A stretch of 64,000 nt of DNA from contig NZ_JAAZQJ010000012.1 in the NCBI RefSeq assembly GCF_012275375.1, positions 1 to 64,000 on the forward strand, read 5' to 3'. A program made the position numbers and the translations under genes. Below are positions 1 to 64,000 of the stretch, piece after piece. Within the stretch, counting starts at the first letter, position 1, and each line of letters opens with the position of its first letter. The notes below the pieces were generated by a model that did not search any database, was not told the DNA's origin, and saw only the letters and a list, made by a program, of their open reading frames with translations. Source of the stretch: Dyella sp. SG609. GTDB taxonomy: Bacteria; Pseudomonadota; Gammaproteobacteria; Xanthomonadales; Rhodanobacteraceae.

Positions 1-243
1 GCCATGGACATCTGGGAGGCCTTGCGCCAATGATGTTCGAGGCGGCTAACTCAAAATCCAGTAGCTAACCGTCTACGAAAGCGGGGGCGTACCAGGGTTT
101 TCCGAATCGATTTGAACCGAAAGCGGGTACGCCCTGATCTGGGTTGCGCTGTGTGCTAGGTCAATAACGAGCTCAGGTTCACTCATGGCTTCAGAAGTGA
201 ATCTGCCTCCATCGAGTTGCAGTCCATAAGCTTGAGGTGAGTG
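1..243. other. Leading intergenic stretch, no assignable gene
   Basis: The first 33 bases can be read as the last codons of an upstream gene ending in TGA at 31-33, but too little is present to judge. The rest is comparatively AT-rich. It contains a nine-base inverted repeat, GGGCGTACC near position 86 and GGTACGCCC near 126, which could form a loose hairpin. A GAGG ribosome-binding motif at about 234-237 belongs to the next gene. Confidence 0.4.
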
Positions 244-651
244 ATGAACTATCGGCGCATCGCAGTCTTCTCGCTCTGCATACTTCTCGCCCTGATTGTT
301 CCGGGCACGATCCTCGCCGCGCTGTTGGGCTGGAGTCCTTCCCTTTTTGGCGATGGTTCGATGGCGATGAAGGGCAACTTTCGTCTACTCGAATATGTTC
401 TGACTGGCTTCGCTGCGATCTTTGTTTACACGTGGTTTCTGTGGCCGATCACCAAGCGATTGCTTGCCCATGCGCTTATAGCCTTCCTCGCAGTCGAGGC
501 GCTTCTACTCGTCTGCGGCTTACTCTTGGGCGGCTCAATCCCCGGCGTATTTGCAGTGCGCGCATTCTTGACTGATGCGCTCTATGCGGCTATTGGATGG
601 GTGCTGGTATATGGATGGCGAGCGGCGATGAAGAAGGGCGAGTTGGCCTGA
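244..651 (+). CDS. Small hypothetical inner-membrane protein
   Basis: The product is about 135 residues and very hydrophobic. About four membrane-spanning segments are visible, at roughly residues 6-28, 45-65, 72-95 and 105-125, with a short basic C-terminus (Arg-Ala-Ala-Met-Lys-Lys). I do not recognise the family and assign no function. The ATG at 244 is preferred over the adjoining GTG at 241 because a GAGG motif lies six bases upstream of it. The next gene, on the same strand, is the frameshifted one at 703. Base composition is less GC-rich than in the core of the window, in keeping with an accessory region. Confidence 0.6.
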   Translation: MNYRRIAVFSLCILLALIVPGTILAALLGWSPSLFGDGSMAMKGNFRLLEYVLTGFAAIFVYTWFLWPITKRLLAHALIAFLAVEALLLVCGLLLGGSIPGVFAVRAFLTDALYAAIGWVLVYGWRAAMKKGELA

Positions 652-702
652 CCTTGTAGCGGGCGCCGAATCGGCAACTCTCATACGGGACACTCAATAA
701 CG

Positions 703-1192
703 ATGAACCTCGCTCCATTGACACCTGTGGTAGTAGGCGCTGTCCTCGCAGCGGTCGGCGTTCTGAGATCTCGGGCTCGTCATCAAGTGGTCGACGGTCG
801 CCTTGTCTACAAATTCCCCCCCGGCGCTCGCTTACCTGATGTTCGGTATCGGACTTCTCTTCGTCGGCGCGCCTTTCTTGCCCGGCGCCGCTGGAAACAT
901 GGACTTCCTGAAGTTCGCGAGCTTCCTCTGGCTGTTCGCGCTGTTTGCGGCAAGCGTTGGCGCCTACTTTCTGAAGTATCGCGTGACGATCGAAGGTGGC
1001 CGCGTGTCCGTGGGCAGTTACTTCAAACGCGAGTTCTCCATATCTGACATCGTTGAAGTAAGGAGAATCGATGGGAGTCGAAGCGCTCAGCTTGAGATTT
1101 CGCTTCGCAATGGCCGCAACGTAACCATCTCAGGTCTGGTGGCTGACTTTGATAGCCTCGCCAGCCTGATTACTGGCCATGGCGGACGATAG
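703..1192 (+). pseudogene. Frameshifted PH-like small membrane protein (C7 run)
   Basis: Two overlapping reading frames together look like one membrane protein of about 162 residues. The first frame starts at ATG 703 and gives a hydrophobic segment, then HQVVDGRLVYKFP. The second continues as ALAYLMFGIGLLF, a second hydrophobic hairpin and a beta-rich tail (KYRVTIEGGRVSVGS and onward) resembling bacterial PH-like membrane proteins. The switch falls exactly in a run of seven C at about 815-821, and removing one C joins the frames. Without the join, the downstream frame would have to start at TTG 803 with no clear ribosome-binding site. It may be a true pseudogene, a homopolymer sequencing error or a phase-variable tract. 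Function is unknown. Confidence 0.6.
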
Positions 1193-1269
1193 TAGTTGGA
1201 TGGACTCGATCACCTAGGCTTTGCCGATACGCTTCCTGGCGCTTACGCGCCAGCGTGAGTCATGCATCT

Positions 1270-2187
1270 TCAATGCGCTTGAAGCAAGCCAAGCTTCAAC
1301 ATCTCACGTCGCAGTGCTTCAGAATTCCCTTCCTTCGGCCAGCCAATGACTTCTCCGGTCACCTTCCCATCCTTGAGAAAGATAAAGGTGGGTGTCTGCC
1401 AGATGCGAACCTCAGGCCAACCGTCGGCAGCGTAGGCGATAGTCATCGGCGTGCTGACGTGCTTTTTGTTCCAGTCCTGGAAAGGGGCGAGGTCGACGCC
1501 ACGGTCAGCCGGTGCTACCCATATAGACGCTGATCCAAAAGCCTTCGCCAAGGTGGCATCGGATTCGATGGCGGCCGTGGCGTTCTGTGTGAAATGGCAA
1601 AGTGGATGAGCCACCACGAGGATGCGGGCTCCGTTGTCGAGGTCGACTTGGCTTCCGGATACTTCATTGCCGATGGGGTCCACCTTTAGTACTGCGTGGC
1701 GCACGTCACCGACCGGCGCGCCACGATAGGCGATGGGCTTTGCCAAGCCCGCGTCCTGATGCCTGGCATAGAACGCTGCCATTTCATCGAATTTCCGGCC
1801 TTGGAACAGGGCGGCGTAGAATTTCTCGACTTCGCCGGCGGATGCATCGTGACGGTCTTCCAGCGCCGCGATGACCCGGCGAAGATCCGAAAGATGCGCA
1901 TCCGTGGTCTCGTAGAAATCCACGGATGCCGCTGCCATGAACATGGCGTGGAGGTCCCGAGATGTCACCTTGGCCAAGTCCGTCGACGCCACGCTCTTGA
2001 ACAGCTTGGCGTAGCTAGCGGAGATCAGATGGGCTCTGTCCTCGGACCCGGCGTTATCGCGCGATACCTTTTCGAGCTCCAGATAAGCCTTCTCCCAGCT
2101 GGTGAGCTCGTCGTCGCCTGCTCGCACCGAAACTGAAAAAAGAACGCTTGCGGTCACTACAAAGAAAAACAGCAGCCGAGCCAACAT
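1270..2187 (-). CDS. Exported thioredoxin-fold protein
   Basis: The product is about 305 residues with a classical signal peptide (residues 1-23, hydrophobic core LLFFFVVTASVLFSV, cleavage near VRA-GD). A mostly helical domain follows to about residue 160. The C-terminal part has the order of a thioredoxin fold: strand ILVVAHP, then LCHFTQNA where the CxxC would be, and later TPTFIFLKDGKVTGE with the cis-proline TPT. Only one cysteine is in the active-site position (C-H-F-T), so it is unlikely to be a standard dithiol oxidoreductase. The start is placed at 2187 because GGAGAGGA lies six bases before it. A 48-residue four-cysteine peptide gene and a GC-rich hairpin lie just upstream on the same strand, suggesting a shared transcript. 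The role is inferred: periplasmic redox or thiol handling. Confidence 0.7.
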   Translation of the reverse strand: MLARLLFFFVVTASVLFSVSVRAGDDELTSWEKAYLELEKVSRDNAGSEDRAHLISASYAKLFKSVASTDLAKVTSRDLHAMFMAAASVDFYETTDAHLSDLRRVIAALEDRHDASAGEVEKFYAALFQGRKFDEMAAFYARHQDAGLAKPIAYRGAPVGDVRHAVLKVDPIGNEVSGSQVDLDNGARILVVAHPLCHFTQNATAAIESDATLAKAFGSASIWVAPADRGVDLAPFQDWNKKHVSTPMTIAYAADGWPEVRIWQTPTFIFLKDGKVTGEVIGWPKEGNSEALRREMLKLGLLQAH

Positions 2188-2213
2188 GCAGATTCCTCTC
2201 CGACCCATCTAAG

Positions 2214-2239
2214 AAAGGGGGCGGGATACGCCCCCCTTT
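2214..2239 (-). terminator. Hairpin between peptide gene and thioredoxin-fold gene (attenuator-like)
   Basis: The stem AAAGGGGGCG at 2214-2223 pairs with CGCCCCCCTTT at 2229-2239 with one bulged C. In the minus-strand transcript it falls after the peptide stop and before the start at 2187, and it is followed by a short, weak U-rich stretch. It could partly terminate transcription so that the peptide is made in excess of the downstream protein. Confidence 0.5.
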
Positions 2240-2245
2240 CATCGT

Positions 2246-2392
2246 TCAACAATTGCTGGTGCACGCGGCCGTGTCGTCCGTCATGCAGGTATGACCACCC
2301 GCGCAGCGGTAGCCCTTCAGGGGCTCGAGCAGCGGCGTGATGCCAGTGGCATTCGTACGTACACCGTTCCTTTGCAGAGTATCGGTCGTCAT
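2246..2392 (-). CDS. 48-residue four-cysteine peptide, possible modified-peptide precursor
   Basis: This small gene encodes 48 residues: an uncharged-to-basic N-terminal half (MTTDTLQRNGVRTNATG), a PLLEPLKGYR stretch, then CAGGHTC and a tail rich in Thr and Cys ending AACTSNC. Cysteines are at residues 30, 36, 44 and 48, and a Gly-Gly pair is at 32-33. The ATG at 2392 follows AAGGGAG at suitable spacing. It has no signal peptide. The layout (leader-like half, GG, short Thr/Ser/Cys-rich tail) resembles ribosomally made modified peptide precursors, but no modification or transport gene is in the window. The cysteines could equally bind metal or form disulfides. The thioredoxin-fold gene downstream, separated by a hairpin, is the likely partner. 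Function is not known. Confidence 0.5.
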   Translation of the reverse strand: MTTDTLQRNGVRTNATGITPLLEPLKGYRCAGGHTCMTDDTAACTSNC

Positions 2393-2564
2393 GCGCTCCC
2401 TTCGGCTTTCCCCCTGCAATGAAGATTAAGGCGGTAGCGCATGAAGCATTCGGTGAATGCCGGTCGTAAAATATCGCGACAGAAATCATTGCACATTGCA
2501 GCCGAGCTCTCGCTTCGGACCACTTACCTCCTTGCAAGTGATGGATTCACTCATTACGCCCCAT

Positions 2565-2713
2565 CGTCATTCCGGCGCAGGCCGGAATCCAGTGACAGAA
2601 ATGCCCGATGATCGCGCTGTCGCAAAGACGCAACGTCTCAGCCGCAATAGCGCACACGGATCGCTTCGATCAAACCATACCGCCACTGGATTCCGGCCTA
2701 CGCCGGAATGACG
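2565..2713. repeat. Paired palindromic repeat, family A (REPIN-like), copy 1
   Basis: Two inverted copies of a roughly 28-base palindromic unit (CGTCATTCCGGCGCAGGCCG and its inverse) enclose about 90 bases. The ends are CGTCATTC at the left and GAATGACG at the right. The same unit, with minor changes, occurs at 44311-44446, 49815-49937 and as a single arm at 56975-57009. The arrangement matches non-autonomous REP doublets mobilised by RAYT-type transposases in other bacteria. No such transposase is in the window. Confidence 0.85.
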
Positions 2714-2744
2714 AGCAAGAACATCAGTCAGGGCTCACCGGCAG

Positions 2745-2811
2745 TTAGACCTTCGCTTGCACCTGCTGCCACTGCATCCGCAGATGCGTCTGCGCCGCGC
2801 ACCGCGTGTGC
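2745..2811 (-). pseudogene. C-terminal remnant of a second copy of the gene at 2866-3171
   Basis: Read on the minus strand, this stretch gives TRCAAQTHLRMQWQQVQAKV followed by a stop. That closely matches the C-terminal part of the neighbouring intact gene (MRCAVQAHLRMQWEQVRGEV). No start or N-terminal part is present, and the family A repeat lies immediately beyond its 3' end. It looks like the decayed end of a tandem duplicate. Confidence 0.65.
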
Positions 2812-2865
2812 ACACATTGGGGAGCAAAAATTGCCAGGAGGGCAGGAGTAGTTAATTGGAGACAA

Positions 2866-3171
2866 TCATGGCTCCGCGGCTTCGGACTCCACCTCCCCCC
2901 GCACCTGCTCCCACTGCATCCTCAAATGCGCCTGCACCGCGCACCGCATGCCCATATCGATAAACACCCCAATCCCCTCCAACATCACCGGCAGCCGGTC
3001 CGCATCGACCTCGCCGCCTTCTCGCACCAGCTCCGCCAACAACCGGACCGAGCTGCACGCGTACTGCAACCACTCCGTGGCGTCATTCAACAGCGCATCC
3101 GGCCCCGCCTCCGGGTCGGTGTAGTAGATGGCGTGGCGCACGATCCAGGGTTCGCCGAAAACAGTGTCCAT
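2866..3171 (-). CDS. Small conserved hypothetical protein, DUF3077-like helical protein
   Basis: The product is about 101 residues, acidic and predicted all-helical, with no signal peptide or membrane segment. It opens MDTVFGEPWIVRHAIYYTDP, then has a helix LLNDATEWLQYACSSVRLLA and a C-terminal helix with a conserved-looking LRMQWEQV. Small proteins of this shape are common in xanthomonads and pseudomonads and have no assigned role. The ATG at 3171 is chosen over the upstream TTG because AAGGAG lies six bases before it. A truncated second copy lies just downstream at 2745-2811. The resemblance to DUF3077 is from memory of the family shape and is tentative. Confidence 0.6.
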   Translation of the reverse strand: MDTVFGEPWIVRHAIYYTDPEAGPDALLNDATEWLQYACSSVRLLAELVREGGEVDADRLPVMLEGIGVFIDMGMRCAVQAHLRMQWEQVRGEVESEAAEP

Positions 3172-3922
3172 AAGCAACTCCTTGCTGGATGCCGCGGCCC
3201 TCGTCCGAGAACGGCACGCCGCTGAAAGCTCGGCGTGCCGCGACCATACGGACTCGAGGGGTCACCGGAGGCCCACAGGATGGGCGCCGGGCGGCTTGAT
3301 GGATGAAATGTGTGGCGGTGTCAGGAGGTTTCGCCGTCGCGCAAGGCGACGTGCCGGGTAAGACGGCTCGGAATCTTTCCTGCGAAAACTCTTAAACCGC
3401 GGTGCTTCAACCGTGTCCGCGTGGTCGTCGGACAGCCCGAGTGGGTGGTGAGGATGCCGCCGAGGGGATCGGCGGGCGGCCGTGTGCCGTATGATCTGGG
3501 GTAGCCATGATCAACTCTCTTTCAGTTGGTGATGGTCAGCGGGTCAGGGGTGTTGACGCACCCTTGGCCCGCGCTCTCACGACATTGCTGCCATGGTTGC
3601 CCGCGACGCGTCTTCAGCAACAACGCGGGCAACGCGAAGAAAACTAGCAAAGCAACCTGGGGTTGTCTGTAGTCCGGCACCCGCATCGCAACCGCGATGC
3701 CGCAAAAGCTGCATGGATGCGTACTTTGCCAACTGCATTTCGGTCTAATCCGAGTGTCGGAAGCAGAGGGGAATGGGGAGATACCATTGACCTTTAGCTC
3801 TAGTGGCTCGGCTCAAGCCGATGGCCCTCCACTCCGCCAGCGTGTGCAATGCGGAGAATTCTCAACGGATCATTCGCCATCCGCTTCGACAGACGGATCG
3901 CGCGTATCAGGGACAAGGCCAT
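3172..3922. other. Gene-poor stretch with hairpins and a possible 33-residue ORF
   Basis: No convincing gene is seen over about 750 bases. The minus strand holds a 33-codon frame from ATG 3508 to a stop at 3407, with AGAGAG upstream of its start. Its product is rich in Pro and Arg and unlike anything I recognise. A nine-base inverted repeat, TTGCCCGCG at 3597-3605 with CGCGGGCAA at 3624-3632, could form an RNA hairpin. The 5' regions of the genes at 3171 (minus) and 3923 (plus) face each other here, so promoters for both are expected. Confidence 0.4.
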
Positions 3923-4318
3923 ATGCCAATCGAGAATGAAGTCTTCGAGAACTGCGCACCAGAAGAGATTTCCTGGGAAGATCAGGTCTTCGTCTTCTGC
4001 ACCTTTCGCGGGATCCGTGGCGAAGGCTTGCATAACGATGCTTCCTTTATCGACTGCACCTTTGAACAATGCGATTTCTATCTATGCATGTTCAACGTGG
4101 CGGCCTTAGTCGGCGTCACCTTCAAGCATTGCGACTTCCATGGAGGCTCGTTCGCCGGCTGCCGGCTGGTCGAATGTGTATTCGATAATTGCAACTTCGG
4201 GAATGACAACATGGGCGGAGAGTGGAGAGCCGACGGCTCCCGTTGGTACGGATGCAGCCAGCGGGATTGCGAAGGGTTGGATACCGAGCTGGTTCCCGTA
4301 AGGAGTTTGGATTGCTAG
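3923..4318 (+). CDS. Pentapeptide-repeat protein
   Basis: The product is about 131 residues. From residue 25 on it shows repeated five-residue units with a central Phe or Leu (CTFRG, CTFEQ, CDFYL, CMFNV, VTFKH, CDFHG, GSFAG, CRLVE, CVFDN, CNFGN), giving the right-handed square beta-helix of the pentapeptide-repeat superfamily. Many units carry Cys at the first position. Such proteins include gyrase-protecting DNA mimics, effectors and immunity proteins; nothing here selects one. The ATG at 3923 is preferred to upstream in-frame starts because AAGG precedes it and the repeat fold begins soon after. A strong terminator follows at 4393-4428. GC content is lower than in the core genes. Confidence 0.75.
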   Translation: MPIENEVFENCAPEEISWEDQVFVFCTFRGIRGEGLHNDASFIDCTFEQCDFYLCMFNVAALVGVTFKHCDFHGGSFAGCRLVECVFDNCNFGNDNMGGEWRADGSRWYGCSQRDCEGLDTELVPVRSLDC

Positions 4319-4392
4319 CGCTGTGCATCAAAGAGGCCGAAGCTGGTCAAGGTGGAATAACGGCACCCGCCCCCCTTGGCAACAAAAGAGAT

Positions 4393-4428
4393 GGCGGTAA
4401 TCCAGTGAAGTGATTACCGCCGTTTTTT
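4393..4428 (+). terminator. Rho-independent terminator
   Basis: A perfect ten-base stem, GGCGGTAATC at 4393-4402 and GATTACCGCC at 4412-4421, with a nine-base loop is followed by TTTTTT at 4423-4428. It ends transcription of the pentapeptide-repeat gene. Confidence 0.9.
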
Positions 4429-4532
4429 ACGGGCAATCCGGCCCAGGCGCACCCCACACCTCCTGTGGTAAACAAGCCGGCGGTAGTCTGCCCAGCCTCC
4501 GTCGCCGCACCGCCAAGGAAAGGATCCGGTCC

Positions 4533-6062
4533 ATGACGTTCCGCATCGCGCCTTACGCATTCGCCGCCGCTTCAACGCTTTTCAGCCTGTCGTCCTTCGC
4601 CGCCACCGGATCGCCCCGTCACGCCGGCGAGACGGTGATCGAAACCGGCGTCGCCGCGGCCAACGACGGCACCACCATGCCCTACGAAATCGGCACGCTC
4701 TACGTGCCGGAGAACCGCGCCAAACCCGGCAGCCGGCTGATCGGCGTCGGCTTTGCGCGGGTCAAGGCGGCGCACCCCACCAAGGCGCCGCCGATCGTGC
4801 TGCTGGTGGGCGGCCCGGGCGTCACCATGCTGGACATCGTGCTCGACCGCGACGACACCGCGCGGCGGCGTGTCAAAGCCTGGCAGGCCTATGCGCAGGT
4901 GGCCGACCTGATCGTGATCGAGCAGCGCGGCTATACGCTGCGCGGCGACCGCATGGAAATCCCCAGCAAGGCCTTGCCACTGGACCGGCCCACTGTGGCG
5001 GCCGACGATATCGACGTCACCCGCGACCTGGCCCGGCGCGCGCAGGCCGCGTATCCGCAGGCCGATCTCTCCGGTTATTCCATTAACGAGATTGCCGATG
5101 ACGTGGCCGATCTCAGCCACGCGCTCGGCTACGACAAAATCAGCGCGCTCGGTGCGAGCTTCGGTTCGCAATGGGCATTCGCCGTGATGAAAGCCCATCC
5201 GGGGCTGGTGGCGCGCGCGGTGATTACCTCGGCCGAGCCGCTCGATTACGGCTACGACATGCCTTCGCAGGTCTACGCCGTCTATCAGCGCATCGCGTGG
5301 GAAGCGGACCAGGACCCCGCGCTGAAACCCTGGCTGCCGGCGGGCGGCCTGGTTGCCGCCATGTGGGAGGTGCGCGAACGCCTGGCCAAGGCGCCGGTCA
5401 CCGTCACGGTGAAAGACGCCAACGGCAAAACGCAGCGCGTGGTGCTCGGCGTGGAGGATTACCAATCCGCATTGCTCGACGCCTCGCAGCACGCCGCCAC
5501 CTTCCCGCGCTTCGTACTCAATCTCTATCACCGGCATTACGACGCCTGGGCCAAGGACGCCGTGGCCGCCCGCGCGGGCGAGCCGCGTTCGCTGATCAAT
5601 CCGCTGATCAATATCGGCCTGGATATGAGCGCCGAGCGCAAGGCGCTGCTGCGCACCGACCCCGCGCTGCCGATAATCGGCAGCTGGAATTTCGCCGGTT
5701 ATCTGGCGACCAAGGGCGAGTGGGCCACGCCGGATGCCGGCGACAGCTTCCGGCGCCCGGTGCGGGACACGACACCCGTATTGTTCGTGCAGGGCGATTG
5801 GGATCCATCGACGCCGATGGAAAACACCCTCGCCATGCTCCCCTGGTTCCCCAACGCCCGCATGATGATCCTGCATCGCGCGCAGCATGGCGGGACGTTC
5901 CAGTGGCTGCGCACGCGTCCGGAGTTGGCGGCGAAGGTGTATGACTTTCTGCGGACGGGGGAATTCGGGGATCTGCCGAGTGAGGCGGCGTTGGATGCGG
6001 TGGCGTTTGAGAAGCCGGATGTGGCGGTGCCGAAAGGTTCGGGGACAGGCAAGCGGGAATAA
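4533..6062 (+). CDS. Secreted alpha/beta hydrolase, S33 aminopeptidase-like
   Basis: The product is about 509 residues with a signal peptide (MTFRIAPYAFAAASTLFSLS, cleavage near SFA-AT). The core is an alpha/beta hydrolase. VLLVGGPGVT forms the oxyanion-side loop, GASFGS carries the nucleophile serine, GDWDPSTP the acidic residue and RAQHGG the histidine, in the usual order. Length and the split cap region match S33-type prolyl/tripeptidyl aminopeptidase-like hydrolases, which release N-terminal residues from peptides; the actual substrate cannot be told. The ATG at 4533 has AAAGGA nine bases upstream and gives a clean signal peptide, unlike in-frame starts further upstream that run into the preceding terminator. 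Confidence 0.8.
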   Translation: MTFRIAPYAFAAASTLFSLSSFAATGSPRHAGETVIETGVAAANDGTTMPYEIGTLYVPENRAKPGSRLIGVGFARVKAAHPTKAPPIVLLVGGPGVTMLDIVLDRDDTARRRVKAWQAYAQVADLIVIEQRGYTLRGDRMEIPSKALPLDRPTVAADDIDVTRDLARRAQAAYPQADLSGYSINEIADDVADLSHALGYDKISALGASFGSQWAFAVMKAHPGLVARAVITSAEPLDYGYDMPSQVYAVYQRIAWEADQDPALKPWLPAGGLVAAMWEVRERLAKAPVTVTVKDANGKTQRVVLGVEDYQSALLDASQHAATFPRFVLNLYHRHYDAWAKDAVAARAGEPRSLINPLINIGLDMSAERKALLRTDPALPIIGSWNFAGYLATKGEWATPDAGDSFRRPVRDTTPVLFVQGDWDPSTPMENTLAMLPWFPNARMMILHRAQHGGTFQWLRTRPELAAKVYDFLRTGEFGDLPSEAALDAVAFEKPDVAVPKGSGTGKRE

Positions 6063-6125
6063 CTATCCGCTCCGCCGATTCAGCACTGTTGCATTGCGCT
6101 TTAACTTAAATACCAGGGGAAGAAC

Positions 6126-6746
6126 ATGGAAAACACATCAGGCGGCGGCCGCAAAGCAGTCGTACCGCCGGAAATCGACAACTGGAACTGGGGCGCTTTC
6201 TTCCTCACCTGGATCTGGGGCGCGGCAAACAACACGCCCATCGCGTTCCTTATGTTCGTGCCCATCGTCAATATCCCGATGTGGGTCATTCTTGGCATCA
6301 AGGGCAGCGCGTGGGCATGGCAGAACAAGCGCTGGGAAAGCGTGGAGGCTTTCAAGCGCTCGCAGCGCAAATGGGCCATGTGGGGCCCGGTTGTCCTGGT
6401 CGCGCTCGTACTGGCGGTCGGCGGCCTCTTCTGGAGCGTCATTTCCATCATGAAAAGCTCCGATGCCTACAAGCTCGCTGTCAGCGAGGTGCAGGCCAGT
6501 ACCGAGGTGTCGCAGCTCTTGGGTACGCCCATCACACCAGGCATCCCTACCGGCAGCATCCAGGTGTCGGGCGCTGATGGAAGGGCCAACCTCGCTTTCA
6601 ATGTGGAAGGCCCCAAGGGCAAAGGCAGGGTCTACATTCTGGCGGTGGAGGCCATGGGGAAGTGGCACCTGAATCAGGCGGTGTTCGAAGACGATGCGAC
6701 AAAAAATCGGATCGACCTGAACGCGCAAAGCGATAGCGAGAAGTAA
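6126..6746 (+). CDS. Membrane protein with Coa1-like C-terminal domain
   Basis: The product is 206 residues. The N-terminal half has a Trp-rich amphipathic start (NWNWGAFFLTWIWG), a membrane segment around residues 35-58 and another around 85-110. The C-terminal half (residues 115-195) has the pattern of the cytochrome c oxidase assembly factor Coa1/Tim21-like fold: a helix, then ...LLGTPITPGI...GSIQVSG...ANLAFNVEGPKGKGRVYI...GKWHLNQAVF. Bacterial members are usually of unknown role; involvement in oxidase assembly is not shown here. Start choice is supported by AGGGGAAGA just before the ATG. Confidence 0.7.
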   Translation: MENTSGGGRKAVVPPEIDNWNWGAFFLTWIWGAANNTPIAFLMFVPIVNIPMWVILGIKGSAWAWQNKRWESVEAFKRSQRKWAMWGPVVLVALVLAVGGLFWSVISIMKSSDAYKLAVSEVQASTEVSQLLGTPITPGIPTGSIQVSGADGRANLAFNVEGPKGKGRVYILAVEAMGKWHLNQAVFEDDATKNRIDLNAQSDSEK

Positions 6747-6768
6747 CGGCCGCTCGGAGACAAGGTAC

Positions 6769-7206
6769 ATGGCCATCAAACGAATGGACAACATAGGCAT
6801 CGTCGTCGAAGACCTCGATGCGACCATCGCCTTCTTCCGCGAGCTTGGCCTCAATCTCGAAGGCCGCGCCACCATCGAAGGCGAATGGGCCGGCCGCGTC
6901 ACGGGCCTGGGCGACCAGCATGTCGAGATCGCCATGATGAGCACGCCGGACGGCCATAGCCGGCTCGAACTTTCCCGCTTTCTCGCGCCGGCTGTCGTCG
7001 CGGATCACCGCAACGCTCCGGTGAATGCCCTGGGCTATCTGCGCGTGATGTTTGCCGTGGACGACCTTAATGACACGCTCGAACGGCTGTGCAAGCACGG
7101 CGCGCAGCTGGTGGGTGAGGTGGTCGACTACGGGAACGTTTATCGGCTGTGCTATATCCGCGGGCCTGAGGGCTTGCTCATCGGGCTGGCCCAGGAGCTC
7201 GGATAA
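6769..7206 (+). CDS. VOC-family (glyoxalase/bleomycin-resistance fold) protein
   Basis: The product is 145 residues with the paired beta-alpha-beta-beta-beta modules of the vicinal oxygen chelate fold. The first module is RMDNIGIVVEDLDATIAFF...LELSRF and the second GYLRVMFAVDDLNDTLERL...YIRGPEGLLIGLAQEL. The usual first metal ligand His is replaced by Asn in MDNIGIVV, while a Glu is present in RLELSRF and another in GPEG, so metal use is uncertain. Family members act as isomerases, dioxygenases or binding proteins; this one cannot be assigned a substrate. It follows the Coa1-like gene by 22 bases and precedes the beta-lactamase-like gene by 14. Confidence 0.75.
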   Translation: MAIKRMDNIGIVVEDLDATIAFFRELGLNLEGRATIEGEWAGRVTGLGDQHVEIAMMSTPDGHSRLELSRFLAPAVVADHRNAPVNALGYLRVMFAVDDLNDTLERLCKHGAQLVGEVVDYGNVYRLCYIRGPEGLLIGLAQELG

Positions 7207-7220
7207 GGGAAGGGAAGGCC

Positions 7221-8651
7221 TTGAACACTCGTCGTCTATCCATCGTCGCACTCGTGCTTGTATTGCTGCTGCCGGCCATGGCCTGCGCGGGCAAGGACTC
7301 GCTGTCGGACGCCATGACCCGGCAGTTGCAGGTCAACCGGCAGCGTTACGGTACGGCGGGGCAGGCGTTGCTGGTGACGCATAACGGCAAGGAAGTTTTT
7401 CGCGGCGTGGATGGTTATGCCAATCTCCAGGCCAAGGAAAAAATTACCGCGCGCACCGTCTTTCCGGTTTATTCGCTGAGCAAGCTTTTCGTCAGCACGC
7501 TGGTGATGCAGCTGGTCGAGCAGGGTACGGTGGATCTGGATAAACCGGCCAGCGTTTACTTGCAGGGATTGCCGGATGGCTGGCGCGGAATCACGGTGCG
7601 CCAGTTCCTCAATCACACTTCCGGCGTGCCGGATTATTTTTCCGACAACGAGCAGCCCACGGCTTTCCCTGCCAGCATGCAGGACGTCTTCGCATCGCTT
7701 GGACCTAAACCGATGCTGTTCGCGCCCGGCACCCGTGCGCGCTATACGCAGACCAACTATCTGGTGCTGTCGGCTTTGCTCGAAGCGCATTACGGCCAGC
7801 CTTATCCGCAGATTGCGGGCGAACGCATCATCCGGAAACTCGGCTTGAAGCACACCTGGCTGGGCCGGCCCTCGCTGCCGGCCAGCGGCGTCGCCCTGGG
7901 TTATCTCGGCAAGAACGGCAAGCCGCAGCGGGAAACCGAGATTGCGTGGCCGGCCTACAGCTATGGACATGCGGAGCTTTACCTCACGCTGGACGACCTC
8001 GCGAGGTTCTTGCAAGCGTTGAGTTCCGGCGAGCTCGTAAGCAAGGCTTCGCTGCAGCAGTTCTGGCAGCCGCAGAACTTGTCCGACGGTCGCCGGGGCG
8101 ACTTCTCCACCGGCTGGGAATACGGCGAGAGCGGGGCTTATCGGCATGCCGGACATGACGGCGGTGCGCGGGTGCGGGTACGCGTCGTCTACAAGGACAG
8201 CCTCGACGACGATACCTATGTCTTTATCTATCTGAGCAATGGCAGCGCAAAGAATGTCTGGTCGCGCACCTTGATCGGCAGCGCTATGGCCACGGTAGCG
8301 CCGGACAAGTTTCCGGCGGAAGTGCTGTCGGAAAAGCTCATTGTTTATGCGTTGGCGTCGTCGACTGGGCCGGAAGACGGCAAGAAGATCCGGTCCGGCA
8401 CGTCACTCCAGGGCGAAGCGCTTGAACGCACCATCAACAACACCGGCTATGCCGCGTTGGAATTCCTCAGCGCGGACGCGGCCATCCGGGTGCTGGCGCT
8501 GAATACCGAGTTCTTTCCCGCATCCGCCAATGCGTGGGATAGCTTGGCCGATGGGTACAAGGCAAAGGGCGAGCAGGCGAAGGCCCAGCAGTTGTACGAC
8601 AAGGCGCGGCAGCTTCAGGCCGATCAACAGCAAGGACAGGCAAAGCCATGA
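7221..8651 (+). CDS. Secreted beta-lactamase-class C-type serine hydrolase with C-terminal TPR-like segment
   Basis: The product is 476 residues with a signal peptide (residues 1-23, MNTRRLSIVALVLVLLLPAM, cleavage near ACA-GK). The serine hydrolase domain shows the SxxK motif in VYSLSKLF (about residue 92), YTQTNY as the YxN element and HAGHDGG as the HxG triad. The region after residue 390 is helical with a TPR-like repeat (AWDSLADGYKAKGEQAKAQQ), a combination typical of esterase or peptidase members rather than true beta-lactamases. The start is TTG at 7221, with AGGGAAGG immediately upstream; no ATG would preserve the signal peptide. The stop overlaps the next start (ATGA), implying translational coupling with the membrane protein at 8648. 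Confidence 0.8.
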   Translation: MNTRRLSIVALVLVLLLPAMACAGKDSLSDAMTRQLQVNRQRYGTAGQALLVTHNGKEVFRGVDGYANLQAKEKITARTVFPVYSLSKLFVSTLVMQLVEQGTVDLDKPASVYLQGLPDGWRGITVRQFLNHTSGVPDYFSDNEQPTAFPASMQDVFASLGPKPMLFAPGTRARYTQTNYLVLSALLEAHYGQPYPQIAGERIIRKLGLKHTWLGRPSLPASGVALGYLGKNGKPQRETEIAWPAYSYGHAELYLTLDDLARFLQALSSGELVSKASLQQFWQPQNLSDGRRGDFSTGWEYGESGAYRHAGHDGGARVRVRVVYKDSLDDDTYVFIYLSNGSAKNVWSRTLIGSAMATVAPDKFPAEVLSEKLIVYALASSTGPEDGKKIRSGTSLQGEALERTINNTGYAALEFLSADAAIRVLALNTEFFPASANAWDSLADGYKAKGEQAKAQQLYDKARQLQADQQQGQAKP

Positions 8652-9271
8652 AAGAAGTGTCGTTCACCGGTGGGTCGCGCATTGGCTGGGTAAATGCGTC
8701 ATGGCCATTGGCAACACTGACCGCCCGCACGCAAGAACTCAAGCTTTCAACGCTCGGGACCTATACGTTCACCGATCAGGAAGTGGTGTCGTTCGAGCTC
8801 TATGGCTCCATCCCTATTCTGTCCAGCGGCATTCGCATTAACCACAACCGGTTGGACTATCCGGAGAAAGTCGTCTTCTGGTGCATGGGAAACAGGGAGG
8901 CGGTGCTGGATGACATCCGCTCCGTGGGTTTCAGGCCGCAAGGCAAGGCGGTCGATCGGCCTTCCGGTGTCGCCTTCCGCTGGAGCGTTGCCCTTCTGGT
9001 CATCGTGGTCTGGAATGTATTGCTCCTCGGCGACAACCAGTTCCACCTCGCCAGCCGGCCGGGCCTGCCGGGGCCGCTTACGGTGCTGGCGCTTGTTTCG
9101 GTGTTTGCTGTTTCGTCGGCGCTGCCTTATTCCGCCGGGCTGCAGCGCGCGGTGTTGCGGCCTGGCCGCTCCATCAACGAAATAACGCCGTACCTGCGGC
9201 TGCTGCAGCTGGTCACTGGCCTGGTGTCGCTGGGTATGGTGATTTCGCTGTTTGCTACGTGGAGTACGTAA
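8648..9271 (+). CDS. Hypothetical membrane protein coupled to the serine hydrolase
   Basis: The product is 207 residues. The N-terminal 100 residues are soluble and beta-rich, resembling a PH-like domain (ATLTARTQELKLS, then TYTFTDQEVVSFEL). Three membrane segments follow at about residues 113-132, 143-162 and 185-205. It starts at ATG 8648 inside the end of the preceding gene, with a four-base ATGA overlap, so the two proteins are probably made together. I do not recognise the family by name. The N-terminal part is similar in character to the frameshifted protein at 703-1192. Confidence 0.65.
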   Translation: MKEVSFTGGSRIGWVNASWPLATLTARTQELKLSTLGTYTFTDQEVVSFELYGSIPILSSGIRINHNRLDYPEKVVFWCMGNREAVLDDIRSVGFRPQGKAVDRPSGVAFRWSVALLVIVVWNVLLLGDNQFHLASRPGLPGPLTVLALVSVFAVSSALPYSAGLQRAVLRPGRSINEITPYLRLLQLVTGLVSLGMVISLFATWST

Positions 9272-9275
9272 TAAA

Positions 9276-9323
9276 AATGGGGGGCGGGTCCAATTAATAA
9301 AGATAACTGCACCTGCCCCCATT
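9276..9323. repeat. Imperfect inverted repeat (hairpin) after the hydrolase operon
   Basis: AATGGGGGGCGGGT at about 9276-9289 pairs imperfectly with ACCTGCCCCCATT at 9311-9323 around an AT-rich loop. There is no U-run on the plus strand, so it is at best a weak terminator or mRNA-stabilising hairpin. Confidence 0.45.
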
Positions 9324-9350
9324 AATTCCCACCTTGCAACGCATCGCGCC

Positions 9351-9383
9351 GTTGGGGTTCGCCTTCGGCTCACCCCAACCTAC
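9351..9383. repeat. Palindromic repeat, family B, single unit
   Basis: The unit GTTGGGGTTCGCCTTCGGCT runs on to CACCCCAACCTAC and is itself palindromic. It recurs, singly or as inverted pairs, at 10791-10882, 42535-42625, 56572-56603 and 61742-61827. Confidence 0.8.
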
Positions 9384-9437
9384 GGTGGCGACGTCGGGTG
9401 CCGGGCTCCTCGTTGGCCGAAGTTATCCTCAGCGCAT

Positions 9438-9869
9438 TCAAGCAAGCCGCGTGCGCTTGCCACCCACCATGCGATTAACCACCTCCAGCCCGCAGAACGA
9501 CGGTTCGTCGCCATGCTCGCCCGCTTCGATCCACGCGATCTTCGCCCGCAGATAGCTCTGCAGCTTGCCCAGCTGCGTTGCCTTCTCGTCCACCTGCGCC
9601 AATTGCGCCTGCATCACCGCCAGCCGCCGTGCCTGATCGATGCCGCCGGCTTCGTATTCCTCGTTCAAGATGACGATCTGTTTCAGCGTAAAGCCCAGTT
9701 GCTGGCCGACCTTGATCAGGGCGACGCGATCGACGTCGGCCTCGTGGAATTGCTGGTAGCGGTTGCTGCCGGACGCGCCGGCGCTGGGCCTGATCAGTCC
9801 GAGCTTGACGTAGAGGCGTACGGCGTCGCGCGTCAGCCCGGCGCGCCGGCAGAATTCAGCGATCAGCAT
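9438..9869 (-). CDS. MerR-family transcriptional regulator
   Basis: The product is 143 residues. The N-terminal 70 residues form the MerR winged helix (MLIAEFCRRAGLTRDAVRLY, then YVKLGLIRPS and RYQQFHEADVDRVALIKVGQ). A long dimerisation helix follows (residues 75-125, ARRLAVMQAQLAQVDEKATQ). The short C-terminal tail has one Cys (SFCGLEVV), too little to identify the inducer. It is divergent from an SDR oxidoreductase at 9942, and the 72-base gap holds a MerR-type overlong promoter with a dyad, so it probably controls that gene and itself. Confidence 0.85.
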   Translation of the reverse strand: MLIAEFCRRAGLTRDAVRLYVKLGLIRPSAGASGSNRYQQFHEADVDRVALIKVGQQLGFTLKQIVILNEEYEAGGIDQARRLAVMQAQLAQVDEKATQLGKLQSYLRAKIAWIEAGEHGDEPSFCGLEVVNRMVGGKRTRLA

Positions 9870-9879
9870 GGCGTAGGCC

Positions 9880-9911
9880 TTGACTAGGGGGTATAGGCCC
9901 TAGTTTAGGCT
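9880..9911 (+). promoter_or_regulatory. MerR-type promoter and operator for the SDR gene
   Basis: A TTGACT -35 box at 9880-9885 is followed by CTAGGG at 9884-9889 and CCCTAG at 9898-9903, a six-base dyad. A TTAGGC/TAGGCT-like -10 lies at about 9905-9911. The spacer is 19-20 bases, the stretched spacing typical of MerR-activated promoters, with the dyad between the boxes. Confidence 0.65.
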
Positions 9912-9941
9912 TAGGGTCCGCAAACCACCAAGTGACTGGCC

Positions 9942-10775
9942 ATGAGCAAAACCGTACTGATTACCGGCGCCTCGTCGGGCATAGGCGAGGCGACCGCGCG
10001 CCGCCTTGTGCTGGAGGGATACAAAGTCTACGCGGCCGCGCGCCGGGTGGACCGCATGAAAAGCTTGTCCGACGCCGGCATTCAGGTGCTTCCGCTGGAT
10101 CTGACCGACGACGCTTCGATCGTCCAGGCAGTGGAAACCATTACCCAACGCGAAGGGCGCCTGGATGCGCTGATCAATAACGCCGGCTATGGCTCATACG
10201 GCTCGCTGGAAGACGTGCCCCTGGACGAGGGCCGCCGCCAGTTCGAAGTCAATGTCTTCGGCCTGGCCCGCCTGATCCAGCTCTGCCTGCCCATGATGCG
10301 CGCGCAGCGCTCCGGCACCATCGTCAACATCACCTCGATCGGCGGCAAGATGCACGAGCCGCTGGGCAGCTGGTATCACGCCACCAAGTTCGCGGTGGAA
10401 GGCTTGAGCGATTGCCTGCGCATGGAGCTGGCGCCGTTCGGCATCGATGTGGTGGTGGTGGAACCTGGCGGCATTCGCACGGAATGGGCCGGCATTGCCC
10501 AGGAGGGCATGCTGCGTTACTCCGGCCACACCGCCTACGCCGAACAAGCCGCCATGCATGCGCGCCTGTTCGCCGCGAGCGACAAGTCGTCGATGGTGTC
10601 GCCGCCGGATGTCGTAGCCAAGACGATCGCACGTGCGCTGCGCGCTTCGCGTCCGCGCACGCGTTACGCCACAGGTGGAGGCGCGCGGACGATCCTGTTC
10701 CTGCGGCGCTGGTTGAGCGATAGGGCGTTCGATGGGTTGATGCGGCGGATAGAGAAGTCGCTGGCCGGCGCCTGA
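9942..10775 (+). CDS. Short-chain dehydrogenase/reductase
   Basis: The product is 277 residues. The cofactor motif TGASSGIG is at residues 8-15, NNAGYGS near residue 80, and the catalytic Ser...Tyr-x-x-x-Lys as ITSIGG...WYHATK. Basic residues after the second strand (AAARRVDRM) suggest NADP(H). The C-terminus is extended (FLRRWLSDRAFDGLMRRIEK), as in classical SDRs close to YbbO-type oxidoreductases. It is read divergently from the MerR regulator and is probably its target, perhaps as a carbonyl-detoxifying enzyme; the substrate is not deducible. Confidence 0.8.
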   Translation: MSKTVLITGASSGIGEATARRLVLEGYKVYAAARRVDRMKSLSDAGIQVLPLDLTDDASIVQAVETITQREGRLDALINNAGYGSYGSLEDVPLDEGRRQFEVNVFGLARLIQLCLPMMRAQRSGTIVNITSIGGKMHEPLGSWYHATKFAVEGLSDCLRMELAPFGIDVVVVEPGGIRTEWAGIAQEGMLRYSGHTAYAEQAAMHARLFAASDKSSMVSPPDVVAKTIARALRASRPRTRYATGGGARTILFLRRWLSDRAFDGLMRRIEKSLAGA

Positions 10776-10790
10776 TCCAGAGGCGACGGC

Positions 10791-10882
10791 GTAGGTTGGG
10801 GTGAGCCGCAGGCGAACCCCAACATCGGCACCTTCAAGCGCATCGCGATGTTGGGGTTCGCCGTTGGCTCACCCCAACCTAC
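10791..10882. repeat. Paired palindromic repeat, family B, inverted doublet
   Basis: GTAGGTTGGGGTGAGCCGCA and the following GGCGAACCCCAAC form the left arm. The right arm at about 10848-10882 is its inverse, with about 25 bases between. It lies between the SDR gene and the A2M gene. Confidence 0.85.
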
Positions 10883-11017
10883 GCCGGTAGTGGCGGTTAA
10901 AACGGGACGGGCTGGACTCATCCCCATTAAATGCAGATTCAATCAAGGCGCTACCCCCAAGCCTCGATTCGGCCATAAATGCGTGCCAGACTGTTTTCGT
11001 ACCTTGGGGGAATATCT

Positions 11018-14000
11018 ATGGATCGGAAACTGTTTGGCGGCCGCGTCTTTGGCGTGGTCGGTTTTGCGCTGTGCGTGGCGGTCTCCCTGGCCGGTTGCGG
11101 CCATCACGAAAGCGATAAGCCCGCCTTGCAGGGGCACCCCGCGCCGGCGTCCTCGGCGGGGCAGGCGGAAAAGGCTGCCTTTGCCCTGCTCAGTGCAGGC
11201 TCTCGTACCGAGGACACGCGGACGGAACTGGCTTTGGTGTTCAACGCACCGCTGGCATCCGCACAATCTTTCGACAAGCTGCTTTCGGTCGCCGGCCCGA
11301 ATGGCGAAGCGATCAGCGGGAGCTGGAGCCTCAAGGACGACGGCAAGACGCTGGTATTTCCGTTCGTGCAGGCCGACCAGCATTACGCGGTGCAGGTGCG
11401 CGGCGGGTTATTGGCGGCCGACGGGCGTTCGATCGGCGCGGATCAGAAGCACGATGTCTATTCCGGCAATATGCCAGCTGCCGTGGGTTTTGCTTCCTCG
11501 GGCAGCGTATTGCCTGCGCGGGGATCGCGCGGCTTGCCGCTGGTGTCGATGAATGTCCACGACGCGGATATCGAGTTCTTCCGCGTGCGCGATGACGCTA
11601 TCTCGGATGTGTTCTGCGCCTTCCCCGCCAACAAGCATCGCAACAATTACGATCTCGACCACGAGATCACCAACTGGAATCGCTGCAACGACCAGAAGCG
11701 CACCCGCCGCCCCATCACCGACATGGGGGAATCGGTCTACGCCAATCATTACACGCTGGGCGGCGAGCCGAATGCCCGCACCATCACCTATATCCCGGTG
11801 CAGAAAGTGGCAGAGCTGGCCCAGCCCGGCGTCTACATGGCGGTGCTCAAGCAAGGCGGCACGTACTCGGGCAGCTATGACACGGCGGTGTTCTTCGTCA
11901 GCGACCTGGGCCTGCATCTGCGCGTCTATCGCGACAACGCGCTGCTGCATGTGGCGTCGCTGCATGACGGCTCGCCGGTAAGCGGCGTCGCGGTGGAGGT
12001 GGACAATGCCGATGGCACCGCCAAGGTGAAAGCCACCACCGACGACAACGGCAACGCGCTGATCGCCTACAAGGTCGACCCCACCGACGTGCTTATCGCC
12101 CGCAAGGGTAAGGACGTCTCCGTGCTGCCGTTCAATCGGCCGGCGCTGGATATCTCCAACTTCGACGTGACGGGCCGCAAGCAGGCGCCGTTCGAAGTGT
12201 TCGCCTGGTCCGGCCGCGACCTGTACCGCCCGGGCGAGACCTTGCGCGCCTCCGCGCTGCTGCGCGACTACGACGGACGGGCGATGAAGCAGCAGGCGCT
12301 GTTCGTGCGCCTGAAGCAGCCCGATGGGCGCAGCCTGGTCGATACCAAGCTGGATCCGAAAGACCTCAACTATTTCGAACTGAGCCGCACCATTCCGGAG
12401 GACGCGCCCACCGGCCTGTGGCAGCTGGAGTTCCGCCTCGATCCGGCCAGCAAGGAAGCGGTGCAGGCTTTTCCGTTCCATGTGGAGGAGTTTCTTCCGG
12501 AGCGCCTGAAGCTCGATCTCTCCAGCCCGCAGGCGCGCCTGGCGCCGTCCGAGCCGCTGAAGCTGGCGGTGTCTTCCAGCTATCTGTATGGCGCGCCGGC
12601 CGATGGCAACCGCGTGACGGCCAAGCTGCTGGTCAAGCCCGAAGTGCATCCGCTGCCGGCGTTGGCCGACGTGTTCTTCGGCGACCCGCTGGTGGATCTG
12701 CCCAAGGATGCCGCGGACGTGCTCGACGCCAAGCTCGACGCACAAGGCCATCTGGAACAGGACATCGACCTGCCCGACGAAGTGAAGCCCGTGGCGCCGC
12801 TGACGGCGACGTTGTCCGGCAGCGTGTACGAGACCGGCGGCCGTGCGGTGACGCGCATGCTCAATCGCGTGTACTGGCCGGCGCCTGCCTTGACGGGCGT
12901 CCGTCCGCTGTTCGATCCCAAGCAAGGTGCGCCGAGCGAGGGGCGCGCTGCATTCGAAGTGATGCGTGCCGATATGGACGGCAAGCTGGTGGCGGGCAAG
13001 CACTTGAAGGTGCGCCTGCAGCAGGAAAGCCGTGACTTCTATTGGCTGTACGAACACGGCGACGAATGGAAATCCAACGCCAACGTGCAGCTGACGCTCG
13101 TGGAAGAGAAGGACATCGACGTCGCCGCTGGCCAGCGCGCGAAAGTGGACTTCCCCGTGCAATGGGGCGGCTATCGGCTGGAGGTTTATGACCCCGAAAC
13201 CAAGCTCACTTCGGTGTTCCCGTTCTTCGCCGGCTATAGCTGGGAAGACCAGAACACCGGCAAGGAAGCGCGCCCGGACAAGGTGAAGCTTGCGCTGGAC
13301 AAGGCCCGCTACCGCGCCGGCGACACCATGAAGGTGACGGTGACGCCGCCGCACGATGGTCCGGGCCTGCTGCTGGTGGAATCGGATCATCTGCTCTACA
13401 GCCGCACTATCGACGCCACCGCCGGCGCGACGTTCGAGATCCCCGTCACCAAGGAATGGGAACGCCACGATGTCTACGTGGTGGCGACGGTGTTCCGCGG
13501 CGGCGATGCTTCCGAAAAGACCACGCCGGCGCGCGCCATGGGCGTGGAGCACGTGGCGATGGAGCGCAACGACCGGCGCATTTCGCTGAAGCTCACCGCT
13601 CCGGCACTGATGCGCCCCGGGCATGCGCTCGACGTGACGGTGCAGGCGGAAGGTCTCTCCGGCAAGAAGGCTTACGTCACTGTCTCGGCCGTCGACCAGG
13701 GCGTGCTCAATATCACCAGCTATCCGGTGCCGGACGCGTGGGCGTGGATGTTCGCCAAGCGCGCGTTGAGCGTGGAGGCTTACGATCTGTATAGCCGCGT
13801 CATCGAGGCGATGGAGGGTGCCGAAGCCAAGCTGCGCTACGGCGGCGATATGAGTGGCAAGGGTTTGCCGCACGGTGCGCGCCTCAACCCGAAGGTGCAG
13901 ATCGTCGATCTGTTCGCGGCGCCGGTGCAGTTCGATGCGCAGGGCCGGGCGACGGTGCATCTGCCGGTGCCCGACTTCAACGGCAGCCTGCGGCTCGCCG

Positions 14001-16000
14001 CGCTGGCCTATGCGGACGAGCGCTTCGGCAACGCCGACGGCGCGGTCACCGTGCGCGCTCCGCTGGTCGTGGAGCCGAGCACGCCGCGGGTGATGGCTGC
14101 CGGCGACAAGGCGAAGATCAGCATCGACCTGAAGAATCTTTCGGGTAAGGACGGCGTTGCCAAGGTCAGCGTGAAGGCGGATGGCCTTATCAAGGTGAGC
14201 GATGCCACCCGCAGCGTGCCGTTGAAGGATGGCGCCGGCACGACGTTGACCATGCCTGTCGCCGCCGATGCCGGCGTTGCCGTGGCCAAGATCGACATCC
14301 ACGCCGAACTGAACGACTACAAGGTGGATCGCCACTTCGAGTTCGCCGTGCGTAACGCCTGGCCGGAAGTGCTGAGCACCGTGCCGATGGCGATCGAGGA
14401 GGGCAAGCCGGCACGCCTGGATGGCAGTGCGATGAGCGGCCTGGTGCTGCCGACGGTGCGCAACCGCCTGACCCTCAGCATGCTGCCGCCGCTGCCTTAC
14501 AGCGCGGCCCTGCATGATCTGCTGCTCTATCCGTATGGCTGCATCGAGCAGACCACCAGCAAGGGTTATGCGGCGCTCTACCTCGACGAGAAGACCGCGC
14601 ATGCATTGAACACGGCGGGCCTCGGCGAGGCTGCACGCAAGGCGGCGGTGGAGAGTGCGCTCGCACGCATCGCCTCGTTCCAGGCTGCCAATGGGCACTT
14701 CAGCTTCTGGGGCGGCACCAGCCCGATCGAGACCTTTACCACGCCTTATGCGGTCGACTTCATGCTCGACGCACGCGACGGCGGTTTCGCCGTGCCGCAG
14801 GAGGTGCTGCAGAAGGCGCTGCAGCGGCTCAACGACGACCTGCTCGCCGGTGGGCATCCGTACTACTCGTACGAGCATCACGACCACATGCGCATCGCCG
14901 ATGAGGCTTACTCCGGCTATGTGCTCGCCCGCGTCAACCGGGCGCCGCTGGGCACGCTGCGCGCGGTCTTCGACAACGAGCGGAACAAGCTGGTGGGTCC
15001 GCTGCCGCTGGTCCATTTTGCCGTGGCGTTCAAGCTGATGGGCGACAATGAGCGCGCGCAGAAGGCGATCCAGGAAGCGTTTGCCTGGGACAAGGAGCGC
15101 CCCTGGTACGTGGGTGACTACGGTTCCGAGCTGCGCGACCTGGGCGTGATGGTGTCGCTGGCCCATGCCTATGGGCTCAACAAGGCCGAGTACGACGCGA
15201 AGCTGGTCGGCTGGGCGCGCAACGCGACCACCAAGGTGAAGTCCACGGACGAGAAGGTGCCGTACTACCACTGGTCGTGGTCGTATCTGAGCACGCAGGA
15301 GCAGGTGGCGATCGCACGTGTGGCGCATACCTTCGACGCCGCGGGCCGCGGCACGCTTGCCGCCACGGTGCGGGTGGGCAGCAAGACGGAAAGCGCGCCG
15401 GAAGGCCAGACGATCTGGGTGCGCGATCTCACTCCGGCGGAATTGGAGAGCGGCGTGACCGTGCAAGGCGCCGACAAGGGCATCGTATTCGCCACGCTGG
15501 ACGTGGCGGGCATTCCGCAGAAGGCGCCGGCCGCCGATGCCAGCCAGATCGACGTGCGCCGCAGCTACTTCACTACCGATGGCCATCCCTGGCCGGGCGG
15601 CAAGCTGCGCGAGGGCGACACCTTGATCGTGGAGGTGAGCATGGAAGCGCGGGTGGACATGCCCGATGCCTTGGTTACCGACCTGCAGCCCGGCGGCCTG
15701 GAGGTAGAGAACCTCAACCTGGGCGGCGCCAGGCAGTGGGAGGGCGTGGTGGTCGATGGCATCCAGCTCGCCGAGCACGAAGGTGCGGCCAACGTGGTGC
15801 ACGAGGAGTATCGCGACGACCGCTATGCGGCAGCCCTCAAGCTGCGGCGTGGCAACGTGGCGCGCGTGTTCTATGTGGTCCGCGCGGTGACGCCGGGGAC
15901 CTACACGGTGCCGCCGCCGCTGGTGGAGGACATGTATCGCCCTGGCATCCGTGGCTACGGTGCGGCGACGCCTGCCCAGCTCACCGTCGAAGAACCCTGA
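11018..16000 (+). CDS. yfhM: Alpha-2-macroglobulin-like lipoprotein
   Basis: The product is about 1660 residues. The N-terminus is a lipoprotein signal ending in the lipobox LAGC, so the protein is anchored in the periplasm. Middle regions show macroglobulin MG domains (ARYRAGDTMKVTVTPPHDGP; AYVTVSAVDQGVLNITSYPV). The thioester motif CIEQ occurs at about residue 1175 (PYGCIEQTTSK) within the alpha/alpha complement-like domain, so covalent trapping of attacking proteases is likely. A receptor-binding-like C-terminal domain follows (SMEARVDMPDALVTDLQPGG). This is the E. coli YfhM-type long form, found next to pbpC, as here. The ATG at 11018 with TTGGGGG seven bases upstream gives a proper lipobox; the upstream in-frame ATG would not. 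Confidence 0.92.
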   Translation: MDRKLFGGRVFGVVGFALCVAVSLAGCGHHESDKPALQGHPAPASSAGQAEKAAFALLSAGSRTEDTRTELALVFNAPLASAQSFDKLLSVAGPNGEAISGSWSLKDDGKTLVFPFVQADQHYAVQVRGGLLAADGRSIGADQKHDVYSGNMPAAVGFASSGSVLPARGSRGLPLVSMNVHDADIEFFRVRDDAISDVFCAFPANKHRNNYDLDHEITNWNRCNDQKRTRRPITDMGESVYANHYTLGGEPNARTITYIPVQKVAELAQPGVYMAVLKQGGTYSGSYDTAVFFVSDLGLHLRVYRDNALLHVASLHDGSPVSGVAVEVDNADGTAKVKATTDDNGNALIAYKVDPTDVLIARKGKDVSVLPFNRPALDISNFDVTGRKQAPFEVFAWSGRDLYRPGETLRASALLRDYDGRAMKQQALFVRLKQPDGRSLVDTKLDPKDLNYFELSRTIPEDAPTGLWQLEFRLDPASKEAVQAFPFHVEEFLPERLKLDLSSPQARLAPSEPLKLAVSSSYLYGAPADGNRVTAKLLVKPEVHPLPALADVFFGDPLVDLPKDAADVLDAKLDAQGHLEQDIDLPDEVKPVAPLTATLSGSVYETGGRAVTRMLNRVYWPAPALTGVRPLFDPKQGAPSEGRAAFEVMRADMDGKLVAGKHLKVRLQQESRDFYWLYEHGDEWKSNANVQLTLVEEKDIDVAAGQRAKVDFPVQWGGYRLEVYDPETKLTSVFPFFAGYSWEDQNTGKEARPDKVKLALDKARYRAGDTMKVTVTPPHDGPGLLLVESDHLLYSRTIDATAGATFEIPVTKEWERHDVYVVATVFRGGDASEKTTPARAMGVEHVAMERNDRRISLKLTAPALMRPGHALDVTVQAEGLSGKKAYVTVSAVDQGVLNITSYPVPDAWAWMFAKRALSVEAYDLYSRVIEAMEGAEAKLRYGGDMSGKGLPHGARLNPKVQIVDLFAAPVQFDAQGRATVHLPVPDFNGSLRLAALAYADERFGNADGAVTVRAPLVVEPSTPRVMAAGDKAKISIDLKNLSGKDGVAKVSVKADGLIKVSDATRSVPLKDGAGTTLTMPVAADAGVAVAKIDIHAELNDYKVDRHFEFAVRNAWPEVLSTVPMAIEEGKPARLDGSAMSGLVLPTVRNRLTLSMLPPLPYSAALHDLLLYPYGCIEQTTSKGYAALYLDEKTAHALNTAGLGEAARKAAVESALARIASFQAANGHFSFWGGTSPIETFTTPYAVDFMLDARDGGFAVPQEVLQKALQRLNDDLLAGGHPYYSYEHHDHMRIADEAYSGYVLARVNRAPLGTLRAVFDNERNKLVGPLPLVHFAVAFKLMGDNERAQKAIQEAFAWDKERPWYVGDYGSELRDLGVMVSLAHAYGLNKAEYDAKLVGWARNATTKVKSTDEKVPYYHWSWSYLSTQEQVAIARVAHTFDAAGRGTLAATVRVGSKTESAPEGQTIWVRDLTPAELESGVTVQGADKGIVFATLDVAGIPQKAPAADASQIDVRRSYFTTDGHPWPGGKLREGDTLIVEVSMEARVDMPDALVTDLQPGGLEVENLNLGGARQWEGVVVDGIQLAEHEGAANVVHEEYRDDRYAAALKLRRGNVARVFYVVRAVTPGTYTVPPPLVEDMYRPGIRGYGAATPAQLTVEEP

Positions 16001-16008
16001 GTGTCGCT

Positions 16009-16031
16009 GGGCCGCGCGCTCCGCGCGGCCC
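16009..16031. repeat. Perfect GC hairpin between the A2M gene and pbpC
   Basis: GGGCCGCGCG at 16009-16018 pairs perfectly with CGCGCGGCCC at 16022-16031 across a CTC loop. There is no U-run, so it is more likely an mRNA stability or partial-termination element than a full terminator. Its presence is one reason for placing the pbpC start after it. Confidence 0.6.
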
Positions 16032-16048
16032 GGTTGGCAACCCGATCG

Positions 16049-18475
16049 ATGAGCACTTCCGCTCCCTCCAGCCAGAAGACGCCGCCTCGCCGATGGTGGC
16101 GTCGTTTATGGCGCGTGCTCGTCGTGGGTAGTCTTGGCGTCCTGCTGGCGGCGGTGCTGCTGGATCGCCTTTTCCCATTGCGCCTGCCGGCGCCGGATAC
16201 CGGCAGCACCGTGGTGCTGGCGAAGGACGGTACGCCGCTGCGCGCTTTTGCCGACAGCGATGGCGTGTGGCGCTATCCCACGTCGGCCGGACAGGTGTCG
16301 CCGCTGTATCTGAAAGCGCTGCTCGCTTATGAGGACCGCGCGTTCTATCGCCATCCCGGCGTGAATCCGTTGGCCTTGGCGCGCGCGGCTTGGGGTGTGC
16401 TGCGTCATGGCCGTGCTGTCTCCGGCGGTTCCACCTTGACCATGCAGGTGGCGCGCATCGTGATGCCGATGCCGCATACGGTCACCGGCAAGGTGGTGCA
16501 GATCTTCCGCGCCCTGCAGCTGGAAGCGCATCTGAGCAAGGCGCAGATCCTGGATATCTACCTCAACCACGCGCCGTTCGGCGGGCCGATCGAAGGCGTG
16601 GAGGCTGCTTCATGGGCTTATCTCGGCAAGCCGGCACGACAGCTGTCGCATGCCGAAGCGGCCTTGCTCGCGGTGCTGCCGCAATCGCCCAGCACGTTCC
16701 GTCCGGATCGCCATGCGGAAGCGGCGCGGCGTGCGCGCGACAAAGTGCTCAAGCGCATGCAGGACGAGGGGCTATGGAGTGCGGCCGAGGTTGCGGACGC
16801 CAGGCTGGAACCGGTGGCCGCACGCTCGCTGCGCTCGCCGCTGGATGCGGCGCTGCTGGCGGAACGCCTGCATCGCGAGCAACCGGGCGAGCGGCGCATC
16901 GTCACCACCATCGACGCCAACCTGCAGCGGGCGGTGGAGGACCGCGTCAGCGAGTACCTGTCGCGCATGCCGCCGCGTACGTCGGCCGCGGTGCTGGTGG
17001 TCGACAACGCCACGCTGGAAACGCGCATCTATGTGGGCACCGCCGAGTTCGCCGATCCGCGCCGGCTCGGCCATGTCGACATGGTGCGCGCTTCGCGGTC
17101 GCCCGGTTCCACGCTCAAGCCTTTCCTCTACGGCTTGGCGCTGGACGATGGGCTGATCACCTCGCAAAGCCTGCTGGTCGATGCGCCGCAGGATTTCGGC
17201 GGCTATCGTCCCGCCAATTTCGATGAGGCGTTCCGCGGGCCGGTGAGCGTGGCGCAGGCGTTGCAGCAGTCGCTCAACGTGCCGGCTGTCGATGTGCTCG
17301 ATCGCGTCGGGCCGAATCGCTTCGTGGCGCGCCTGGCCAATGGCGGCATCGATCTGCGCTTCCCGTCGGGTGGCTCGCCCAACCTGGCAGTGATTCTCGG
17401 TGGCGCCTCTACTCGATTGGAGGAACTGGTCGGTGCTTACTCCGCGTTCGCCAATAGCGGCGTGGCAGGCACGCCGCGCTACACGACAGCGCAGCCGGCA
17501 CAGCCGCGGCGGCTGCTGTCGCCGGGCGCGGCATGGATCATCCGCGACATCCTTTCCAGCAATCCGGCCGACGTCACCGGCGCGCCGCTCGACGGTACCT
17601 TGAACGCGCAGAGCGCCATTGCCTGGAAGACCGGCACCAGCTACGGCTATCGCGATGCGTGGGCCATCGGCGTCACCGACGACTGGACCTTCGGCGTATG
17701 GATCGGCCGCCCCGACGGCACGCCGTCGCCAGGCCAATACGGCGCGGTGACGGCGCTGCCGCTGATGTTCAACGTCGCCAGCATGTTGCCGAACACGCAT
17801 GCCAACCCGCGCTCGCCACGCCCGGCGTCGGTGAGTGCGGTAGATATCTGCTGGCCGCTTGGTGGCCTCGCCGGCAGCACGTCGCCGACGCTATGCCGCG
17901 ACCGCCGCACCGCATGGACGCTGGATGGCGCCGTGCCCCCCACGTTTCCCGAACGCGATGTCTCCGCCTGGATGGGTGGCTTGCTGACCTTGCGCGTGGA
18001 CGCGCACCAGCGCCGCCTCAGCGCCACCTGCCACGGCGCGGGCGAGCACACCGTGACCCTGGCCCGCTGGCCTGCGCTCGCCACCCCATGGTTGGCATCC
18101 GCGGATGCGGCAGCCTCTGCTCTGCCGCCGTTGGCGCCGGGCTGCGAACCCGATTCACTGGAAGTGGCCAACCCGATCCGCATCGCCGGCATCAGCGATG
18201 GCGCGGTGCTGCGTGCCGCACCCCATAGCGATGCGCCGCTATCCATCACCTTGCGTGCGCTGGGCACGGTGGAGCAGGTGCAATGGCTGGTGGATGGAAG
18301 GTTGCAGGGATCGAGCTCCGGTGCTGCCCCGATGCGCGTGGCGCTGCCACAGGCGGGGATGCATCAGATCACCGCGTTGGCGGACCATGGCGCCTTCGCG
18401 CACATGTCGCTGTCTGTCTTGCCGCCGCTCGTGTCGCCTGCACTTGGCCCCCGCTCGCGCTTGACGACGCCATAG
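16049..18475 (+). CDS. pbpC: Penicillin-binding protein 1C (bifunctional peptidoglycan synthase)
   Basis: The product is about 808 residues. A basic N-terminal tail precedes one membrane anchor (LWRVLVVGSLGVLLAAVLLD). The GT51 glycosyltransferase domain follows, with EDRAFYRHPGVN near residue 95 and GGSTLTMQVAR. The transpeptidase domain has SxxK as STLK at about residue 354, SLN in QQSLNVP, and KTG at about residue 527 (WKTGTSYG). The C-terminal 150 residues match the PBP1C-specific domain. It lies directly after the A2M gene, the conserved pairing in which cell-wall repair and protease inhibition are linked. A GTG at 16001 right after the A2M stop is an alternative start adding 16 residues; the hairpin at 16009-16031 argues for 16049. 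Confidence 0.92.
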   Translation: MSTSAPSSQKTPPRRWWRRLWRVLVVGSLGVLLAAVLLDRLFPLRLPAPDTGSTVVLAKDGTPLRAFADSDGVWRYPTSAGQVSPLYLKALLAYEDRAFYRHPGVNPLALARAAWGVLRHGRAVSGGSTLTMQVARIVMPMPHTVTGKVVQIFRALQLEAHLSKAQILDIYLNHAPFGGPIEGVEAASWAYLGKPARQLSHAEAALLAVLPQSPSTFRPDRHAEAARRARDKVLKRMQDEGLWSAAEVADARLEPVAARSLRSPLDAALLAERLHREQPGERRIVTTIDANLQRAVEDRVSEYLSRMPPRTSAAVLVVDNATLETRIYVGTAEFADPRRLGHVDMVRASRSPGSTLKPFLYGLALDDGLITSQSLLVDAPQDFGGYRPANFDEAFRGPVSVAQALQQSLNVPAVDVLDRVGPNRFVARLANGGIDLRFPSGGSPNLAVILGGASTRLEELVGAYSAFANSGVAGTPRYTTAQPAQPRRLLSPGAAWIIRDILSSNPADVTGAPLDGTLNAQSAIAWKTGTSYGYRDAWAIGVTDDWTFGVWIGRPDGTPSPGQYGAVTALPLMFNVASMLPNTHANPRSPRPASVSAVDICWPLGGLAGSTSPTLCRDRRTAWTLDGAVPPTFPERDVSAWMGGLLTLRVDAHQRRLSATCHGAGEHTVTLARWPALATPWLASADAAASALPPLAPGCEPDSLEVANPIRIAGISDGAVLRAAPHSDAPLSITLRALGTVEQVQWLVDGRLQGSSSGAAPMRVALPQAGMHQITALADHGAFAHMSLSVLPPLVSPALGPRSRLTTP

Positions 18476-18567
18476 GTTTCCCGCTGCCAGGTTTGAGGCG
18501 TCCGATGTGGCAATGAGAGGAAGGCAAGCGGCCTGTCCGCTTCTTCTTCCATCGCGGCGACCTTCAT

Positions 18568-19563
18568 TCAATACGCCATATTGAACGCCGCCCGCGGACT
18601 GACAAACGCCCGCGTGTTATGCCCCGCAAAGCTCACCTGCGCCCCCACGATCAACCCATACTGGCTGTTGAAGTTGTATTCGATGCCCGGCGTTACGCTG
18701 AAAACCGAGCTGTAGTCGTCCGTGCGCTGCATGGCCCAGTGCCTGCCGTCCTTGCGGCGCACCTTGCCGTCGAGCCATGCGCGCCCCTGGCGGTTGGCGC
18801 TGACGTCCATGGCCAGCACCCAGCGCGGATCGATGCTGTATTCGGCGCCTACGCTGAGGTTGAACTGCGCGCCGGGGTGGTAGCGTCCGCGGAAGCCGCG
18901 CGGGGTGTTGTACACGCTGATGTCGCGCAGGCGCACGGCGGGTGGGCGAGGGCTCCACGAGAGCTGGCCGCGGATGCGCAGGGGGCGGTCGTTCGGCATC
19001 CAGAAGGTGCGCTGTGCGAGCAGCGAGAGGGTGGTGCGGCGTGCGCCGCTGCCCATGCCGTCGAAGGCGTGGTCGCGCAGCGAATCGTAGGGGGCGGTGA
19101 GCAGGTTGTGCTGGACGAAGAACGAGATGGCGGCGCGGGTGCCGTCGCGGCTCGGCGCCTGCAGCAGGTATTGCAGGCGCACCGAGGCGTCGGTGGCGCG
19201 CATGGCGGTGGTGTGCTTGCCGTTTTCGGAGGTGTGCGTGGCACCGAGGTTCAACTTGCCGGTGAGGCGCGGCGTGATGCCGTAGGCGATCGGCAGCAGC
19301 ACCTGCCACTGCGAATACGGGTGCGCGAGCTTCCTGGTTTCTCCCGAGCGGTTGTAGCGTTCGTTCGCATACAGGTAGATGAGGTTGGGCGTGAGGATGA
19401 GCGCGCCCTTGCCCACGGTATTGGGATTGGACGTGACCAGCGTGCCGGTGTAGTTGATCTCGGGAAGGATGCGGTCTTCCGCAAAGGCGGCCGGCGCGAA
19501 GGCCAGCAGGAGCAGAGGCAGATAACGTGCGAATCCCGGTTGCTGCGCTTTCGTGTGCTGCAT
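18568..19563 (-). CDS. Putative outer-membrane beta-barrel protein
   Basis: The product is 331 residues with a signal peptide (LPLLLLAFAPAAFA, cleavage before EDR). The mature part consists of alternating hydrophobic/polar strands typical of a beta-barrel (GALILTPNLIYLYANERYN, GLIVGAQVSFAGH), and the final residues are aromatic-ended (AAFNMAY). The pattern is close to the transporter-like phenol-degradation MetA family, which has no firm biochemical role. It is convergent with pbpC and upstream of the rho terminator. The start is supported by GAGAGG nine bases before the ATG. The specific substrate is unknown. Confidence 0.65.
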   Translation of the reverse strand: MQHTKAQQPGFARYLPLLLLAFAPAAFAEDRILPEINYTGTLVTSNPNTVGKGALILTPNLIYLYANERYNRSGETRKLAHPYSQWQVLLPIAYGITPRLTGKLNLGATHTSENGKHTTAMRATDASVRLQYLLQAPSRDGTRAAISFFVQHNLLTAPYDSLRDHAFDGMGSGARRTTLSLLAQRTFWMPNDRPLRIRGQLSWSPRPPAVRLRDISVYNTPRGFRGRYHPGAQFNLSVGAEYSIDPRWVLAMDVSANRQGRAWLDGKVRRKDGRHWAMQRTDDYSSVFSVTPGIEYNFNSQYGLIVGAQVSFAGHNTRAFVSPRAAFNMAY

Positions 19564-19757
19564 GAGCGTATGCCTCTCGCGTTAGGGAGAAGCTTGAATA
19601 CACTCAGCCAGAAACCCGAATAAATGCGGCGAACTCCGAAATATTTGCGCACATGCGCGGCCGTATTCGCCGCAAGCCGCATGTGGCTTGGGCTAGCCAC
19701 GATGGCTTAGGGAAGACTCCCAATTTTCAGTTGGCGTGCGGTGCTTCCGCCTGCGCC

Positions 19758-19787
19758 AAAAAATAAGGCCGGCATGGAGCCGGCCTT
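19758..19787 (-). terminator. Rho-independent terminator of rho
   Basis: AAGGCCGGC at 19765-19773 pairs with GCCGGCCTT at 19779-19787 around an ATGGA loop. In the minus-strand transcript the stem is followed by an A and then U6, encoded by the A-run at 19758-19763. Confidence 0.9.
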
Positions 19788-19810
19788 ATCGAGCGGAACG
19801 CGGTGAGGCG

Positions 19811-21568
19811 TCAGCGCTTCATCGAGTTGAAGAACTCGTCGTTGGTCTTGGTGTTCTTCATCTTGTCCAGCATGAACTCCATCGCCGCCAGCTCGTCCAT
19901 CGGATGCAGCAGCTTGCGCAGGATCCAGATCTTGGAAAGCATGTCCGGGTCGATCAGCAGATCTTCGCGGCGGGTGCCGGAGCGGTTGATGTCGATGGCC
20001 GGGTAGACGCGCTTCTCGGAGATGCGGCGGTTCAGGTGCACTTCCATGTTGCCGGTGCCCTTGAACTCTTCGTAGATCACCTCGTCCATCTTGCTGCCGG
20101 TGTCGGTCAGCGCGGTGGCGATGATGGTCAGCGAGCCGCCTTCCTCCACGTTGCGCGCGGCGCCGAAGAAGCGCTTGGGGCGCTGCAGGGCGTTGGCGTC
20201 GACACCGCCGGTGAGCACCTTGCCGGAGCTGGGCACCACGGTGTTGTAGGCGCGGGCCAGGCGGGTGATGGAGTCGAGCAGGATGACCACATCCTTCTTG
20301 TGCTCGACCAGGCGCTTGGCGCGCTCGATCACCATCTCGGCCACCTGCACGTGGCGCACGGCGGGCTCGTCGAAGGTGGAGCTGATGACCTCGGCGCGCA
20401 CGGTGCGGGCGATTTCGGTCACTTCCTCCGGGCGCTCATCGATCAGCAGCATGATCAGATGCACGTCCGGGTGGTTGTACTGGATGGCCTGCGCCACGTT
20501 CTGCAGCATCATCGTCTTGCCGGACTTCGGCTGCGACACGATCAGGCCGCGCTGGCCGCGGCCGATCGGCGCCACCAGGTCGAGGATGCGGCCGGTGATG
20601 TCTTCGGTGGAGCCGTTGCCGCGCTCGAGATGGAATGCCTTGCGCGGGAACAGCGGCGTCAGGTTCTCGAACAGCATCTTGTTCTTCGATGCTTCCGGCG
20701 GGTCGCCGTTGATGTCGTCGACCTTCAGCAGCGCGAAGTAGCGCTCGCCTTCCTTCGGGTGGCGCACTCGGCCGGTGATGTAGTCGCCGGTGCGCAGGTT
20801 GAAGCGGCGGATCTGGCTGGGCGAGACGTAGATGTCGTCGGGGCCGGCCAGGTAGGACTCGTCGGCCGAACGCAGGAAGCCGAAGCCGTCCTGCAGGATT
20901 TCCAGCACGCCCTCGGCCCAGATGCCGCCGCCGGAGCGGGCGTGGGCCTTGAGGATGCTGAACACCACGTCCTGCTTGCGGGCGCGGGCGACGCCTTCCT
21001 GGATGCCCAGCGATTCGGCGAATTCCAGCAGCTGGATCGCGTTCTTGCGCTTGAGCTCGGTGAGGTTGATCAGGCGGTCGTTGCTGCCGGCGTCGGCGTA
21101 GTCGTCGTCCACCGGCAGGCCGTTGTTGTTGCGGACGTGCTGCTGGCCACCACCGCCACCCTGGCCGCGCTGCTGCTGTTGCGGCTGGTTGTTGTTGCGC
21201 TCGTGGCGCCGGCGGCGGCCGCGGTCATTGCGGTCGTTGCGGCGGTCGTTGTTCGGATTCTGGCCGCCCTGCTGCTGGGGCTGGCCGCCCTCGCGGGCCT
21301 GCTGCGGCGGCGCGCCCTCGCGGGGTGCGGCATCGCCCTGGAAGCTGCCGGGCGCCTGGTCCACCGGCAGGCTGGCCTGCACGGGGATGGGCGGCAGCGG
21401 CGGCGGCGGCTCGAACGCGGGCTTTTCCACGCGGGGCGCGCTCTCGGCGGCGGCTGCTGCGGCGGCTGCGGCGGATTTACGCGGTGCGCGGGTGCGCGGC
21501 GTTTCGGACGCAGTCTTGGGCTCGGCGCTCTTGGCGTCGTTCTGGTCTTGGCTTTCGATATCAGACAC
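19811..21568 (-). CDS. rho: Transcription termination factor Rho with long disordered N-terminal extension
   Basis: Rho is a hexameric RNA-dependent ATPase that ends transcription. From about residue 168 the sequence matches the usual protein: [20 protein letters not shown] (N-terminal helix bundle), the cold-shock RNA-binding domain (GFGFLRS...[13 protein letters not shown]), the P-loop in [12 protein letters not shown] and Walker B in [16 protein letters not shown]. The first 166 residues are extra: a nine-alanine run, Pro-rich, then Gln/Asn/Arg/Gly-rich low complexity. This makes 585 residues against about 419 in E. coli. The GTG at 21568 has GAGG seven bases before it and is preferred to TTG at 21574. 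The gene is followed by its own terminator and preceded by trxA on the same strand. Confidence 0.96.
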
Positions 21569-21734
21569 GGGCAAACCTCACGGGGCGCCGTTAATCACAG
21601 GAGGGAAGGGTGCGCGCGGGGCGCGAAGGGCGCGGGGGACGGGAGTCCCGACAGGCCCGGGGAATCTAACACCCGCCGCGCGGCGCCGTAAAGCGGGCGG
21701 CGGGTGCGAAAGATCCGGTATTCGGATCGAAGGC

Positions 21735-22061
21735 TCAGATCGACTTGTCGATCAGCTGCTTGAGCTGGCCCTTGCTGACGGCGCCGATCTGGGTGGCCTC
21801 GACCTTGCCGTTCTTGAACACCATCAGGGTGGGGATGCCGCGCACGCCGTAGTCGCGGGGCGTCTTCTGGTTGTGGTCGATGTTGATCTTGGCGATGCGC
21901 AGCTTGCCCTCGTACTCCTGGGCCAGTTCGTTCAGCGCCGGCGCGATGGCCTTGCAGGGGCCGCACCATTCGGCCCAGAAGTCCAGCAGGACGGGGGTAT
22001 CCGACTCCAGCACTTCCTTCTGGAAGGCGTCGTCGCTCACGTGGGTAATCAGGTCGCTCAC
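21735..22061 (-). CDS. trxA: Thioredoxin 1
   Basis: The product is 108 residues, the standard size. The active site is WCGPC (residues 32-36) after FWAE, and the cis-proline is in GIPTLMVFKNG. This is the cytoplasmic protein disulfide reductase that serves ribonucleotide reductase, PAPS reductase and peroxidases. The start is GTG at 22061, with GGAG six bases upstream; longer in-frame extensions lack thioredoxin character. It lies directly upstream of rho on the same strand, the usual gammaproteobacterial order, and is divergent from rhlB. Confidence 0.96.
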   Translation of the reverse strand: MSDLITHVSDDAFQKEVLESDTPVLLDFWAEWCGPCKAIAPALNELAQEYEGKLRIAKINIDHNQKTPRDYGVRGIPTLMVFKNGKVEATQIGAVSKGQLKQLIDKSI

Positions 22062-22489
22062 CGGGGTCTCCGATTGACAGGCGGGGGATGGTTTGACGAC
22101 CGCGCGGCCAGCATCGGCTACACTGGGGCGCCCATGAAGCGCGGGTCGGACCGGAATAAGGAAGTGATGCCGTTGCGGCAGGCCTCCATTCCAGCGTAAC
22201 TCAGGGCACGATTCAAGCGATTCAAGGGCCGCCTTCGCGGCAGTTCCGGCGATATAGGAAAACGGGCAAGGGGCCTGTTTCCCTATGTCGGCGGAACTGC
22301 CGGTCGCCTGGGCCCGCCACCTCGGCGCCAGTCGCGAGGCGCACCGCGGTAACCCGCGAGCCCTCGCCGCTGACCGGCCAACCCGTCGCGCTGGCCGGCG
22401 CCGCACCTTAACCCGTCCTTCAGGCTTTCCGACCGCCGCCGGGACAGGGCGAGCCGCCACCCGGCCGCCTACCTCACCGACTCTTATCC
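22062..22489. other. trxA-rhlB divergent intergenic region
   Basis: About 430 bases without a gene separate the two divergent starts. It holds the long hairpin at 22238-22303 and a shorter CCGGCCA/TGGCCGG repeat near 22375-22402. Promoters for both trxA-rho and rhlB should lie here; I could not place -35/-10 boxes with confidence. Confidence 0.6.
22238..22303. repeat. Long imperfect hairpin in the trxA-rhlB gap
   Basis: CGGCAGTTCCGGCGATATAG at the left and the inverse ending GGCGGAACTGCCG at the right pair over about 30 positions with a few mismatches and an AAGG loop. The outer 11 bases, CGGCAGTTCCG and CGGAACTGCCG, are perfect. It may fold in RNA from either strand. Confidence 0.7.
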
Positions 22490-24226
22490 ATGTCCGAAAC
22501 CGTTCTTACCGATACCTTTTTCACCAATTTCGACCTCCATCCGCTGCTGCAGCAGGGCCTCGACGAGGCGGGCTTCACCCGCTGCACGCCGATCCAGGCG
22601 CTGACCCTGCCCATGGCCCTCACCGGCCGCGACGTCGCCGGCCAGGCCCAGACCGGCACCGGCAAGACCTGCGCCTTCCTGGTCGCCCTGATGAACCGCC
22701 TGCTGACCAGCCCGGCCGTGGCCGAGCGCAAGGACAGCGACCCGCGCGCCCTGATCATCGCTCCCACCCGCGAGCTGGCCATCCAGATCGACAAGGACGC
22801 GCGCAACATCGGCCGCCACACCGGCCTGAAGACCGCGCTGATCTACGGCGGCGTCGACTACGACAAGCAGCGCAAGCAGCTGCAGGACGGCTGCGACATC
22901 ATCATCGCCACGCCCGGCCGCCTGCTCGACTACTACAAGCAGCACGTGTTCGGCCTCAACGGCGTCGAAGTGATGGTGATCGACGAGGCCGACCGCATGT
23001 TCGACCTCGGCTTCATCAAGGACGTGCGCTTCATCTTCCGCCGCCTGCCGGCGCGCGAGCAGCGCCAGGTGCTGCTGTTCTCGGCCACGCTCAGTCACCG
23101 CGTGCTGGAGCTGGCCTACGAGCACATGCACAACGCCGAGAAGCTGGTGGTGGAGACCGAGAACGTCACCGCCGACCGCGTGCGCCAGGTGGTCTACTTC
23201 CCCTCCAAGGAGGAGAAGATGCCGCTGCTGCTGAACCTGCTCGAGCGCACCAACCCGAGCCGCAGCATCATCTTCGTCAACACCAAGATGGCCGCCGAGC
23301 GCATCACCGACCGCGTGAAGCGCCAGGGCTACCGCGTCGGCGCGCTCTCGGGCGACGTGCCGCAGCTGAAGCGCCAGAAGCTGCTGCAGCGCTTCCAGGA
23401 CGGCCAGCTCGACATGCTGGTGTGCACCGACGTGGCCGCGCGCGGCCTGCACATCCCGGCGGTCAGCCACGTCTTCAATTACGACCTGCCGCAGGACGCC
23501 GAGGACTACGTGCACCGCATCGGCCGCACCGCGCGCCTGGGCGCCGAGGGCGACGCGGTCAGCTTCGCCTGCGACCTGTACGCCATGTCGCTGCCGGACA
23601 TCGAAACCTATATCGGCCAGCGCATCCCGGTGGCGGCGATCGATCCCGAAATGCTGGTGATGCCCAAGCCGCGCGAGATCGACGCGCAGTACGCCGCCGA
23701 CGCCGCGGCCGACAGCGCCGCGTTCGGCGACAAGGTCGAGAGCCGCGAGAAGGACGGCGGCGGACGCGGTCCGCGCAGCCGCAGCGGGTCCGGCGAGCGC
23801 CGTTCGGGCGAGCGCCGCTCCAATGAGGGCCGCTCCAGTGAGGGCCGCCCGCCGCGCGAGCGCAAGCCGCGCGAAGCCGTGCCGGCAGCCGAGGAAGCCG
23901 TGCAGGCCGTGGCCGTGCATGCGCAAACCCCGGCCAGCGGCGATGCCGCCGGTGCGGAAGGCCCGAACAAGCGCCGCCGCCGCCGTGGCGGCCGCGGCCG
24001 CCGCCGCGAGGGTGCGCCGGTGGAGAACGCCGCTCCGGCCGCCGCCGCTGGCGAAGGTTCGCGCGGCAATCGCGACGGGCATCGTCCCCAGCGCGAGCGC
24101 GGCGCCGATGCCGGCCCGCGTCCGTCGCGCCAGGTGGCGGCCACCGCCGCCGTGCACGCGAAGGAAACTGCGCCGAAGAAGCCCGGTTTCTTCCGCCGCC
24201 TCGCGCGCTTGTTCACCGGCCGCTGA
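22490..24226 (+). CDS. rhlB: ATP-dependent RNA helicase RhlB with extended C-terminus
   Basis: RhlB is the DEAD-box helicase of the RNA degradosome. Residues 1-390 hold the Q motif (TPIQALTL), motif I AQTGTGKT, Ia PTRELA, II DEAD ([15 protein letters not shown]), III SAT, and [10 protein letters not shown]. From about residue 400 to 578 the protein is low complexity and rich in Arg, Gly, Ser, Glu and Ala, with repeated [10 protein letters not shown]-type units and a [13 protein letters not shown] patch. It ends in a short amphipathic helix, [13 protein letters not shown]. coli RhlB is about 421 residues, so the tail is roughly 160 longer; such tails bind RNA or partners. It is divergent from trxA-rho. 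Confidence 0.95.
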
Positions 24227-24341
24227 ACCTGCTTGCCGCCGCGCACGCCGATCGCGTCGCGGCGGCCTGCGCGGTGATCGTTTTGCTGCGCGCATCCCTT
24301 ATCCTTGCGGGCAGTGCGGCATCAGGGATCGAGGACACGCG

Positions 24342-25019
24342 GTGATCCGCTTCGACCAAGTCAGCAAACGCTACGAGGGCGGCCATGAGGCGCTCTCGCA
24401 GCTGTCTTTTCAGGTGGCGGCGGGTGAGATGGCCTTCGTCACCGGCCATTCGGGCGCCGGCAAGAGCACGCTGCTGAAGCTGCTCGGGCTGATCGAGCGC
24501 CCGTCGCACGGCAGCATCTCGCTCGATGGGCAGAACCTGGCCAAGATCGGCCGCGGCGGCATCCCCAAGCTGCGCCGGCGCATCGGCATGGTGTTCCAGG
24601 ACCATCGCCTGCTGATGGACCGCACCGTCTTCGCCAACGTGGAACTGCCGCTGGTGATCGGCGGCGTCGCCCCGGCCGAGCGCGGCCGGCGCGTGCGCGC
24701 CGCGCTGGAGAAAGTCGGCCTGCTCGCCTACGAGCGCCAGCTGCCGGCCACGCTGTCCACCGGCGAGCAGCAGCGCGTGGGCATCGCCCGCGCCATCGTG
24801 GCCAAGCCCACCTTGCTGATCGCCGACGAACCCACCGGCAACCTCGATCCGCAGCTGGCGGTGGAAATCATGGGCCTGTTCGCCGAATTCCAGCAGGTGG
24901 GCACCACCGTGCTGATCGCCAGCCACGACCTGCCGCTGATCAAGCGCATGCGCAAGCGCGTGGTGGTGCTGGACCACGGCCGCCTGGTGGCGGACATCGC
25001 CTCGGAGGAGGTGCTGTGA
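24342..25019 (+). CDS. ftsE: Cell-division ABC transporter ATPase FtsE
   Basis: The product is 225 residues. It has Walker A GHSGAGKST, the Q-loop VFQDHRLL, a signature LSTGEQQRVGIARA (Thr in place of the common second Gly), Walker B LLIADEP and H-loop IASHD. With FtsX it forms the division-site complex that activates septal peptidoglycan hydrolases. The start is GTG at 24342 with GAGG seven bases upstream. Its stop overlaps the ftsX start (GTGA), so the two are translationally coupled. Confidence 0.95.
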   Translation: MIRFDQVSKRYEGGHEALSQLSFQVAAGEMAFVTGHSGAGKSTLLKLLGLIERPSHGSISLDGQNLAKIGRGGIPKLRRRIGMVFQDHRLLMDRTVFANVELPLVIGGVAPAERGRRVRAALEKVGLLAYERQLPATLSTGEQQRVGIARAIVAKPTLLIADEPTGNLDPQLAVEIMGLFAEFQQVGTTVLIASHDLPLIKRMRKRVVVLDHGRLVADIASEEVL

Positions 25020-25996
25020 GCGCCCCGCAGAACTTCGATGCGCCGATCGTGGCCGAGCCGAACCGGGTCGAACGCAGCCGCCCGCGCCCCGTCGCCAGCT
25101 GGCGCGACCACCACGCCTGGAGCGCCGGCGCCAGCCTGCGCCGCTTGATGGCGCGCCCGGTCGGCACCTTGCTGACGGTGGCGGTGATGGCGCTGGCGCT
25201 GGCCCTGCCGCTTACTTTCTATCTGCTGCTGGGCAATGTGCAGCAGCTCGGCGCGGCGCTGGGGCAGAACCAGGCGGTGTCGGTGTTCATGCAGCCGGGC
25301 CAGACCGGGCCGGCGGTGGAGCTGATGGCGACCAAGCTGCGCGAGCGCGCGGACGTGGCCTCGGTAACGGTCAAGAGCCCGCAGCAGGGCATGGACGAAC
25401 TGGCCCGGATGCAGGGCTTCTCCGGCGCGCTGAACACGCTCGACAGCAACCCGCTGCCGTACGCCGTGGAAGTGCTGCCCAGGCCCGGCGCCAATGCCGA
25501 CGACGTGGCCCGCCTGGTCACCGACCTGCGCGCCCTGCAGGGCGTGGACCTGGTGCAGGACAGCGGCACCTGGCGCCAGCGCCTGGATGCGCTGCTGGGG
25601 GTGGGCAACCGGGTGGTGCTGATCCTGGCCGGCCTGCTGGCGCTGGCCGTGCTGCTGGTGGTGGGCAATACGGTGCGCGTGGATATCGCCAGCCGCAGCG
25701 AGGAGATCGGCGTGCTGATGCTGATCGGCGCCAGCGGCGCCTTCGTGCGCCGGCCTTATCTGTACGCGGGCATCTGGTACGGCCTGTTCAGCGGCGTGCT
25801 GGCCGCCGGCATGGCGCTGTTAATCGAGATGGCGCTGGCCGAGCCGGTGACACGGCTCGGTCATGTCTACGAGGGCAAGCTTCAGCTCGGCATGCTGCCG
25901 CTGTGGCTGCTGGGCGCGGTGCCGCTGGCCGCGGCGGTGCTGGGCTGGCTGGGCGCGCGCCTGGTCAGTGCCTGGCAGCTGCGCAAGGCCGCTTAG
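25016..25996 (+). CDS. ftsX: Cell-division protein FtsX
   Basis: The product is 326 residues with a basic cytoplasmic N-terminus of about 60 residues and a first membrane segment (LLTVAVMALALALPLTFYLL). A periplasmic domain of about 110 residues follows (QNQAVSVFMQPGQTG...VTVKSPQQGMDELARMQGF), then three more membrane segments, the FtsX/MacB permease layout. The start GTG at 25016 overlaps the ftsE stop. It works with FtsE to transmit ATP hydrolysis to periplasmic amidase activators during division. Confidence 0.95.
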   Translation: MSAPQNFDAPIVAEPNRVERSRPRPVASWRDHHAWSAGASLRRLMARPVGTLLTVAVMALALALPLTFYLLLGNVQQLGAALGQNQAVSVFMQPGQTGPAVELMATKLRERADVASVTVKSPQQGMDELARMQGFSGALNTLDSNPLPYAVEVLPRPGANADDVARLVTDLRALQGVDLVQDSGTWRQRLDALLGVGNRVVLILAGLLALAVLLVVGNTVRVDIASRSEEIGVLMLIGASGAFVRRPYLYAGIWYGLFSGVLAAGMALLIEMALAEPVTRLGHVYEGKLQLGMLPLWLLGAVPLAAAVLGWLGARLVSAWQLRKAA

Positions 25997-26116
25997 GACA
26001 ATAACGAAAGTGACGCCGGTCGCAGGCAGCTGCCGCACCGGCAGGGCAAGATGCCCGGATGAGAGGGCGCAAGGGGGCGTCCATCGATGGTTCGGCAAGG
26101 AGGCCGCTGAGCGTGG

Positions 26117-26974
26117 ATGGATCGGTCAATGAGTGAAGGTTTCAGCAACCGCATCGTCAGCGCCGCGCCGCGCGTGCTGGTGGTGGACGGTTCGAAAGTG
26201 GTGCGGCAGCTGATCAGCCGCGTGCTCAAGGTGGAGCTGCCGGACGCCGAGGTGGTGGGCTGCGCGAGCGGTGCGGAAGCGCACCAGCTGCTCGAGGGCG
26301 GCGTGTTCGACTTCATCACCATTGCTCTGCGCCTGCCGGACATGGACGGCCTGGAGCTGGCGCGCTACGTGCGCGAATCGGCGCCGCAGATCTATGTGCC
26401 CATCGTGGTGGTGTCCGGCGACGTCGACGACCGCCTGCACCGCCGTACCCTGGGCGAGCACGTCACCGATTACTTCGACAAGTCGCTGGGTTTCCAGGCG
26501 CTGGCCGAGTTCATCCGCGGCTATGTGCGCCCGGAAAGCTCGGCCGAGGGCGAGGTGCTCTACGTGGAGGACAGCCGCGTGGTCGCCCTGGCCACCCGCC
26601 GCATCCTGGAAAAATACGGCCTGACCGTGCGCCACGTGATCAGTGCCGAGGACGCACTCGCCTGGCTGGATGTGGCCAAGGCGCAAGGCCAGATCGGCGC
26701 CGACCTGGTGCTGACCGACGTCAGCCTGAAAGGCGAGCTCACCGGCGGCGACCTGCTGGAGCGCATCCGCCGCGACTACGCCTACGGCAAGGGCCGCCTG
26801 CCGGTGCTGGTGATGACCGGCGACGAGAATCCCGCCAACCAGGCCGCGCTGCTCAAGGCCGGCGCCAACGACCTGGTGGAGAAACCGATCGAGGAGAAGC
26901 TGTTGATCACCAAGGTGCTGTTCCAGCTGCGCGTGGCGCGGCATCTGCGCCAGCGCGACGACCAGGCCGCATGA
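26117..26974 (+). CDS. Response regulator with two receiver domains, the first degenerate
   Basis: The product is 285 residues with two receiver domains and no output domain. The first (residues 18-135) begins [11 protein letters not shown], with only one of the two usual acidic residues. It has Ala where the phosphorylated Asp should be ([13 protein letters not shown]), though the later Ser (VVVSGD) and Lys (YFDKS) remain. The second (residues 148-275) is intact: [27 protein letters not shown] and LVEKP. It may be a signalling relay or anti-adaptor in which only the second domain is phosphorylated. An ATG at 26129 is an alternative start. Its stop overlaps the ung start (ATGA). Confidence 0.85.
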
Positions 26975-27675
26975 ACGAGGGCCGGGTCAAGCTGGAGCCG
27001 TCCTGGAAGGAGCGCATCGGCGCCTATCTGGAGCGGCCGCAGATGCAGGCGCTGTCGGCTTTCCTGCGCACCGAGAAGCAGCACGGCAAGGTGATCTTCC
27101 CGCCCGGGCCGGAGATCTTCGCCGCGTTCGAACACACGCCGTTCGAGCAGGTGCGGGTGGTGATCCTGGGGCAGGACCCTTACCACGGCCCCGGCCAGGC
27201 GCATGGGCTGTGCTTCTCGGTGCGGCCGGGCGTGCCGCCGCCGCCGTCGCTGCAGAACATCTTCAAGGAGATCCAGCGCGACCTGGGCATCGCCCCGCCG
27301 GACCACGGCTGCCTCACACCCTGGGCCGACCGCGGCGTGCTGCTGCTCAACGCGGTGCTGACGGTGGAGCAGGGCCAGGCCGCCTCGCACCAGGGCAAGG
27401 GCTGGGAAGGCTTTACCGACGCGGCCATCGACGCGCTCAACCGCGAGCGCGAAGGGCTGGTGTTCCTGCTGTGGGGTTCGTATGCGCAGCGCAAGGGGCA
27501 GCTGATCGACAGCAGCCGGCACTGCATCCTGCGTTCGGTGCACCCGTCGCCGCTGTCGGCGCACCGGGGGTTCCTGGGCTGCGGGCACTTTTCCGCGGCC
27601 AACCGCTATCTGGAAGAGCACGGCCAGGCGCCGATCGACTGGTCGCTGCCCCGGCGCAGCGAGCTGGCCGCCTGA
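26971..27675 (+). CDS. ung: Uracil-DNA glycosylase
   Basis: The product is 234 residues, standard length. It removes uracil from DNA at the first step of base excision repair. The water-activating loop GQDPYHGP, the uracil-recognition Asn in [10 protein letters not shown] and the minor-groove loop [11 protein letters not shown] are all present. It starts within the stop of the preceding response regulator gene, so the two are translationally coupled, although a functional link is not obvious. Confidence 0.96.
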
Positions 27676-27720
27676 CGGCGAGGAGGGTGCCGGCGGCACC
27701 CTCCGTGGAATCCCCGGCGA

Positions 27721-28038
27721 TCAGGGCGCCCGCGGCGCCAGCGGCGGGGGCAGGGCGGTGGCCGTCGAGGTGGCGGACAGGTCCGGCCGGTACGGCCGCA
27801 CGTCCAGCAGGGCGCGGCGCTGGGCCGCGGTGGCGGACGGCTCGCCGCACCAGGCCAGGCAGGTGGAGTACTGCGCCATGCATGCGGCGATGTTCGCCGC
27901 ATTGTTTGGGTCCTTGTTGACGCAACCCTGGTAGCCCTTCAGGCACACCGTACAGTTCGGCTCGGCGGCGACGGAGCCGGCGAACAGGCCCGCCACGCCG
28001 GTGGTCGCGGCGATCAACAGCCATTTTGCAACGCGCAT
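27721..28038 (-). CDS. Small exported cysteine-rich protein
   Basis: The product is about 105 residues with a signal peptide (MRVAKWLLIAATTGVAGLFA, cleavage near VAA-EP). The mature N-terminus holds six cysteines in NCTVCLKGYQGC and ACMAQYSTCLAWC, likely forming disulfides in the periplasm or outside. The C-terminal 40 residues are Pro/Ala-rich and probably unstructured. The start at 28038 has AAGGAG eight bases before it. I do not recognise the family. It is convergent with ung and divergent from rpoH. Confidence 0.6.
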   Translation of the reverse strand: MRVAKWLLIAATTGVAGLFAGSVAAEPNCTVCLKGYQGCVNKDPNNAANIAACMAQYSTCLAWCGEPSATAAQRRALLDVRPYRPDLSATSTATALPPPLAPRAP

Positions 28039-28370
28039 CTGGTTTGCTCCTTGGAGAGTGAATGTCCGCATGGAACGCCCGGCACCCCGCCGGACCGGTC
28101 GATGGGACGCCTCCGGGATGCCGCCTGTCTGTCGGCGCAGCCCCCGCCGCACGGTAGGAAAAGCCTTACGTGAAGCTTGCGGTGAGGTTCGATTAACGGG
28201 GACTTGAGGGCCGGGCGGCTACCGTGGCCTGCGTCTGGACAGGAACCCTGTATTCCTGTACGATTCGGTTCAATAAAGCAGCCGGGATCACCCGCTGAGG
28301 AACTCCCGACCGCTTTAGCACTCTCACTGAGGGAGTGCTAAGCTGAATTCGACCCCAGGAGGATCCACAC
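28039..28370. other. rpoH upstream region
   Basis: About 330 bases without a gene separate the divergent small Cys-rich gene and rpoH. It contains the CIRCE element and a strong AGGAGG eight bases before the rpoH ATG. A TTCAATAAAG stretch near 28268-28277 could contribute a -10 box, but no good -35 was identified. Confidence 0.6.
28315..28341 (+). promoter_or_regulatory. CIRCE operator (HrcA binding site) upstream of rpoH
   Basis: TTAGCACTC at 28315-28323 and GAGTGCTAA at 28333-28341 form a perfect inverted repeat with a nine-base spacer. This is identical to the CIRCE consensus bound by the heat-shock repressor HrcA. It ends 29 bases before the rpoH start codon, in the expected promoter or leader. 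Confidence 0.92.
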
Positions 28371-29228
<858 letters not shown>

Positions 29229-29252
29229 TTCTCCGTTGCAGCGTTACGATTG

Positions 29253-29283
29253 CCGACGGCCCCACCCGGGGCCGTCGGTTTTT
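29253..29283 (+). terminator. Rho-independent terminator of rpoH
   Basis: The perfect eleven-base stem CCGACGGCCCC (29253-29263) with GGGGCCGTCGG (29268-29278) and an ACCC loop is followed by TTTTT. Confidence 0.95.
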
Positions 29284-29298
29284 GCGACACGACAGATA

Positions 29299-29312
29299 GA
29301 CGTCCGGACGTC
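29299..29312. promoter_or_regulatory. 14-bp perfect palindrome before the response regulator gene
   Basis: GACGTCCGGACGTC reads the same on both strands and ends seven bases before the ATG at 29320. It may be an operator for the downstream regulator itself; this is inference. Confidence 0.4.
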
Positions 29313-29319
29313 CATAGCC

Positions 29320-30021
29320 ATGCCCAGAGTCCTGGTCATCGAAGACGACGAGGTCACCGCCCGCGAGATCGTGGCCGAGCTCAGCGTGCACGGCATGACC
29401 GCCGAATGGGTGGCCGACGGCCGCGAGGGCCTGGCCCGCGCCAGCGCCCAGGCCTACGACCTGATCACCCTGGACCGCATGCTGCCCGGCCTGGAAGGCA
29501 TCGAAGTGGTCGAGGCGCTGCGCCGCCAGCAGATCGAAACGCCGGTGCTGATGATCAGCGCGCTCAGCGAAGTGGACGACCGCATCCGCGGCCTGCGCGC
29601 CGGCGGCGACGACTACCTGACCAAGCCCTTCGCCCCCGACGAGATGGCCGCGCGCGCCGAAGTGCTGCTGCGCCGCCGCCAGCCGCAGCCGCACGGCACG
29701 CGCCTGCGCGTCGGCGAGCTGGAACTGGACCGGGTGCGCCACGTCGCCTTCCGCAACGGCCAGCCGCTCACCCTGCAGCCCACCGAATACCGCCTGCTGG
29801 AATACCTGATGCGCCATTCCGGCCAGGTACTCACCCGCACCATGATCTTCGAGGCGGTGTGGGGCTTCCATTTCGACCCCGGCACCAATGTGATCGACGT
29901 GCACATCGGCCGGCTTCGGCGCAAGATCGACGGGTCCGGCCAGGTGCCGCTGATCCGCACCGTGCGCGGCACCGGCTACATGATCACCTCGGCACCCCAG
30001 AACGCGGCGGCCCCGCCGTGA
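29320..30021 (+). CDS. OmpR-family response regulator
   Basis: The product is 233 residues. The receiver domain is intact: VIEDDE, phospho-Asp in LITLDRMLPGLEG, MISALS and LTKPFAPDE. The winged-helix DNA-binding domain follows (LTLQPTEYRLLEYLMRHSGQ, then TNVIDVHIGRLRRKI and IRTVRGTGYMI). The ATG at 29320 is chosen because the receiver fold begins immediately there; no good ribosome-binding motif is visible, and the palindrome at 29299-29312 occupies that position. The sensor kinase gene follows after ten bases, and an RND efflux operon after that is a plausible target. Confidence 0.9.
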   Translation: MPRVLVIEDDEVTAREIVAELSVHGMTAEWVADGREGLARASAQAYDLITLDRMLPGLEGIEVVEALRRQQIETPVLMISALSEVDDRIRGLRAGGDDYLTKPFAPDEMAARAEVLLRRRQPQPHGTRLRVGELELDRVRHVAFRNGQPLTLQPTEYRLLEYLMRHSGQVLTRTMIFEAVWGFHFDPGTNVIDVHIGRLRRKIDGSGQVPLIRTVRGTGYMITSAPQNAAAPP

Positions 30022-30031
30022 GGTTATCGGC

Positions 30032-31501
<1,470 letters not shown>

Positions 31502-31748
31502 GGGGCGGGTGCTTGCGGTAGCGCCGCTACGAAGAGAAGAAAGGCTCTTACGTCTTTTGCGACCCTCAGCCTAACGCTCCGCCCGGCCCCTCACCCCAGC
31601 CCTCTCCCCGGAGGGGAGAGGGGGCTAGGTCGTCTCGGCGTGGGGGGTAAATCAATAATGAAAATATCTTCATCCGGATAACCGAACGCCCGGCCAGGGT
31701 GCCGTGGCAAAATTTCGCGACGCAACATTCGCGCTCGGAATCCCCCGC

Positions 31749-34700
31749 ATGCTTGGCATCGTCCGGATCGCGCTCTCGCGGCCCTACACCTTCGTCGTTC
31801 TCGCCCTGCTGATCATGATCATCGGCCCGCTGTCCGCGATGCGGACGCCGACCGATATCTTCCCGGACATCAAGATTCCGGTGATCAGCGTGGTGTGGCA
31901 GTACACCGGCCTGCCGCCGGACCAGATGGCGGGGCGCATCGCCTCGCCGTTCGAACGCGTGCTCACCACCACGGTGAACGACGTCGAACACATCGAGGCG
32001 CAGTCGATCAACGGCTTCGGCGTGATCAAGATTTTCTTCCAGCCGACGGTGGACATCCGCACCGCCAACGCGCAGGTCACCGCGGTCGCGCAGACCCTGC
32101 TGCGCCAGCTGCCGCCGGGCATCACGCCGCCGCTGATCCTCAACTACAACGCCTCCACCGTGCCGATCATCCAGCTGGCGCTGTCGGGCAAGGGGCTGAG
32201 CGAGCAGAACCTGGGCGACCTCGGCACCAACGCGGTGCGTCCGGTGCTCACCTCGGTGGCGGGCGCGTCGATCCCGTATCCGTTCGGCGGCAAGACGCGC
32301 CAGGTGCAGATCGACATCGATCCGGCCGCGCTGCAGGCGCGCGGCCTGTCGGCGCAGGACGTGGCCAATGCTCTGGCCGCGCAGAATCTGATCGTGCCGG
32401 TGGGCACGCAGAAGATCGGCGAATACGAATACACGCTGCAGCTCAACAACGCGCCGTCGGACATCCGCGCGCTGGGCGACCTGCCGATCAAGACGGTCAA
32501 CGGCACCACCGTGTACATCCGCGACGTGGCGCAGGCGCGCGACGGCAACCCGCCGCAGAGCAATATCGTGCACGTCGACGGCGGCCGCTCGGTGCTGATG
32601 ACGGTACTGAAGAACGGCTCGGCCTCGACCCTGGCCATCATCGACGGCGTCAAGCAGAAACTGCGCGACGCGAAGGACAGCTTCCCCGACACCTTGCAGA
32701 TCGCGCCCATCGGCGACCAGTCGCTGTTCGTGCGCGCGGCCATCGGCGGCGTGGCGAAGGAAGGCATCATCGCCGCGGCGCTGACCAGTTTGATGATCCT
32801 GCTGTTCCTGGGCAGCTGGCGCTCCACCGTGATCATCGCCACCTCGATCCCGCTGGCGATCCTCGGCTCCATCATCGCGCTGTCGGCGGTGGGCGAGACG
32901 CTCAACATCATGACCCTGGGCGGCCTGGCGCTGGCGGTGGGCATCCTGGTGGACGACGCCACGGTCACCATCGAGAACATCAACTGGCATCTGGAACACG
33001 GCAAGGACGTGGAGACCTCGATCATGGACGGCGCGCGCCAGATCGTGACGCCGGCCTTCGTCTCGCTGCTGTGCATCTGCATCGTGTTCGTGCCGATGTT
33101 CTTCCTGGAAGGCGTGGCGCGCTTCCTGTTCGTGCCGATGGCCGAAGCGGTGATGTTCGCCATGATCTGCTCGTTCATCCTGTCGCGCACCCTGGTGCCG
33201 ACGATGGCGAAGTACCTGCTCAAGCCGCACGCGCCGCACACCGACGAGCACGGCAACAGCGCTGCGCTGCCGCCTTCGTCCAACCCGCTGGTGCGTTTCC
33301 AGCGCGGCTTCGAGGCGCGCTTCGAGCGCGTGCGCGCGGCCTACCGCGACCTGCTGGCGATGGCGCTGGAACACCGGCGCGTGTTCGTCGGCGGCTTCCT
33401 CGCCTTCGTGGTGGCTTCGTTTGCGCTGGTGCCGTTCCTGGGCCGCAACTTCTTCCCCGCGGTGGATGCGGGCCAGATCCTGATGCACGTGCGCGCCCCG
33501 ATCGGCACGCGCGTGGAGGAGAGCGCCACCATCTTCGCCAACGTGCAGGCGGCGATCCGCCGCATCGTGCCGCCGGAGGAACTGGGCACGGTGGTGGACA
33601 ACATCGGCCAGCCGATCAGCGGCATCAACACCGCCTACAACAACACCGGCACGATCGGTTCGTGGGACGGCGACATCCAGATCGCGCTCAACGAAGGCCA
33701 CCGGCCCACCGCCGGGTACGTGCGCCGCATGCGCGAAGAACTGCCGCGGCAGTTCCCGGGCGTGACCTTCTCGTTCCCGCCGGCGGACATCATCAGCCAG
33801 ATCCTCAACTTCGGCTCGCCCGCGCCGATCGACCTGCAGATCCGCGGCAACAACCTGCCGCAGAACTTCGCCTACGCCAACACGCTGCTGCGCGAGATCC
33901 GCCGCGTGCCGGGCGTGGCCGATGCGCGCATCCAGCAGTCGCAGGCCAACCCCACCTTCGCCGTGGACGTGGACCGCACCCGCGCGCAGCTGCTGGGCGT
34001 GACCGAGCGCGACGTCACCAACAGCCTGGTGGTGAACCTGGCCGGCTCCAGCCAGGTGGCGCCGACCTTCTGGCTGAATCCGCAGAACCAGATCTCCTAC
34101 CCGATCGTGATGCAGACGCCGCAGTACAAGCTCGATTCGCTGTCGGCGCTGGAGAACATCCCCGTCACCTCCAGCGGCGGCGGCAGCTCGCAGCTGCTCG
34201 GCGGCCTGGCCACGATCAAGCGCGGCACCAGCAATGCGGTGGTGAGCCAGTACAACATCCAGCCGATGGTGGAGATCTTCGCCACCACGCAGGGGCGCGA
34301 CCTCGGTGCCGTGGCGGCGGATATCCAGAACATCGTCGCCGCGCACGCCAAGCAGCTGCCGAAGGGTTCGTCCACCGTGCTGCTGGGCCAGGTCAAGACC
34401 ATGAACAGCGCGTTCTCCGGCCTGATCTTCGGCCTGCTCGGCGCGGCGGTGCTGATCTATCTCTTGATCGTGGTGAACTTCCAGTCGTGGAGCGATCCGT
34501 TCGTGATCATCACCGCGCTGCCCGCGGCGCTGGCCGGCATCGTGTGGATGCTGTTCGCCACCGGCACCACCTTGTCGGTGCCGGCGCTCACCGGCGCCAT
34601 CATGTGCATGGGCGTGGCCACGGCGAACTCGATCCTAGTGGTGAGCTTCTGCCGCGAGCGCCTGGCCGAGCACGGCGACGCGCATCTGGCGGCGATGGAG

Positions 34701-34952
34701 GCCGGCTTCGTGCGCTTCCGCCCCGTGCTGATGACCGCGCTGGCGATGGTCATCGGCATGGCGCCGATGGCGCTGGGCCTGGGCGAGGGCGGCGAGCAGA
34801 ACGCCCCGCTGGGCCGCGCCGTGATCGGCGGCCTGATCTTCGCCACGGTCGCCACGCTGTTCTTCGTTCCTGTCGTCTTCCGCATCATCCACGCGCGGCA
34901 TGGCCGCGCCGCCGACCCGGCTTCGGTTTCCGGAGAGCCCGTCCATGTCTAA
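31749..34952 (+). CDS. RND efflux pump, inner-membrane transporter
   Basis: The product is about 1067 residues of the hydrophobe/amphiphile efflux (AcrB-like) RND family. The first membrane segment is followed by TDIFPDIKIPVISVVWQYTG. The central proton-relay segment carries paired acidic residues (GILVDDATVTIENI). Two large periplasmic loops and about twelve membrane segments are present, including ILLFLGSWRSTVIIATSIPL. It uses the proton gradient to export compounds across both membranes with the next two products. The ATG at 31749 matches the usual N-terminus of this family; a GTG at 31704 would add 15 polar residues. It overlaps the adaptor gene by eight bases. The substrate cannot be read from the sequence. 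Confidence 0.92.
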   Translation: MLGIVRIALSRPYTFVVLALLIMIIGPLSAMRTPTDIFPDIKIPVISVVWQYTGLPPDQMAGRIASPFERVLTTTVNDVEHIEAQSINGFGVIKIFFQPTVDIRTANAQVTAVAQTLLRQLPPGITPPLILNYNASTVPIIQLALSGKGLSEQNLGDLGTNAVRPVLTSVAGASIPYPFGGKTRQVQIDIDPAALQARGLSAQDVANALAAQNLIVPVGTQKIGEYEYTLQLNNAPSDIRALGDLPIKTVNGTTVYIRDVAQARDGNPPQSNIVHVDGGRSVLMTVLKNGSASTLAIIDGVKQKLRDAKDSFPDTLQIAPIGDQSLFVRAAIGGVAKEGIIAAALTSLMILLFLGSWRSTVIIATSIPLAILGSIIALSAVGETLNIMTLGGLALAVGILVDDATVTIENINWHLEHGKDVETSIMDGARQIVTPAFVSLLCICIVFVPMFFLEGVARFLFVPMAEAVMFAMICSFILSRTLVPTMAKYLLKPHAPHTDEHGNSAALPPSSNPLVRFQRGFEARFERVRAAYRDLLAMALEHRRVFVGGFLAFVVASFALVPFLGRNFFPAVDAGQILMHVRAPIGTRVEESATIFANVQAAIRRIVPPEELGTVVDNIGQPISGINTAYNNTGTIGSWDGDIQIALNEGHRPTAGYVRRMREELPRQFPGVTFSFPPADIISQILNFGSPAPIDLQIRGNNLPQNFAYANTLLREIRRVPGVADARIQQSQANPTFAVDVDRTRAQLLGVTERDVTNSLVVNLAGSSQVAPTFWLNPQNQISYPIVMQTPQYKLDSLSALENIPVTSSGGGSSQLLGGLATIKRGTSNAVVSQYNIQPMVEIFATTQGRDLGAVAADIQNIVAAHAKQLPKGSSTVLLGQVKTMNSAFSGLIFGLLGAAVLIYLLIVVNFQSWSDPFVIITALPAALAGIVWMLFATGTTLSVPALTGAIMCMGVATANSILVVSFCRERLAEHGDAHLAAMEAGFVRFRPVLMTALAMVIGMAPMALGLGEGGEQNAPLGRAVIGGLIFATVATLFFVPVVFRIIHARHGRAADPASVSGEPVHV

Positions 34953-36150
34953 CGCTCCTCACACCCCCCGTCCCGTGCCGGTGCACCGCCTGCGCCGCGC
35001 CGGCATCATCGGCGCCGTCGTGGTCGTCGCCGTGGTCGCCGCCGGCGTGGTCACCCGCGCCAACGACGCGCGCAAGCTCAAGGACTGGACCGACCAGCAG
35101 GCCGTGCCCACGGTGAGCGTGGTGCCGGTCGAACGCAGCGCCGCCGGCGCCTCGCTCGATCTGCCGGGCCGCCTCGAAGCCTATGCGCGCGCGCCGATCT
35201 ATGCGCGCGTCAGCGGTTACCTGAAATCCTGGAAGGTCGACATCGGCGCGCCGGTAAAGGCCGGCCAGCTGCTGGCGGAAATCGAAACGCCGGACCTGGA
35301 CCAGCAGCTGCTGCAGGCCAAGGCGGACCTGGCCAGCGCCGAAGCGAATGCCGCGCTGGCCGCCACCACCGCCAAGCGCTGGCAGGCCATGCTCGGTTCG
35401 GATTCGGTCTCGCGCCAGGAAGTGGACGAGAAGACCGGCGACTTCACCGCCAAGCAGGCCATCGCCAAGGCGGCCAAGGCGAATGTCGACCGCATCGAGG
35501 CGCTGAAGGGCTTTACCCGCATCGTCGCGCCGTTCGACGGCATGGTCACCGCGCGCGAGACCGACGTCGGCGCGCTGATCAACGCCGGCAGCGGCAGCGG
35601 GCCGGAACTGTTCGTGGTGTCCGACGTGCGCAAGCTGCGCGTGTACGTGCGCGTGCCGCAGAACTACGCGCCGTCGATCAAGCCGGGCGCGATCGCCACC
35701 TTGTCGCTGCCGGAGTATCCCGGCCGCACCTTCCAGGCGCGCGTGGAAGCTTCCGCCGGCGCGGTGGCCGCCGAATCCGGCACTACGCTGATCCAGCTCG
35801 CGGTCGACAACGCCGACGGCAAGCTGATGCCCGGCAGCTTCGCCAGCGTGCGGCTGGACCGCCCCGGCGACGCCGCCGCGCTGCGCGTGCCGGCCAGCGC
35901 GCTGATCATCGACGACAAGGGCACGCGCATCGCCACGCTGGGCGCGGACAACAAGATCGCCTTCAAGCAGGTGACCATCCTGCGCGACTACGGCAAGACG
36001 GTGGAGATCGGCTCGGGCCTGGGCGCGGACGACCGCGTGATCGAAAGCCCGCCGGACGGCCTGGTCGACGGCGACCAGGTGCGCACCGCCGAGAAGGACA
36101 ACACCGAACTGGCCAAGAACCAGGGGCGCGGCAATGCAAAGAAGGCCTGA
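34945..36150 (+). CDS. RND efflux periplasmic adaptor (membrane fusion protein)
   Basis: The product is about 401 residues with one N-terminal membrane anchor (AGIIGAVVVVAVVAAGVV), no lipobox, and the half-motif of a lipoyl domain (GYLKSWKVDIGAPVKAGQLL). An alpha-helical hairpin of about 80 residues follows (LLQAKADLASAEANAALAAT), then the second lipoyl half (IVAPFDGMVTARETDVGALI) and beta-barrel domains. It bridges the RND transporter to the outer-membrane channel. The start at 34945 has GGAGAG seven bases upstream and lies within the end of the transporter gene. Confidence 0.92.
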   Translation: MSNAPHTPRPVPVHRLRRAGIIGAVVVVAVVAAGVVTRANDARKLKDWTDQQAVPTVSVVPVERSAAGASLDLPGRLEAYARAPIYARVSGYLKSWKVDIGAPVKAGQLLAEIETPDLDQQLLQAKADLASAEANAALAATTAKRWQAMLGSDSVSRQEVDEKTGDFTAKQAIAKAAKANVDRIEALKGFTRIVAPFDGMVTARETDVGALINAGSGSGPELFVVSDVRKLRVYVRVPQNYAPSIKPGAIATLSLPEYPGRTFQARVEASAGAVAAESGTTLIQLAVDNADGKLMPGSFASVRLDRPGDAAALRVPASALIIDDKGTRIATLGADNKIAFKQVTILRDYGKTVEIGSGLGADDRVIESPPDGLVDGDQVRTAEKDNTELAKNQGRGNAKKA

Positions 36151-37579
36151 GCGCGTTCTCGCCCTCGCGCTGGCCGCGCTGCTGGCCGGCTGTTCGCTGG
36201 CGCCGGCGTACAAGGCGCCGGAGGTACCGGTGGCCGAGCAGTTCCAGGAGCACGGCGAGGCCTACGGCAAGAGCTGGGTGGCGGCGCAGCCCTCGGACCA
36301 GCTGCCGCGCGACGGCTGGTGGACGCTGTACGGCGACGCCCGCTTGAGCGATCTGCAGCAGCGCCTGCTGAAGAACAACGCCGACCTCGCCGCTGCCTTG
36401 GCGCATTACCAGCAGGCGCAGGCGTTCAGCCAGCAGGCGCGCGCGGGGTTGTTCCCGCAGGCGGGCCTCAATGCCAATGCGCAGCGCGACCGCCAGTCGG
36501 ATACGCGTCCGCTGCGCGGTGCCACCTCGCCGGCCAACTACGACAGCTACACGCTCGGTGCCGAGGTCGATTACGAAGTGGACCTTTGGGGCCGCGTGCG
36601 CAATACGGTCGAAGCGGGCAAGGACGATGCGCTGGCCGCGGCCGCGGATCTGGCCTCCGCACGCCTGAGCCTGCAGGCGCAGCTGGCCGACAACTACCTG
36701 GTGCTGCGCGGACTCGATCAGCAGATCCAGCTGCTGAAGGAAAGCATCGCCGCCTACCAGAAAGCGCTGGAGCTGACGCAGACGCGCCACAGCGGCGGCA
36801 TCGCTTCGGGCCTGGACGTGGCGCGCGCGCAGACGCAGCTGTCCTCGGCCAAGTCGCAGTGGTCGCAGACGCAGGCGCAGCGCGCGCTGGTGGAGCATGC
36901 GATCGCGTCGCTGGTCGGCGAGTCTGCTTCCCATTTCTCGTTGCAGGCCGACACCGCGGCGCTGCCCTTGCCGACGGTGCCGGTGAGCGTGCCGTCGACG
37001 CTGCTGCAGCGCCGTCCGGATGTGGCCGCCGCCGAGCGCCGCGTCGCCGCGGCGAATGCGCGGATCGGCATCGCGCGCGCGGCGTATTTCCCGTCGCTGG
37101 GTTTGAGCGCGCAGGGCGGTTTCCAGAGCGACCGCTATGGCAGCCTGTTCACGGCGCCCAACCAGTTCTGGGCGATCGGCCCGACGGCCTTGCTCACCTT
37201 GTTCGACGGCGGCCGCCGCAAGGCCGGCGTCGAAGCGGCCAAGGCCGCCACCGAGGAAGCCGGCGCGCGCTATCGCGGCGTGGTGCTCAACGCGTTCCAG
37301 CAGGTGGAGGACAACCTCGCCCAGCTCGATCACTTCGGCACGGCCCGCAACGACCAGCAGGACGCGGCGGACGCGGCGAAGCGTTCGCTGGATATCGCGA
37401 TGGATCGGTATCGGCAGGGCGCGGTGGGCTATCTCGACGTGGTGCAGGCGCAGACGGCGGCGCTGGATGCGCAGAGAACCTTGCTGGATCTGGATACGCG
37501 GCAGCTGCGGGCGAGTGTGCAGCTGGTGCGGGCGTTGGGTGGCGGGTGGACCACCGGCGATTTAGCCAGCGCCAAATAG
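36134..37579 (+). CDS. RND efflux outer-membrane channel lipoprotein (OprM/NodT family)
   Basis: The product is 481 residues. Its lipoprotein signal ends in LLAGCS (residue 20 Cys). Two repeats of the outer-membrane efflux protein fold are seen, with long helices such as LSLQAQLADNYLVLRGLDQQ and the typical LLQRRPDVAAAERRVAAANA. It overlaps the adaptor gene by 17 bases, completing a tripartite pump operon. The family C repeat begins four bases after its stop. Confidence 0.92.
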   Translation: MQRRPERVLALALAALLAGCSLAPAYKAPEVPVAEQFQEHGEAYGKSWVAAQPSDQLPRDGWWTLYGDARLSDLQQRLLKNNADLAAALAHYQQAQAFSQQARAGLFPQAGLNANAQRDRQSDTRPLRGATSPANYDSYTLGAEVDYEVDLWGRVRNTVEAGKDDALAAAADLASARLSLQAQLADNYLVLRGLDQQIQLLKESIAAYQKALELTQTRHSGGIASGLDVARAQTQLSSAKSQWSQTQAQRALVEHAIASLVGESASHFSLQADTAALPLPTVPVSVPSTLLQRRPDVAAAERRVAAANARIGIARAAYFPSLGLSAQGGFQSDRYGSLFTAPNQFWAIGPTALLTLFDGGRRKAGVEAAKAATEEAGARYRGVVLNAFQQVEDNLAQLDHFGTARNDQQDAADAAKRSLDIAMDRYRQGAVGYLDVVQAQTAALDAQRTLLDLDTRQLRASVQLVRALGGGWTTGDLASAK

Positions 37580-37583
37580 CGAA

Positions 37584-37748
37584 CTCTTCTCCCCTCCGGG
37601 GAGAAGATGCCGGCAGGCAGATGAGGGGCGGGTGCTCGCGGTAAGGCTTCTACGAAGAGAAGAAAAGCTTTTGAGCTTTCTCGACCCTCAGCTCACCGCT
37701 CCGCCCGGCCCCTCACCCCAACCCTCTCCCCGGAGGGGAGAGGGGGCA
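37584..37748. repeat. Paired palindromic repeat, family C, copy 2
   Basis: This nearly full-length match to the element at 31462-31625 has the same ends (CTTCTCCCCTCCGGGGAGAA and CTCTCCCCGGAGGGGAGAGG) and the same central stretch around CTACGAAGAGAAGAAA. Together the two copies bracket the RND operon. Confidence 0.9.
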
Positions 37749-37759
37749 AGAGCAGAGGC

Positions 37760-38713
37760 TTACAGCCGTGCCGCCAGCATCGCCTCCAGCTTGCGCTGGT
37801 CGGCGGCGAATTTGCGGATGCCGTCGGCGAGTTTCTCCGTCGCCATCGCATCCTCGTTGTGGCCCCAGCGGAACCCCGCCTCATCCAGCGCCGGCACGCG
37901 CGCCTCGCGCTTGCCGTCGTCCTGCAGCGCGCGCGGCAGCGGTTCGCTGGTGGCTTCCAGCTTCTCCAGCAGATCGGGGCTGATGGTCAGGCGGTCGCAG
38001 CCGGCCAGCGCCTGGATCTGGCCGATATTGCGGAAGCTCGCGCCCATCACCACGGTGTCGAAGCCGTGCTGCTTGTACCAGCCGTAGATGCGCCGCACCG
38101 ACTTCACGCCCGGGTCTTCTTCCGGCGCGTAGGTCTTGGTCGCGGTGTTGGCGACGTACCAGTCCATGATGCGGCCGACGAAGGGCGAGATCAGGTACAC
38201 GCCGGCCTCGGCGCAGGCCACCGCCTGCTCGAACGAGAACAGCAGGGTGAGGTTGCACTGGATGCCGCGGCGTTCCAGCGTCTCGGCGGCGCGGATGCCT
38301 TCCCAGGTGGAGGCGATCTTGATCAGGATGCGCTCGCGCTTCACGCCGGCCGCTTCGTACAGGCCGATCAGGCGCTCGGCCTTGGCGATGGTGGCGTCGG
38401 TGTTGAAGGAAAGGCGCGCGTCCACTTCGGTGGACACGCGGCCCGGCACCAGCTCGGAAATCTTGCGGCCGGCGGCGACCGAGAGGTAATCGCCGGCGTC
38501 CACCAGCTGGCGTTCGCGCGAGCCGCTCTGGGCCTTGGCCCACTGCACGGCTTCGTCGATCAGCGGCGCATAGGCCGGCAGCTCGGTCGCCTTCAGCAGC
38601 AGGGAGGGATTGGTGGTGGCGTCCACCGGGCGATAGCGGGCGATCGCCTCGATGTCGCCGGTGTCGGCGACCACGGTGGTGTACTGGCGCAGCTGTTCGA
38701 GTTGGTTGGACAC
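37760..38713 (-). CDS. tal: Transaldolase
   Basis: The product is 317 residues, the TalB-type length. It transfers a dihydroxyacetone unit between sugar phosphates in the non-oxidative pentose phosphate pathway. [13 protein letters not shown], the Schiff-base lysine in [23 protein letters not shown] and [11 protein letters not shown] are all family motifs. The start codon is GTG at 38713 with only a weak upstream site. A type II NADH dehydrogenase gene ends 63 bases upstream on the same strand. Confidence 0.96.
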
Positions 38714-38776
38714 GAGCGGAATCCGTCTGGGGGAACGAGGTATTGTCGCCGCCCGGCGGCGCCGGGCAAAGCGCGC

Positions 38777-40063
38777 TCAGCTTTCGTCTGTGCCGCCGGA
38801 TCGGCGGGTATCGGAGCCGGTGACGATGCGCGCATGGCGCTGGTAGGTCCAGTACGACCAGGCCCAGTCCAGCAGCACCACCAGGCGGTTGCGGAAGCCG
38901 ATCAGGAAATACACGTGGGCCACCAGCCACACCCACCAGGCCAGCACGCCCGACAGCTTCACCCGCCCGAACTGCGCCACCGCCGACAGCCGGCCGATGG
39001 TGGCCAGCGTGCCGTCGTCGCGGTAGCGGAACGGTGCGGGTGCGGCGCGGCCGCCGAGGCGCGCCAGGATCGCGTCCGCCACGTAGCGGCCCATCTGCTT
39101 GGCGGCCGGCGCGATGCCGGGCACCGGCTTGCCGTCGGCCTGGGTGACGCTGGCCAGGTCGCCGACGACGAACACCTCCGGGTGACCCGGCACGGCCAGC
39201 TCCGGCGTCACCAGCACGCGGCCGGCGCGGTCCAGCGGCACGCCGAGGTGCTGGCCCAGCGGCGAGGCGGCGACGCCGGCCGCCCATAGCACGGTGCGCG
39301 AGGCCAGCGTCTCGTTGCCGAGCTGCACGCTGTCGCTGCCGATCGCGGTAACGGCGGTATCCGTGCGCACCTGCACGCCGAGTTTCTCCAATTGCTTGCG
39401 CGCCTTCGCCGACAGCTCCGGCGCGAACGCCGGCAGCACGCGCGGCCCCGCTTCCACCAGCAGGATGTTCGCCTGGCGCGGATCGCTGCGGCGGAATTCG
39501 CGCGGCAGCGTGTGGCGCGCGATTTCCGCCAGCGTGCCGGCCAGCTCCACGCCGGTGGCGCCGCCGCCGACCACCACGAAATTGAGCCAGGCCTGGCGCC
39601 GCGCCGGCTCGTCCTCGCGCTCGGCATGCTCGAAGGCGAGCAGCACGCGGCGGCGGATGGCGAAGGCGTCGTCCAGCGTCTTCAGGCCCGGCGCGTGGCG
39701 GGCCCAGTCGTCATGGCCGAAGTAGGCGTGCGTGGCGCCGGTGGCGACGATCAGATAGTCGTAGTCGAGCGGGCCTTGCGCGAGCAGCACACGCTTATGG
39801 GCCAGGTCGATGCCCTGCGCTTCGTCCAGCAGCACGGTGACGTTCCGCTGCTTGCGCAGGATCTGCCGCAGCGGCGCGGCAATGGACGGTGCGGAAAGAC
39901 CCGCCGTGGCGACCTGGTAAAGCAGGGGCTGGAACAGATGGTGGTTGCGCCGGTCGACCAGGGTGACGCGGAGCGAGGCGTCGTCGAGCCGGTGCGCGGC
40001 GGCCATGCCGCCGAAACCGCCGCCGAGGATGACGATGTGCGGCCGGGGGTCGGGCTGTGACAT
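38777..40063 (-). CDS. ndh: Type II NADH dehydrogenase (FAD-dependent)
   Basis: The product is 428 residues. The FAD-binding GGGFGGMAAAHRL follows the first strand, and the NADH-binding motif is VVGGGATGVELAGTL. The second FAD contact is EVFVVGDLASVTQ, and AKQMGRYVADAI matches the quinone-site helix of NDH-2 enzymes. The C-terminal hydrophobic segment (LAWWVWLVAHVYFLIGFRNR) would attach it to the inner membrane. It passes electrons from NADH to quinone without pumping protons. The exact subfamily cannot be fixed, so the symbol is by function. Confidence 0.85.
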   Translation of the reverse strand: MSQPDPRPHIVILGGGFGGMAAAHRLDDASLRVTLVDRRNHHLFQPLLYQVATAGLSAPSIAAPLRQILRKQRNVTVLLDEAQGIDLAHKRVLLAQGPLDYDYLIVATGATHAYFGHDDWARHAPGLKTLDDAFAIRRRVLLAFEHAEREDEPARRQAWLNFVVVGGGATGVELAGTLAEIARHTLPREFRRSDPRQANILLVEAGPRVLPAFAPELSAKARKQLEKLGVQVRTDTAVTAIGSDSVQLGNETLASRTVLWAAGVAASPLGQHLGVPLDRAGRVLVTPELAVPGHPEVFVVGDLASVTQADGKPVPGIAPAAKQMGRYVADAILARLGGRAAPAPFRYRDDGTLATIGRLSAVAQFGRVKLSGVLAWWVWLVAHVYFLIGFRNRLVVLLDWAWSYWTYQRHARIVTGSDTRRSGGTDES

Positions 40064-40166
40064 CGGGGGAAGCTCGTTGGGAGAGGGGCGCCGCGTATTT
40101 TACCGGGCCGATCCCGCTCAGTACGCGATTGCGGCTGGCCGTTTCCTCAATCTCTCAAAGCTAGAG

Positions 40167-40293
40167 CCTTCTCCCTCCGGGAGAAGGTGCCGGCAGGCGG
40201 ATGAGGGTTCGGTCGGAGCGGTGCACATCACTCTTGCGCTCCGCCCGCACCCTCACCCCAACCCCAACCCCTCTCCCGATGGGAGAGGGGCTT
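40167..40293. repeat. Paired palindromic repeat, family C, shorter diverged copy
   Basis: It has the family C ends (CTTCTCCCTCCGGGAGAAGG and CCTCTCCCGATGGGAGAGGG), but the centre is shorter and different. It ends just before the 3' end of priA. Confidence 0.8.
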
Positions 40294-40308
40294 CAGGTTC
40301 CGGCACGC

Positions 40309-42489
40309 TCAGTACAGATCCACCGGATCCACATCCAGCGACCAGCGCACCCGCCGCGCCGACGGCAGTGCCGACAAACCACGCGCCCACGGCCGCAGCG
40401 CCGCGTGCAGGACCGCGCGGCTGCCCGCCTCGACCAGCAATTGCCCGCGATGGCGCCCCGCGCGCAGCGGCATCGGCGCGGGCATCGGGCCGGCGATGCC
40501 CAGTTCCGCCTGCGCGGCCGGTTCCAGCGTGCCGCGTGCTTCGCGCAGGAAGGCGTCCACGTGTTCGCGCTGGTGCGCATCGGCGCGCAGCAGCACCTGG
40601 TGCATGTACGGCGGCAGTTGCACTGCCTGGCGTTCGGCCAGCAGTTCCTTCGCCGCGGCGGCGTAGCCCTGCGCCAGCAGCTGGCGTAGCAGCGGGTGTT
40701 CCGGGTGGTGGGTCTGCAGGATCACCCGGCCGGGTTTGCTGGCGCGGCCGGCGCGCCCGGCCACCTGCACGATCAGCTGCGCGAGCCGCTCGCTGGCGCG
40801 GAAATCCACGCTGTGCAGGCCTTCGTCCACGCCGACGATGGCGACCAGGGTGAGATTGGGCAGGTCGTGGCCCTTGGCCAGCATCTGCGTGCCGACCAGG
40901 ATCGCCGGGCCGTCGCCGCGCAGGCGCTCGAGCAGTTCGTCGAAGGCGTCGCGGCGGCGCGTGGTCTCGCGGTCGATGCGCAGTACGGGCACATCCGGAA
41001 AGCGCGCGCTGAGCGCTTCTTCCAGGCGCTCGGTGCCCTGGCCTTGCGGCTTGAGGTCCGGTGCGCCGCAGGAGGAGCAGTGCTCGGGCAGGCGTGTGTG
41101 GTAGTCGCAGTGATGGCAGATCAGCTGGCGCCGGCCCGCGTGCAGGGTGAGCGGGTGTTCGCAGCGCGGGCATTCGGCATGCCAGCCGCACTGATGGCAC
41201 AGCAGCACCGGCGCGTAGCCGCGGCGGTTGCGGAACACCAGCGCCTGCTCGCCGCGCGCGATGGTGTCGGCCACCGCGCTCAGCAGGGTGGGCGACAGGC
41301 CGTGCTCCAGCCGCTGCGCGCGCATGTCCACGATCTGCACCTGCGGCGGGCGGATCGCGCCGGGCCGCGCGCGCAGATGCAGGGCGCGGTAGCGGCCGGC
41401 GTCCACGTTGGCCAGCGATTCCAGCGAAGGCGTGGCCGAACCCAGCAGCACCGGCACGCCCAGCGCGCGGCCGCGCAGCAGGGCCAGGTCGCGCGCGTGG
41501 TAGCGGAAGCCTTCCTGCTGCTTGTAGGCGCCGTCGTGTTCCTCGTCGACCACGATCAGCCCGGCGCGCGGCAGCGGCGTGAACACCGCCGAGCGCGTGC
41601 CCAGGATCACCCGCGCCTCGCCGTCGCGCGCGCGCAGCCAGGCGCGCGCGCGGTCGCCTTCGGCGAGGTTGGAATGCAGCACTTCCACCGGCACGCCCAG
41701 GCGTTCGCGCACGCGGCGCACGGTCTGCGGGGCCAGGCCGATTTCCGGCACCAGCAGCAGGGCCTGCTTGCCCTGCGCGATCACCTGTTCGATCAGCGCC
41801 AGGTACACCTCGGTCTTGCCGCTGCCGGTGACGCCGTCGAGCAGGAAGGGCTGGAAGCGGCCCAGTTCCGCGCTTACCGCCTCCACCGCGGCCTGCTGTT
41901 CGGGACTGAGCGCCGGCGGCGCGACGGCGGGCTGCGGCGCGGTATCGGCTGCGCGGCGCACGCGTTCGATCAGGCCCGCGGTGGCGAGCCGGCGCGCGGC
42001 CTCGCGCCAGTCCGGCAGGCGTTCGTGCAGTTCGCCGGCGCCGAGCGGCGCGGCGGCCAGGGTTTCCAGCAGGCGCCGGCTGCCGCCCTTGCGGCTGCCG
42101 GCATCCAGCGCGCTGCGGCCGGCGACGGTCAGCGCCCAGACTTCTTCATGCGTGTCGGGCAGCGGCTTGTCTTCGCGCAGCGCCAGCGGCAAGGCGTTGG
42201 CGTAGGCCTCGCCGGGCGCGCCCAGCCAGTAGTCGGCGGCCCAGGCCAGGGTCTTCATCAGTTCCGCGTCGAGCAGCGGAGTTTCGTCCAGCAGCCGCAG
42301 CACGCGTTTCAGGCGCGCGCCGCCCAGGGTGGATTCGACATCCGTTTCCACCACCACGCCCACCGCCTTGCCGCGCCCGAACGGCACCAGCACCCGGCTG
42401 CCCGCCTGCGCCTCGCCGGCCGCCGGCGGCAGGTAGTCGAACAGGGTGGGCAGGGGCACCGGCAGGGCGACGCGCAGGACGGAGGGCAT
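40309..42489 (-). CDS. priA: Primosomal replication-restart helicase PriA
   Basis: The product is 726 residues. The N-terminal DNA-binding domain is followed by the helicase core with Walker A GVTGSGKTE, DEEH (VVDEEHDGAYKQQEGFRYHA) and GSATPSLES. A zinc-binding insertion has four CxxC-type pairs (LCHQCGWHAECPRC; ICHHCDYHTRLPEHCSSCG). The C-terminal helicase domain has VGTQMLAKGHD and QVAGRAGR. It reloads the replisome at stalled forks. GAGGA lies before the ATG. Upstream lies a 500-base region with paired DnaA boxes. Confidence 0.96.
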   Translation of the reverse strand: MPSVLRVALPVPLPTLFDYLPPAAGEAQAGSRVLVPFGRGKAVGVVVETDVESTLGGARLKRVLRLLDETPLLDAELMKTLAWAADYWLGAPGEAYANALPLALREDKPLPDTHEEVWALTVAGRSALDAGSRKGGSRRLLETLAAAPLGAGELHERLPDWREAARRLATAGLIERVRRAADTAPQPAVAPPALSPEQQAAVEAVSAELGRFQPFLLDGVTGSGKTEVYLALIEQVIAQGKQALLLVPEIGLAPQTVRRVRERLGVPVEVLHSNLAEGDRARAWLRARDGEARVILGTRSAVFTPLPRAGLIVVDEEHDGAYKQQEGFRYHARDLALLRGRALGVPVLLGSATPSLESLANVDAGRYRALHLRARPGAIRPPQVQIVDMRAQRLEHGLSPTLLSAVADTIARGEQALVFRNRRGYAPVLLCHQCGWHAECPRCEHPLTLHAGRRQLICHHCDYHTRLPEHCSSCGAPDLKPQGQGTERLEEALSARFPDVPVLRIDRETTRRRDAFDELLERLRGDGPAILVGTQMLAKGHDLPNLTLVAIVGVDEGLHSVDFRASERLAQLIVQVAGRAGRASKPGRVILQTHHPEHPLLRQLLAQGYAAAAKELLAERQAVQLPPYMHQVLLRADAHQREHVDAFLREARGTLEPAAQAELGIAGPMPAPMPLRAGRHRGQLLVEAGSRAVLHAALRPWARGLSALPSARRVRWSLDVDPVDLY

Positions 42490-42534
42490 GGCGATCCTCA
42501 GGGCGGGCCAGTGTAACGGCCGTGCGCCATCGAC

Positions 42535-42625
42535 GTAGGTTGGGGTGAGCCGCAGGCGAACCCCAACGTGGCGCGGCGCATGAAGGTGCCGGTGTCGGGG
42601 GTCGCCTGCGGCTCACCCCAACCTG
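42535..42625. repeat. Paired palindromic repeat, family B, inverted doublet
   Basis: GTAGGTTGGGGTGAGCCGCA opens the left arm, and the right arm ends CTCACCCCAACCTGCG. The two are inverse copies separated by about 26 bases. Confidence 0.85.
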
Positions 42626-42703
42626 CGCCTTCGTTTTCGGCCCCCTGCTGGCCCCCCGTCGAGAAGTCCCCCCTAAGTAGCTCTGTGAAGGGGAAAATCT
42701 GGC

Positions 42704-42737
42704 TTATCCACAAGAGCTGTGGATAAGTCTGTGGATG
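42704..42737. promoter_or_regulatory. Inverted pair of perfect DnaA boxes plus a weaker third
   Basis: TTATCCACA at 42704-42712 and TGTGGATAA at 42718-42726 are both exact consensus DnaA boxes in inverted orientation with a five-base spacer. A TGTGGATG at 42731-42737 resembles a third. The site is about 215 bases upstream of the priA start. Confidence 0.8.
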
Positions 42738-42879
42738 CGCCGGGGAAGGGTGCCCTCAAAGCCAGAAAAATCGGACTTTGCGACGTGCTGTCGAACTTTT
42801 AGCCAACTTGTAATGCAGTGTATATTCAATGACTTACAGGGGCCGCTCGGCTGGTGTTCATCCAATTGACATAGCCGTG

Positions 42880-42893
42880 GTCAATCTATTGAC
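42880..42893. promoter_or_regulatory. GTCAAT-CT-ATTGAC palindrome with an extra half-site
   Basis: GTCAAT and ATTGAC form a six-base inverted repeat with a two-base spacer. A further TTGAC half-site is at 42866-42870. It looks like a dimer-binding operator; the binding protein is unknown. Confidence 0.45.
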
Positions 42894-42971
42894 AGTCCTG
42901 TGATGCTGTGCAAAACCCTCGCTGGCGCGATTCTGGCAGGGCTCGATGCGTCGGCCACTGCCCGGTTTCGC

Positions 42972-42987
42972 TGTGATGTGCATCACA
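42972..42987. promoter_or_regulatory. CRP/Clp-type binding site
   Basis: TGTGATGTGCATCACA matches the CRP consensus TGTGA-N6-TCACA exactly. Xanthomonads use Clp with a similar site. It lies 19 bases beyond the stop of the gene at 43006 and about 480 bases upstream of priA, so its target is unclear. Confidence 0.6.
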
Positions 42988-43005
42988 AAATACCCGCCTA
43001 TTGCT

Positions 43006-44235
43006 TCAGTGCACCGCGCCCATCATCAAGGCGCTTACCAGGGCGAATCCGAGCAACCAGGTGTAACACCAGCCGATCACCAGGTACTTCAGCACGGTCA
43101 TGAACCAGCCCTGCCGGTAGACCCGTTTCTGCATCAGCAGCAGGTACACCGGCGCCCATATCGCCAGGGCGAATTCCACCCAGCCCAGCACGCTGCCGGC
43201 CCAGGCCGCATGCGGCGCGATCCAGGACTTGAGCAGCGCCAGCAGCACCCACAGCAGCACCGTGGCGAACAGGAAGGCGTGGCTGTGCAGCGCCACGATC
43301 AGGTGCTCCATATAGAGCCGGCGCTTGAACAGGTAGAACAGCTTCAGCAGCAGGGCGAAGGCCGGCATCAGCACGAACATGGTCTGCGGCAGGGCGCCGA
43401 AGATGCCGGCCTTGAAGCGCTCGGCGGCCTGTTCGTGCACTTCCGGGTCGGAACTCTTCCAGCCCCGGATATTGGCGCGCAGGTTGGCGGCGGCGTGGGC
43501 CAGCCGCGCATTCATGAATTCGGGCAGCCAGGAGACGCGGGTGTTGGCCGGCTTGTCCAGCCAGTCTTCCGCTTCCACGTCGTCGTCCTTGGCGACGCGG
43601 TGCCCGGCGCTGGAAGCGACGGCCGGCGCTGAGGACGCCGCCGCCGGTGCCTTGGCCGATGCCCCCGAGGCCGGCGCCGCCGCCCCATCGATGGTGGCGA
43701 TGCGCCGCTCGGCCTGCTTGCGCAGTTCCTTCTCGGCCTTGACCAGGCCGGCGTCGGCGCCGGGCACGTTGGCCACCGTCGCGCGGGCCTGCTGCAGGTT
43801 GGCCAACTGCTCGTCCAGAGCGTGGCGGACCTCGTCCGAGGTCTTCAGGTCGTCGAACTGGCGCCGGTCCACGTGCACGCCGGGCGCGAAATCCTTGCCG
43901 CGCGTCACCAGCGCGTCGACCGCGATATGGGTCAGGAAAAACGCCAGCAGGCACAGCACGAACATCAGCCGGAACGGCGGCACGTAGCGCTGGCGGCGCC
44001 CGGAGAAATATTCCAGGGTGAGGAAGCCCGGCCTGGTCATCAGCGGCGGCAAGGTGTGCAGCACGCGGCCGTCCACGTGGAGGAAGGTCTCCAGCGTGTC
44101 CTCGAACATGTGGTGCACCGGCTTGAGCACGGTGTGGATCGACTGCCCGCAGTGGTGGCAGAACTCGCCCTGCATGGCTGCCGTGCAATTGGCGCAATGC
44201 ACGCCGTCGTACGAGACGATGTCTTTCCCGCTCAC
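43006..44235 (-). CDS. DUF3667-like zinc-ribbon membrane protein
   Basis: The product is about 409 residues. A short N-terminal zinc ribbon (HCANCTAAMQGEFCHHCGQS, with two CxxC pairs) precedes a first membrane segment near residue 90 (FRLMFVLCLLAFFLTHI). A soluble Ala/Ser-rich, partly coiled region of about 150 residues follows, then four C-terminal membrane segments. DUF3667 proteins share the ribbon and the LEYFSGRRQRYVPPFRLMFV segment; their role is unknown. The start is GTG at 44235, with GGAGAGG five bases upstream and the ribbon starting soon after. Confidence 0.75.
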   Translation of the reverse strand: MSGKDIVSYDGVHCANCTAAMQGEFCHHCGQSIHTVLKPVHHMFEDTLETFLHVDGRVLHTLPPLMTRPGFLTLEYFSGRRQRYVPPFRLMFVLCLLAFFLTHIAVDALVTRGKDFAPGVHVDRRQFDDLKTSDEVRHALDEQLANLQQARATVANVPGADAGLVKAEKELRKQAERRIATIDGAAAPASGASAKAPAAASSAPAVASSAGHRVAKDDDVEAEDWLDKPANTRVSWLPEFMNARLAHAAANLRANIRGWKSSDPEVHEQAAERFKAGIFGALPQTMFVLMPAFALLLKLFYLFKRRLYMEHLIVALHSHAFLFATVLLWVLLALLKSWIAPHAAWAGSVLGWVEFALAIWAPVYLLLMQKRVYRQGWFMTVLKYLVIGWCYTWLLGFALVSALMMGAVH

Positions 44236-44310
44236 CTTGACCTCTCCCCTTGCAAGCGGGCGATCTTGGCATAAGAGCTTGACCGATAGCATCGCGCGGC
44301 CGCCCTCGCT

Positions 44311-44446
44311 CGTCATCCCGGCGCAGGCCGGGATCCAGTGGCGACAAGCTACGTACGGGCGAGGGCGTCGAAAGGCATGGCTCTTGAGCGTTACCGCGAA
44401 AACCCGACGGTATCGCCACTGGATCCCGGCCTGCGCCGGGATGACG
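44311..44446. repeat. Paired palindromic repeat, family A, copy 2
   Basis: CGTCATCCCGGCGCAGGCCG at the left and CGGCCTGCGCCGGGATGACG at the right form an inverted doublet around about 85 bases. An extra partial unit (ATGCGCCGGGATGAG) follows at 44451-44465. It sits between the divergent DUF3667 and MATE genes. Confidence 0.9.
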
Positions 44447-44507
44447 GATCATGCGCCGGGATGAGGGACCAAGAGCCTGTAGAATGCCCGGCCCTGGAGT
44501 CCCGCCT

Positions 44508-45890
44508 ATGTTTCTTTCCCCTTCCGATCGCGCCCGCGTGGCGCACGAGGTCGGCGCCACCGTCTCGCTCGCGGCACCCCTGATCCTGGCCCAGCTGGCC
44601 GCGGTGGGCACCAATGTGGTCGATGCCATGCTGGCCGGCCATTACTGCGCGCACGTGCTCGGCGCGGTCGCCGTCGGCGCCAGCATCTGGGCGCTGGCCA
44701 TCGTCAGCGGCATCGGCATGATGATGGCGGTGCCGCCTTCGGTGTCGCAGCTGGACGGCGCCGGCCGCCGCGGCGAAGTCGGCGCGGTGTTCCGCCAGGC
44801 GCTGTGGCTGGCGCTGGGCATGGGCGTGCTGCTGTGGTTCTTCGTGCGCCATGCCGGTCCGCTGATCGACCTGATCGGCGTGGACCCGGGCCTGCGCAAC
44901 GACGTGGTGGCCTTCCTGCATGCGATCAGCTGGGGTGCGCCCGCGCTCACCTGCTACTTCGCGCTGCGGGGTCTTTCCGAAGGCCTGTCGATGACCCTGC
45001 CGTCGATGTTCTTCGCCCTGGCCGGCCTGTGCGTGCTGGCGCCGCTGGGCTATGTGCTGATGTTCGGCAAGTTCGGCCTGGCGCCGCAGGGCGCGCGCGG
45101 CTGCGGCATCGCCACGGCCCTGGTGCTGTGGATGGAGATGCTGGGTTTCGCGCTGTACATCGCGCGCCACGGCAACTACCGCGGCCTGAACCTGGGCGAG
45201 CGCTTCGACCTGCCCGACCTCAGGCGCATCCGCGAGCTGCTGTCGATAGGCCTGCCGATGGCGATCACCTTGCTGGCCGAGGGCGGCCTGTTCGTGGCGG
45301 TGGCGCTGGCCCTGGGCACGCTGGGCGAAACCGTGGTGGCCAGCCACCAGGTGGCGCTGAACATCGCCTCGGTGTTCTTCATGATCCCGCTGGGCCTGGC
45401 CATGGCGATCACCGTGCGCGTGGGCAATGCGGTGGGCCGCGGCGACGCCGAGGGCGTGCGCTACGCCGGCTTCTGCGGCATCGGCCTGGCCGTGCTCACC
45501 CAGGTGGTCTCGGCCAGCCTGATGCTGGGCCTGCCGCACCTGATCGCCGCGCTGTACACCCGCGATGCGGCGGTGATCGCGCTGGCTACCCAGCTGATCG
45601 TGCTGGCCGGCGTGTTCCAGTTCTCCGACGGCATCCAGGTCGCCTCCAACGGCGCGCTGCGCGGCCTGAAGGACACCCGCTGGCCGATGGCGATGACGCT
45701 GTTCGCCTACTGGGTGATCGGCATGCCGTTCGGCTGGTGGCTGGCGTTCCGCCAGGGGCTGGGCGCGCGCGGCATGTGGATGGGGCTGGTGGCCGGGCTG
45801 AGCGTGGCGGCCATCCTCCTGTTCACCCGCTTCTGGCGCAATTCCCGGACCGAGCGCTGGCGCCGCACGACCCAAACTTCTCCCACATGA
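44508..45890 (+). CDS. MATE-family multidrug exporter
   Basis: The product is about 460 residues with twelve predicted membrane segments arranged as two six-helix halves. Motifs typical of the NorM branch are present: PLILAQLAAVGTNVVDAMLA, and QVALNIASVFFMIPLGLAMA in the second half. It would export cationic drugs or dyes in exchange for sodium or protons. The ATG at 44508 has GGAG eight bases upstream and gives the usual N-terminus; the reading frame upstream of it is repeat sequence. The next gene, sppA, starts 53 bases downstream. Confidence 0.9.
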   Translation: MFLSPSDRARVAHEVGATVSLAAPLILAQLAAVGTNVVDAMLAGHYCAHVLGAVAVGASIWALAIVSGIGMMMAVPPSVSQLDGAGRRGEVGAVFRQALWLALGMGVLLWFFVRHAGPLIDLIGVDPGLRNDVVAFLHAISWGAPALTCYFALRGLSEGLSMTLPSMFFALAGLCVLAPLGYVLMFGKFGLAPQGARGCGIATALVLWMEMLGFALYIARHGNYRGLNLGERFDLPDLRRIRELLSIGLPMAITLLAEGGLFVAVALALGTLGETVVASHQVALNIASVFFMIPLGLAMAITVRVGNAVGRGDAEGVRYAGFCGIGLAVLTQVVSASLMLGLPHLIAALYTRDAAVIALATQLIVLAGVFQFSDGIQVASNGALRGLKDTRWPMAMTLFAYWVIGMPFGWWLAFRQGLGARGMWMGLVAGLSVAAILLFTRFWRNSRTERWRRTTQTSPT

Positions 45891-45942
45891 CCTGTAAAGC
45901 CCGAGCGGTTACGCTGCCGCCGTCTTGTCGAGGAAAGTAAGC

Positions 45943-47805
45943 ATGGCGGAGCGCGGCACCAACGGTTTCTGGGCATTCCTGCGCGTGTTCGGGCGCGGAA
46001 TCAACGTGGTCAGGCTGGTCATCATCAACCTGATCTTCTTCGTCTTCCTCGGCTTTTTCCTGCTGCTGATGCTCGGCTTCTGGGCCGGCAGCCACGGCGA
46101 GCGCGGCGTGCAGAACGACAGCGTGCTGGTGCTGAAGCCGCAGGGCGAGTTGGTCGAACAGTTCAGCATCGAGCCGCTGGAGCGCGCGCTGCAGGGCCTG
46201 TCCGGCAATGCGCCCAAGCAGGTGCAGGTGCGCGACCTGGTGTCGGCCATCGACGCGGCGTCCAGCGACAGCCGCATCACCCGCATCCTGCTGCAGCCGC
46301 AGGAACTGCACGCCGGCGGCTTCGCCGCGCTGCGCGAGGTGGCCGCGGCGCTGGACCGCTTCCGCGCCGCCGGCAAGCCGGTGATCGTGTGGGCCTCCAG
46401 CATGGACCAGGGCCAGTACTACCTGGCCGCGCATGCCGACCGCGTGCTGCTCGACCCGATGGGCGGCGTGGTGCTGACGGGGCTGGCCAACTACCGCCTG
46501 TTCTACAAGGACCTGCTCGACCGCCTGGGCGTGGACGTGCACCTGTTCCGCGTCGGCCAGTTCAAGAGCGCGGCCGAGCCGTACGTCCTGGACCACGCCT
46601 CGCCGGAGTCGAAGGAAGCCGATGCGTTCTGGATGGGCGGCCTGTGGGACCGCTACATCGACGAAGTGGCCAAGCTGCGCAAGATCGAGCCGTCCGCGCT
46701 GCGCGCCGCCATCGACGGCCTGCCCGACGCGATCGCCGGTACCAAGGGCGACCTCGGCCAGCTGGCCTTCAACGAACACCTGGTCGACGGCCTCGCCACC
46801 CGCGACGACCTGGAAAACATGATGCGCAAGGAAGGCGTGCCGGCCGGCGGCAAGGGCGAGGGCTTCCGCCAGGTCGACCTGCGCCGCTACCTGGCCGGCG
46901 TGTCGCCGGGCCGCGTGCTGGAACCGGGCGTGGCGGTGGTGGTGGCCGAGGGCGAGATCGTCGGCGGCAAGCAGCCGCAGGGCAGCATCGGCGGCGAATC
47001 CACCGCGCAGCTGATCCGCGCCGCGCGCGAGGACCGCCGCACCAAGGCGCTGGTGCTGCGGGTGAACTCGCCGGGCGGCGAGGTGTACGCGGCCGAGCTG
47101 ATCCGCCGCGAAGTCGCGCTGACCAAGGAAGCCGGCATTCCGGTGGTGGTGTCGATGGGCAACGTGGCGGCCAGCGGCGGCTACTGGATCTCGATGAATG
47201 CGGACCGCATCTTCGCCGAGCCCAATACGATCACCGGTTCGATCGGCATCTTCGGCATGTATTTCACCGTGCCCGGCACGCTGGACAAGCTCGGCGTGAA
47301 GACCGACGGCGTGGGCACCGGCCCGCTGGCCGGCGCGTTCAACATCACCCGCCCGCTGGATCCGAAGGTGGGCACCCTGATCCAGGCCATCATCGACAAG
47401 GGCTACCGCGATTTCGTCGGCGGCGTGGCGCAGGCGCGCGGCAAGCCGTACGACGCCATCGACACCATCGCGCAAGGCCGCGTGTGGACCGGCCAGCAGG
47501 CGCTGGACCGCGGCCTGGTCGACCAGCTCGGCGGCCTGCGCGAAGCGGTGGCCGATGCGGCCCAGCGCGCCAAGCTGGGCAAGAACCCGTCGGTGCGCTA
47601 CGTGGAGGCGCCGCTGGGCACCGTCGAGCAGTTCATGGTCAACCTCAACGACAGCTCGGCCACCGTCGCGCTGCGCGCCTACGGCGTGCATCTGCCGGAG
47701 TGGGTGGCGCAGCTGCCCGCGATGGCGCCGGAACTGAAGCTGCTGAAGAACGCGCAGTCGGGCAAGCCGAACGTGTATGCGTATTGCTTCTGCGAGCCGC
47801 GCTGA
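45943..47805 (+). CDS. sppA: Signal peptide peptidase SppA (long form)
   Basis: The product is about 620 residues with one N-terminal membrane segment (LVIINLIFFVFLGFFLLLML) and two tandem S49 domains, as in E. coli SppA 67K. The catalytic Lys is in FRVGQFKSAAEPY in the first domain and the nucleophile Ser in NVAASGGYWIS in the second. It degrades signal peptides left in the inner membrane after secretion. GAGGAAAG lies just before the ATG at 45943. A bidirectional hairpin terminator follows. Confidence 0.95.
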   Translation: MAERGTNGFWAFLRVFGRGINVVRLVIINLIFFVFLGFFLLLMLGFWAGSHGERGVQNDSVLVLKPQGELVEQFSIEPLERALQGLSGNAPKQVQVRDLVSAIDAASSDSRITRILLQPQELHAGGFAALREVAAALDRFRAAGKPVIVWASSMDQGQYYLAAHADRVLLDPMGGVVLTGLANYRLFYKDLLDRLGVDVHLFRVGQFKSAAEPYVLDHASPESKEADAFWMGGLWDRYIDEVAKLRKIEPSALRAAIDGLPDAIAGTKGDLGQLAFNEHLVDGLATRDDLENMMRKEGVPAGGKGEGFRQVDLRRYLAGVSPGRVLEPGVAVVVAEGEIVGGKQPQGSIGGESTAQLIRAAREDRRTKALVLRVNSPGGEVYAAELIRREVALTKEAGIPVVVSMGNVAASGGYWISMNADRIFAEPNTITGSIGIFGMYFTVPGTLDKLGVKTDGVGTGPLAGAFNITRPLDPKVGTLIQAIIDKGYRDFVGGVAQARGKPYDAIDTIAQGRVWTGQQALDRGLVDQLGGLREAVADAAQRAKLGKNPSVRYVEAPLGTVEQFMVNLNDSSATVALRAYGVHLPEWVAQLPAMAPELKLLKNAQSGKPNVYAYCFCEPR

Positions 47806-47827
47806 AGCGGGCGCAGCAGCTTGAACG

Positions 47828-47857
47828 AAACGGCGGCCCTCGGGCCGCCGTTTTTTT
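47828..47857. terminator. Terminator of sppA, shared with the convergent ABC gene
   Basis: CGGCGGCCC (47831-47839) pairs with GGGCCGCCG (47842-47850), extended by A-T pairs, and is followed on the plus strand by a T7 run. The end of that run overlaps the TAA stop of the minus-strand ABC ATPase gene. Confidence 0.85.
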
Positions 47858-48701
47858 ATGCCGGCACGGCGCTGTAATAGTCGCCGTCGCGTCCCACCCG
47901 CACGCGCATGCCGAAGGCATCGCTCAGTGCATCATCGGTGAGCACCTGCGCCTTGTCGCCATGGCGCAGCGCCTTGCCTTCGAGCAGCAGCAGCACGCGG
48001 CCGATCTCCGGCACGATCTCTTCGATGTGATGGGTGACCAGCAGCAAGGTGGTGCCGCCGCGCGCGAGCGTGCGCAGGCTTTCCAGGAAGTGGCGGCGGG
48101 TGGCCAGGTCCAGGCCGGCGCTGGGTTCGTCCAGCAGCAGGGCGCGCGGACGGTGCACCAGGGCGCGCGCGATCAGCACGCGGCGCGCCTCGCCGGTGGA
48201 CAGCGTGGCCATGTCGCGGCCGATCAGATGCGCTATGCCCATCTGCGCCAGCGCCGCGTGCGCGCGCTCGCGCATGGCCGGCGTGGGGCGATGGCCGGGG
48301 CCGAGGCCGCGCGCGGCGTAGAAGCCCGACACCACCGCGTCGAACACTTCCAGCGGCGTGTCGGTGGTGTAGTCCAGCTGCAGCGCCGGCGACACGATGC
48401 CGAGCAGGCTGCGCAGCTCGGCCACGTGCCAGCGCTCGCGGCCGAACACGCGCACGCTGGGCTGGCCGTCGTCACGTGCCAGCGGGTACAGCTGGCGCGT
48501 CACCAGCTTCACCAGGGTGGACTTGCCCGAACCGTTGGCGCCGAGGATGGCGGTGTGTTCGCCGGCGGCGACGCGCAGGCTCAGCGCTTCCAGGATCAGC
48601 CGCTCGCCGCGCAATACGCTGGCGCGGTCCAGTTCCAGCACGGGTGCATCGGCGGCGATCGCGGGTGCGGCGTATCCGGCTGCAGTGGATTCGTGCGCCA
48701 T
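47856..48701 (-). CDS. ABC transporter ATP-binding protein
   Basis: The product is 281 residues. It has Walker A GANGSGKST, a Q-loop-like SPALQLDY, the signature LSTGEARRVLIARA, Walker B ALLLDEPSAGLD and a switch His in VTHHIEEI. The pattern is of a stand-alone cytosolic ATPase close to ModF-like proteins. No permease gene is nearby, so its partner is unknown. A small lipoprotein gene ends four bases upstream on the same strand, so they are probably co-transcribed. Confidence 0.82.
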   Translation of the reverse strand: MAHESTAAGYAAPAIAADAPVLELDRASVLRGERLILEALSLRVAAGEHTAILGANGSGKSTLVKLVTRQLYPLARDDGQPSVRVFGRERWHVAELRSLLGIVSPALQLDYTTDTPLEVFDAVVSGFYAARGLGPGHRPTPAMRERAHAALAQMGIAHLIGRDMATLSTGEARRVLIARALVHRPRALLLDEPSAGLDLATRRHFLESLRTLARGGTTLLLVTHHIEEIVPEIGRVLLLLEGKALRHGDKAQVLTDDALSDAFGMRVRVGRDGDYYSAVPA

Positions 48702-48705
48702 GCGT

Positions 48706-48921
48706 TTACTGTTCCGCCGCGTCGGCTTGCTTGCGCTGCTGCTCGGCCTGCTGGTCGACCACTTTCTGCACGTCCTTGGCCTTCTGTTCCTGCTTCTTCA
48801 GGTCGTCGAACGGCGTGGCGACGCGCGGCGCGGGCGTGGCTTCGGCCTTGGGCGCGGGCGGCTTGCCGGAGCAGGCACAGAGAGCGAGCAGGCTGAGCGG
48901 GAGGATGAGCCGAGCTTTCAT
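48706..48921 (-). CDS. Small lipoprotein with charged helical tail
   Basis: The product is about 71 residues. The signal peptide ends in the lipobox LCAC, so the mature protein starts at Cys-18. The rest is a Pro/Ala linker and a highly charged single helix (FDDLKKQEQKAKDVQKVVDQ and onward), possibly a coiled coil. GGAG lies eight bases before the ATG at 48921. It is coupled to the ABC ATPase gene. The family is unknown. Confidence 0.7.
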   Translation of the reverse strand: MKARLILPLSLLALCACSGKPPAPKAEATPAPRVATPFDDLKKQEQKAKDVQKVVDQQAEQQRKQADAAEQ

Positions 48922-49021
48922 GGTGGATGCTCCACGGGGGCCGGCCCCGAGTGTCCCGCGCATGCCGTGGCGCGGCAACCTCGGGCTGGTCCCCGCGTGA
49001 CCCAGGTTTTAAGCTCGCCGC

Positions 49022-49804
49022 ATGAACAACCGCATCGACGCCTGGCAGCTGCAAGGCCATACCGCATTGATCACGGGCGCCAGCAAGGGCATCGGCTACG
49101 CCGCCGCGCGCGAGCTGGCGGGGCTGGGCGCCAACCTGCTGCTGGTGGCGCGCGACGACGATTACCTGGAACAGGTGCGCGTCGAACTGGCCGACGATTT
49201 CGAGCAGATCGAGGTGCTGTCCTTCGCCGCCGACCTCAGCGTGCAGGAGGAGCGGCTGGCGGTGTTCGACTGGATCGCGGATCTGGGCGCGCCGCTGTCG
49301 CTGCTGGTCAACAACGCCGGCGGCAATGCCCCGGCCGCGGCGCTGGAATACAGCGAGCGCGATTACCGCGCGATCTTCGAACTGAACCTGTTCTCCGCCT
49401 TCGAGATGTGCCGCCTCGCGCATCCGCAGCTGGTGCAGCATGCGAATGCGGCGATCGTGAACGTCGGTTCGGTTTCCGGCATCACCCACGTGCGCACCGG
49501 CGCGGCGTACGGCATGAGCAAGGCCGCGCTGCACCAGCTCACCCGCAACCTCGCCGCCGAGTGGGCCACCGACGGCATCCGCGTCAATGCGGTGGCGCCC
49601 TGGTATATCCGCACGCAGCGCTCGGAGCCGGCGCTGGCCGACGACGATTATCTCGACGAAGTGCTCGACCACACCCCGCTGCGCCGTATCGGCGAGCCGG
49701 AGGAAGTGGCCGCGGCGATCGCCTTCCTGTGCCTGCCGGCCGCCAGCTACGTCACGGGGCAGGTGCTGGCGGTGGATGGCGGGTTTCTCAACTACGGGTT
49801 CTGA
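49022..49804 (+). CDS. SDR oxidoreductase, tropinone-reductase-like
   Basis: The product is 260 residues. It has TGASKGIG at the cofactor site, NNAGG, the catalytic Ser in VGSVSGITHV and YGMSK as the YxxxK motif. The C-terminal GQVLAVDGGF is the usual oligomerisation end. The WQLQGHTALITGASKGIGYA opening is shared with tropinone-reductase-like members. The substrate is unknown. It is divergent from the lipoprotein-ABC pair and followed by a family A repeat. Confidence 0.82.
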   Translation: MNNRIDAWQLQGHTALITGASKGIGYAAARELAGLGANLLLVARDDDYLEQVRVELADDFEQIEVLSFAADLSVQEERLAVFDWIADLGAPLSLLVNNAGGNAPAAALEYSERDYRAIFELNLFSAFEMCRLAHPQLVQHANAAIVNVGSVSGITHVRTGAAYGMSKAALHQLTRNLAAEWATDGIRVNAVAPWYIRTQRSEPALADDDYLDEVLDHTPLRRIGEPEEVAAAIAFLCLPAASYVTGQVLAVDGGFLNYGF

Positions 49805-49814
49805 GTTTTCTGCT

Positions 49815-49937
49815 CGTCATCCCGGCGCAGGCCGGGATCCAGTAGCGGTATCGCTCGGTTTTCGCGAAAGCCCTTCAAGCGCCGTCACGAAAATCACGCG
49901 CTTTCGCCACTGGATCCCGGCCTGCGCCGGGATGACG
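49815..49937. repeat. Paired palindromic repeat, family A, copy 3
   Basis: CGTCATCCCGGCGCAGGCCG and the inverse CGGCCTGCGCCGGGATGACG enclose about 70 bases. It fills the gap between two convergent genes and abuts the stop of the DUF4124 gene. Confidence 0.9.
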
Positions 49938-49945
49938 AACATGGG

Positions 49946-50581
49946 TCAGCGGCAATTCGCCAGCTGCCCCCGCAGCTCCTCGTCGCGCCGTTCCAGCGGC
50001 GGCCGGTCGCTCTTGAAGGCGCGGCGCAGCTTGCGCGCGTTGTCCTCGTAGTCGTCCTGCAGGGCGTGGCAGGTTTCGTTGAAGGTCATCGGGCGGCACT
50101 GGTCCTGCACCCAGACGTAGTTGTCCGACACCAGCCCCGCGGTGACCTTGCCGCGGTTGAGCTCCGGCGCCGAGGCGCCGCCGGCCCCGCCGCGGGCGAG
50201 CGGCGTCTGCACCATGCCGACCATGCCGAACGGGGCGAGATAAGGCTGGGGATCGCCGTTGCGGCTGATATAGAACTTGCCGTCGGTGGCGCGCGTGCAG
50301 GCGTACAGGCCGGGCAGGGGCGCGGACGGTGGCGGCGGGGCGGGCGAGGGTGGTGGCGGGCTGCTGTCGCGGTCGTCGCTGACGGGCTGCGGCGGCGGTG
50401 CCGGCGCGGCCGGCGTGGGGTCGGCCAGCGGCACGATGTCCTGCCGCTGCGCGCGGGGGCAGGGGCGGTCCTGGAAGGTCACCCGGCCGTCGGCGCCGGT
50501 GCACTTGTACACGGTGGCCGCGCCGGCCGGCAGGGCGGCCAGCGGCGACAGCATCAGCAGGAGCAGGACAGGTCGGCGCAT
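49946..50581 (-). CDS. Exported DUF4124-domain protein
   Basis: The product is about 211 residues with a signal peptide (VLLLLMLSPLAALPAGA, cleavage before ATV). The DUF4124 segment follows at once: VYKCTGADGRVTFQDRPCP. A Pro-rich linker and a C-terminal domain with paired Cys residues (GLYACTRATDGKFYISRNGD; QDQCRPMTFNETCHAL) complete it. DUF4124 proteins are periplasmic or envelope proteins of unknown role. The ATG at 50581 has only a weak ribosome-binding site but gives the clean signal peptide. DegV ends 34 bases upstream on the same strand. Confidence 0.75.
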   Translation of the reverse strand: MRRPVLLLLMLSPLAALPAGAATVYKCTGADGRVTFQDRPCPRAQRQDIVPLADPTPAAPAPPPQPVSDDRDSSPPPPSPAPPPPSAPLPGLYACTRATDGKFYISRNGDPQPYLAPFGMVGMVQTPLARGGAGGASAPELNRGKVTAGLVSDNYVWVQDQCRPMTFNETCHALQDDYEDNARKLRRAFKSDRPPLERRDEELRGQLANCR

Positions 50582-50615
50582 CGGCAGGATTCTATGCGCG
50601 CCGGCGGCGGGCGGC

Positions 50616-51560
50616 TCAGAACTCCGCCTCATGTTCCTCGGCGGCGAAGCCCAGAGTGATGGCGCCTTCGCCGACGTTGACCATGCCGGTGATGCTCATC
50701 GGCGCCTCCATCAGCGCCACGCCGTGGTCGGCGCAGGCCGCGCGCAGGCCGGCATAGCCGGGCAGGCCGTCCAGCTCGGCCAGGTCGCCGCCGTAGCTGA
50801 CGCACATGGCCGGCACCAGCAGGCCGGCGCGCACCCGCTGCACGGCGTAGCCGAACAGGGTCTGCGCACCGTGCTCGAAGCCGCGCACCTTGCCGGCCGG
50901 GCCGGTCTCGCCGCGGAAGCAGCGCAGCAGCGGCTTGATGTCCAGCGCCGAGCCCAGCACCGCGCTGAACAGGCCGACGCTGCGGTCGCCCTTCTTCTTG
51001 GCGCGCGCGCGCAGGTAGTACAGGTCGCGCGGCAGCATGTAGCCGTAGGAGTGGTTGGCGATAAAGGTGGCGCGCTCGCGGATCGCCGGCGGCGTCTCGC
51101 CGGCGCGGACCAGGCGGGCGGCTTCCAGGATGGCCGGCGCGGTGCCGGCGAACAGGTTGCGGGTGTCGATCACGCGCATCAGGAACTGGCCGGACAGCCC
51201 GCCCTGCTCGCGCGCCGCGCGGTAGTGCTTGAGCACCGCGAAGCTGGCCTTGTTGACGTGGTCGTTGATCGGGCTGCGGGTGGAGGTGACGGTAAGGCAG
51301 AACACGCAGTCCCGCTCCAGCACCAGTTTCTCCAGGAACAGCTTCTGCACCTCTTCCACCGAGCAGGGCTCGGTCTCGGCCGAATGGCTGCGGTCGCCCA
51401 GCTTGCGGTCGATGAAGCGGCGCACCTCGGCGGGATCGCGGTTGTCCAGGAAGGTCTCGTCGTCGACCCGCACGGTGATCGGCATCACCGTGACGCCGTG
51501 TTCCTCCAGGAAGCCCTGCGAAACGTCGCAGGACGCATCGATGGCCAGGCCCATGCGCAT
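50616..51560 (-). CDS. DegV-family protein
   Basis: The product is about 314 residues. It opens LAIDASCDVSQGFLEEHGVT, and contains the family's CLTVTSTRSPINDHVNKASF and a C-terminal domain with ALDIKPLLRCFRGE. DegV/FakB proteins bind a fatty acid between the two domains and pass it to a kinase; no fakA is nearby. The ATG at 51560 follows GGGGGTGA. It is divergent from the AMP nucleosidase gene across about 210 bases. Confidence 0.85.
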   Translation of the reverse strand: MRMGLAIDASCDVSQGFLEEHGVTVMPITVRVDDETFLDNRDPAEVRRFIDRKLGDRSHSAETEPCSVEEVQKLFLEKLVLERDCVFCLTVTSTRSPINDHVNKASFAVLKHYRAAREQGGLSGQFLMRVIDTRNLFAGTAPAILEAARLVRAGETPPAIRERATFIANHSYGYMLPRDLYYLRARAKKKGDRSVGLFSAVLGSALDIKPLLRCFRGETGPAGKVRGFEHGAQTLFGYAVQRVRAGLLVPAMCVSYGGDLAELDGLPGYAGLRAACADHGVALMEAPMSITGMVNVGEGAITLGFAAEEHEAEF

Positions 51561-51770
51561 CTTGTCACCCCCTAGTCCGGCTGCGGCGGGAACATAACAT
51601 GGGTGAAGTCCATCACAGAACGGATCGCGGCCATGCGGCACTGCGCCATGCGGAAGCCAGCCCGCCGTTCCGGCTAGAATGGCGCGGATCATTCGGCCTA
51701 TCGCCGGCGTGGCGTCGCCGGTAACGCGGTGCGGGAGGCTCCCGCGCCCATCGACCTGCCAAAGGGTCCC

Positions 51771-52556
51771 ATGAAAGACAAACAGGAAATCGTCTCCAAC
51801 TGGCTGCCGCGCTATACCGGCACGCCGCTGGAGCAGTTCGGCGAGTACGTGCTGCTCACCAATTTCGGCCATTACGTGGATCTGTTCGCCGAATGGCATG
51901 GCGTGGAAGTGCACGGGCGCGACCGCCCCATGCCCAATGCCACCGCCGACGGCATCACCCTGATCAACTTCGGCATGGGCAGCCCCAATGCCGCCACCGT
52001 GATGGACCTGCTCAGCGCGGTGTCGCCCAAGGCGGCGCTGTTCCTGGGCAAGTGCGGCGGCCTGAAGAGGAAGAACGCGATCGGCGACCTGGTGCTGCCG
52101 ATCGCCGCGATCCGCGGCGAGGGCACCTCCAACGACTACCTGCCGCCGGAAGTGCCGGCGCTGCCGGCGTTCCAGCTGCAGCGCGGCGTGTCCACCATGA
52201 TCCGCGACCTCGGCTACGACTACTGGACCGGCACGGTGTACACCACCAACCGCCGCGTGTGGGAGCACGACGAGCAGTTCAAGGACTACCTGCGCCGTAC
52301 CCGCTGCATGGCGGTGGACATGGAAACCGCCACCATCTTCGCGGCGGGCTTCCACAACCAGATCCCCTGCGGCGCGCTGCTGCTGGTGTCGGACCAGCCG
52401 ATGATTCCGGAAGGGGTGAAGACCGAAGCCAGCGACCGCAGCGTGACGGCGCAGTTCGTCGAGCGCCATATCCGCATCGGCATCGAGGCGCTCAAGCTGG
52501 TGCGCCGCAACGGCCGCAGCGTGAAGCACCTGCGCTTCGAGGAAAACGTCGAGTGA
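51771..52556 (+). CDS. amn: AMP nucleosidase, short form
   Basis: The product is about 261 residues of the purine/uridine phosphorylase fold. It has INFGMGSPNAATVMDLLSAV, LGKCGGLKRKNAIGDLVLPI and the catalytic-region MAVDMETATIFAAGF. It hydrolyses AMP to adenine and ribose-5-phosphate. The E. coli enzyme is about 484 residues with an N-terminal regulatory domain; this short form, which lacks it, matches the form seen in other groups. The ATG at 51771 has AAAGGG just upstream. Several strong hairpins follow the stop. Confidence 0.88.
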   Translation: MKDKQEIVSNWLPRYTGTPLEQFGEYVLLTNFGHYVDLFAEWHGVEVHGRDRPMPNATADGITLINFGMGSPNAATVMDLLSAVSPKAALFLGKCGGLKRKNAIGDLVLPIAAIRGEGTSNDYLPPEVPALPAFQLQRGVSTMIRDLGYDYWTGTVYTTNRRVWEHDEQFKDYLRRTRCMAVDMETATIFAAGFHNQIPCGALLLVSDQPMIPEGVKTEASDRSVTAQFVERHIRIGIEALKLVRRNGRSVKHLRFEENVE

Positions 52557-52559
52557 AGC

Positions 52560-52739
52560 GATGGCCGGCGCTGCGCGCGTGCCGGCCATCCATAAAAAAA
52601 GGGCCGCTGCGAGCGGCCCTACCGGGGTGATCCAACATTATCGGCGTGCGGCACCGTCCTGGTGCCGCACGCGCTTTGTAGTGAATGCTCGGTGCTGGAC
52701 TGGCGACGGACGTTCGCGCCATCGGCGATGGCGCGAACG
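52560..52739. repeat. Cluster of four perfect hairpins after amn
   Basis: Stems are GATGGCCGGC/GCCGGCCATC (52560-52590), GGGCCGCT/AGCGGCCC (52601-52619), GCGTGCGGCACC/GGTGCCGCACGC (52644-52672) and CGTTCGCGCCATC/GATGGCGCGAACG (52711-52739). The second is preceded on the plus strand by A7, so it would act as an intrinsic terminator for a minus-strand transcript. Confidence 0.75.
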
Positions 52740-52973
52740 CATCGGTGGATCGGTTTCCTTTGCATCGGACGCCATGCCGCAAAGCTGCGTGGCGGGTATG
52801 TATTGCCCGGCCGCAGCGTAAAACGGCGCTCGAATATCCGGTTCGTATTTTTTATGCAATGCGCGGCGGCGGCTGTCAAGCGCGATTAATTGACGCAAAT
52901 AAACGCGACTTTGCTAATGCGCAATGGCCGGATAAATAAGTCTGTAAATGTGTTGCGATGTGTTGCGCTTAAT

Positions 52974-52990
52974 CTAGGAATTATTCCTAG
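52974..52990. promoter_or_regulatory. 17-bp palindrome upstream of TonB receptor 1
   Basis: CTAGGAATTATTCCTAG is a perfect palindrome around its central base. A near-identical copy, CTAGGAATTTTTCCTAG, lies at 60722-60738 upstream of TonB receptor 2. It is likely a regulator binding site; the regulator is unknown. Confidence 0.6.
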
Positions 52991-53002
52991 GCGCATCGCA
53001 CG

Positions 53003-53041
53003 TTCGCAAAGAAATCGCGCGCGGCGTCATTTCTTTGCGAA
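53003..53041. repeat. 13-base perfect inverted repeat in the TonB receptor 1 upstream region
   Basis: TTCGCAAAGAAAT at 53003-53015 and ATTTCTTTGCGAA at 53029-53041 pair perfectly around a 13-base CG-rich loop. It could be an operator or an RNA hairpin. Confidence 0.65.
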
Positions 53042-53381
53042 TACCTGCGTGGCCGCGTTCGCGCCTATTTACCGCTGCTTTCATGCATTCCGCCGCGAGC
53101 GCGCCGGCGCGCTCGCGCTCCGGCGCAATTTCTGGTGTTAAGCGCGCAATAAATCATTGTTGACGTGTCGTTATTCGCCCGATTAGGGTGATTCGAATCG
53201 CGCTGCCAGGGTCCGGTTGCGGCGTCATTGCAGCAAGGCTGCAGCGCGGTCGCTCCAATGAAAGGGTGGGAGCTTGTTGGCCATTTATTCGGAACGCCAT
53301 TGCCATCGGGTAATGGCGGTGGGGATTTTTTTCCTTGATTAACTCAATTGGCGGTCTTTTCTCTGCTCGGGGGAGTAACGC

Positions 53382-56300
53382 ATGACCAATCCGTATAGCC
53401 GGCCGGCTTCCGGCCACGTTTCCACGCGCCGCACCGCGCTGGCGCTCGCCATCGCGGCCAGCTGCGCCATCGCGGGCCAGCTGCACGCGCAGTCCTCCAC
53501 CGGCTCGATCTTCGGCAACGCGCCCGTGGCATCGGGCGAGACGGTGGTGATCCAGAGCGACGGCGGCGTTACCCGCGAAGTGCCGGTGGACGCCAGCGGC
53601 CGCTACTCGGCGACCAAGCTGCCGCTGGGCACTTACAAGGTAAGCCTGAAGAAGGACGGCGCGGTGGTCGAGACGCGCGACAACATCAGCCTGACCGTCG
53701 GCGGCGGCACCCAGGTGATGTTCGCCGGCGCGTCCGAGGCGAATGCGACCAACCTCGGCAGCGTCACAGTGGTGGGCAATGCGCTGCCGGCCATCGACGT
53801 GAGCCAGATGGACTCGCGCACGGTGATCACCGCCGAGCAGCTGTCCAAGCTGCCGATCGCGCGCAGCGCGGAGTCGGTGGCGATCCTGGCGCCGGGCGTC
53901 AACGCCGGCAGCAGCTACTTCACCAGCCCGACCGGCCAGGTCCTGGTCACGTTCGGCGGTTCGTCGGTGGCGGAGAACGCTTATTACATCAACGGTTTCA
54001 ACACCAGCGACCCGCTGCATAACTTCGGCGGCCTGACCCTGCCCTACGGTGCGATCGACCAGGAGCAGATCATGACCGGCGGCTACGGCGCCGCCTACGG
54101 CCGTTCCGATGGCGGCGTGATCAACCAGGTCGGCAAGCGCGGCACCAACGAATGGCATTTCGGAGCGCAGGTGGTGTGGCAGCCGAAGTTCGGCGAGGCC
54201 TCGCCGGACAACGGCATGTATCCCACCGGCCCGGCCTTCCTGTCCGGCCCGAACAGCCGCCAGGGCCAGATGTACTGGACGCGGCAGGACAACAAGTCGT
54301 GGGAGCACGTCGAGGACGCCTACTTCGGCGGCCCGCTGATCAAGGACAAGCTGTACATCTTCGGCGCGGTCGAAGCCGACCATATCGACAGCGGCGTCAA
54401 TGTCGCCAACCGTTCGACCAATACCGAGCAGACCTATGGCTACTCGCGGCCGAAGTGGTACGGCAAGCTGGACTGGAACATCACCGACCAGAACATCCTC
54501 GAGCTGACCAGCGCGTCCAACAAGAGCATGTTCTCGGGCAACACCTACGCCTATGCGTATACCCAGAGCAGCTCGCCCGGCACGCGCGGCGCCTACCTGG
54601 GGCCGGCGACCTATACCAAGGACGGCGCCGACATGTGGGTGGCCAAGTACACCGGCTACATCACCGACAGCATCACGGTGGAAGCGCTGTACGGCAAGAT
54701 GCGGCAGACCGACTACAGCAACGCCGAAGGCGGCGACGCGGCGTGGATCGGCAACGCCAGCTTCCAGAATCCGGCGCTGCTGCCGCCCGGTTCCAGCGGC
54801 ATCAACGGCCCGCAGATCAACCAGACCGTGGACGATCCGCGTTCGCACGACAAGACCTCGAACCTGCGCTTCGACGTCAACTACAAGATCGGCAACCACT
54901 CGATCACCGCCGGCATCGACAACCTCGAAGTGCAGGCGATCGACATCGGCACCACGCCGTCCGGTCCCGGCTACTACTGGGTCTATGGCCAGGGCGATCC
55001 GAACGCACCGATCAGCACCTTGCCCGGCAACGCCGTCGGCGCGCCGGGCGGCAGCGGCTACTACGTGGCCAAGACGATCTACTCCAACTCGGCCAGCGCG
55101 CGGGTGAAGCAGCACGCGCAGTTCATCGAGGACGCGTGGCAGATCAACGACCGCATCCTGCTCACCGTCGGCGTGCGCAACGACCAGTTCACCAACTACA
55201 ACCCCGACGGCGTGCCCTACCTGCGCCTGACCAAGCCGCAGCTGGCGCCGCGCCTGGGCGCGAGCTGGGACGTGTACGGCGATTCCAGCCTGAAGATCTA
55301 CGCCAACGCCGGCCGCTACTACCTCGACGAGCCGGCCAACGTGGCCATCCGCGGCGCCGCGGGCAGCACCTTCACCTCGCAGTACTTCACCTACACCGGC
55401 ATCGACCAGGCCACCGGCGCGCCGACGGGTCTCACCCAGATCACCCAGGACCGCTATCCGGGCGTGTCGGCTAACAACGAGTTCGGCATTCCGCCTGACC
55501 CCAAGACGGTGACCAGCCGCAACGCCAAGGCCGAATACCAGGACGAATACATCGCCGGCTTCGACAAGACGCTCGATGCGTTCGGCACCAAGTGGGTGTA
55601 CGGCGCGAAGGGCACCTACCGCGTGCTGCGCAACGACCTGGACGACGTCTGCGACGACACCATCATCCAGGCCTACGCCGTGCAGCAGGGGCTGGATCCG
55701 GTGGCGGCGCTGGGCTCGACCGGCTGCTACATCATGAACCCGGGCAAGAGCGCGCAGATCAACGTGTCCGACGGCAACGGCGGCTACAGCATCCTCAATA
55801 TCCCGTGGTCCGCCTGGGGCATGCCGCCGCTCAAGCGCAAGTACGTGGCCTTGAACACGTACCTGGAGCATCCGTTCGACGGCAAGTGGTACGGCCGCAT
55901 CGACTACGTGTGGTCGCACAACTTCGGCAACACCGAGGGCTCGGTGCGTTCGGACATCGGCCAGACCGACGTGTCGCAGACCGAAGACTGGGACAACGCC
56001 GGCGTGATGACCAACTCCAACGGCTCGCTGGCCAACGACCGCCGCCACCAGCTGAAGATGGTGGGCTACTACCAGATCACTCCGGAGTGGCTGATCGGCG
56101 GCAACGTGCAGATCCTGTCCGGCACGCCGAAGACCTGCCTGAGCTTCTTCGGTCCGGAACAGACCGATCCGTACGCCTACGGCGTGGCCTATCACTTCTG
56201 CGGCCCCAACGGCACGCCCGCACCGTACGGCTCGACCGGCCGCACGCCGTGGCAGGAAATCGTCAGCCTCAACGGCGAATTCCGTCCGGAGTGGGCAGGC

Positions 56301-56471
56301 AAGAAGCTGGCGTTCGACGTGATGGTCTACAACATCTTCGACAAGCAGGTGATCACGCAGTACCGCCAGGGCTCAGTCTCCGGCCCCGGCACCCCCAGCG
56401 TGAACTGGCAGACGCCGATCTCGTACACCACGCCGCGCTACGTGCGGTTCTCGGTGAGCTACGACTTCTGA
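53382..56471 (+). CDS. Oar-like TonB-dependent outer-membrane receptor, paralogue 1
   Basis: The product is 1029 residues. A signal peptide (ALALAIAASCAIAGQLHA) precedes a carboxypeptidase-regulatory-like domain of about 80 residues (GETVVIQSDGG...GRYSATKLPLGTYKVSLKKD). The plug domain follows (VVGNALPAIDVSQMDSRTVI ... GGYGAAYGRSDGGVINQVGK), then a large beta-barrel ending in an aromatic terminal residue (RFSVSYDF). It would import large ligands using TonB energy. GGGGGAG lies six bases before the ATG. It is convergent with and clearly paralogous to the receptor at 57125-60196. The substrate is unknown; no degradative genes adjoin. Confidence 0.92.
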   Translation: MTNPYSRPASGHVSTRRTALALAIAASCAIAGQLHAQSSTGSIFGNAPVASGETVVIQSDGGVTREVPVDASGRYSATKLPLGTYKVSLKKDGAVVETRDNISLTVGGGTQVMFAGASEANATNLGSVTVVGNALPAIDVSQMDSRTVITAEQLSKLPIARSAESVAILAPGVNAGSSYFTSPTGQVLVTFGGSSVAENAYYINGFNTSDPLHNFGGLTLPYGAIDQEQIMTGGYGAAYGRSDGGVINQVGKRGTNEWHFGAQVVWQPKFGEASPDNGMYPTGPAFLSGPNSRQGQMYWTRQDNKSWEHVEDAYFGGPLIKDKLYIFGAVEADHIDSGVNVANRSTNTEQTYGYSRPKWYGKLDWNITDQNILELTSASNKSMFSGNTYAYAYTQSSSPGTRGAYLGPATYTKDGADMWVAKYTGYITDSITVEALYGKMRQTDYSNAEGGDAAWIGNASFQNPALLPPGSSGINGPQINQTVDDPRSHDKTSNLRFDVNYKIGNHSITAGIDNLEVQAIDIGTTPSGPGYYWVYGQGDPNAPISTLPGNAVGAPGGSGYYVAKTIYSNSASARVKQHAQFIEDAWQINDRILLTVGVRNDQFTNYNPDGVPYLRLTKPQLAPRLGASWDVYGDSSLKIYANAGRYYLDEPANVAIRGAAGSTFTSQYFTYTGIDQATGAPTGLTQITQDRYPGVSANNEFGIPPDPKTVTSRNAKAEYQDEYIAGFDKTLDAFGTKWVYGAKGTYRVLRNDLDDVCDDTIIQAYAVQQGLDPVAALGSTGCYIMNPGKSAQINVSDGNGGYSILNIPWSAWGMPPLKRKYVALNTYLEHPFDGKWYGRIDYVWSHNFGNTEGSVRSDIGQTDVSQTEDWDNAGVMTNSNGSLANDRRHQLKMVGYYQITPEWLIGGNVQILSGTPKTCLSFFGPEQTDPYAYGVAYHFCGPNGTPAPYGSTGRTPWQEIVSLNGEFRPEWAGKKLAFDVMVYNIFDKQVITQYRQGSVSGPGTPSVNWQTPISYTTPRYVRFSVSYDF

Positions 56472-56488
56472 CGCAAGCGGTGTCGAGG

Positions 56489-56522
56489 AAAAAGCCCCCG
56501 CCTTTTGGCGGGGGCTTTTTTA
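56489..56522 (+). terminator. Terminator of TonB receptor 1
   Basis: AAAAGCCCCCGCC pairs with GGCGGGGGCTTTT around a TTTT loop, followed by further Ts. It is U-rich on both strands and may work in both directions. Confidence 0.92.
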
Positions 56523-56571
56523 TGCGCGGCTTTCAACAGAGCCGCCATTGCACGTCGATGCGCCACGCATT

Positions 56572-56603
56572 GTTGGGGTTCGCCTGCGGCTCACCCCAAC
56601 CTA
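56572..56603. repeat. Palindromic repeat, family B, single unit
   Basis: It reads GTTGGGGTTCGCCTGCGGCT followed by CACCCCAACCTA, the same unit as in the family B doublets. Confidence 0.8.
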
Positions 56604-56620
56604 CGCCGGCGAGATTCGAC

Positions 56621-56673
56621 CTTGCGCTCCGCCCGGCCCCTCACCCTGCCCTCTCCCCGGAGGGGAGAGGGGT
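56621..56673. repeat. Right half of family C repeat
   Basis: CTTGCGCTCCGCCCGGCCCC continues into CTCTCCCCGGAGGGGAGAGG, matching the right-hand end of the elements at 31462 and 37584. The left half is absent. Confidence 0.75.
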
Positions 56674-56871
56674 GAAGTCGTGAGGCAGGCAGGAACGAAG
56701 AGCAAAAGCTGGCCTCGGTCATTGAACATCCTCTCGGCAACGGCACGTTGAAGCAGCCGCTACGTAAACGCACTGCCGTTTCGTGTAGACCCAGGTTAAT
56801 CAGACTACCGCAGCCGCCCACCGCTCCTTCTAGTCGCGTCGCGAGCCTTGGCTCTTAGGCTATTTCTCTTT

Positions 56872-56902
56872 GGTTACTTTCTCTTTGAGCCAGCAAAGAG
56901 AA
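56872..56902. repeat. Inverted repeat, family D
   Basis: CTTTCTCTTTG and CAAAGAGAAAG pair perfectly around AGCCAG. It resembles TTTCTTTGGTTACTTT-type intergenic repeats that I recall from xanthomonad genomes; only this copy was seen in the window. Confidence 0.55.
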
Positions 56903-56974
56903 AGTGACTCGGGCGCCGGCAGGCGTCCGAAATGCCCGCTGCATAAGCGGCCAAGTCGCGACAACCACACCTAG

Positions 56975-57009
56975 TCGCCACTGGATCCCGGCCTACGCCG
57001 AAATGACGA
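56975..57009. repeat. Single arm of family A repeat
   Basis: The arm has CGCCACTGGATCCCGGCCTA followed by CGCCGAAATGACG, with one change from the doublet arm. No inverse partner is nearby. Confidence 0.75.
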
Positions 57010-57020
57010 GCACAGCGCCG

Positions 57021-57048
57021 AAAAAAAGGGACCGCCTCACGGCGGCCC
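57021..57048 (-). terminator. Terminator of TonB receptor 2
   Basis: On the minus strand GGGCCGCC and GGCGGTCCC pair with one bulge around a GTGA loop, followed by U7 from the A-run at 57021-57027. Confidence 0.85.
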
Positions 57049-57124
57049 ATATGGGGAGATACCAGCTGTTTGTCGGCGCGGGACCCCATCCATGGAGCCC
57101 CGCGCACTTTGGAATGCCAGACCC

Positions 57125-60100
57125 TTACAGCGAGAAGTCGTACCGCGCGCCCAGGCGGACGTAACGCGGATCCTGGAACGAACGCGGGCGGAAGCAGTTG
57201 ATCGTCGTGTTACCCGACGGATCCTCGCACGTCTCATTGAGCTGCGTGATGCGTTGCTTGCCCAGCAGATTGAACACGTCCGCCGACAGCGTCAGCTTGT
57301 GATCGAGGAAGGCCGGCTGCCAGGCCGCGCTCAGGTTGATCGTATAGGTCCACGGCGTGCGGCCGTACGAACCGCGCGGAGCGGGCTTGCCGTTGCACCA
57401 GAAGTATGCCGCCTGGTAGCCCACCGGGTCGCCGCCGGCCGATTCCGGGCGCGCGCCGATGCAGCTGATCGGCGTGCCGGAAGTGATGCGGCTGACCGTG
57501 GAGAAGCGCCATTCCGGCGTCGGCTGGTACACGCCCAGGATGCGCAGCTGGTGCGTCTGGTCGTTGGCCAGCGGGCCGTTGGTGTTCTCCATCAGCTCCG
57601 GCGCGTCCCAGCTTTCGGTGGTGGACACGTCGGCCTGCACGATGTCGGAGTCGAGCTGGCCTTCCGAGTTGCCGTAGCTGCGCGAGAAGGTGTACTCGAC
57701 CTTGGCGTACCACTTGTCGCTGAACTGGTGCTCGGCGTACATGTCGAGCATGTAGTAGCGGCGCTTGGCCTTCGGCTCGCCGATCTCGCGGGCGCTCAGC
57801 GGCACTTCGAAGTACTGGCCGGCGGCGGGCGACAGGATGAAGGTGTTGGCGTTGCCCGGGTTGTACAGCCAGCACTGCGTGCTGTTGGCGATGCCGGCGG
57901 CGACCAGCGCGCTGATGCCGTGCGCGTCGCCCCAGGCCTGGATCGGACGGCTGTCGCAGTCGTCGTCGATCAGGTTGCGCAGCACGCGGAACATGGCCTT
58001 GGCGCCGACCGTCCAGTTGTTCGGCAGCTGCTTGTCGAAGCCGAGGATGTACTCGTCCTGGTAGTAGGTCTTCAGGTCCTTCACCGACACCGTCTTGGCA
58101 TCCGGCGGGGTGCCATTGGCGCCGTTGTTGTAGAAGGTCTGCGACCACGGCGCGCCCACGCTCAGGCCCTGCGGCACGCCGGTGACCGGGTCGATGCTGG
58201 TGAACGAGTAGTAGGTGGACGGGAAGGTGGACGGACCGGCGCCGCGCACGGCCACGCTGGTGGGCAGGCCGAGGTGGTAGCGGCCGGCGTTGCCGTAGAC
58301 CTTCAGCGAGCTGTCGCCGTACACGTCCCAGGCGAAGCCCAGGCGCGGATCGAGCTGGTTGCGCTCCTTGGCGTAGGCGTCGCCGACGCCGTTGTAGTTG
58401 GTGAACTGCTCGTTGCGCAGGCCCAGGTAGATGTTCCAGCGGTCGGTCAGCTGCCAGTGGTCTTCGATGAACTCCGAACGCTGCGCCGTGCGCGCCGAGG
58501 TGCCGGTGCTCAGGCCCGTGCTTTCGGCGTAGTAGCCGTTGGCGAACGAGGCCGGGTTGTACAGGCTCGGGCTCAGGCCCAGGTTGGTCAGGCGCTGGGT
58601 GATGGCCTGGCCGGAGCCGAGGTCGAAGTAGCGCCAGGCAGTGCCGGTGACCGGCGCGCTGCCCCAGGTGGCGCGCAGGACGTAGTTGTCCATGCCGCCG
58701 CGGAAGTCATGGCTGCCCAGGCGGTATTCGATGTTGAAGCTCCAGCCGCTGGTCTTGTCCTTCGAACCCTCGCGCAGCGTGGTGGCGGCGCCGAACTGGC
58801 AGCTGGGCGCCGGATTGGTGGCGGCGATGGCGCGGTTGTCGGTGATCGCCGGGCACGGCGCGCCGCCGGCGCCCGTGATGTTCTGCATGTGGTCGGAGTT
58901 GCTCTTGCCGTACATCGCGTTGACCGTCAGGTCGTCGGTGATGTAGCCGGTGTAGTGGCCGATGTAGATGTTGCCGCCCGGCGTGCCGTTGGTCTGGGTG
59001 CCGTTGTAGTTCTTGGTGTACTGGTGGCCCTTGTAGCCGGTGTTCTGCAGCGTGGAGTAGTTGTAGCCGTAGATCTGCGAGTCGGTCTGCTCGTCGTCGC
59101 CGATCCCGGTGAACTCCAGGATGTGGTTGTCCGTGATGTTCCAGTCGAACTTGGTCAGCCAGCGGGTGATCTTGTTGGTGTCGTTCTGCACGGTCGAGTT
59201 GTTCGACTGCGTGCCGTAGGCGACGTCGGTCTGGCGCACCGCATCGGCGGCGCCGAAGAAGAACAGCTTGTCCTTGATCAGCGCGCCGCCGATCGAGCCG
59301 GAGTACTGCACTTCGTCGCGGTCGCGCGGCGAGAAGGCGTTGCCGACCTGGTACAGCGTGCCGTTGCGGCGATACACGTTGCGCGGCTGCTGGGCCAGTT
59401 CGCTGGGCGACCAGAACGCCTGCACGTCGCCCTTCCACTGGTTGGTGCCGCGCTTGGTCACCACGTTGATCACGCCGCCGGTGGAACGGCCGTATTCGGC
59501 GCCGTAGCCGCCGATCAGCACCTGCTCCTGGTCGATCGCGTCGTACGGCAGCTGGCGCGAGCTCACGCCGGTCAGCGGGTTGGTGGCCGAGAAACCGTTG
59601 ATGTAGTAAGCGTTCTCCGACGCGGACGAACCGCCGAAGGACAGCGCGTTGCCGTAGCCGCGCGCGGCCGGCGTGGTGCCGGGCGCCAGCAGCGCGATCG
59701 AGCTGATCGAGGTGCGCGCGATCGGCAGCTTGGCCAGCTGGTCGGCGGTGAGCACGGCGCGCGAGTCCACCGAGGACACGTCGATCGCCGGCAGCGCGTT
59801 GCCCACCACCTGCACCGCGCCCAGCGTCTGCGCATTGGCGGCGCTGGCGTTGAAGGACACCTCGGTACCGCTGCTGATCGTGGTCTGCACGTCGTTGCGG
59901 CTGTCGAGCACCTTGCCGTCCTTCAGCACCGACACGTTGTACGTGCCGATCGGCAGCGAGGCGGCGCGGTAGCGGCCCTGCGCGTCGGTGGTGAGGTCGC
60001 GCTTGAGGCCGGTCTGCGTGCTTTCGATGTGGATGGTTTCTCCCGGCGCGGCCTGGCCGAAGATCACGCCCGTCGCGTTGGACTGGGCAAGCGCGATGCC

Positions 60101-60196
60101 GCTGCTCGCCAGGCCAAGGCCCAGGGCCAGGGCGAGTACGAGCGGGCGCCGCGGCAGCGTGGAACCACCGTAGCGTTTGGCTTTGCTGGAAGTCAT
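57125..60196 (-). CDS. Oar-like TonB-dependent outer-membrane receptor, paralogue 2
   Basis: The product is about 1023 residues with a signal peptide (PLVLALALGLGLASSGIALA) and a carboxypeptidase-regulatory-like domain (GETIHIESTQTG...GRYRAASLPIGTYNVSVLKD). The plug has VVGNALPAIDVSSVDSRAVL and GGYGAEYGRSTGGVINVVTK, and a large barrel follows. Many stretches match receptor 1, for example VVGNALPAIDVS, GGYGA-YGRS-GGVIN and KLPIAR, so the two arose by duplication. The C-terminus is RYDFSL, two residues past the usual terminal aromatic, which could affect assembly signals. The ATG at 60196 has GAGG seven bases before it; an earlier in-frame ATG at 60247 lacks one. The ligand is unknown. Confidence 0.92.
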   Translation of the reverse strand: MTSSKAKRYGGSTLPRRPLVLALALGLGLASSGIALAQSNATGVIFGQAAPGETIHIESTQTGLKRDLTTDAQGRYRAASLPIGTYNVSVLKDGKVLDSRNDVQTTISSGTEVSFNASAANAQTLGAVQVVGNALPAIDVSSVDSRAVLTADQLAKLPIARTSISSIALLAPGTTPAARGYGNALSFGGSSASENAYYINGFSATNPLTGVSSRQLPYDAIDQEQVLIGGYGAEYGRSTGGVINVVTKRGTNQWKGDVQAFWSPSELAQQPRNVYRRNGTLYQVGNAFSPRDRDEVQYSGSIGGALIKDKLFFFGAADAVRQTDVAYGTQSNNSTVQNDTNKITRWLTKFDWNITDNHILEFTGIGDDEQTDSQIYGYNYSTLQNTGYKGHQYTKNYNGTQTNGTPGGNIYIGHYTGYITDDLTVNAMYGKSNSDHMQNITGAGGAPCPAITDNRAIAATNPAPSCQFGAATTLREGSKDKTSGWSFNIEYRLGSHDFRGGMDNYVLRATWGSAPVTGTAWRYFDLGSGQAITQRLTNLGLSPSLYNPASFANGYYAESTGLSTGTSARTAQRSEFIEDHWQLTDRWNIYLGLRNEQFTNYNGVGDAYAKERNQLDPRLGFAWDVYGDSSLKVYGNAGRYHLGLPTSVAVRGAGPSTFPSTYYSFTSIDPVTGVPQGLSVGAPWSQTFYNNGANGTPPDAKTVSVKDLKTYYQDEYILGFDKQLPNNWTVGAKAMFRVLRNLIDDDCDSRPIQAWGDAHGISALVAAGIANSTQCWLYNPGNANTFILSPAAGQYFEVPLSAREIGEPKAKRRYYMLDMYAEHQFSDKWYAKVEYTFSRSYGNSEGQLDSDIVQADVSTTESWDAPELMENTNGPLANDQTHQLRILGVYQPTPEWRFSTVSRITSGTPISCIGARPESAGGDPVGYQAAYFWCNGKPAPRGSYGRTPWTYTINLSAAWQPAFLDHKLTLSADVFNLLGKQRITQLNETCEDPSGNTTINCFRPRSFQDPRYVRLGARYDFSL

Positions 60197-60694
60197 GGTC
60201 GAACCTCGGTTGATGATTGTTTTGGTCGCGGACTTGAGCGAGTTCATCGAACCGGAATGCCGCCCACGGCAAAGCCATGCCCGAGGCGGGATGCCCCTGT
60301 CATGCCTGCCTTGGTAAGCCGTACTCCCCCGATTCGTCCGGATGTCCCCACATCCGGAGGCCTTTCATGGCGTGCCCCGCCGTGACTTGTGGCCTAGTCC
60401 GAAGCTACGAACCACGGATTTGTTATGCAATGGTTATCCGTCGCAGGAAAAAGCGAGCGGAACCTGCGTTGGCCCGTTTTATGCGCCGGGTAATTTTTCG
60501 CAGTTCTATCGCAAGAATTTTCGCTAAGGCGGACTTACGCAAGCCAGCGGCAAGAAACGCGAAGGGGCTTGCGGTGGGCGGGGTCGCCCTTGCGTGGCGC
60601 CAGGGCTGTGATTTCGCAGCAACTTGCGCCATGAGTGAACGGATCATAAATAAGCGGCGTGTTTTGACCGGTTTTTTCGCGCGCCGGAAACGCC

Positions 60695-60720
60695 AGCGGG
60701 GCCCGTAGGCCCCGCTTTTT
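60695..60720 (+). terminator. Plus-strand intrinsic terminator upstream of TonB receptor 2
   Basis: AGCGGGGCC (60695-60703) pairs with GGCCCCGCT (60708-60716) around CGTA and is followed by Ts to 60720. No plus-strand gene precedes it, so it implies an unannotated transcript running away from the receptor, or it acts only as a 3' hairpin for the minus-strand gene at 60745. Confidence 0.75.
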
Positions 60721-60721
60721 A

Positions 60722-60738
60722 CTAGGAATTTTTCCTAG
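60722..60738. promoter_or_regulatory. 17-bp palindrome upstream of TonB receptor 2
   Basis: CTAGGAATTTTTCCTAG differs at a single base from the site at 52974-52990 upstream of receptor 1. It lies about 525 bases upstream of the receptor 2 start and just past the 3' end of the Grx fusion gene. Confidence 0.6.
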
Positions 60739-60744
60739 ATCGAA

Positions 60745-61668
60745 TCAGTAGCGCGGCACGCTCGGATCGATCTCCGCCGCCCACGCGTCCATGCCGCCCT
60801 GCACGTTGTAGACGTTGCTGAAGCCGTGCGCGGCGAAACGCTCGGCCACGCCGCGGCTGGATACGCCGTGGTGGCAGATGAAGGCGATGGCGGTGTCCTT
60901 GGGCAGGGCGGCCAGGCTGTCGTAGCCGACCTCGTCCAGCACGCGGGCCTGGGCCAGCGGAGCGGCCTGGGCGCGGCCGTGGGCCGGGCGCACGTCGACC
61001 AGCACCAGGTCGCCGGCGGCCAGGCGCGCCTGCAGCTCCTGCACGGTCAGGCTCTTGATCTCCTGCGCGCCGGGGAACTTGAGGCTCAGGCCCTCGCCCT
61101 GCACGGTGGACACCCAGTCGATCACGATGCCCTTGGCGCGCTGGGCGCTGCCCGGGTCGAAGTGCACTTCGATGCCGTTGCTGCTGGACACGATGTCGTG
61201 GTCGCCGGCCGGCGCCAGCTGGAAGCCGGCGCTGTGGTCCGGGCCGATCTCCAGGTGCAGGGCCAGGCCCTGCGCATTGGCCGTGCCCTGGCGGATCGCT
61301 TCGGCGGCCTTGTCGGTGATGGTGATCTCGGGGGCGCTGCGGTCCGGCGGGGTGGCGCCGAACAGGCTGTGCAGCTCGCCGCTGGTGTACATCTGGCGAA
61401 TGATGTCGGCGCCGCCGACCAGCTCGCCTTCCACGTACAGCTGCGGGATGGTCGGCCACTCGCCGTAGGCCTTGATGCCTTCGCGGATTTCCGGGTCTTC
61501 CAGCACGTTCACCGTGTGGTAGTCGGGCAGCAGCTCGTTGAGGGTGTTGGTGGCCGCGGCGGAGAAGCCGCACATCGGCTGCTGGCGGGTGCCCTTCATG
61601 AACAGCACCACGCGGTGGTTCTTGAGCAGGGTTTCGATGCGTTCGCGGGTGGCGCTGTCGAGGGACAT
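60745..61668 (-). CDS. Monothiol glutaredoxin - HesB-like - rhodanese fusion protein
   Basis: The product is about 307 residues in three parts. Residues 1-105 are a Grx4-type monothiol glutaredoxin with CGFS (QQPMCGFS, Cys-33) and the glutathione-binding WPTIPQLYV and GGADII. Residues 115-200 have the strand and helix pattern of A-type iron-sulfur carriers (ITITDKAAEAIRQG, GLALHLEIGPDH), but without the carrier cysteines. Residues 208-307 are a rhodanese domain with Cys-265 in FICHHGVSSRG. E. coli GrxD is only the first part. It is probably an iron-sulfur cluster delivery protein with an added sulfurtransferase domain. The ATG at 61668 has GGAG upstream. Confidence 0.88.
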   Translation of the reverse strand: MSLDSATRERIETLLKNHRVVLFMKGTRQQPMCGFSAAATNTLNELLPDYHTVNVLEDPEIREGIKAYGEWPTIPQLYVEGELVGGADIIRQMYTSGELHSLFGATPPDRSAPEITITDKAAEAIRQGTANAQGLALHLEIGPDHSAGFQLAPAGDHDIVSSSNGIEVHFDPGSAQRAKGIVIDWVSTVQGEGLSLKFPGAQEIKSLTVQELQARLAAGDLVLVDVRPAHGRAQAAPLAQARVLDEVGYDSLAALPKDTAIAFICHHGVSSRGVAERFAAHGFSNVYNVQGGMDAWAAEIDPSVPRY

Positions 61669-61741
61669 CAGGGGGGACTCCGGTAAAGAGGGGCAATGAT
61701 ACGCCCCCTGCATATGCCGGCGCCCCGGGGCGGCTTCAAGC

Positions 61742-61827
61742 GTAGGTTGGGGTGAGCGCAGCGAACCCCAACGCCGCGATCACGGGGAAGATTTGTTGGG
61801 GTTCGCCTTTGGCTCACCCCAACCTAC
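61742..61827. repeat. Paired palindromic repeat, family B, inverted doublet
   Basis: GTAGGTTGGGGTGAGCGCAG and the inverse ending GGCTCACCCCAACCTAC form an inverted pair with about 24 bases between them. Confidence 0.85.
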
Positions 61828-61926
61828 GTTCAGGGCCGACCGGCGAGGACGCGGCCCGCATCCTGCGGCGGCGCGTCCTTATCGCCCCGCGTCCTCGCCG
61901 CTCGTCCCTGGCGCAAGCCCCTGCGC

Positions 61927-62784
61927 TCAGGCCGCCGGGCGCAGCTCCGAGAGATTGCGCCGGTGCCGGGCCAGGGGCGCCAGCGCCAGGCCGGAGGCGG
62001 GCGAGGGCAGCACCAGCTCGCGGCTGGCGCGGCCGAGCGCGGCCGGCTGCTCGCTCCAGTGGATCAGCTCCATGGCGCCGGTGTGGTCCTCGACCAGGGC
62101 GGTGCAGTGCTCCACCCAGTCGCCGTCGTTGAGGTACAGCACACCGCCCATGTCGCGCACGTGGCCGAAATGGATGTGGCCGCAGATATGCCCGTCGAAG
62201 CCGCGCTCGCGCGCATCGGTGGCCACGCGTTCCTCGTAGGCGCGGATATAGGCCAGCGCCTTGCGGATATGCGACTTCACGATGATCGACAGCGGCAGGT
62301 AGGGCAGCTCCAGCCGGCGCCGCATGGCATGCACGCGGCGGTTGGTCCAGCAGATGAAGCGGTGCATCACCTCGCCCAGGTGCAGCATCCAGGTGCGACC
62401 GATCTGTTCCGGATCGAATTCGTCGCCGTGGCTGACCCGGTAGCGGCGCCCGTCGGCGCCTTCGTGCACGGCATCCAGCGCGATGCGCACGCCGCCGAAG
62501 CTCTGCCCGGCCAGGCCGCGCAGCGGGGCGTCGTGGTTGCCGGGGATATAGATCACCTCGATCCCCCGCCGCGCCATGTCCAGCACTTCGGCCAGCACCG
62601 CGCCGTGGTCGGCATGCCACCAGATGCGCTTCGAAAGCGCTTCCATGTCGATGATGTCGCCGACGAGATAAAGCTTCTCGCAGCGCAGCTTGCGCAGGAA
62701 GTCGAGCAGGTAGGAAGCCTTGCAGTCAGGCGTGCCCAGATGCACGTCGGAGATGAAGGCGCTGCGGCAGTGGAAGGTCGCCAT
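61927..62784 (-). CDS. LpxH-like metallophosphoesterase (putative UDP-2,3-diacylglucosamine hydrolase)
   Basis: The product is 285 residues. The metallophosphoesterase motifs are in order: SDVHLG, GDIIDM, GNHD, VSHGDEFD and GHIHFGHVRD. The arrangement and the MRRRLELPYLPLSIIVKSHI insert resemble LpxH-related enzymes that cleave UDP-2,3-diacylglucosamine in lipid A synthesis. It is longer than E. coli LpxH (about 240 residues) and could be a separate paralogue, so no symbol is given. GGGAGAG precedes the ATG. A GDSL hydrolase gene is upstream on the same strand. Confidence 0.75.
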   Translation of the reverse strand: MATFHCRSAFISDVHLGTPDCKASYLLDFLRKLRCEKLYLVGDIIDMEALSKRIWWHADHGAVLAEVLDMARRGIEVIYIPGNHDAPLRGLAGQSFGGVRIALDAVHEGADGRRYRVSHGDEFDPEQIGRTWMLHLGEVMHRFICWTNRRVHAMRRRLELPYLPLSIIVKSHIRKALAYIRAYEERVATDARERGFDGHICGHIHFGHVRDMGGVLYLNDGDWVEHCTALVEDHTGAMELIHWSEQPAALGRASRELVLPSPASGLALAPLARHRRNLSELRPAA

Positions 62785-62885
62785 GGCTGTCTCTCCCGGT
62801 GGTATCCGGGAGCTCAGTCTGCGCGGGGCAGGTCACCGGCTCGTGGCGGCGCGGTTGCAGCTTTGTTGCGATGCGAAAGGCGTGC

Positions 62886-63482
62886 TCAGGCCAGCAGGGC
62901 GCGCGCGGCCGGCAGCGCGGCTTCGGCCCATAGCGCGTATTGCGCGGCGGAGGGATGCAGGCCGTCGTCGGCGAGCAGGGCGGGGAAGTCGCGCGAGATC
63001 GGCGCGATGTCCACGAAGGCCGCGCCCATGGAGCGGGTTTCCGCGACGGCGACGGCGTTGAAGGCGTCCAGCTCCGCAGCGATGCGCGCGGTGTCGCGGC
63101 CGCTGTCGCGGGCGAACGGGGTGACGCCCCAGTCCGGAATCGACAGCACCAGCACGTGGCCGGGGCGGCCGCCGGCCAGCGCGATCGCGCGTTCCAGCAG
63201 GCGGCGGAATTCACCTCGGTACGCGTCGGCGGAACGGCCGCGGTATTGGTTGTTGACGCCGATCAGCAGGCTGGCCAGGTCGTATGGCGGCGCGAACGCG
63301 GCGGTGTCCATCGCCGCCGAGAGTTCGTCGGTGGTCCAGCCGGTGGTGGCGAGGATGATGGGGTCCGCCAGCGCCACGCCCTGCGCGCGCAGGGCGGCGG
63401 CCAGGCGCATCGGCCAGCGGCCCTCGGCGGGCACGCCTTCGCCGATGGTGTAGGAATCGCCGAGCGCGAGATAGCTGAGCAT
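62886..63482 (-). CDS. SGNH/GDSL-type hydrolase
   Basis: The product is 198 residues, cytoplasmic, with no signal peptide. Block I is LALGDSYTIGEG with the nucleophile Ser, block III is LIGVNNQYRG, and block V is DDGLHPSAAQY with the catalytic Asp and His. Such enzymes hydrolyse esters or thioesters; the substrate is unknown. It follows the aminotransferase gene by seven bases on the same strand, implying an operon. Confidence 0.85.
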   Translation of the reverse strand: MLSYLALGDSYTIGEGVPAEGRWPMRLAAALRAQGVALADPIILATTGWTTDELSAAMDTAAFAPPYDLASLLIGVNNQYRGRSADAYRGEFRRLLERAIALAGGRPGHVLVLSIPDWGVTPFARDSGRDTARIAAELDAFNAVAVAETRSMGAAFVDIAPISRDFPALLADDGLHPSAAQYALWAEAALPAARALLA

Positions 63483-63489
63483 GCGGCGG

Positions 63490-64000
63490 TCAGGCGACCG
63501 CGCGCGTCTGCTGTCCCTCGGCCATGCGCGCGAGCACGCGCTCGATGCGCACGAACACCTCGCGCAGCTGTTCCGGCGGCGGCAGCAGGGTCAGGCGCAG
63601 ATGGCGGCTGGCCGGCACGTTGAAGCTGCTGCCCGGCACCACCAGCACGGATTCTTCTTCCAGCAGGCGCAGGGCGAAGGCATTGTCGTCGAAATGCGGC
63701 ACGCGGTCGGCGCGCACGCGCGGGAACGCGTACAGCGCGCCGCCGGGGGCGACCAGGTCGAGGAATTCGCTCTGCGCCACGCCTTCCAGGATCATCCGCC
63801 GCGCCTCGTGCAGCCGCCCGCCGGGCGAAGTGAGCGCGCCGATGGTCGGCTTGCTCTCCAGCGCCGGGCGCACCGCCCATTGCGCGGTGACGTTCGCGCA
63901 CAGGCGCAGCGCGGCCAGCAGCTGCAGGGCGTCGCGGTAGTCGTGGGTGCGCGACGGGTCGCCGGAAAGGCTCATCCAGCCCACCCGGTAGCCGCAGGCG
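63490..64000 (-). CDS. Aminotransferase class I/II, C-terminal part (alanine aminotransferase-like), runs off the window
   Basis: About 169 residues are visible, and the 5' end lies beyond 64000. The segment ACGYRVGWMSLSGD matches the stretch after the pyridoxal-phosphate lysine in AlaA/AlaC-type enzymes (usually RAAGYRxGW). LYAFPRVRAD, LLEEESVLVVPGSSFN and HLRLTLLPPPEQL carry the carboxylate-binding arginine region and the typical C-terminus. It would interconvert pyruvate and alanine. The lysine itself is outside the window. The downstream GDSL gene starts seven bases after its stop. Confidence 0.85.
   Translation of the reverse strand, partial: ACGYRVGWMSLSGDPSRTHDYRDALQLLAALRLCANVTAQWAVRPALESKPTIGALTSPGGRLHEARRMILEGVAQSEFLDLVAPGGALYAFPRVRADRVPHFDDNAFALRLLEEESVLVVPGSSFNVPASRHLRLTLLPPPEQLREVFVRIERVLARMAEGQQTRAVA

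Follow-up and report, generated by a model that had tools for sequence, protein, structure and literature searches.

The heat-shock sigma factor (sigma-32, RpoH) is best known from Escherichia coli, and because hrcA had no match in E. coli in our control profile search, the control of rpoH is usually described without HrcA. Promoters of sigma-E (RpoE) have a GGAACTT-like -35 element, a gap of 15-17 bases and a TCNNA -10 element. In E. coli K-12, the sequence GAACTT-N16-TCTGA starts 120 bases before rpoH, which we take to be the rpoH P3 promoter, and no CIRCE was found upstream of this gene (the best site had 8 mismatches). In Xanthomonas campestris, the rpoH start was reportedly mapped by Bordes et al. 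in 2011 and found to be directly sigma-E dependent, with a consensus of GGAACT-N15-17-GTCNNA; HrcA and CIRCE are said to be unmentioned in the abstract of that work. Transcription of rpoH by sigma-E is classical in E. coli, where the available part of the source names P3 (PMC8103513).

A perfect CIRCE at position -51 before rpoH was predicted in Geobacter sulfurreducens (Rodionov et al. 2004, PMC545781, Table 8). As in the genome studied here, the CIRCE of G. sulfurreducens lies close to the rpoH start and the HrcA targets given in the available part of that paper are few and include groESL; the hrcA-grpE-dnaK-dnaJ genes of G. sulfurreducens also bear a CIRCE, whereas the hrcA gene of our genome does not. 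No mention of a sigma-E signature at rpoH of G. sulfurreducens was found in the same part of the paper. This was the only source with a CIRCE before rpoH in the literature searched, as far as the texts were available, and no paper joining HrcA or CIRCE with sigma-E at rpoH was found within the same limits, although Permina and Gelfand 2003 may already hold the CIRCE part. CIRCE before rpoH and sigma-E at rpoH were thus each known already; what appears to be new is a CIRCE nested in a sigma-E-type rpoH promoter.

The CIRCE element upstream of rpoH in Dyella sp. SG609

In the 64 kb stretch of Dyella sp. SG609 DNA analysed here (the window), a predicted HrcA operator was found on the forward strand at 28315-28341, with the sequence TTAGCACTC-TCACTGAGG-GAGTGCTAA, that is, a perfect 9-N9-9 dyad. 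It corresponded to the CIRCE pattern TTAGCACTC-N9-GAGTGCTAA upstream of a gene with 0 mismatches and was the sole match at up to 3 mismatches in the window, while 0 of 100 window shuffles contained one; likewise, no site at up to 3 mismatches appeared in 1780 shuffled upstream regions from the class. A gap of 29 bases (28342-28370) separates it from the ATG of rpoH at 28371, and a ribosome binding site, AGGAGG by sequence, lies in this gap at 28357-28362 on the same strand. The gene (28371-29228, forward strand) encodes a sigma-32 of 285 amino acids, matching TIGR02392 with 413 bits (cut-off 323) and NF005143 with 435 bits. The sequence-only reading of this DNA, which had placed a perfect CIRCE 29 bases ahead of the sigma-32 gene, was therefore confirmed in both respects.

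That reading also depended on an hrcA gene somewhere in the genome (5.13 Mb in 27 contigs, 99.8% complete), and one is encoded there, in an open frame of 369 amino acids matching TIGR00331 with 317.6 bits, over the curated cut-off. The whole-genome scan at up to 3 mismatches yielded only two CIRCEs, the one at rpoH and another at groESL, before groES (C11:100676), and none in front of hrcA itself. Both have the same dyad and the same spacing. The groESL region also contains, together with its CIRCE, a sigma-32-like promoter, CTTGAAA-N14-CCCCATT (L002, 1418-1445). A weaker, CTTGCAA-like sigma-32-type sequence was noticed at hrcA (L003, about 1408). A true rpoE is present as well (TIGR02939, 318.5 bits against a cut-off of 236). 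Fifteen matches to the RpoE model were obtained in this genome, one of them over the cut-off, and the remainder probably represent numerous further sigma factors of the ECF type.

A sigma-E-type promoter around the CIRCE

Analysis of the nucleotides surrounding the dyad indicated that the CIRCE is nested, at a fixed register, in a sequence with the pattern of a sigma-E promoter, GGAACTC-N16-TCTCA, spanning 28299-28326 on the forward strand. The predicted -35 element, GGAACTC (28299-28305), ends in C, as in some relatives, and is followed after 16 bases by the putative -10 element, TCTCA (28322-28326), which fits TCNNA; its first two bases are the final two of the left CIRCE half-site and its other three belong to the spacer. 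With the usual distance from the -10 element, transcription would start within 28331-28336, at the edge of the right half-site. The spacing is the same as that at E. coli rpoH, but of the two promoters only that of the window has a CIRCE.

Both parts of this signature are conserved. Among the 80 rpoH sites of the order Xanthomonadales described below, a GAAC starting -14 to -16 from the CIRCE was found in 74 (exactly at -15 in 58), an A at CIRCE position +11, the last base of the -10 element, in 70, and both in 68, leaving 12 sites that lacked one or both. Taken with the TC of the half-site, the order-wide form of the promoter is GGAACTY-N16-TCNNA. In contrast, 21 groESL CIRCEs used as a control, all of them with groES downstream, showed GAAC at -14 to -16 in no case and A at +11 in no case; all 21 begin with TTGG or CTGG. 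The signature was also frequent in the class sample (of 65 rpoH sites, 52 with GAAC and 53 with A at +11) and among the 113 rpoH loci listed by the contig scan (GAAC in 82, A in 90). A sigma-E-like motif upstream of rpoH was detected in 15 of the 19 order genomes without hrcA, compared with 63 of 2220 shuffled sequences, and in several of these genomes its distance from the gene is greater than in the window.

Another sequence, TGTACGATTCGGTTCA at 28257-28272, was noticed upstream of the sigma-E-type promoter, where it overlaps the -10 of a possible, weak sigma-70-like promoter, TGGACA-17-TACGAT (28236-28264, forward strand; 9 of 12 matches). The copy of TGTACNATNNNGTNCA in the window is the only exact match in the genome of Dyella sp. 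SG609.

Distribution of the arrangement

Matches to the RpoH family were obtained in all 200 genomes of the order, 192 of them over the cut-off, and the regions upstream of rpoH were read in 111 of the 200, the window included. Allowing up to 4 mismatches, and C or G at the seventh base of the half-site, a CIRCE or close variant was present before rpoH in 80 of these 111 regions, which is the outcome of the scan across Xanthomonadales that the sequence-only reading had proposed. By family, the site was found in 34/34 regions of f1, 31/35 of f2, 3/3 of f3, 6/7 of f4, 1/2 of f5, 1/1 of f6, 1/1 of f11 and 3/5 of f12, and in none of those of f7 (0/2), f8 (0/10), f9 (0/2) and f10 (0/9). The family of the window, f1, is most likely Rhodanobacteraceae; our guess for f2 is Xanthomonadaceae.

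When genome contigs were scanned for an exact CIRCE followed by an rpoH-like start, at least 120 stretches were retrieved, and RpoH was directly downstream in 113 of the 120 listed; because the scan pattern required rpoH-like codons, these numbers show breadth and not frequency. The listed loci include Dyella, Rhodanobacter, Luteibacter, Halieaceae, Thiothrix, Methylomonas, Ketobacter, Thiobacillus, Polynucleobacter, Zoogloea and a few deltaproteobacteria. The arrangement, which had been called unusual from the sequence, is thus widespread among relatives and not peculiar to Dyella sp. SG609: at least 113 loci carry it in gamma- and betaproteobacteria and some deltaproteobacteria, as do 60 of the 68 class genomes with hrcA in which the region upstream of rpoH was read, and it had already been listed for G. 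sulfurreducens in 2004 (PMC545781, as far as available). At three deltaproteobacterial loci (L135, L153 and L189), a TTGACA/TATA-like sequence of the sigma-70 type, with no sigma-E signature, stands just before the rpoH CIRCE. This suggests that the deltaproteobacterial sites may have had a separate origin or undergone a promoter swap.

Co-occurrence of the rpoH site with hrcA

The presence of hrcA was determined in 80 of the 111 order genomes, 61 of which had the gene and 19 of which did not. The rpoH site was found in 60 of the 61 genomes with hrcA and in 0 of the 19 without it, a comparison between related genomes, in the order as in the class, so that Fisher values overstate independence. 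The single exception (G121, locus L059) has hrcA and a CIRCE-like dyad before rpoH with a spacer of 6 bases. Its groESL CIRCE, unlike the rpoH site, has the usual spacing. In each of families f2, f4, f5 and f12, both states of hrcA and site occur, indicating that the association does not come from one deep split, the f4 case resting on a genome that is 87% complete (G062).

Within one genus of f2, three genomes without hrcA (G013, G151 and G165) had no CIRCE anywhere at up to 2 mismatches, even with C/G variants accepted, in contrast to four hrcA-bearing members of the same genus, which had two CIRCEs each. Upstream of rpoH, the three genomes keep the right half-site, whereas the left one is disrupted and an extra base lengthens the spacer; they also keep GAACTT-N16-TCCAA, at the place where the decayed CIRCE can still be made out.

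Of 369 genomes of the class, 270 had an hrcA match, over the cut-off in 262 of them, and 368 had a match to the RpoH family. The region upstream of rpoH was read in 89 of the 369, those with the best-scoring rpoH genes listed, and the sample is therefore not random. At up to 3 mismatches, the site was present in 60 of the 68 genomes with hrcA, leaving 8 of the 68 with no rpoH CIRCE at this threshold, and in 7 of the 21 without hrcA. Five of these seven genomes are only 62-79% complete, so that hrcA may simply have escaped assembly; the remaining two (G273 and G400, of one genus, 99 and 97% complete) lack hrcA and yet bear a 3-mismatch rpoH site. With genomes at least 90% complete, the proportions were 56/64 with hrcA against 2/15 without it at up to 3 mismatches, and 53/64 against 0/15 at up to 2. 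The distance from the site to rpoH was more variable in the class sample than in the order.

These patterns make it likely that HrcA is the ligand of the rpoH CIRCE, which would place rpoH under HrcA. The idea that HrcA and RpoH are wired in series is hence well backed by comparison, both by the order-wide counts and by the genus in which the loss of hrcA goes with decay of the site. The accompanying claim that release of HrcA raises RpoH directly was incomplete, since the sigma-E-type promoter had been missed; embedded as the operator is in that promoter, the release of HrcA would rather permit sigma-E-driven transcription of rpoH.

Proposed regulation of rpoH and alternative explanations

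We consider it probable that rpoH is transcribed from a sigma-E-type promoter with its -10 element inside the CIRCE and that HrcA occludes this promoter, forming a gate with two inputs. What was observed is the CIRCE, its constant position relative to the promoter signature, genes for HrcA and RpoE in the genome, the joint loss with hrcA and the breadth of the arrangement; the binding of HrcA, repression, the use of sigma-E and the start site are predicted. When GroEL capacity is in surplus, HrcA would be active and occupy 28315-28341, covering the -10 element and the start region, and RNA polymerase with sigma-E would be shut out. When misfolded protein draws GroEL off, HrcA would become inactive and leave the CIRCE, and any active sigma-E could then fire rpoH. 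Envelope stress, through sigma-E, and the folding state of the cytoplasm, through HrcA, would both be needed. As groESL has both a CIRCE and a sigma-32-like promoter, HrcA would restrain it directly and also through RpoH, in a coherent feed-forward loop.

In Caulobacter, HrcA depends on GroESL to stay folded and capable of binding CIRCE, according to the available part of PMC8119881, and by this dependence the rpoH promoter would be released when free GroEL runs short. When Xylella was starved of nitrogen, the level of hrcA RNA was up four-fold at 2 h and that of rpoH RNA was doubled at 8 and 12 h (PMC3224663, in the part available), and the rise of both is at odds with simple repression by HrcA.

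The inverted repeat might instead work as RNA, in the form of a hairpin in the rpoH leader that acts as thermometer or stabiliser, with a secondary role as DNA operator. The dyad is near the ribosome binding site, and many f2 rpoH sites carry changes in both arms (TTAGCAGTC-N9-GACTGCTAA) that also keep the pairing, as would be expected of a hairpin; however, one-armed changes at a number of sites break it, and a transcript starting at the right arm, where the sigma-E start is predicted, would be without the left one. The single leader stretch that was folded (28333-28430) folds no better than its shuffles (z +1.49), and none of the order genomes lacking hrcA has the site (0/19). For the last two reasons an RNA thermometer was dropped, and we regard an RNA role as very unlikely. 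It is somewhat less improbable, though still unlikely, that the CIRCE serves mainly as a roadblock to the sigma-70-like promoter at 28236-28264, the sigma-E signature then marking a minor promoter. The overlap of TGTACNATNNNGTNCA with the -10 of that promoter, its occurrence upstream of the rpoH site in 27 of 34 regions of the window's family and the sigma-70-type sequences at the three deltaproteobacterial loci would agree with this explanation, but TGTACNATNNNGTNCA is missing from all 46 rpoH regions with a CIRCE in other families, and the sigma-E signature is complete in 68 of 80 sites, with neither of its parts in the 21 groESL controls.

The rpoH CIRCE could also be a non-functional relic, with RpoH controlled only after transcription. 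In Rhizobium leguminosarum, one groESL operon bearing a CIRCE did not respond to deletion of the element or to an hrcA knockout (PMC3989490, in the part available), showing that a CIRCE need not be active, and partial sites are kept in some genomes without hrcA. Against this, the half-sites are kept across families while spacer and flanks vary, and absence of the site follows absence of hrcA, a combination that looks like purifying selection; a relic is in our judgement extremely improbable. All three explanations appear weaker than a sigma-E promoter occluded by HrcA.

If the nested operator works as proposed, HrcA and sigma-E would jointly set the synthesis of sigma-32, commonly so in gamma- and betaproteobacteria, one short DNA element would join three heat-shock regulators (HrcA, sigma-E and sigma-32), and the arrangement at E. 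coli rpoH may be the derived one. It seems to us an even chance that rpoH in the ancestor of the Gammaproteobacteria (as GTDB defines them, with the betaproteobacteria) had a sigma-E promoter whose -10 element held an HrcA operator, and that the sigma-E promoter of E. coli rpoH is the remnant of it following the loss of hrcA; if so, the nested gate survives in most lineages bearing hrcA. The natural losses of hrcA offer ready-made controls for the rpoH operator.

Variants of the site

In 4 of the 65 class rpoH sites GAAC lies near -30, and loci L312, L320, L249 and L266 combine a CIRCE before rpoH with a sigma-E-like -35 near this position, so that there the CIRCE would cover the start and not the -10 element. 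In f8 and f10 (e.g. L090 and L084), in which all the genomes tested for hrcA were without it, several rpoH regions have a TATAAT-like box near the start of rpoH, and any sigma-E-like motifs are farther upstream of the gene. Many rpoH sites of f2 (e.g. L060 and L057) are altered in a matching way on either side of the spacer, TTAGCAGTC-N9-GACTGCTAA, and the G of the left arm creates a GTC at the -10 element; the consensus reported for X. campestris sigma-E fits sites of this type. The same change is found in one arm only at some groESL sites of these genomes, suggesting that the specificity of HrcA may have drifted.
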